From positions 1 to 29,937 of the forward strand of contig JARLGP010000004.1 in assembly GCA_031292735.1 (NCBI GenBank): DNA of 29,937 nucleotides, given 5' to 3'. Under the pieces are notes generated by a model. It was not told the DNA's origin. It was given only the letters and a program-made list of their open reading frames with translations, and ran no database searches. Below are positions 1 through 29,937 of this stretch, one piece after another. Position numbers and translations under genes: made by a program. The DNA comes from Holophaga sp. GTDB lineage: Bacteria > Acidobacteriota > Holophagae > Holophagales > Holophagaceae. Within the stretch, counting starts at the first letter, position 1; every line of letters starts with the position of its first letter.

Positions 1-60
1 AAATAGCACCGCGTGAACAGGCCGTACCACGGGGTGTTCAGCCGATTGGAGGACGGCAAA

Positions 61-109
61 CGCTTCGGATTTTCCGCCCGCAGCTTGCGAGGACGGAAAG
101 TCCGAAGCG
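61..109. repeat. Long inverted repeat with nested hairpin
   Basis: The left arm at 61-76 (CGCTTCGGATTTTCCG) pairs with the right arm at 94-109 over 16 positions, with a single G-T wobble. Inside the 17-base loop a second small hairpin is possible (CGCA at 79-82 with TGCG at 86-89). There is no U-run on either side, so this is not a classical intrinsic terminator. Confidence 0.65.
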
Positions 110-115
110 TAAGCG

Positions 116-169
116 TGGGTCGGCGCCTGGCCGGGGGACTCAAAATGGGTCGGCGCGAACCCGGGGGAC
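116..169. repeat. Two-copy direct repeat, 30-base period
   Basis: Two 24-base units at 116-139 and 146-169 share TGGGTCGGCGC, four variable bases, then CCGGGGGAC (20 of 24 positions identical). The 11-base core TGGGTCGGCGC occurs again at 13651-13661 inside another hairpin, so it may belong to a dispersed repeat family of this genome. Confidence 0.6.
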
Positions 170-238
170 CGGAACGAACGATTCCGGAGCCACCGGCAGG
201 GAATGATTGGACCGGACCAAATGTCCAAACTGCAGTAG

Positions 239-270
239 CAGCCGTTGCGGAGCATGCTCCGCTACGGCTG
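239..270 (-). terminator. Palindrome at the end of truA, possible terminator
   Basis: This 32-base near-perfect palindrome has 15 of 16 arm positions paired, one T-T mismatch, and the centre AGCATGCT. It overlaps the truA stop codon (262-264). It would form a very stable hairpin at the 3' end of the truA transcript, but no U-tract follows on the minus strand. It could be a factor-assisted terminator, an mRNA-stabilising hairpin or a REP-like element. Confidence 0.4.
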
Positions 271-1071
271 GTCGGCCCGGGGCGGATCTTCCGGCCAGGG
301 CGAGGGTTCCCCGATTCCCCAGCGCCGCTGGTACCACACCCGCTCCAGGCAAAGCCCGTGGGGCGGCGCGGTGATCCCCGCCTTGCGCCGGTCCCGGGCC
401 TCCAGGATGCCGGGCAGGTCTCCGGCCCGGAAGCGCCCCTTGCCCACCTCCACCAGGGTGCCGGCCATGATCCGCACCATATGCATAAGGAAGCGGTTGC
501 CTTCGAACACCAGGTCCAGGGCCGCCCCGTCGCCCTCCAGCGCGGCCCGGTACACCGTCCGGTGCGGCGTGAGCGCCGCGCATTCCGAGTGCCGGAAGCT
601 GGAGAAGTCATGGGCGCCCTCCAGGTGGGCTGCGGCGGCGGCCATGGCCGCGCGGTCCAGGGGCTCGGCGCCGTAGACGTGCCAGCGCCGCAGGTGCTGG
701 AACGGATCGGCGGCCGGGCCTTCCTGGATGCGATAGACGTAGCGCTTGGCCACGGCGTGGGCCCGGGGGAAGAAACCGTCCGGCGCCGGCTCCGCCGCCA
801 TGGCCCGCACGTCCCAGGGCAGGTGCGCGTTGAGGGCGGCCAGCAGCCGGTAGGGCTCCCAGGCCCGGCCCAGCAGGACCAGCACCCCCTGGGCCCGGGC
901 GTGCACTCCCGCGTCGGTGCGGCCGGTGCCGGCGGGCATGGGGGCGCCGGGCTCGAAGGTCTGGAGCGCCTTCCACAGCTCGCCCTGGACGCTGCGCAGG
1001 CTGGTCTGGATCTGCCAGCCGAAAAAGTCGGTGCCGACGTAGGCCACACGCAGGAAGTAGGGGTTCGCCAT
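262..1071 (-). CDS. truA: tRNA pseudouridine synthase A
   Basis: This 269-aa protein is of normal TruA length. TruA converts uridines 38-40 in the tRNA anticodon stem-loop to pseudouridine in the cytoplasm. The catalytic motif GRTDAGVHA lies at residues 50-58, with D53 as the expected nucleophile. The N-terminal motif YVGTDFFGWQIQ (11-22) and the later segment NRFLMHMVRIMAGTLVEVGKG are also typical of the family. The start is ATG at 1071-1069. The stop codon falls inside a strong palindrome. The gene stands alone on the minus strand, head-to-head with the HU gene across about 380 bases. The identification is secure. Confidence 0.96.
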   Translation of the reverse strand: MANPYFLRVAYVGTDFFGWQIQTSLRSVQGELWKALQTFEPGAPMPAGTGRTDAGVHARAQGVLVLLGRAWEPYRLLAALNAHLPWDVRAMAAEPAPDGFFPRAHAVAKRYVYRIQEGPAADPFQHLRRWHVYGAEPLDRAAMAAAAAHLEGAHDFSSFRHSECAALTPHRTVYRAALEGDGAALDLVFEGNRFLMHMVRIMAGTLVEVGKGRFRAGDLPGILEARDRRKAGITAPPHGLCLERVWYQRRWGIGEPSPWPEDPPRADQP

Positions 1072-1451
1072 CCGCCCATTCTACGCTTCCTGGCAGTCGC
1101 CCCGGTCGATGGCCGGTGCCATTGGGATTTCCGCCAGCTCCCCGGCTGGAACCCATATGAGACAGTCCTTTCAACATTTCCAGGGAGCGCAAGGGGCTGC
1201 CGGGAGCCGATCCGGGTGCCGGCGCCTGGGCTAGAGGTGCAAGGGTAGCCATTCTCCTAAAAAAAATATCCGGAAAACCTTGACGGCTATACATCCCAGG
1301 CCTAACCTGCAGGTAGTTAAGTTGAAGTCTAGAATCCATAGGGGTTTCAGAGTAATCATCTCTTGAAAGTCGAGTGTCGGTGGGGGTTCCCAAACCTGGT
1401 TCCACCGTTTTCATTCCACCGGGGATACAATTCCCCTTTTCGGAGGTTTCC
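1072..1451. promoter_or_regulatory. Divergent truA / HU intergenic region
   Basis: This 380-base stretch has no convincing gene. The half nearest HU is AT-richer and should hold the HU promoter. One candidate is TTGACG at 1280-1285 with weak TAACCT at 1303-1308 (17-bp spacing). Another is TACAAT at 1426-1431, which lies within a small inverted repeat (GGGGA at 1421-1425 with TCCCC at 1431-1435) but lacks a good -35. Neither is proven. No operator is recognised. Confidence 0.35.
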
Positions 1452-1748
1452 ATGAACAAGGCCGAACTGATCAGCGCCATCGCTGAGAAGTCTGACATCA
1501 ACAAGTCCAAGGCCGCCGCCGCCCTGGATACCACGATCGCCAGCATCTCCGCCGCCCTGCGCGCCGGCGACAAGGTGACCCTGGTTGGCTTCGGAACCTT
1601 CTCCGTCGCCACCCGCGGACCCCGCACGGGCCGCAATCCTCGCGACGGGTCGAAGATCAAGATCGCCGCCAAGAAGGTCGCCAAGTTCAAGCCCGGCAAA
1701 AAGCTGGCTGACGACGTCAACGGTAAGGGTGGCAAGAAGAAGAAGTAA
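1452..1748 (+). CDS. hup: HU-family DNA-binding protein
   Basis: A 98-aa histone-like protein that binds and bends DNA as a dimer and compacts the nucleoid. It begins MNKAELISAIAEKSDINKSK and contains the conserved GFGTFSVATRGPRTGRNPRDG arm (about residues 46-66), the HU signature that inserts into the minor groove. The start is ATG at 1452 because CGGAGG lies 6 bases upstream; an in-frame start further upstream (1374) adds 26 residues that do not resemble HU. The C-terminus ends in a lysine-rich tail (KGGKKKK), slightly longer than in E. coli HU and likely to add non-specific DNA affinity. The gene is monocistronic and followed by a strong hairpin. Confidence 0.95.
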   Translation: MNKAELISAIAEKSDINKSKAAAALDTTIASISAALRAGDKVTLVGFGTFSVATRGPRTGRNPRDGSKIKIAAKKVAKFKPGKKLADDVNGKGGKKKK

Positions 1749-1772
1749 GCTACCTTAAGATTTTCAACACTC

Positions 1773-1800
1773 CAGGCGGCCCGGGATTCCGGGCCGCCTG
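1773..1800 (+). terminator. Intrinsic-type terminator after HU gene
   Basis: A perfect 12-bp stem (CAGGCGGCCCGG at 1773-1784 with its complement at 1789-1800) closes a GATT loop, 24 bases after the HU stop codon. The following CCGTTT is only a weak U-tract, but stem strength and position make this the HU terminator. Confidence 0.75.
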
Positions 1801-2050
1801 CCGTTTACCCGGCCGGGGAACATCCGAACGGAAAAGGATTAATTAATAGTTGCTGGAGCTCTAAACCGGAAAGGGGCTGACCGGGGGCGCTCCGGTGAAT
1901 TCGGCCACGCAAAATACCGGCTGCAATGGATTCCGCCCCCCAGGGGGCATAGCGGCCCCTTGCAAGTATGTGTTGCGGCCATCCCCGTTCCGATAAGATG
2001 GATCCGGGGCGGAACTGCCCAACCACATCCAAAGCCAAGGAGGCGTTTCC

Positions 2051-2635
2051 TTGAAGAAGAAGATTCTGATGGCGGTGATCGCCCTGATCGTGCTGTGCGT
2101 GCTTGGCGGTGGCGGATTCGTAGGCTACAAGTGGTTCACCGGGCGCAAGGCCCAGGCCGCCCCGGAAGTGCCCCTGGTGCAGGCCAAGGCCGGCGCCGGC
2201 CAGGACGACGACGAGGATGAACCCGAGGCGGGCGGGGGCGACAAGGAAGGCGCCCCCGCCGCTCCCGCGGTGCTGCAGCTCAAGGGCCTCATCGTGAACC
2301 TGGATTCCACCCGCAAGACCGCCTTCCTCCGGTGCGAACTGGACGTCCTGTTCCGCGACCCGGACCTGGGCCGGGCCGCCACCAGCGAAAAGCCCACCCC
2401 GGAGAACAGCGTCATCCGCTCCATCGTGCTGGAATCCATCTCCGGCAAGACGGTGGACGAGGCGTCCGACGTGGAGACCCGGGAATCCATCCGCCAGGAG
2501 ATCAAGGACAAGCTCAACGACAAGTTCGCCAACCACCGTTCCAAGGAAGTCATGGAAAAGGCCCGGAAATCCGGGAAGCCGCTCAAGCCGCCCATCAAGG
2601 ACGTGCTGGTGGTGGACTGGGCGATTCAGCAATAA
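2051..2635 (+). CDS. fliL: Flagellar basal-body protein FliL
   Basis: A 194-aa inner-membrane protein that sits at the base of the flagellum and supports stator function and torque. It has a short KKK start, one transmembrane helix (about residues 5-27), then an acidic, Ala/Pro-rich linker (about 38-75) and the FliL periplasmic domain with LKGLIVNLDS, RYL-like FLRCELDVLF, ESIRQEIKDKLND and the closing VLVVDWAIQQ. The start is TTG at 2051, supported by AAGGAGG at 2037-2043. About 250 bases lie upstream, where CCGATAA (1990-1996) resembles a sigma-28 -10 box but lacks a convincing -35. fliN follows after 75 bases, consistent with a flagellar unit. Confidence 0.9.
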   Translation: MKKKILMAVIALIVLCVLGGGGFVGYKWFTGRKAQAAPEVPLVQAKAGAGQDDDEDEPEAGGGDKEGAPAAPAVLQLKGLIVNLDSTRKTAFLRCELDVLFRDPDLGRAATSEKPTPENSVIRSIVLESISGKTVDEASDVETRESIRQEIKDKLNDKFANHRSKEVMEKARKSGKPLKPPIKDVLVVDWAIQQ

Positions 2636-2710
2636 TCAGATTGGCACAAGCATTGCCGATAGGATCATAGACGTCCGTTTATTGACGGACGGAACCCCAG
2701 GGAAGGCCCC

Positions 2711-3019
2711 GTGATGGCGAAGCGGAACGATCGTCTGGACACTGAACGCGTGCTCACCTTCGAATCGGTGATCACGGAATTCATGCCCTTCATCGACACC
2801 CGTTTCAAGCTGGAGATCCAGCTGGGCAGCGCCACCATGACCATCCGCGAACTGCTGGACCTGGACGTGGGCTCCCTGGTGGAGCTGAAGAAGAGCGCCG
2901 GCGAGCCCATGGACGTACTCTGCAAGGGCCGCGCGGTGATGCGGGGGGAAGTGACCGTGCTCGAGGATTCCCTGGGCCTGCGCATCGTGGAGATCATCGA
3001 CTCCCGCCGCAAGGTTTGA
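2711..3019 (+). CDS. fliN: Flagellar motor switch protein FliN
   Basis: A 102-aa protein made almost wholly of the SpoA/CheC-type FliN domain (about residues 25-100), which forms the lower C-ring of the flagellar motor switch. Typical segments are FKLEIQLGSATMTIRELLDL, DVGSLVELKKSAGEPMDV and the terminal RIVEI. It is a short FliN without a FliY extension. Starts are possible at GTG 2711 or the adjacent ATG 2714, with GGGAAGG just upstream. It is preceded by fliL, and its stop overlaps a potential TTG start for thiD. No fliM or export genes are in the window, so this is a split-off piece of the flagellar gene set. Confidence 0.9.
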   Translation: MMAKRNDRLDTERVLTFESVITEFMPFIDTRFKLEIQLGSATMTIRELLDLDVGSLVELKKSAGEPMDVLCKGRAVMRGEVTVLEDSLGLRIVEIIDSRRKV

Positions 3020-3024
3020 GGCGC

Positions 3025-3825
3025 ATGGCCGGCCCATCCCCGACCCTGCCCGTGGGCCTCTGCCTGGGCGGCATGGATCCGTCCGCCGGGGCGGGCCTGC
3101 TGCGCGATGTCATCACCCTGGCCGCGCTGGGGGTGCAGCCCATGGCGGTCAGCACCGCGGAGACCGTGCAGAACGGCCAGGCCTGCCTGGCGATCCAGCC
3201 GCCGGCAGACCCGCTGCCCCGCCTGGAGGCGCTGGCGCCGCACCTGGCGCCGCCCCAGGCCTGGGGGGTGAAACTGGGCCTGTGCGCCCTGGACGCCCAC
3301 ACCTTGGGGGCCCTGGCGGCCCGGGTGGCGGCCCTGGCCCCGGCGGCGCGCATCTGGGATCCCATCCTCGCCCCCACCTCCGGCGTGGGCCTGCATTCCG
3401 CCCTGGGCCTGCGCGCCATGGCGGAAACCCTGCTGGGCACCGGCGGCTGGGTGGTGTGCCCCAACCTGCCGGAGGCCGCGGCCCTGTCCGGCGCGGAGGC
3501 CGGCCCCGCCGGCCTGGCCCGGCCCTGGTTCGAGCTGGGCGCCGAGGCGGTCTGGCTCAAGGGCGGCCACGGCGCGGGCGCGGAAGTGGAGGATTTCTGG
3601 ATCACCCCGGAGGCGGTGCTGAGCCTGGGCCGGGCGCGGCGTCTGCCCGGCGAGCGCCGGGGCACCGGCTGCACCCTGGCTTCGGCCTGGCTGGCCTGGC
3701 GCCTGCTGGGGCGCAGCGGCCCCGACGCCGCGCGGGCGGCGGCGGATTTCCTGCGCCGGCGTTGGGAACCGCCGGTCCGGCCCGGGGACTATGGCCGGCC
3801 CTGCTTCGCCCCGGGGGCCCCATGA
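3025..3825 (+). CDS. thiD: Hydroxymethylpyrimidine/phosphomethylpyrimidine kinase
   Basis: A 266-aa ribokinase-fold enzyme that phosphorylates HMP and HMP-P in thiamin pyrophosphate synthesis. Family motifs appear in order: GGMDPSAGAGLLRD near the N-terminus (substrate site), VKLGLC, WDPILAPTSG, CPNLPEAAALSG, VWLKGGH, and the anion-hole/catalytic GTGCTLASA (Cys at about residue 216). I chose ATG 3025; TTG at 3016, overlapping the fliN stop, would add three residues but sits too close to a Shine-Dalgarno. The 3' end overlaps the next gene by ATGA. No other thiamin genes are nearby, so the link to flagellar genes is probably only co-transcription. Confidence 0.9.
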   Translation: MAGPSPTLPVGLCLGGMDPSAGAGLLRDVITLAALGVQPMAVSTAETVQNGQACLAIQPPADPLPRLEALAPHLAPPQAWGVKLGLCALDAHTLGALAARVAALAPAARIWDPILAPTSGVGLHSALGLRAMAETLLGTGGWVVCPNLPEAAALSGAEAGPAGLARPWFELGAEAVWLKGGHGAGAEVEDFWITPEAVLSLGRARRLPGERRGTGCTLASAWLAWRLLGRSGPDAARAAADFLRRRWEPPVRPGDYGRPCFAPGAP

Positions 3826-5018
3826 ACGTCATGGAAGGCAGGGGCTTCCTGCTGCGCACCGGAGTGGACGCGCCCTACGCCGGCTGGCTGGGGGCGCGCC
3901 AGCTGGACGCCGGCGTGTCGATCTTTTCCGCCCCATGGGAGGCCCTGCGCACCCTGGCGGACCTGGCCCGGCTCATGCCCGGCGGGCTGTCCCTGCTGTG
4001 GAACGCGCCGGTGGCCTGGATCACCGACCTGGCCCCGGACGTGCGCGCCGGTTTCCTGAAGGGGCTGGGCCACATGCCCGGACTCACCCTGCACCTGCGC
4101 GACGAAGGCTTCGGCGCCCTGGTGCAGGAGCCCGCGGCGATCTGGCAGCATTCCCCGCGGCCACCCTCCGGCGCCCTGGGGCTGGCCTGGCGCCAGGGCT
4201 GGCTGGGCTGGGTTCCGGAACCCGGCCTCGACTGGTCCCTGCCCGGCCTGGGCCTGGCCGCCTGCGCCGAGCCGCCGGATCCGGACGAGGTGGTGGCGGG
4301 CTTCCTGTGGGGCGAAGTGGTGCTGCCGCTGGGCGCCCTGGAGCACCTGGATCCGGCCGAACTGGCCGCGGTGCTGGCCGAGCACCAGGGCCAGATGGAA
4401 CAGAACCTCAGCCAGCGCATGGGCGCCGAGGCCTGGCCGGCCCTGCCCTTCCAGCGCCGGCGCACCGGATGGCGGGTGGCCTTCCTGGGCGGCCGGGAGT
4501 TCCAGCTGGCCGGCGGCTCCTGGGAGCGGGCGGCGGGCCTGGCCCGGGGCCTGGCCCAGCATCTGGAGACCGCCCTGCGCTGCCCCATCCATCTGGCCGC
4601 CTCCACCGACCTGGCGGCGGCCAGCAGCCTGGGCCAGCAGGCCATGTGGGAAGGGCTGCCCTGGCGCAACGCCCTGCCCCTGCCCCCGGCAGCCCCCTGC
4701 TTCACCCCGGGCCTGGGCGCCGATCCCCGGGAGCCGAGCCCGCTGGAAAGCCGCTGCGGCTTCCCCGGGCCCATGGCCCAGGTGCTGGGCGAGCGCCCCG
4801 CCGCCCTGCTGCGGGTGCCCGGGGTGCCCATGGAGGGCGCGGTGGGGGTGTTCCTGGGCGGCCTGGAGCAGCTCCCCGCCATCCAGTGGCTGCCCCCGGA
4901 GCTGCCGCCCCCGGGCCCCTTCCTGCCGGGCCGGAGCTGGGCCCCGGCCAGGACCTACCCGCCCCTGGCCGATCCCGCCCAGATGCTGCAGCCCAGGCTG
5001 TTCGAGGATCCGGATTAG
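3822..5018 (+). CDS. Unrecognised 398-aa protein
   Basis: I do not recognise this family. The start is ATG at 3822, overlapping the thiD stop by four bases (ATGA), so it is probably translationally coupled. The protein is rich in Leu, Ala, Gly, Pro and Trp, has no signal peptide and no obvious transmembrane helix, and its C-terminal third is proline-rich. Cysteines are scattered with no metal-binding spacing. Its codon use matches neighbouring genes and the frame is open for 1.2 kb with proper coupling, so it is very probably real. The stop codon (5016-5018) overlaps that of the convergent BrkB-family gene. A cytoplasmic protein of unknown role is all the sequence supports. Confidence 0.75.
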   Translation: MNVMEGRGFLLRTGVDAPYAGWLGARQLDAGVSIFSAPWEALRTLADLARLMPGGLSLLWNAPVAWITDLAPDVRAGFLKGLGHMPGLTLHLRDEGFGALVQEPAAIWQHSPRPPSGALGLAWRQGWLGWVPEPGLDWSLPGLGLAACAEPPDPDEVVAGFLWGEVVLPLGALEHLDPAELAAVLAEHQGQMEQNLSQRMGAEAWPALPFQRRRTGWRVAFLGGREFQLAGGSWERAAGLARGLAQHLETALRCPIHLAASTDLAAASSLGQQAMWEGLPWRNALPLPPAAPCFTPGLGADPREPSPLESRCGFPGPMAQVLGERPAALLRVPGVPMEGAVGVFLGGLEQLPAIQWLPPELPPPGPFLPGRSWAPARTYPPLADPAQMLQPRLFEDPD

Positions 5019-5929
5019 TCCCGCCGCACCGGGTGGGCACCGGTGCCGGCCGGCCGGTAGAAGGCCGCCGTCACCTCGGCCCCCAGCATGAAGATGGCGC
5101 AGCTGTAATAGAGGAACACCAGCGCCGCCATCACGCTGCCCAGGGATCCGTACAGGATGCCCCAGGTGGGTGTGTGCTTCAGGTAGTAGCCGAACCAGAC
5201 CTTGGCCACCCACCACAGCAGCGAGCACACCCCGCCGCCCAGCAGCGCGTGGCGGAACCGCACGTGGCGCCGGGGCAGGTGCTGCAGCACCAGGGTGACC
5301 AGCACCAGCCCGAACACCGGCGGCAGCACGTGGAGGATCTCCAGGCTGGCCAGGGGCGCCCTGGACATGAGGGCCCAATTAAAGGTCGCGGCCAGCAGGG
5401 TCACCAGGCACACCAGGATCCCCACCACCACGGTCAGGCGCCGGAGCAGCGGATATTTGCGGGTCTGCCGGTGCACCTTGATGCGCAGGCCGAAGATGTG
5501 GGACAGGGACCGGTCCAGCTGGTTCACCCCCCAGTGGGCGCCGATCAGCAGCACCACCCAGCTCAGCCCGAGCCCGCCCACCTTCCGGCTGTTCTGGATG
5601 CTGTCGAAGATGAAGCCCCTGGGCAGGTAGGGATACATCTCGGAGATGGCCCGCTGCAGGCTGAGGCTGTAGGCCCCGCTGCCCAGCATCAGCCCCATGA
5701 GCTTGAAGAACAGGGTGGCCAGCGGGATCAGCGAGATGGTCAGGAAGAAGCTGATGCTGGCGGCATAGGTGAGGCAATCGTCCTGGTGGTACTTGCGCAG
5801 CACGGTCAGGGTGAATTCGCCCGCCCGTCCGAGCGGTGGAAAGGTCTGGGCCACCTGGGAGCCGAGGCCCGTCAGGTAGTTCACCACGGAGACTCTCATC
5901 TCCAGGAGAGTCCTGACGGTCTCGTGCAT
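5015..5929 (-). CDS. YihY/BrkB-family inner-membrane protein
   Basis: A 304-aa polytopic membrane protein of the YihY/virulence factor BrkB family, long misnamed ribonuclease BN. About six helices are visible, near residues 54-75, 115-136, 162-186, 198-217, 225-250 and 258-288. Family features are DDCLTYAASISFFLTISLIP, the start of the first helix, and YGSLGSVMAALVFLYYSCAIFMLGAE near the end. The cellular role of the family is not settled; transport has been suggested. The start is ATG at 5929-5927, four bases after the stop of the upstream 66-aa membrane protein, so the two are likely an operon. Its stop overlaps that of the convergent 398-aa gene. Confidence 0.88.
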   Translation of the reverse strand: MHETVRTLLEMRVSVVNYLTGLGSQVAQTFPPLGRAGEFTLTVLRKYHQDDCLTYAASISFFLTISLIPLATLFFKLMGLMLGSGAYSLSLQRAISEMYPYLPRGFIFDSIQNSRKVGGLGLSWVVLLIGAHWGVNQLDRSLSHIFGLRIKVHRQTRKYPLLRRLTVVVGILVCLVTLLAATFNWALMSRAPLASLEILHVLPPVFGLVLVTLVLQHLPRRHVRFRHALLGGGVCSLLWWVAKVWFGYYLKHTPTWGILYGSLGSVMAALVFLYYSCAIFMLGAEVTAAFYRPAGTGAHPVRRD

Positions 5930-5933
5930 CCCG

Positions 5934-6134
5934 TCAGAACCGGACCGGATTCCTCGGCAGGAGGTACATCACCCAGGCCAGGACCAGGCCGATGCCCAGC
6001 AGCCCCGCGGCGTATTTGAGAACGCTGATGCGGGTCCGTTCGGGCCGGGTGGTCGGGGTGAGCAGGCCCAGGATCAAGGCGATCCCTGCGCCCATCAGGA
6101 AAAATTGGATCACGTGGCTGCTGATGAATTTCAC
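5934..6134 (-). CDS. Small two-helix membrane protein
   Basis: A 66-aa protein starting at GTG 6134-6132. Two hydrophobic segments (about residues 7-26 and 43-61) flank a short charged loop with TRPERTR, a typical hairpin membrane protein. I recognise no family. It ends four bases before the BrkB-family gene, which supports co-transcription and a possible accessory role. The Shine-Dalgarno is weak. The overlapping frame starting at 6141 gives a Pro/Arg-rich non-membrane sequence and is the less likely choice. Confidence 0.55.
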   Translation of the reverse strand: MKFISSHVIQFFLMGAGIALILGLLTPTTRPERTRISVLKYAAGLLGIGLVLAWVMYLLPRNPVRF

Positions 6135-6207
6135 GGGGCACGCCTATCAGAAGGATCGGAAGAACGGGAAAACGGAAAAAAGGCCGTGCCGAAAGGGTAT
6201 CAGCCCG

Positions 6208-6832
6208 TCATGAAATTCGCACGGACGTTAACAAGTCCAGCCAAGTCTTGAGCACCAGGGCGGTCGCCCCCCACAGGGGGGCGGCCGGCAGCTCCAGCCG
6301 GGGCACCGCCACGACGGAGCCCCTCAGATCCAGGTTCTGCAGGGACCAGGGCGCCTCCAGGAGCCCCTGCAGGGGCAGCCGGAGCACATCCTGGATCTCG
6401 GAACCGAGCTGGAAGGCCGGCTGGGGCACCTCCCAGCGCAGGAAGACCGGGGTGAACCGGGTCCGGCCCTTGGCCACCCCGTCCGGGAAGCAGCCCATTT
6501 CCCACAGCCCCTCGGTGACCCCCAGCTCCTCCATCAGCTCCCGCCGGGCGGTGGCGGGCAGGTCGCGGTCGAAGGGCTCCTCCATGCCGCCGGGAAAGGC
6601 CAGTTCGCCGCCGTGCTGGGGCGCGGTCAGGCCGCGCTGCACCAGGACCACCTCCCGGGCGCCGTCCAGCCCGCCCCAGAGCAGCACGGCCACCGCGGCC
6701 CGGCGGGGCGAAGACGCCACCCGGTAGGGCAGCAGGTGGGGATGCTCCCAGCGCTGGCAGATGCGCAGGCTGGCCTCCACCCGGGGCCAGGGCACGGCGG
6801 CGCTGCCGGCGGCGGACGGGTCCCAGACGGAA

Positions 6833-6849
<17 letters not shown>
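6208..6849 (-). CDS. Nudix hydrolase, CoA-pyrophosphatase-like
   Basis: A 213-aa protein with a Nudix fold. The Nudix box runs from LAFPGGMEEPFD through ATARRELMEELGV (about residues 85-113) and keeps the catalytic RELMEELG core. The FPGG lead-in, the D before the helix and the SEIQDVLRLPL segment resemble the CoA diphosphatase (NudL/YeaB) branch, which hydrolyses CoA and derivatives to phosphopantetheine and ADP. Substrate assignment is inference. The apparent start is TTG at 6849, overlapping the last 17 bases of rel, with GAGGGG upstream, which points to translational coupling to rel. A later start is possible because the first 20 residues are not conserved in character. Confidence 0.82.
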
Positions 6850-9064
<2,215 letters not shown>

Positions 9065-9110
9065 ACATCGAGTGTGCGGCAGGCAGGCAGTTCGCGCCAG
9101 ATGGATCCTT

Positions 9111-9148
9111 GGGGGGGGGTAAGATGGGGGGCATGAGCGCCCCCCCAT
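9111..9148. promoter_or_regulatory. G9 tract and start-codon hairpin before moeA
   Basis: The short gap between divergent rel and moeA contains nine consecutive G (9111-9119). ATGGGGGG (9124-9131) can pair with CCCCCCAT (9141-9148), leaving the moeA ATG at 9133 inside the nine-base loop. The G-run also acts as the Shine-Dalgarno region. Such a hairpin could dampen or gate translation, and the homopolymer could slip in length. This is seen in the sequence; the regulatory meaning is inference. Confidence 0.45.
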
Positions 9149-10257
9149 TGCCTTCCCTGGAAACGGCCCTGCGCATGCTGGCCGATGCCTTTCCGCCCGC
9201 AGCCACCGGGGCGGTGCTGGCCGACCGGGACGACCCCGCCCTGGACCGCAGCTCCATGGACGGCGCCGCCATGCGCAGCGCGGACGGGACCGTCGGGCGG
9301 ACGGTGCTGGGCACCCTGTTCGCGGGCGATCCGCCCAGCCTGTTCCAGGTGCTCCCGGGCACCTGCGTGCGGATCATGACCGGAGCCTGCCTGCCGGACG
9401 GGGCCGATGCCGTGGTGCCCCTGGAAAACCTCAGGGAAGAGGACGGCCGGCTGGCGCCGCTGGCGCCGCCCGCGGCCGGGGACTGGGTGCGCCCCCGGGG
9501 CGATCAGGCCCTGGCCGGGGCGCTCCTGCTGCCGGCCGGAACGCCCCACAACGCGGCCCGCGCCGGCCTGCGGGCCCAGGTGGGCCTGCCGGCGCCGGCG
9601 CTGCGGCGGCTGCGGGTGGGCATCGCCCCCACCGGCGACGAGATCGTGCAGCGCCCCGCCCCGCACCAGATCCGCGACGCCAACGGCCCGATGCTGGCCG
9701 CCCTGGCCCACGCCCTGGGCGCCGACGCGCGGCTGCTGCCCCCGGTGCCCGACGACCCCGCGCGCCTGCGCAGCTTCCTGGCCGGCCTGGACGACCTGGA
9801 CATCCTGATCACCTCCGGCGGCGTGTCGGTGGGCCAGAAGGACCTCCTGCCCGGGACCCTGGCGGCCATGGGCGCCCGGGTGCTGTTCCACAAGATCCGG
9901 CTCAAGCCCGGCAAGCCCATGCTCGCCGCCCTCCTGGGCCGGCTGGTGGTGCTGGGCCTGCCCGGCAACCCGGTCTCCTCCTACCTCAACGCCCTGCTGT
10001 TCCTGCCGGTGGCCATGGCCGGGCTGCTGGGCACGGCGCCGCCGGACCCCTGGAAGACCGGGGTGCTGGAGACCGCCGTGGCCAACCCCAGCGACCGGCC
10101 CCTGCTGCACCCCTGCCGGCGCCAGGGGGACCGGCTGCAGCCCCTGGCCTCCCGCGGCTCCGCCGACCTGATCCGGCTGGCCCAGGCTGACGCCTGCGCC
10201 TGGATTCCCGAAGGCGGCCTGGAAGCGGGCCCCACGCGTTACCTGGACCTTATTTGA
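9133..10257 (+). CDS. moeA: Molybdopterin molybdenumtransferase MoeA
   Basis: A 374-aa enzyme that inserts molybdate into adenylated molybdopterin, the last general step of molybdenum cofactor synthesis. Motifs in order are LDRSSMDGAAMR (usual SAMDGYA), CVRIMTGACLPDGADAVVPLE, RVGIAPTGDEI, IRDANGPMLAALA, ILITSGGVSVGQKD, KIRLKPGKPMLAALLG and VVLGLPGNPVSSYLNALLF, followed by a C-terminal MoeA domain. ATG 9133 is favoured; ATG 9124 in the same frame adds three residues. It diverges from rel. Its presence a few kilobases from a molybdoenzyme operon fits a need for this cofactor, although the two are separated by a sensor kinase and a toxin-antitoxin pair and are not one operon. Confidence 0.93.
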   Translation: MSAPPLPSLETALRMLADAFPPAATGAVLADRDDPALDRSSMDGAAMRSADGTVGRTVLGTLFAGDPPSLFQVLPGTCVRIMTGACLPDGADAVVPLENLREEDGRLAPLAPPAAGDWVRPRGDQALAGALLLPAGTPHNAARAGLRAQVGLPAPALRRLRVGIAPTGDEIVQRPAPHQIRDANGPMLAALAHALGADARLLPPVPDDPARLRSFLAGLDDLDILITSGGVSVGQKDLLPGTLAAMGARVLFHKIRLKPGKPMLAALLGRLVVLGLPGNPVSSYLNALLFLPVAMAGLLGTAPPDPWKTGVLETAVANPSDRPLLHPCRRQGDRLQPLASRGSADLIRLAQADACAWIPEGGLEAGPTRYLDLI

Positions 10258-10418
10258 CAGGTTGGTAAAAAAGAGAGAGGCTTTGCGCCCACATAACGTA
10301 TATTGATGCATTCAATGGGCAGCGGTCCGGCCGCCGGCACGGGGCTGGTGGAGTCGGGAGCGCATCTTTTTCCCGAGCCATTCCGGACCAGGCCGCAGGA
10401 TGGACCAGGACCCCCGCC

Positions 10419-12920
<2,502 letters not shown>

Positions 12921-13000
12921 CGGATTCGGCGTGCAGGTCCGGGTGGGTGACCCACAGTTCCAAGGCGAGCTTTCATTTCATCCGGGGTCAATGCCCGGTT

Positions 13001-13021
13001 GGGCCATTCGGCCCTGTTTTT
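13001..13021 (+). terminator. Intrinsic terminator after the sensor kinase
   Basis: GGGCC (13001-13005) pairs with GGCCC (13010-13014) around an ATTC loop and is followed by TGTTTTT. The stem is short but G/C only, and the T-run is good. It lies 80 bases after the kinase stop codon and 26 bases beyond the end of convergent brnA. Confidence 0.7.
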
Positions 13022-13046
13022 CGTTGAAACCCGCGGCTCAACTGGA

Positions 13047-13283
13047 TCAGACGCGAGGGTTTGCCTTGACCTGCCAAGCGATTTTGACTTTTCGATGCTG
13101 GGCCACGCAGTCACGGAGATACAGGTTGATGAGGCTCTGGTAAGGAACACCAGCCTCCATCGCCATATCCTTGAAATAGAGCACAACCTCCTCAGAGAGC
13201 CTCATGGTGACTGGCTTTTTGAGCTTCGAGGCATATGGGTTCTTGCGCGACTTCATCGTCGAAAGATCGTATTCAGGTTTCAT
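13047..13283 (-). CDS. brnA: BrnA-type antitoxin, ribbon-helix-helix
   Basis: A 78-aa protein with a C-terminal ribbon-helix-helix fold (about residues 25-62: KKPVTMRLSEEVVLYFKDMA, then a second helix with YQSLINLYLRDC). BrnA proteins bind and neutralise BrnT and repress the brnTA promoter as DNA-binding dimers. The N-terminal KSRKNPYASKLKKPVTMRL stretch is typical. The start is ATG 13283-13281, overlapping the brnT stop (ATGA), with a strong GGAGGTG upstream. Base composition is clearly less GC-rich than in neighbouring genes, suggesting acquisition by transfer. The identification is good; activity is untested. Confidence 0.85.
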   Translation of the reverse strand: MKPEYDLSTMKSRKNPYASKLKKPVTMRLSEEVVLYFKDMAMEAGVPYQSLINLYLRDCVAQHRKVKIAWQVKANPRV

Positions 13284-13567
13284 AGCAATTCACCTCCATA
13301 GAAGGCGCTCTCCCGATTCGTAGCACGGCGCGCTGAAATGATGCGGATGGTATTCGCAGACTCTCGCTCGCAGTGGCAGACGAGAAGAAGCCTGGCTCTG
13401 GAACTCAAACCAAGCATGAGAAACCGGTCTTCAGCGGTCGAGTGCTCATCGTCAAAGAACTGAACAGCAAACTCGTCGTGGAAGACAGATTGAGCATCCT
13501 CGAAGGAGACCGAGTGTTTCTTCCTGTTCGCGCCTGCTTTGAGAGGGTCCCATTCGAAGCGGATCAT
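13280..13567 (-). CDS. brnT: BrnT-type ribonuclease toxin
   Basis: A 95-aa toxin (96 if the TTG at 13570 is used) of the BrnT family, RelE-like-fold ribonucleases that cut RNA and arrest translation unless bound by BrnA. Family marks are FEWDPLKAGANRKKHSVSFEDA, a DDEHSTAEDRFLMLGLS segment and IRIISARRATNRESAFY at the C-terminus. Toxin-first order with a four-base overlap is the standard brnTA arrangement. I prefer ATG 13567 because a perfect palindrome sits directly upstream. Low GC relative to the flanks suggests horizontal transfer. It lies between a broken kinase and the nitrate reductase promoter. Confidence 0.87.
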   Translation of the reverse strand: MIRFEWDPLKAGANRKKHSVSFEDAQSVFHDEFAVQFFDDEHSTAEDRFLMLGLSSRARLLLVCHCERESANTIRIISARRATNRESAFYGGELL

Positions 13568-13582
13568 CAATACAGCGTATTG
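13568..13582 (-). promoter_or_regulatory. Perfect inverted repeat at brnT start, likely BrnA operator
   Basis: CAATACAGCGTATTG is a perfect 6-3-6 inverted repeat touching the brnT ATG. Ribbon-helix-helix antitoxins such as BrnA repress their own operon by binding a short palindrome at this place. A TTGACC (RC of 13598-13603) upstream could be a -35. The repeat is seen directly; the role as operator is inference. Confidence 0.55.
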
Positions 13583-13589
13583 ACCTAAT

Positions 13590-13671
13590 GAGATGGGTCA
13601 AGGGCCTGCCCACCCAATCTCGACGAGCCTTCCATCCAGGCGTACCTCGATGGGTCGGCGCCCCGATCGAG
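13590..13671. repeat. Two consecutive hairpins sharing an ATGGGTC motif
   Basis: GAGATGGGT (13590-13598) pairs with ACCC-A-ATCTC (13612-13621, one bulge), and CTCGA (13646-13650) plus GGG pairs with CCC plus TCGAG (13667-13671). Each left arm carries GATGGGTC, and the second contains TGGGTCGGCGC, the same core as the tandem repeat at 116-169. They lie between brnT and the nitrate reductase promoter and could form a boundary or terminator. No protein is encoded. Confidence 0.45.
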
Positions 13672-13693
13672 CCTAATCGTAAATTTTCAAAGC

Positions 13694-13735
13694 TTGATTT
13701 CCGTCAAGGTTCGAGGTTCCAGACCGGCCCATAGT
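13694..13735 (+). promoter_or_regulatory. FNR-type promoter of the nitrate reductase operon
   Basis: TTGATTTCCGTCAA (13694-13707) matches the FNR/CRP-family consensus TTGAT-N4-ATCAA at 9 of 10 positions. Its centre is 13700.5. CATAGT (13730-13735, 4/6 to the -10 consensus) would give a start near 13742, placing the box at -41.5, the classical activation position. The first gene starts 65 bases later. This suggests activation by an oxygen- or NO-sensing FNR/DNR-like regulator encoded elsewhere. Confidence 0.6.
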
Positions 13736-13806
13736 GAGGCTGTTCCGGACGCCTGATTCTCCCCGAGAAGCTCGTCCCGAAGATCCTGTTCGCCGAGGCT
13801 TTTCCC

Positions 13807-14919
13807 ATGAGAATCATCGAGCACCTGGAACTGGAACCGCGGCCTCTCCTGCGGGCAGCCCTGGCCACCCTGGGCCTGGGCGGCCTCATCGCCCTGGGCA
13901 GCGGCGGCGGCCGCTGGCTGGACCCGGCCCTGCTGGGCTACCTCATCGCCTCGGTGTTCGCCTGCTTTGGCGTGGCCTACCGGTACTTCACCTGGCTGGA
14001 GCGCCCGGCCACCGCCATGTACTGGCGCTGGACCCTGGCCACCTTCCTGAGCGCCAAGGGCCTGGCCCAGGTGCCGCGCATCGGCCTGACCCTGCTGGAC
14101 CAGCTGCTCCTCCAGCGCTTCATCAGGCGCCGCTCCATCCAGCGCTGGGGCGCCCATGCCTGCCTGGCCTGGGGCTGCCTGCTGGCCTTCGCCGTGACCT
14201 TCCCGCTGGTGTTCGGCTGGGCCCGGTTCACCAGCGATGGATCCAACCCGGACCGCTACCAGGCCTGGGTCTTCGGGTTTCCGGCCGGCAGTTTCCCGCT
14301 GCACTCGCCCCAGGCCTGGGTCACCTTCCACATCCTGGACCTGGCCGCGGTCATGGTGCTGGCGGGATGCGCCCTGGCCTTCCTGCGCCGCTCCCGGGAC
14401 GACGGGGACACCGCCACCCAGCGCTTCGACCTGGACATCCTGCCCTTGCTGATGCTCATCGCCATCTCCGTCACGGGGCTCCTGCTCACCGCTTCGGAAA
14501 CCTGGCTGCAAGGGCGCAATTTCGGCACCCTCGCCTACATCCACGAGATGACCGTCATCGTCATGCTGCTGTCACTGCCCTTCGGCAAACTGTTCCACAT
14601 CGTCCAGCGCCCGGCCCAGGCCGGGGTGGCCCGCTACAAGGCCGAAGGCAACGCCGTGCCGCTGCTGCCGTGCAAGGCCTGCGCCACGCCCTTCATCCGG
14701 TTCAACCAGCGGGCGGACCTGGAGACGCTCTGGGCGCAGCTGGGCCTGGACGGCGCCCGCCACGGCAACGGCGTCCACCACCTGGACCTTTGCCCCCGGT
14801 GCAAGCGCCGGCTGCTGATGAAGGCCCAGAGCCAGAGACTCGGCGGGGCCTTCGATCCCTTCGCCGACCTCCCGCTTCCGGTGGAAGCCCTTTCCGACCC
14901 CATCAGTTTCGGGAGCTGA
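13807..14919 (+). CDS. Cytochrome-b-like membrane subunit with C-terminal Cys4 motif
   Basis: A 370-aa membrane protein, first in the nitrate reductase operon. About six helices are visible (near 14-34, 38-64, 118-143, 172-195, 206-232 and 238-264). Histidines at 117, 175, 246 and 264 lie in or at the ends of helices and could ligate two b-type hemes, as in NarI-like quinol-oxidising subunits. That is inference. After the last helix comes an apparently cytoplasmic tail with CKAC at 289-292 and CPRC at 329-332, a four-cysteine rubredoxin- or zinc-ribbon-like site. The start is ATG 13807 with GAGG eight bases upstream; the next gene follows after three bases. It may pass electrons between the quinone pool and the soluble subunits. 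Confidence 0.75.
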   Translation: MRIIEHLELEPRPLLRAALATLGLGGLIALGSGGGRWLDPALLGYLIASVFACFGVAYRYFTWLERPATAMYWRWTLATFLSAKGLAQVPRIGLTLLDQLLLQRFIRRRSIQRWGAHACLAWGCLLAFAVTFPLVFGWARFTSDGSNPDRYQAWVFGFPAGSFPLHSPQAWVTFHILDLAAVMVLAGCALAFLRRSRDDGDTATQRFDLDILPLLMLIAISVTGLLLTASETWLQGRNFGTLAYIHEMTVIVMLLSLPFGKLFHIVQRPAQAGVARYKAEGNAVPLLPCKACATPFIRFNQRADLETLWAQLGLDGARHGNGVHHLDLCPRCKRRLLMKAQSQRLGGAFDPFADLPLPVEALSDPISFGS

Positions 14920-14922
14920 CCC

Positions 14923-17183
<2,261 letters not shown>

Positions 17184-17184
<1 letters not shown>

Positions 17185-17795
17185 TGGCCATTCACGAGAG
17201 CGTTTCGAACATCACCGAGACAGGCGCCATGGCCTTCTTCATCGATCCCCAGCGCTGCATCGGTTGCCGGAGCTGCGTGGCGGCCTGCGCCGAGTGCGGG
17301 ACCCACCGGGGCCATTCCATGATCCATCTGGACGAGCTGGACCGGCTGGCCTCCACCCAGACCGGCCCGACGGTATGCATGCACTGCGAGGACCCCATCT
17401 GCGCCATGTCCTGCCCGGCGGACGCCATCAAGCGCAGCGAGGACGGCGTCGTGCATGCCAGCCAGAAGCCCAGGTGCATCGCCTGCCAGAACTGCGAATT
17501 GTCCTGCCCGTTCGGCGTGCCCATCGTGTTCTCCGGGCTGGAGCAGATGCTCAAGTGCGATCTCTGCTACGACCGCACCTCCATGGGCCAGCGGCCCATG
17601 TGCGCCACGGTCTGCCCCAGCCAGGCGCTGCTGTTCGCGCCCCGGCACGAGGTGGCCGCCATGCGCGCCAACAAGCCCCTGCGCAGCTTCCTCATCGGTT
17701 CGCTGGTGGTCAGGACCCGCAACGCCATCATGGTGCCGGATCCCGAAACGCCCCTGCACCTGAACGCGGACCTGCTTTGCGACGGAGGCCTGTGA
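17184..17795 (+). CDS. Four-cluster ferredoxin-like electron-transfer subunit
   Basis: A 203-aa iron-sulfur protein of the DmsB/NrfC/NarH-like family. Four cysteine groups are seen: CIGCRSCVAAC near residue 20, CMHCEDPICAMSCP, CIACQNCELSCP and CDLCYDRTSMGQRPMCATVCP, enough for four [4Fe-4S] clusters. It has no Tat signal or membrane helix, so it would sit on the cytoplasmic side with the catalytic subunit and wire it to the membrane parts. The start ATG at 17184 shares one base with the preceding stop, and its own stop shares a base with the Rieske gene's ATG. This tight coupling implies fixed stoichiometry in one complex. Confidence 0.88.
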
Positions 17796-18379
17796 TGGCC
17801 TGGAAAAGCCTGTTCCCCGTGGACCTGGCCGAGGAGAGCCGGCTCTCCCGCCGGGAGTTCGCCCGGTTCATGGCCCTGGTGTCCGTCGGGTTCACCGGCG
17901 GCATCGCCTATCTGTACCTGCGCAAGAAGCCCCTGGACGGAGCACCGTCAACCCCCGGGGGGGCTGCGGCCCAATCCCCGGACCCATCCGCGGAGATCAA
18001 GGTGTGCCGGGTGGAGGAGCTCACCCCCGGCAACAGTTTCCTGTTCACCTACCGGGATGCCAAGGACCGCTGCATCCTTGTCCACACCCCCAAGGGCGAG
18101 TGGCGGGCCTACCGCCAGACCTGCACCCACCTGGGTTGCGCCGTGCGCTGGGATGGCCGCCGTCTGGAATGCCCCTGCCACAACGGCGCCTTCGAAGTGG
18201 ATCTGGGTTTCCCGGTGATGGGACCTCCCACCCGGCCCCTCTCCCGTCTGAACGTGGAGTTGCGGCCTGATGGCTGGGTCTGGATCCATGGGGATCTCCC
18301 CAGAAGCCCGTTTGTCTCGAGTGTGCCCGAAGGGGATACCGAGAGGCCCGCCCTGCCGGGACAAGGAGGCGACGCATGA
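17795..18379 (+). CDS. Tat-type membrane-anchored Rieske [2Fe-2S] protein
   Basis: A 194-aa Rieske protein. The N-terminus has a twin-arginine motif (SRREF at 18-22) followed by one hydrophobic helix (about 25-43), as in bc1-type Rieske proteins whose signal stays as an anchor. A Pro/Ala linker leads to the Rieske fold. Box 1 is CTHLGC (110-115) and box 2 is CPCHNGAF (126-133); the predicted ligands C110, H112, C126 and H129 and the disulfide pair C115/C128 are all present, so the cluster should be of high potential. The head would face the periplasm, opposite the catalytic subunit, unless Tat export is not used. It overlaps the ferredoxin gene by one base and the next gene by four. Confidence 0.88.
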   Translation: MAWKSLFPVDLAEESRLSRREFARFMALVSVGFTGGIAYLYLRKKPLDGAPSTPGGAAAQSPDPSAEIKVCRVEELTPGNSFLFTYRDAKDRCILVHTPKGEWRAYRQTCTHLGCAVRWDGRRLECPCHNGAFEVDLGFPVMGPPTRPLSRLNVELRPDGWVWIHGDLPRSPFVSSVPEGDTERPALPGQGGDA

Positions 18380-18591
18380 TCCCCCCCGCCAAAAGCCATC
18401 TCACCGGCGCGGCCATGGCCGTCGTGCTGCTGGTGGTGCTGATCCAAGCCTACCTGTTCGAGACGGTGCTGGAAGCCGTGCTGGACGGCCAGCGGGCAGC
18501 GCTCCCCGGCGCCCTCGCCGTCTCCGCGGTGCTCAGCGCCGTGGCCCTGTTCCTGGCCTTCAAGGCGCCCACCCTGGACCGGCACAAGTAG
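18376..18591 (+). CDS. Small two-helix membrane protein of the nitrate reductase operon
   Basis: A 71-aa protein with two hydrophobic helices (about residues 10-31 and 43-62) and short charged ends. I recognise no family. ATG 18376 overlaps the Rieske stop (ATGA) and is preceded by AAGGAGG, so translation is well supported. Size and topology recall small accessory subunits of respiratory complexes. Its place between the Rieske protein and the nitrate porter suggests an assembly or structural subunit, which is inference. Confidence 0.75.
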   Translation: MIPPAKSHLTGAAMAVVLLVVLIQAYLFETVLEAVLDGQRAALPGALAVSAVLSAVALFLAFKAPTLDRHK

Positions 18592-18654
18592 ACGCATTTC
18601 CATCCTCTTCCCATTAATGAACCGCAGAAAGCCGACCCCGGCAAAGGAGCTCGC

Positions 18655-20181
18655 ATGGCCAGAATCACCCACTGGAATCCGGAGGATCCCAAAGCGTGGG
18701 AGGGCGGGGATTCCGGGATCGCATGGCGAAACCTCGCGTTCTCCGTGCCGGCGCTGCTCATGGCCTTCGCGGTCTGGATGTTCTGGAGCATCCTGGCGGT
18801 CCGGATGAAGGAAGCGGGCTTCCCGTTCAGCTCCGCCCAGCTGTTCACCCTCATCAGCATCGCCGGTCTGTCCGGCGCGACCTTGCGCATCCCCAGCTCC
18901 TTCCTCGTGTCCCTGGCCGGCGGCCGGAACACCGTGGCGGTGACCACCGCCCTGCTGATCGTGCCGGCCCTGGGCGCGGGCATCGCCCTCCAGGACATTC
19001 ATACCAGCTTCACCACCTTCGTGGTCATGGCCACCCTGTCCGGCATCGGCGGGGGCAACTTCGCCTCCAGCATGGCCAACATCCCCGGGTTCTTCCCCAA
19101 GCGGCTGGCGGGCACGGCCCTGGGCCTCAACGGCGGCCTGGGCAACCTGGGGGTGAGCGTCATGCAGGTGGTGATCCCCGCGGTGTTCGGCCTGTCCCTG
19201 TTCGGGACCCTGGCCGGCGCGCCCCACATCACCGCCGCGGGCAAGGCGCTCTACATCCAGAATGGCGCGCTGGTCTGGGTGCCGGTGCTGGCGCTGCTCG
19301 CGGTGATGGCATGGCTGTTCATGGATAACCTGCCCGGCCAGGACAGCGAGCCGTTCGGCCTGGCCCTGCTCAAGATCCTGGGGCTGCACCTGCTGGGCCT
19401 GGCGGTCGCGGCCCTGGGCGTGCTGCTGCTGCTCGGCTTCCAGCTGGGCCTGCTGGCCCAGCTGGGCGTGCTGGTGCTCACCATCGTGGTCTCCCTGGGC
19501 CTGCTGCGCCTGCTCCCGGGCCGGATCCGCACCCGGCTCACCCAGGATTTCCGGATGTTCGGCAACCGGAACACCTGGACCCTGACCATGCTGTACCTGG
19601 GCACCTTCGGCAGCTTCATCGGGTTCAGCGGCGCCCTGCCCCTGCTCATCAACGTGGTGTTCGGACGGCTTCCGGGCGGAATCGCGAACCTGCACGCGCC
19701 CCGGGCCATGGCCTATGCATGGCTGGGTCCCCTGGTGGGTAGCCTGTTCCGGCCGGTGGGCGGCTGGATGGCGGACCGCTGGGGCGGAGGGCGCATCACC
19801 CAGCTCTCCTTCGTCATCATGGGCGCGGGCGCGCTGGGGGTGGCCCACTTCGTGAAGCTGGCCCAGGGCGCCCCGGCTCCCGAGCTGTTCTTCCCGGCCT
19901 TCCTGGGCCTGTTCCTGCTGCTGTTCGTGGCCACCGGCCTGGGCAACGGCGCGGTGTTCCAGCTGGTCCCCCACGTCACCGCCCCGGGCATGGCCCCGCC
20001 CACCGTGGGCTGGATCTCTGCCGTGGCCGCCTACGGCAGCTTCATCGTCCCCGCCATCTTCCGGATCCAGGTGGACGCCGGCGCCCCGCAACGGGCCCTG
20101 TACCAGTTCACCGCGTTCTATGGGGTCTGCCTGGTGCTCAACGGCTGGCAGTTCGCCCGGAGAACACGACAAAAGAACTAG
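18655..20181 (+). CDS. narK: NarK-type nitrate/nitrite porter
   Basis: A 508-aa major facilitator of the NNP family that imports nitrate and/or exchanges it for nitrite across the inner membrane. The family signature GIGGGNFASSMANI with FFPKRLAGTALGLNGGLGNLG starts near residue 130; a second glycine-rich signature GLGNGAVFQLVPHV lies near residue 428. It is longer than the usual 12-helix form (about 460 aa) because two additional hydrophobic segments lie near residues 243-285. The start is ATG 18655 with AAAGGAG upstream, 63 bases after the previous gene. A cytoplasmic nitrate reductase needs such a porter, so the pairing makes functional sense. Confidence 0.93.
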   Translation: MARITHWNPEDPKAWEGGDSGIAWRNLAFSVPALLMAFAVWMFWSILAVRMKEAGFPFSSAQLFTLISIAGLSGATLRIPSSFLVSLAGGRNTVAVTTALLIVPALGAGIALQDIHTSFTTFVVMATLSGIGGGNFASSMANIPGFFPKRLAGTALGLNGGLGNLGVSVMQVVIPAVFGLSLFGTLAGAPHITAAGKALYIQNGALVWVPVLALLAVMAWLFMDNLPGQDSEPFGLALLKILGLHLLGLAVAALGVLLLLGFQLGLLAQLGVLVLTIVVSLGLLRLLPGRIRTRLTQDFRMFGNRNTWTLTMLYLGTFGSFIGFSGALPLLINVVFGRLPGGIANLHAPRAMAYAWLGPLVGSLFRPVGGWMADRWGGGRITQLSFVIMGAGALGVAHFVKLAQGAPAPELFFPAFLGLFLLLFVATGLGNGAVFQLVPHVTAPGMAPPTVGWISAVAAYGSFIVPAIFRIQVDAGAPQRALYQFTAFYGVCLVLNGWQFARRTRQKN

Positions 20182-20217
20182 AAGCCCTTTGGGCATCAAG
20201 GTGTCCAGGGCCGCGAT

Positions 20218-20232
20218 CTGGAAGGCTTCCAG
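20218..20232. repeat. 15-base palindrome between narK and fmdE remnant
   Basis: CTGGAAGGCTTCCAG has perfect seven-base arms around one G and lies in the 96-base gap between the convergent narK and fmdE-like remnant. A smaller AGCCC-TTT-GGGC hairpin occurs at 20183-20194, just after narK. Neither has a U-tract; one may act as the end of transcription for narK. Confidence 0.35.
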
Positions 20233-20277
20233 CCAGTGTTTCCACGGAAGAGGCCCTCTCTGCCGGCCTTCCTTCGA

Positions 20278-20677
20278 TCAGCCGAGGCTCCCGCCGGAGC
20301 CCCGTGTGGTTGCGCCCAGCGCCGTATAGTAGCGTCCATGGGCGCAGGCGAGGCAGATCTCGACCCCATCCCGGCAGACCGTGCGTTCGTTCATGATCTC
20401 TTCTCCGCAAGAAGCGCAGCAGACTCTGCCCCCCGGACGGGAGAGGATCGCTTCGATGGAGGTAGTGAGACGAACGGGGGTGAACGTGAACATTTCCTCC
20501 ACCGGCATGAGGCGATAGGCCTCCATCTGCGCGAAGTAGCGCCGGCTCTCGGCCAGCGCATGGATGCCGGCCCGGGCCCGGATATCCAGCAGGGGCGCCA
20601 AGGATCTGGCGCGGGCAAAGGTGGGCGTGGTCCCTGGCGGACATTTCGAGGATTTCGGAGAGGCTTTTGGGGGACAT
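20278..20677 (-). pseudogene. FmdE-like gene with internal deletion and frameshift
   Basis: The remnant starts at ATG 20677 with MSPKSLSEILEMSARDHAHL then CPRQILG, the N-terminal signature of FmdE-like proteins (usual HGHLCPG). Immediately after, homology continues only in another frame: AESRRYFAQMEAYRLMPVEE, then VCCASCGEEIMNERTVC and ICLAC, the C-terminal zinc-finger part. The usual middle domain of roughly 80-100 residues, normally between these ends, is missing, and the 400-base length is not a multiple of three. This fits one internal deletion that also shifted the frame. A 107-aa frame from TTG 20601 could still make the zinc-finger piece alone. FmdE-like proteins occur near molybdoenzymes in many non-methanogens. 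It is third in a minus-strand operon. Confidence 0.7.
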
Positions 20678-20697
20678 GAAACCAGCTTAGCGATGGC

Positions 20698-20970
20698 TCA
20701 GAGGGGCTTGCGGATGCTGGTGCGGAACTGGGAGCCCTCCAGCCCGCACCAGACATCCATGCCGGCCGCTTGAAAAACCTCCAGCAGGGGCTCGGGCCGA
20801 AAGCCGGTGCGCAGTTCCACGATGTCCCCGGGAGCGCAGGCGGCCACCGCCAGCCTGACCCGGGCGAGGGGATGTTCCCCGGCCGCCAGGAGGAGCGCCA
20901 CGTCCAGTTCCAGAACCACTTTTCCGGGATCGTACCAGGCCGGCCGGCCGGTTTCCTTGGTATCGCTCAT
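20698..20970 (-). CDS. DUF2249 (TusA-like fold) protein
   Basis: A 90-aa protein matching the DUF2249 type, with VLELDVALLLAAGEHPLARV, PGDIVELRTGFRPEPLLEVF and AGMDVWC. The fold is expected to be TusA-like, but the catalytic CPxP of TusA is absent; a lone Cys sits in the C-terminal strand. DUF2249 proteins are often encoded with hemerythrins and nitrogen-oxide enzymes. Function is not established. ATG 20970 overlaps the stop of the upstream hemerythrin gene (ATGA), so the two are coupled. Confidence 0.75.
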   Translation of the reverse strand: MSDTKETGRPAWYDPGKVVLELDVALLLAAGEHPLARVRLAVAACAPGDIVELRTGFRPEPLLEVFQAAGMDVWCGLEGSQFRTSIRKPL

Positions 20971-22220
20971 CGGGACTCCGGAGCTTCGTCGTAGTGGAGC
21001 AGCCGGCGTTCGCCCTTCAGGGCGCGCAGGCGGGTGAGGTCCTGGGTCACTTCAAGGGTGCCGAGGTAGGCCCCGGCTTCGTCCCGGACCGCGAAATAGC
21101 GGATGTGGACGAACTTGCCGCCCATCTCGATCCAGAATTCGGACACGCTTTGCCGGCCCGCCTTGAAGTCGGCCAGGATCTTTTCGACGATGGCCATGCT
21201 CTTGGGGGGGTGGCAGTTCTGCACCGCCCGGCCGATGATGGCGCGGCTCCGGGCGAAGACCCGGTCGGGCCCTTCGCTGAAGAAACCGACCCGGTCTTCG
21301 GCGTCGACGAAGGTGAGGTCCACCGGCAGGCTGTTGAAGAGCCCCAGGAGCTGCTCGAAGGAAAGGGTCCCGCTTGGGAACTGCACGGCCTTGGCGGGCG
21401 GCAGTTGAAGAGGATCCTCGGGAAGCTTGGCCTGGGGTGGGGTGTAGCCGGTGAGAGGGGCGACCAGGCACCAGCCGTAGTCCTGGCTCTGAGCCCAGAT
21501 CTCGCCCCAATCCTCCTCGGTGAACAGCCCCAGGGCCATGGGGAAGAGGATGTGCTCCTCCTTGTAGACCATGGATTCCAGGGCGGCGAGGGCGGGTTCC
21601 AGCATGGTCGCAGCCACGAATTTCAATTCGGCGCCGCACAGGGTCTCCTCGCGCAAGGCGGAGAGGGCGCCCTTGAGCAGGTTCCGGACCTCGTCGTCCT
21701 TGCCCCACATGACCTTTGAGGGCCCGGTGTTGCCGTGCCGCTCCAGCAGGGTGAACACCAGGTGCTCCTTGCGGCCATAGTGTTTTTCCACATCCATGAG
21801 CGGATTGGCCGCCTCCAGCAGGGACAGGCGGTCGGCCCGGGGGGTTCCCTGATCCTGTAGACCCGCGATCGCCTTGATCCGCAGCCGGACGATGAGGATG
21901 GCTTCTTCCAGGGCCCGGTTCTCCCGCTGGAAGGTGTCCACGGGGTGGCCGGGCTGGAGCGGCTTGGCAGCCCTCGGCTCGGCCATGACCTCCTTGAGCA
22001 CGTCCGCGTGCAGGTCGCACATGGCCCGGACCTGTTCCGGGGAAAGCCCATCCGCCATGAGCTGCTGCTCCATGGCGGCGATCTCGCTGGCATCCACCTC
22101 GGCCACCAGGCTCCTCAGCTGGGCGCGGACCGCCTCGGGAGCCTCCCCGCTGTGCAGGTGGAGGATGACTTCCTTGAGGGTCTTGATCCGCAGTTCCTGG
22201 TTATTGATCAGCTCGCTCAT
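20967..22220 (-). CDS. DUF438 / hemerythrin / PAS protein
   Basis: A 417-aa cytoplasmic protein. The N-terminal DUF438 domain (about 10-80) is followed by a hemerythrin-like four-helix domain (about 88-240) with candidate diiron ligands H92, H147, H153 and H223 in GHPVDTF, EKHYGRKEH and YKEEHILFP contexts, and a C-terminal PAS domain (about 288-400) with DLTFVDAEDRVGFFSEG. Hemerythrin diiron sites bind O2 or NO, so a sensor, carrier or repair role is possible; which one cannot be told. I chose ATG 22220 because GGGAAGGGA precedes it; an upstream frame start at 22253 lacks support. It is first in an operon with DUF2249 and the fmdE remnant, under an FNR-like box. Confidence 0.85.
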   Translation of the reverse strand: MSELINNQELRIKTLKEVILHLHSGEAPEAVRAQLRSLVAEVDASEIAAMEQQLMADGLSPEQVRAMCDLHADVLKEVMAEPRAAKPLQPGHPVDTFQRENRALEEAILIVRLRIKAIAGLQDQGTPRADRLSLLEAANPLMDVEKHYGRKEHLVFTLLERHGNTGPSKVMWGKDDEVRNLLKGALSALREETLCGAELKFVAATMLEPALAALESMVYKEEHILFPMALGLFTEEDWGEIWAQSQDYGWCLVAPLTGYTPPQAKLPEDPLQLPPAKAVQFPSGTLSFEQLLGLFNSLPVDLTFVDAEDRVGFFSEGPDRVFARSRAIIGRAVQNCHPPKSMAIVEKILADFKAGRQSVSEFWIEMGGKFVHIRYFAVRDEAGAYLGTLEVTQDLTRLRALKGERRLLHYDEAPESR

Positions 22221-22251
22221 GATTCCCTTCCCTGGGCGCTGCCCATCCCCC

Positions 22252-22293
22252 AATATCCGACCAAGGCAGTGGCCTTTCCTTGACGCGGATCAA
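22252..22293 (-). promoter_or_regulatory. FNR-type promoter of the hemerythrin operon
   Basis: TTGACGCGGATCAA (22280-22293) matches TTGAT-N4-ATCAA at 9 of 10 positions. On the minus strand, GATATT (complement of 22252-22257, 4/6 to the -10 consensus) would start transcription near 22245, putting the box centre at -41.5, exactly as for the nitrate reductase operon. The ATG at 22220 follows about 25 bases later. Confidence 0.6.
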
Positions 22294-22363
22294 GGTCGAG
22301 CTATTTCTTGTGGGTTGAGCGGCGAGCGTTTCATCGAAGCTGGGCAGGGAAAAGGACCAAAGG

Positions 22364-22390
22364 AAAAGCCCCTGAATCTCAAGGGCTTTT
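22364..22390 (-). terminator. Terminator of the tRNA-Ser gene
   Basis: AAAAGCCC (22364-22371) pairs with GGGCTTTT (22383-22390). The hairpin lies 10 bases beyond the CCA end of the tRNA on the minus strand and ends in a T-run, so it is a good intrinsic terminator. The A/T flanks make it potentially bidirectional. Confidence 0.8.
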
Positions 22391-22401
22391 CACTTCTTTT
22401 G

Positions 22402-22492
<91 letters not shown>

Positions 22493-22630
22493 AGGAGGTT
22501 GTTTATGGTATCCCCTGCGGAGGCCCAAGGCAAGGACTCATGCGGGACGGCCGGCGCGGCAAACTAACCGCCCCAGGCCGGGCGGACCACCTGCTATGAT
22601 TCGGCTTCCCCCCTCCATGGAGCCGACCGT

Positions 22631-24466
22631 TTGGCCCAGACCATTGCCGAGCTGTTCTACGAGACCCTGAAGTTCGACCTGCCGGACGCCTTCGCGGCCA
22701 AGGAGGGAGGCACCTACCGGACCATCTCCCATCGGGAACTGCAGGAACGGGTGGAACGTCTCGCCCTGGCCCTGCACACCCGGGGCCTGCGCTGCGGGGA
22801 CCGGCTGGCCATCCTTTCGGAAAACCGCCCGGAGTGGGCCGTGACGGATTTCGCCTGCGCCCTTCTGGGGGTGGTGAGCGTGCCGATCTACCACACCCTC
22901 ACCGCCGACCAGACCGCCTACATCCTGCGGGACGCCGGCGCCCGCTGGCTGCTGGTCTCCAACGCGGCCCAACTGGCCAAGGTGCGCCAGACCCTGGACC
23001 GGCTGCCGGAACTGGAGACCCTGATCGTCCTGGACGACACCGGGGAACAGACCGCGGGCGAATGCGCGGGCAAGACCTGGATCCACTGGTCGCTGCTCCA
23101 GCAGGAAGGCGAGGCCATGGACGCCCGCCGGGCCGAGGTGCGCGCCTGGGCCGGGGAACGCCGGGAGGAGGACCTGCTCACCCTCATCTACACCTCGGGC
23201 ACCACCGGCGAGCCCAAGGGCGCCATGCTCAGCCACGGCAACCTCACCAGCAACCTCGCCGCCACCATCGAGGTGGCCATCCTGGCCCTGCGCCCCCAGC
23301 GCGGCGACCGCTGCCTGAGCGTGCTGCCCCTGTCGCACATCTTCGAACGCACCGGCGGCCACTACGCCATGTTCCAGCTGGGCATCGCCATCTACTACGC
23401 CGAAAGCCTGATCTCCATGCCCCAGAACATCCTGGAGGTGCGCCCCGCGGTGCTCATGGCGGTGCCCCGGATCTTCGAGAAGATCTACGCCAAGGTGCGC
23501 GACGCGGTCTCCTCGGGCGGCTTCACCCGCAAGATGATCTTCGGCTGGGCCACGGTCACCTGCCACCGGGTGGTGCGCAACCTCTACCTGGACCGCCGCC
23601 CCCGGGCCCTCCTCAACCTGTCCTGGCGGCTGGCGGACCGCATCCTGCTGTCCAAGGTGCGGGAGAAGACCGGCGGCCTGCTGCGCTTCTGCGTCACCGG
23701 CGGGGCCGGCCTGAACCCGCGGATCATGGAATTCTTCTGGGCCATGGGCGTGCCCATCTACGAAGGCTACGGCCTCACCGAAACCAGCCCGATCCTCACC
23801 CTCAACCGCCTGGGCCGGGTCCGCCCGGGCTACGTGGGAACGCCGGTCATGAAGACCTGGAACGGCCGGCCTTTCCTCAAGCTGGCGGACGACGGCGAGA
23901 TCCTGGTGCAGGGCCCCAACGTCATGCTGGGCTACTGGAGGCAGGAGGAGGCCACCCGCGCGGTGTTCGACGCCGACGGCTACTTCTGCACCGGCGACGT
24001 GGGCGAGATGGACCCCCAGGGCCGGGTGAAGATCACCGACCGCAAGAAGGAGATCATCGTCACCAACGGCGGCAAGAACGTGGCGCCCCAGCCCATCGAG
24101 AACGAGCTGCGGGAGGATCCCTACATCGAGCAGGCGGTGGTGGTGGGCGACCGCCGCAACCACCTGGCGGCGCTCATCGTGCCCGACCTCCCCGCCCTGC
24201 GCGCCTGGTGCGGGCGCAAGGCGCTCACCTTCCGGAACGACGACGAGATGGTGGCCCACCCCAAGGTGCTGGCCAAGCTCATGACCCGGGTCAACCACGT
24301 CAACGCCAAGCTGCCCGCCTACGAGCGGATCCGCCGGATCGCCCTGCTGGCCCAGGAGCTCACCCCGGCCAGCGGCCTGCTGACCCCGTCCCTCAAGCTC
24401 AAGCGCCGCGAGGTGAACGAGGCGTTCAAGGACGTCATCGAAGGGCTCTACCGCACCGGCTGCTGA
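22631..24466 (+). CDS. fadD: Long-chain acyl-CoA synthetase (AMP-forming)
   Basis: A 611-aa ANL-superfamily enzyme that activates fatty acids with ATP and CoA. The P-loop LIYTSGTTGEPKGAMLSHGN starts near residue 185, YGLTETSP is at 380-387, and FCTGDVGEMD followed by ITDRKKEIIVTNGGKNVAPQ (the hinge and A8 region) lies near 453-485. The C-terminal lysine region is present. Full length and the central DRILLSKVREKTGG segment fit the FadD15-like long-chain branch. Substrate chain length is inferred. The start is TTG 22631; an ATG at 22617 is out of frame. The last 19 bases overlap the 3' end of the convergent DUF3501 gene. No other fatty-acid genes adjoin it. Confidence 0.92.
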   Translation: MAQTIAELFYETLKFDLPDAFAAKEGGTYRTISHRELQERVERLALALHTRGLRCGDRLAILSENRPEWAVTDFACALLGVVSVPIYHTLTADQTAYILRDAGARWLLVSNAAQLAKVRQTLDRLPELETLIVLDDTGEQTAGECAGKTWIHWSLLQQEGEAMDARRAEVRAWAGERREEDLLTLIYTSGTTGEPKGAMLSHGNLTSNLAATIEVAILALRPQRGDRCLSVLPLSHIFERTGGHYAMFQLGIAIYYAESLISMPQNILEVRPAVLMAVPRIFEKIYAKVRDAVSSGGFTRKMIFGWATVTCHRVVRNLYLDRRPRALLNLSWRLADRILLSKVREKTGGLLRFCVTGGAGLNPRIMEFFWAMGVPIYEGYGLTETSPILTLNRLGRVRPGYVGTPVMKTWNGRPFLKLADDGEILVQGPNVMLGYWRQEEATRAVFDADGYFCTGDVGEMDPQGRVKITDRKKEIIVTNGGKNVAPQPIENELREDPYIEQAVVVGDRRNHLAALIVPDLPALRAWCGRKALTFRNDDEMVAHPKVLAKLMTRVNHVNAKLPAYERIRRIALLAQELTPASGLLTPSLKLKRREVNEAFKDVIEGLYRTGC

Positions 24467-25044
24467 ACCCCATGGGCCTTGGGCGGAGGCCAGGACGCCA
24501 GGTCGGCCTGCAGCGCCTCCCGGGTGGCGCCGTCCAGCGCCGTCTCCAGGACCCGTTCCGGGAGGTCGCAGGCCAGCCCCGCCGGGAGGTGCCCGCCCAG
24601 CTCGAACCGGAGGAACTGCACCGAGGACAGCTTGTCGTCGCTCATCTGGCTTTCGTCGAAGCGGGCCCGGATCCGGGTGCCGCCTTCGCAGACCAGGAAG
24701 ATGTGCTCCGGCAGGCGGCGCCAGCGGCGCAGCAGCACCGCCCGTTCCTGCTCGTCGGTGATCTCGATGAGCAGGGTGCAGCCCAGCTCCCCGGGCCCGC
24801 CCAGCACGGCGTTGTAGGTGTCCAGCTCGTGCCGGATGTCGGCTTCCTTGACCATCTGCTCGGCCCGCACCATCTCCAGCACCTGGTAGCGGATGGTCTC
24901 CCGGTTCTCGAACAGGAAGGTGAGCTGGTCGCCCAGGTGGACCCGGCGCAGGTCCTTGGCGGCCATGGCCGAGGCGCGGATGGCGTCCCGCCGCTCGGAA
25001 TAGGCGACGAAATCCAGGATGTCTTCGCGTTCCACGAATGCCAT
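24448..25044 (-). CDS. DUF3501 family protein
   Basis: A 198-aa soluble protein recognisable as DUF3501, with DFVAYSERRDAIRASAMAAK, LGDQLTFLFENRETIRYQVL, EADIRHELDTYNAVLG and LLIEITDEQERAVLLRRW. The family is typically encoded beside a rubrerythrin and a CCG-domain iron-sulfur protein, as here; its biochemical role is unknown. ATG 25044 lies two bases after the stop of the upstream gene. Its 3' end overlaps the acyl-CoA synthetase gene on the other strand by 19 bases. Confidence 0.85.
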   Translation of the reverse strand: MAFVEREDILDFVAYSERRDAIRASAMAAKDLRRVHLGDQLTFLFENRETIRYQVLEMVRAEQMVKEADIRHELDTYNAVLGGPGELGCTLLIEITDEQERAVLLRRWRRLPEHIFLVCEGGTRIRARFDESQMSDDKLSSVQFLRFELGGHLPAGLACDLPERVLETALDGATREALQADLASWPPPKAHGVQQPVR

Positions 25045-25046
25045 GG

Positions 25047-26435
25047 TCAACCTTCCGCGGGAATGGGGGTGGGAAAGCCGTCCGGGCGGTAGGCCCGGGC
25101 CAGGATGGTCATGGGGTGCAGCGCCTTGTGCCCGGCGTGCTGCTCGAACTGCATGGCCGCCAGCGGGCATTCGGTGGCCCACACCTGGGCCCCGGCCCCG
25201 GCCATGGCGTCGAACGCCTTGCCCCCGATTCGCCTGGAAGCGTCATAGGTTTCCGACTTCAGCGCGTAGGTGCCGTCGTGGCCGCAGCATTCCAGCACCG
25301 AGAGGATCGACACCCCGGGAATCTTGCGCAGCAGGTCGCGGCCCTTGAAGCCCACCGACTGGGTGCGCAGGTGGCACGGGGCGTGGTAGGCCACCGGGCC
25401 GGGGCTGGAGCGGAAGTTCCAGTTGGCCCGGGACTCGTTGCGGATGGACCACAGGTACTCGCCCGGGTCGCGCACCGCCTCGGCCAGCAGCCGGGCCTGT
25501 TCCCGGTCGGCGCCGGTGAGCAGCTCGGGGTATTCCCGCCGGAGCATCATGGAGCAGGTGGGGTTGATCACCAGCACCTTCGCACCGGCCTCCACGTGCG
25601 GCATGAGCGCGTCCAGGTTGGCCTTGGCCTGCCGGCGCAGGCTGTCCAGGTCGCCCCGCTCCCAGGCCGGCATGCCGCAGCACTGCAGCCCGCGCACGCA
25701 GCCGGCATGCACGCCGTTCTGCTCCAGCACCTCCAGGGTGTCCTTGCCGATCTGGGGATCGTTGTTCTGCACGAAGCAGGTCTGGAACAGCACCGCTTCC
25801 AGGCCCACGTGCTCGGCCATGCGGCCGTTCTTTTCGGCCCAGGCCTCGAAGGTGCCGCTGGCGAACTCCGGCAGGTGCGCCAGCGGGTGGATCCCGAGCA
25901 CCTTGTCCATGAACCAGCGATGCAGGGGCACCCGGTTCAGGGTGTTGGCCAGGCCGAAGCTGGCCCGGGCCATGGTGCCGGCCAGGTCCGGGTCGCCCAG
26001 GAGCCTGTCGCGCAGGCTGCCGCCCTCCCGCTTGCGCCGCTGCGCCTGGTAGCGGTGCACCAGCTTGGGGAAGTCCAGGGCGAAGGCGTGCCCCTCCCGG
26101 GGGGTGTAGGGGCACTGCACCTCGCACAGCTTGCACTGGAAGCAGGCGTCCAGCACGCCGTCGCGCTCGTCCCGGGAAAGGGCGCGCACGTCGCCGTGGT
26201 GCTTCTGGTCCAGCAGCGCGAACAGCCCGGGAAACGCGTCGCAATACTTGAAGCACATGCGGCAGCCATGGCAGATCTCGAAGACCCGGTCCACTTCCTC
26301 CTGGAGCAGCGCCTCGTCCCAGTAGCGCGGATCGCTGGGATCGTATACCGTGGCCGCCCCCGCGTTGTAGCTGATCCGCTCGCCCGGAGTGGTGGGCGCG
26401 CGGCCGGAGTCGCCTGGAACGTCGTGCTCGGCCAT
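25047..26435 (-). CDS. GlpC/HdrD-like iron-sulfur oxidoreductase
   Basis: A 462-aa protein with two ferredoxin-type [4Fe-4S] motifs near the N-terminus (CHGCRMCFKYC and CFQCKLCEVQCPY) and two CCG domains (FQTCFVQ through LQCCGMPAWERGD, and YHAPCHLRTQ through LECCGHDGTYAL), as in the anaerobic glycerol-3-phosphate dehydrogenase C subunit and heterodisulfide reductase D. No glp or hdr partner is nearby. Instead it sits between rubrerythrin and DUF3501, a recurrent trio. A likely role is delivering electrons to rubrerythrin for peroxide reduction, since that rubrerythrin has no rubredoxin domain. That is inference. It starts 15 bases after the rubrerythrin stop. Confidence 0.85.
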   Translation of the reverse strand: MAEHDVPGDSGRAPTTPGERISYNAGAATVYDPSDPRYWDEALLQEEVDRVFEICHGCRMCFKYCDAFPGLFALLDQKHHGDVRALSRDERDGVLDACFQCKLCEVQCPYTPREGHAFALDFPKLVHRYQAQRRKREGGSLRDRLLGDPDLAGTMARASFGLANTLNRVPLHRWFMDKVLGIHPLAHLPEFASGTFEAWAEKNGRMAEHVGLEAVLFQTCFVQNNDPQIGKDTLEVLEQNGVHAGCVRGLQCCGMPAWERGDLDSLRRQAKANLDALMPHVEAGAKVLVINPTCSMMLRREYPELLTGADREQARLLAEAVRDPGEYLWSIRNESRANWNFRSSPGPVAYHAPCHLRTQSVGFKGRDLLRKIPGVSILSVLECCGHDGTYALKSETYDASRRIGGKAFDAMAGAGAQVWATECPLAAMQFEQHAGHKALHPMTILARAYRPDGFPTPIPAEG

Positions 26436-26450
26436 GGCTGCTCCTTCAGA

Positions 26451-26870
26451 CTAGGCGATGCTGTCGAGCATCTTCTGGAATCTCCCGGCATGGCTCTTTT
26501 CCGCCTTGGCCAGGGTTTCGAACCAGTCGGCGATCTCGCTGAAACCCTCTTCCCGGGCGCTCTTGGCCATCCCGGGATACATGTCGGTGTACTCGTGGGT
26601 CTCGCCGGCGATGGCCGCCTTGAGGTTCAGCAGGGTGTCGCCGATGGGCAGGTCGGTGGCCGGATCGCCGACTCCCTTCAGGTAGTCCAGGTGGCCGTGG
26701 GCGTGGCCGGTCTCGCCGTCGGCGGTCTCCTTGAAGTTGCCCGCCACCTCGGGGTAGCCCTCGATGTCGGCCACCTTGGCGAAGTACAGGTAGCGGCGGT
26801 TGGCCTGGGATTCGCCGGAGAAGGCGTCCTTCAGGTTCTGGTGGGTTTTGGTTCCCTTCAGGTTTGGCAT
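26451..26870 (-). CDS. Rubrerythrin, short form without rubredoxin domain
   Basis: A 139-aa diiron protein that reduces hydrogen peroxide. Expected iron ligands are present: E20 ([10 protein letters not shown]), E53 and H56 (ETGH), E90/E93 (GETHEY), and E124 and H127 (EKSH). The usual C-terminal rubredoxin domain with two CxxC motifs is absent, so electrons must come from another protein, plausibly the adjacent iron-sulfur protein. The start is ATG 26870 with GAGGAG seven bases upstream. First in an operon of three, it faces oxyR across a 145-base region with an OxyR-type site, implying peroxide induction. Confidence 0.92.
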
Positions 26871-26923
26871 GGTGCGCTCCTCAGAAGCAGCATCATCATA
26901 ATCTTCCAAACGACAAATCCTTG

Positions 26924-26960
26924 ATACTTCTTCCCTATCGCGTTGATAGGTCAATCCTAT
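26924..26960. promoter_or_regulatory. OxyR tetrad binding site
   Basis: Four tetranucleotides spaced by exactly seven bases: ATAC (26924-26927), CTAT (26935-26938), ATAG (26946-26949) and CTAT (26957-26960). The OxyR consensus is ATAG-N7-CTAT-N7-ATAG-N7-CTAT, so 15 of 16 core bases match. The site lies 54 bases upstream of the rubrerythrin ATG and 55 before the oxyR ATG, suited to divergent control: activating the peroxide operon and autoregulating oxyR. Confidence 0.85.
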
Positions 26961-27015
26961 CACATACTGGTATTTGTCCTTGACCTTCCAATCACCGCTG
27001 CCATGATCCTGGTCC

Positions 27016-27927
27016 ATGTCCCGCCCATCGGACCTCACCTTCCGCCAGTTGGAGTACCTGGTCGCCCTGGCCGATACCCTGGGCTTCCACCGGGCCGCGG
27101 AGCGGGCCCATGTCTCCCAGCCCGCGCTGAGCGCCCAGATCCAGCAGGCCGAGGCGATCCTGGGAGTCCAGCTGTTCGAGCGCAACCAGCACCGGGTGCT
27201 GCTGACCCCCGCCGGCGGGATGGTGGTGGCCCGGGCCCGGCGGGTGCTGCGCGAGGCGGAGGACCTGCTGGCCTCGGCCCGGCTGTTTTCCGACCCGTTC
27301 CGCAGCAGCTGGCGGCTGGGGCTCATCCCCACCGTGGCCCCGTACCTGCTGCCGGAGATCCTGCCCGGCATCCAGCAGGCCCACCCCGATCTGCGCCTGC
27401 TGCTGCGGGAGGAGCGCACCCCGGTGCTGGTGCGGGAACTGCAGGCCGGCGGGCTGGAGGCGGCGATCCTGGCCGAAGTGCCCGACCTGGGCGATCTGGC
27501 GCGGGCGCCCCTGGCCGAGGACCCGTTCCTGCTGGCGGCCCCCCGCGATCACCCCCTGGCGCGCAAGCGCAGGGTCGCCCTCAAGGACCTGGAACAGGCG
27601 CCGCTGCTGCTGCTGGAGGACGGCCACTGCCTGCGCGGCCAGGCCCTGGCCTTCTGCGCCAAGGCGGGCGCGCGGGAGGCGGATTTCCGGGCTTCCAGCC
27701 TGTCCACCCTGATGCAGATGGTGGCCGGCGGCATGGGCCTCACCCTGCTCCCGGCCCTGTGCGCGCCCCTGGAGCGGAGCCGGGCCGAACTGACCATCCG
27801 GCCCTTCGTGCCGCCGGTGCCGGGCCGGCAGCTGGTGCTGGCCTGGCGCGCCGGCTCGCCCCTGGCCGGCGCCCTGGAGGCCTTTGCCGGCCAGTTGCGC
27901 GCGGCCTGGCCGCGTCCGGCCCTGTGA
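27016..27927 (+). CDS. oxyR: Hydrogen peroxide-sensing regulator OxyR
   Basis: A 303-aa LysR-family regulator. The N-terminal winged helix-turn-helix (about 8-66) has LTFRQLEYLVALADTLGFHR and SQPALSAQIQQAE. The sensing cysteines are both present: C205 and C214 in LEDGHCLRGQALAFC, with the same nine-residue spacing as C199/C208 of E. coli OxyR, followed by FRASSLSTLMQMVAGGMGLT. This is a redox-competent OxyR rather than a generic LysR protein. The start is ATG 27016; the Shine-Dalgarno is weak. It diverges from the rubrerythrin operon, with a tetrad site between. Confidence 0.94.
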   Translation: MSRPSDLTFRQLEYLVALADTLGFHRAAERAHVSQPALSAQIQQAEAILGVQLFERNQHRVLLTPAGGMVVARARRVLREAEDLLASARLFSDPFRSSWRLGLIPTVAPYLLPEILPGIQQAHPDLRLLLREERTPVLVRELQAGGLEAAILAEVPDLGDLARAPLAEDPFLLAAPRDHPLARKRRVALKDLEQAPLLLLEDGHCLRGQALAFCAKAGAREADFRASSLSTLMQMVAGGMGLTLLPALCAPLERSRAELTIRPFVPPVPGRQLVLAWRAGSPLAGALEAFAGQLRAAWPRPAL

Positions 27928-28381
27928 GGCCGAGCCGGGACCGGCAGGTGAGGGCCATGAGCGCCCCGAAGCAGGCCGAGCGCAGGCTCGTCACCGCGCC
28001 GCCAGGATTGCTGAATGCACCTTAGCCACCCGGATAATGACCAAATTTCATCCCTTTTCCCGGGCTGATTGTCTCAATATCTTGTTCTCCAGATTATCAA
28101 CAACAGAGCTGCGGTTGAGTCGCAAGACCCGGTCAAGCACAACCGAACTATGGCTTTGGATACCAAGTAGTTCATTTGTTCAATCCCTTTAAGTAGTTAA
28201 ATTTAATTAATTTATGTATAAAAAATAGTCACCCAATGAAAGAAACTAAGGAGCTAGTAATAAATCCTCTTCCCTCCAAACAAATTACTATATACTTTCA
28301 ACATTCGATCGTGCGAGCACCGGTCGGATAGCGATCCGATCGTGAGTGAAGCACGAGTGGGTTCAGCTTTTTGCAGGTTAG
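27928..28381. other. AT-rich intergenic region before the chemoreceptor gene
   Basis: This 454-base gap has no convincing gene. Its middle (about 28150-28305) is strikingly AT-rich compared with the rest of the window. AAGTAGTT occurs twice (28165-28172 and 28191-28198). CGGTTG (28112-28117) pairs with CAACCG (28140-28145). TATACT at 28291-28296 is a good -10 candidate (5/6) for the downstream gene, without a good -35. A 31-codon frame at 28236 has no credible features. The AT-rich part may be a promoter/UP-element region or a remnant of foreign DNA. Confidence 0.45.
28309..28356 (+). other. Foldable leader element upstream of the chemoreceptor gene
   Basis: TCGTGC (28309-28314) can pair with GCACGA (28351-28356), enclosing a nine-pair hairpin CGGTCGGAT (28321-28329) with ATCCGATCG (28334-28342, one G-U) and an AGCG tetraloop. 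The element lies between a candidate -10 at 28291 and the start codon at 28382, so it would be in the 5' untranslated leader. It does not match the c-di-GMP riboswitch signatures I know. It may be a leader structure or a protein-binding palindrome. Confidence 0.4.
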
Positions 28382-29557
28382 GTGAGCACGCGGAATCCGA
28401 TGAAAGAATTTTCGATTAAAATGCGTAATACCTTCGACTATTTACTTCATTCTCCTGGGAAATCCCTGGTCTTGGCGATTCTGGCCTGGGCCGGCCCCTG
28501 GATCGCCAGCGGCCTGTCCCTGGCCGGGTTCCTTTGGGGCCTGCTGTTCGGCGTCGCCACCCTGGCGGCCGCCCGGTGGGCACAGCCCGGCCAGGCCCCT
28601 GCCCCGACCGGCGCCGCCGATCCCGTCCTGGCGCCGGCGGAGCCCTCCGAACCGGCCGGCCTGCAGCGCCTCACCCGGGCCGTCGTGCCCCTGTGGGCCG
28701 GCCAGACCGCCCACGCCCGCATGGAGACCGAACAGGCCATCACCGCCCTCACCGGGCGCTTCGCGGCCATCCAGCAGGAGCTGAAGGAAGCCGCCGGCGC
28801 CTCCAGCCTGGAAAGCTCCCGGGAAATCCGGGTGGCCATCGAGCAAGGGGAGGCCTCCCTTGCGGGCCTGGTCACCTCCCTGGCTTCCGGCCAGACGGCC
28901 CGGAGCGAACACCTGGAGAAGATCCGCCAGCTGGCCGGGTTCACCGAGGAACTCTCGGAAATGTCGGCGGAGGTGGCGGCCATCGCAGCCCAGACCAACC
29001 TCCTGGCCCTCAACGCCGCCATCGAGGCCGCCCATGCCCGGGAACTGGGCAAGGGCTTCGCGGTGGTGGCCGAGGAAGTGCGCAAGCTGTCCGACCGCTC
29101 CGGCACCACCGGCAACCTGATCAGTGAGCGGGTGGAGGCCGTGAACCGGGTGCTGCAGGAAACCATGGAGGCGTCGGCCACCTTCCATGCCCAGGAGACG
29201 GCCACCATCCGCACCGCGGAGCAGACCATCCAGGAAGTCATCGCCCGGTTCGGCACGGCGGCCGACGCCCTCGCCCTTTCCACCGGGCAGCTGGAGGCGG
29301 TGAACGACCGGGTGCAGGGGGAGGTTTCCGACACCCTGGTGCACCTTCAGTTCCAGGACCGGGTCGGCCAGATCCTGCAGAACGTGGTGACCGACATGGA
29401 GAAGTTCATGACCCGCCTGGACGGCCAGCCCTCCGCCCTGGACGTGGACCGCTGGCTGACCGAGCTGGCCGGAACCTACACCACTCTCGAGCAGAACGCC
29501 ATCCACCAGGGCCGGCAGGCCGGCACCCCCACCGAATCCGAGATCACCTTCTTCTGA
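28382..29557 (+). CDS. Methyl-accepting chemotaxis-type signalling protein
   Basis: A 391-aa protein with one hydrophobic hairpin (about residues 28-65, probably two helices with almost no periplasmic loop) and a cytoplasmic coiled-coil signalling domain. The receptor hairpin tip is [20 protein letters not shown] with [20 protein letters not shown], typical of MCPs that bind CheA/CheW. With no ligand domain outside, it would sense internal or membrane signals. The C-terminus ends SEITFF. The start is GTG 28382 or ATG 28400 (six residues shorter); neither has a strong Shine-Dalgarno. cheY follows after 8 bases, so the pair forms a small chemotaxis or motility operon. Confidence 0.85.
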
Positions 29558-29565
29558 GAGCAGCC

Positions 29566-29934
29566 ATGGCCAAGACCATCATGATCATTGACGATTCCGT
29601 GAGCCTCCGGCAGGTGGTGGGCATCGCCCTGAGTACCGCCGGCTACGAGGTCATCGAGGCCTGCGACGGCCAGGACGCGCTGGCCAAGCTCAACGGCGCC
29701 AAGATCCACCTGATGATCTGCGATGTGAACATGCCGAACATGGACGGCATCTCCTACCTCAAGGCGCTGCGCACCCTGCCCGCCTACAAGTTCACCCCGG
29801 TGATCATGCTCACCACCGAAGCCGGCGAGGACAAGAAGCGGGAAGGCCAGGCCGCCGGCGCCCGGGCCTGGGTGGTCAAGCCGTTCAAGCCCGAGCAGCT
29901 CCTGCTCGCCGTGTCCAAGCTCATTCTTCCCTGA
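29566..29934 (+). CDS. cheY: CheY-like single-domain response regulator
   Basis: A 122-aa protein consisting of one receiver domain. The acidic pocket D9/D10, phospho-acceptor D53 (MICDVNMPNMDG), T83/T84 and K105 (VVKPFKPEQL) are all present. There is no output domain, so it acts by protein contact, for example on FliM/FliN at the motor or on a CheA-linked pathway. It follows the chemoreceptor gene by 8 bases and is complete, with its stop three bases before the window end. More che genes probably continue to the right. Confidence 0.92.
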   Translation: MAKTIMIIDDSVSLRQVVGIALSTAGYEVIEACDGQDALAKLNGAKIHLMICDVNMPNMDGISYLKALRTLPAYKFTPVIMLTTEAGEDKKREGQAAGARAWVVKPFKPEQLLLAVSKLILP

Positions 29935-29937
29935 ATC

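Follow-up and report, generated by a model that had tools for sequence, protein, structure and literature searches.

A conserved set of five genes was found around a molybdoenzyme of the NasC clade, coding for this enzyme (CAT), a NarI-like membrane b subunit (CYB), a ferredoxin (FDX), a Rieske protein (RSK) and a small membrane protein of the DUF6755 family. The gene set is real and well supported, both in the stretch of DNA analyzed (hereafter the window, 29,937 nucleotides of Holophaga sp. contig JARLGP010000004.1) and in relatives. It seems probable that the products form a membrane-bound respiratory menaquinol:nitrate oxidoreductase of new architecture. On the wider proposal, opinion can be evenly divided: this would be an additional class of nitrate reductase in prokaryotes, present in some nine phyla, in which an exported Rieske protein stands in for the distal haem of a NarI-like subunit in menaquinol oxidation and the nitrate-reducing subunit is a cytoplasmic NasC-type enzyme.

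Organization and conservation of the operon

A preliminary description of the window had reported six genes separated by overlaps of 1–4 bases or by short gaps, and their coordinates, all on the + strand between 13807 and 20181, bore this out (Table 1). The identities given there to the NarB/NasC-type enzyme, the four-cluster ferredoxin, the Tat-type Rieske protein, the 71-residue protein and NarK were backed by domain matches. The family name of the small protein and the conservation of the set in other phyla go beyond that description.

Table 1. Genes of the probable nitrate reductase operon in the window.
Product	Position	Strand	Length	Remarks
Cytochrome-b-like/NarI-like membrane b subunit (CYB)	13807-14919	+	370 aa	
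NasC/NarB-clade molybdoenzyme (CAT)	14923-17184	+	753 aa	3-base gap after CYB
Ferredoxin, four predicted [4Fe-4S] clusters, DmsB type (FDX)	17184-17795	+	203 aa	1-base overlap with CAT
Rieske [2Fe-2S] subunit, twin-arginine N-terminal membrane anchor (RSK)	17795-18379	+	194 aa	1-base overlap with FDX
DUF6755 small two-helix membrane protein	18376-18591	+	71 aa	4-base overlap with RSK
NarK-family nitrate/nitrite transporter	18655-20181	+	508 aa	63-base gap; MFS_1 and NarK-type models

Contigs were scanned with the catalytic subunit and the best 80 of 538 relatives were retained, among which 30 genomes were picked for diversity and longer contigs. Both CYB and RSK were present in all 30 genomes, where the top RSK matches scored 190 bits or more and the next class no more than 102 bits. 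Considering the 52 loci flanked by 4 kb or more on each side, CYB was found in 47, FDX in 49, RSK in 49 and all three in 46, while the arrangement of the window (CYB directly upstream of CAT, FDX and RSK downstream) was kept in 38. The six loci short of the full trio were L027, L038, L041, L042, L050 and L054, four of them from Armatimonadota by title; the genomes of L027, L038 and L042, which are among the 30, still contain CYB and RSK, which in G015 lie 11 and 13 kb from CAT. A match of at least 100 bits to the window NarK occurred in 25 of the 52 loci, so the transporter is either less constant than the other genes or of differing subfamily. In one Armatimonadota MAG (L048:7638-9821) a NarK-type transporter is fused in frame to the NarI-like subunit, the NarK-type domain scoring 236 bits, under the 311.7 cut-off of that model.

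As judged with a simple filter, a small protein with two hydrophobic helices is encoded next after RSK in 63 of 67 loci. Within these 67 loci, L051, L058 and L063 showed no DUF6755 gene next to RSK, and L011 was scored as lacking it because the open reading frame exceeded the filter length, a 64-bit match existing there. Pfam assigned DUF6755 in both small proteins scanned, those of the window and of F. succinicans, and RefSeq uses this name in two Deinococcus plasmids with the gene order b subunit (labelled 'MFS transporter'), molybdopterin oxidoreductase, 4Fe-4S protein, Rieske protein, DUF6755 and transporter. The RefSeq label of the gene upstream of the catalytic gene was rejected as a misannotation, its product being 44% identical to CYB over 344 columns.

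The linkage was followed further in 150 Flavobacterium genomes, of which 30 had CYB and 29 had catalytic places scoring 833 bits or more. Every one of the 32 catalytic places at this score, to which the counts were restricted (NasA-like and partial places being omitted), had CYB directly upstream and in the same orientation. In the thirtieth genome with CYB, G061, this gene is on two other contigs, and the catalytic matches there are limited to a partial one (452 bits) and the NasA-like gene. The separate NasA-like gene of many such genomes, which is longer (about 1120–1210 aa), is not adjacent to any of the 34 Flavobacterium CYB places. The tie of the Rieske and membrane genes to the enzyme, without which the preliminary description would have failed, was upheld in relatives.

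By record titles and tree labels, which are for the most part those of MAGs, the relatives belong to about nine phyla: Acidobacteriota, Omnitrophota, Thermodesulfobacteriota, Armatimonadota, Actinomycetota, Deinococcota, Bacteroidota, Verrucomicrobiota, Binatota and possibly Myxococcota. Isolates are found in Geothrix, Flavobacterium and Deinococcus. A copy labelled 'Methanoregulaceae' nests among Armatimonadota and may be misbinned.

Concerning the surroundings of the operon in the window, a BrnT/BrnA type II toxin-antitoxin pair lies just upstream (13047-13570, - strand). On the same side there are a MoeA-like molybdenum cofactor gene (9037-10257, + strand) and a PAS-domain hybrid histidine kinase gene (10974-12920, + strand), for which cofactor supply to the operon and its regulation are possible roles. 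On the downstream side of narK a DUF438-hemerythrin-PAS protein is encoded (20967-22253, - strand), and a hemerythrin gene is likewise near the operon of Deinococcus NW-56. Farther on, at 24448-27419 of the - strand, there is a cluster for DUF3501, cysteine-rich/4Fe-4S and rubrerythrin-domain proteins. In one set of ten window ORFs, several of them probably in wrong frames, eight gave no Pfam match.

Features of the subunits

CAT contains the Pfam domains Molybdop_Fe4S4, Molybdopterin and Molydop_binding. It is of the Mo-bisPGD type, with an N-terminal [4Fe-4S] motif and Cys167, followed by Met168, as the predicted Mo ligand. This motif and the Cys-Met pair were kept in all 81 catalytic sequences, none of which has the S/T-RR-x-F motif for Tat export. 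Cys-Met also occurs in the NasC, NasA and NapA references, except for the Georgenia Nas reference, whose Cys-Thr means that the pair is not absolute; four formate dehydrogenases have Cys/Sec-His or Cys-Gln. Against the NasC model for assimilatory nitrate reductase (NCBIfam NF047855) CAT scored 791 bits, under the 1100-bit cut-off, which was reached in none of the 30 genomes (top score about 850). With the narG model it gave 67 bits for a cut-off of 1084, so it is not of NarG type.

In a midpoint-rooted tree of 51 proteins, several long reference branches of which were flagged by the tree program, the CAT family formed a single clade of 35 rows (support 100/100), sister to four Nas enzymes. The joint group of 39 rows, with the NasC-like enzymes included, was also supported at 100/100, and formate dehydrogenases, NasA and NapA fell outside it. 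Three of the four sister enzymes are encoded beside nirB, the record of the fourth being unannotated, and nirB adjoins five reference Nas genes in all. The nearest proteins to CAT are 94% identical, followed by those of Geothrix sp. 21YS21S-2 and Mesoterricola silvestris (85%), the Geothrix isolates of the genome collection (79–82%) and the Deinococcus relatives (64%); identity is 44–46% to the nearest Nas, 33–37% to other Nas, 30–38% to formate dehydrogenases and 25–27% to NapA. A firm grouping with a non-nitrate family, which would have undone the preliminary assignment, was thus not observed, and a formate dehydrogenase reading was rejected on the tree and the Cys-Met motif. Judging from clade, motif and neighbours, the catalytic subunit is likely a nitrate reductase. 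In one source its close relatives are labelled 'assimilatory nitrate reductase catalytic subunit'.

The membrane subunit matched no Pfam family above its cut-off. Rows for its comparison were omitted if under 150 bits, shorter than 300 or longer than 400 aa, which left 63; the alignment was made from 47 of them and the window. CYB resembles NarI in sequence by hhalign, including the helix LH...PFxxLxH, and also in the fold of its predicted structure, where the observed Z is one that helical bundles can attain by chance. Foldseek returned mostly receptors for CYB, none at E <= 0.001, and NarI at E 0.68. Three predicted haem ligands are invariant wherever the position is filled (H117 in 69/69, H246 in 71/71 and H264 in 71/71), while H175 is His in 60 of 71 sequences and Asn in the other 11. 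The position presumed to correspond to His66 of NarI, a distal-haem residue, is occupied by Ala or Gly in 70 of 70 sequences in an alignment made by hand, hhalign having stopped short of that helix; CYB thus seems to lack this residue. At its C-terminus there is a CxxC...CxxC ribbon. A bc1-type cytochrome b was rejected on the NarI-like fold and profile alignment, and the bc-like membrane module of the preliminary description had to be replaced by a NarI-like one.

FDX has a Fer4_11 domain and 17 Cys, each of them kept in 71 of 71 sequences. RSK matches the Pfam Rieske domain, its cluster motif is preceded by a twin-arginine anchor, and all 67 Rieske homologues of at least 35 bits (lower-scoring rows were not counted) have RRxF before the cluster motif; the alignment comprised the window and 39 of the 66 rows of at least 60 bits. 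The profile match to the b6f Rieske protein extends over positions 23–160, with the anchor within it. AioB is among the closest Rieske proteins by sequence and fold, and for the RSK model the top fold matches were a dioxygenase ferredoxin and AioB, ahead of bc1. At two positions that are Ser/Tyr in high-potential Rieske proteins, Gly/Phe was found in 66 of 67 sequences and Ala/Phe in one. This signature suggests a low Rieske potential, which would suit menaquinol.

The kinship to AioB raises the alternative that the Rieske protein is fed by a periplasmic cytochrome c, the complex being a cytochrome c:nitrate reductase and not a quinol oxidase. Arsenite oxidase does use its Rieske subunit with cytochrome c, as in the fold match 8ed4 (oxidase plus cytochrome c552). 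However, no cytochrome c cluster was common to most of the 31 loci (of 80) submitted to neighbour clustering, where representatives of 15 of the 22 non-core clusters were scanned and seven clusters of 3–4 loci were unscanned; the only such genes seen were nrfHA, in five loci. The Gly/Phe signature, with the low potential that it suggests, also speaks against this alternative, which we consider unlikely.

Proposed electron route and host context

Since the b subunit is NarI-like and seems to lack His66, a route is proposed that runs from an outward Rieske centre to haem b, ferredoxin and nitrate. Nitrate would enter through NarK and be reduced to nitrite by the cytoplasmic NasC-clade subunit. 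At the outer face, electrons would come in through the Tat-type, membrane-anchored Rieske protein, which would take the place of the NarI distal haem and oxidise menaquinol at a site on that face; entry of menaquinol electrons at this centre is the most economical reading of the sequences. By homology, electrons would then pass through haem b of the NarI-like subunit and the four [4Fe-4S] clusters of FDX to CAT. Protons would be released outside and electrons carried inward, as in NarGHI, so that energy would be conserved. The DUF6755 helix pair probably joins the Rieske protein and the cytochrome b, as a guess, and nitrite would be passed to whichever of NrfA or NirK the host has.

A Rieske centre and a b haem are also the pair used by bc complexes. 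This could be taken to mean a bifurcating enzyme resembling a Q-cycle, with one menaquinol electron going to the Rieske centre and an outside acceptor and the other through haem b to nitrate, a second haem being conceivable between H175 and H246 in 60 of 71 sequences. For a haloarchaeal operon with Rieske and Nar genes, a Q-cycle has been put forward (PMC2483277). Nevertheless, the b subunit is NarI-like, H175 is replaced by Asn in 11 of 71 sequences and no conserved second acceptor was seen among the 31 clustered loci, so bifurcation is very unlikely.

Coming back to the menaquinol:nitrate oxidoreductase, its physiological role was approached through the nitrite reductases of the hosts. No nitrite reductase family matched among 39 chosen ORFs of the window (some likely in wrong frames), in agreement with the preliminary statement that no assimilatory one is encoded there. 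Among the 30 genomes, matches were found for NirB over cut-off in 5, NrfA in 13, NarG in 5, NirK over cut-off in 5, NapA in 1 and siroheme nitrite/sulfite reductase (NIR_SIR) in 14; the 16 genomes with no NIR_SIR match include seven of the eight Geothrix isolates. NrfA is present in all eight Geothrix isolates, elsewhere in the genome than the operon. Within 10 kb, nrfHA was found by neighbour clustering in 5 of the 31 loci (L025, L027, L048, L055 and L060), with Pfam run on nrfA of L055 and nrfH of L060, and the NrfA search confirmed it in G011, G021 and G025, at 2.7–8.0 kb from the catalytic gene. In F. daejeonense nirK lies 8.4 kb upstream of the catalytic gene. Molybdenum-cofactor genes and the transporter families TauE, SLAC1 and TM_HPP flank several loci.

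These data bear on the alternative of an assimilatory NasC-type nitrate reductase with an acquired membrane anchor, quinol-fed but serving nitrogen nutrition. It would fit the sister position to Nas enzymes, three of four beside nirB, and NirB over cut-off in 5 of the 30 genomes makes assimilatory use possible in those. Nevertheless, in the three Flavobacterium genomes that encode NirB there is a distinct NasA-like enzyme of 1171–1178 aa, NirB of G011 is near a different NasC-model match, more than half of the genomes gave no NIR_SIR match, and nrfHA or nirK is near the operon in several hosts. So, an assimilatory role is improbable, and the genomic context makes the enzyme likely respiratory. 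The leaning to respiration in the preliminary description was thereby strengthened by the lack of NIR_SIR matches, the 13 genomes with NrfA and the five loci with nrfHA, and weakened by the five with NirB.

Six genomes, all of them MAGs (G013, G015–G017, G026 and G027), gave no match for NIR_SIR, NrfA or NirK over cut-off in a search that had NirS outside it. These genomes, and the fact that many hosts are aerobic (Flavobacterium, Deinococcus), could suit a reverse operation as nitrite oxidase, with electrons leaving outward through the Rieske protein. However, the sister group and the active-site motif are those of reductases, and nrfHA and nirK occur as neighbours; reverse operation is extremely unlikely.

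The operon is not the sole nitrate reductase of five of the eight Geothrix isolates (G001, G002, G003, G004 and G006), where narG is encoded on the opposite strand, some 12 kb away from the catalytic gene. In the other three isolates (the genomes of loci L008, L019 and L047) neither narG nor nap was found.

Relation to known nitrate reductases

Compared to NarGHI, the proposed complex shares the cytoplasmic Mo subunit, the four-cluster ferredoxin subunit, the NarI-like b subunit and NarK, and quinol-driven electrogenic reduction is expected; it differs in the NasC-clade catalytic subunit, the lack of narJ in the operon, the additional Rieske and DUF6755 proteins and the apparent lack of His66. 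Compared to assimilatory NasC/NasA/NarB, the catalytic subunit is a sister, with the same Cys-Met Mo site and no Tat motif, but its partners are FDX, CYB, RSK and DUF6755 in place of the nirB neighbour of the five reference Nas genes. The preliminary proposal of a distinct quinol-linked nitrate reductase is thus retained as to the conserved set, the Nas-sister clade and, conditionally, the quinol route, and abandoned as to the bc-like module.

Haloarchaeal NarG and NarH face outward. Among nitrate reductase operons, the haloarchaeal nar operon comes closest as an earlier example with a Rieske protein (PMC2483277): in Haloferax mediterranei, narB (Rieske) and narC (cytochrome b) accompany narGH, with predicted quinol dependence, but the system has NarG/NarH, a cytochrome b of 486 aa and NarJ.

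Arsenite oxidase AioAB is alike in belonging to the same broad Mo clade and in having a Rieske partner. It is not known to have a ferredoxin or b subunit. It is also different in being periplasmic and having no amino-acid ligand on Mo (PMC7331816 and PMC10100899). In Bacillus bataviensis (PMC3475470), nasC is linked to a Rieske-type gene, but the system is read as an alternative assimilatory one, with a gene for a hybrid-cluster protein.

According to Wells 2020 (PMC7331816), canonical four-cluster or membrane-anchor subunits are absent from every member of the Nas/Nap/Aio/cytoplasmic-FDH clade, and the role of Nas is limited to assimilation. The gene sets described here contradict the former statement and, if the respiratory reading is right, also the latter. 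Eichorst 2018 (PMC5900883) attributes the reduction of nitrate in Geothrix fermentans to narG. The same paper cites a proposal of a possible dissimilatory role for nasA in other Acidobacteria, so this idea as such had already been voiced. Nitrate reduction by Acidobacteriota MAGs was inferred from narGHI, nap and nrfAH in PMC8100337. A literature search over titles and abstract openings, with most subscription papers and bioRxiv preprints outside its scope, found no description of the five-subunit complex; there was no mention of DUF6755 in the literature searched.

The NasC/NasA-like family makes up 18.60% of the MopB superfamily, as given by Wells 2023 (PMC10100899), and genome surveys read its genes as nitrogen assimilation. 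Should one branch be respiratory, the extent of nitrate respiration and ammonification among bacteria of soil, sediment and sludge is underestimated, and hosts with neither narG nor nap found, such as the three Geothrix isolates, would still be nitrate respirers. As the relatives occur in many phyla under misleading or generic names, they may stand for a pathway of nitrate use that has gone unnoticed in soil and water. With this operon, the pairing of a Rieske protein with a NarI-type b subunit could also be put to the test, and DUF6755 would be given a function.

Other Mo and Rieske proteins were observed in some of the relatives. At L018:8262-13086 a second operon lies beside the nitrate operon, coding for a Mo protein similar to type II DMSO reductase/NarG (TIGR03479, 479 bits, under cut-off), a protein with Fer4_11 and cytochrome c, and another Rieske protein. 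Genomes G013, G016, G025 and G026 contain Mo proteins of about 825 aa together with weaker Rieske matches.
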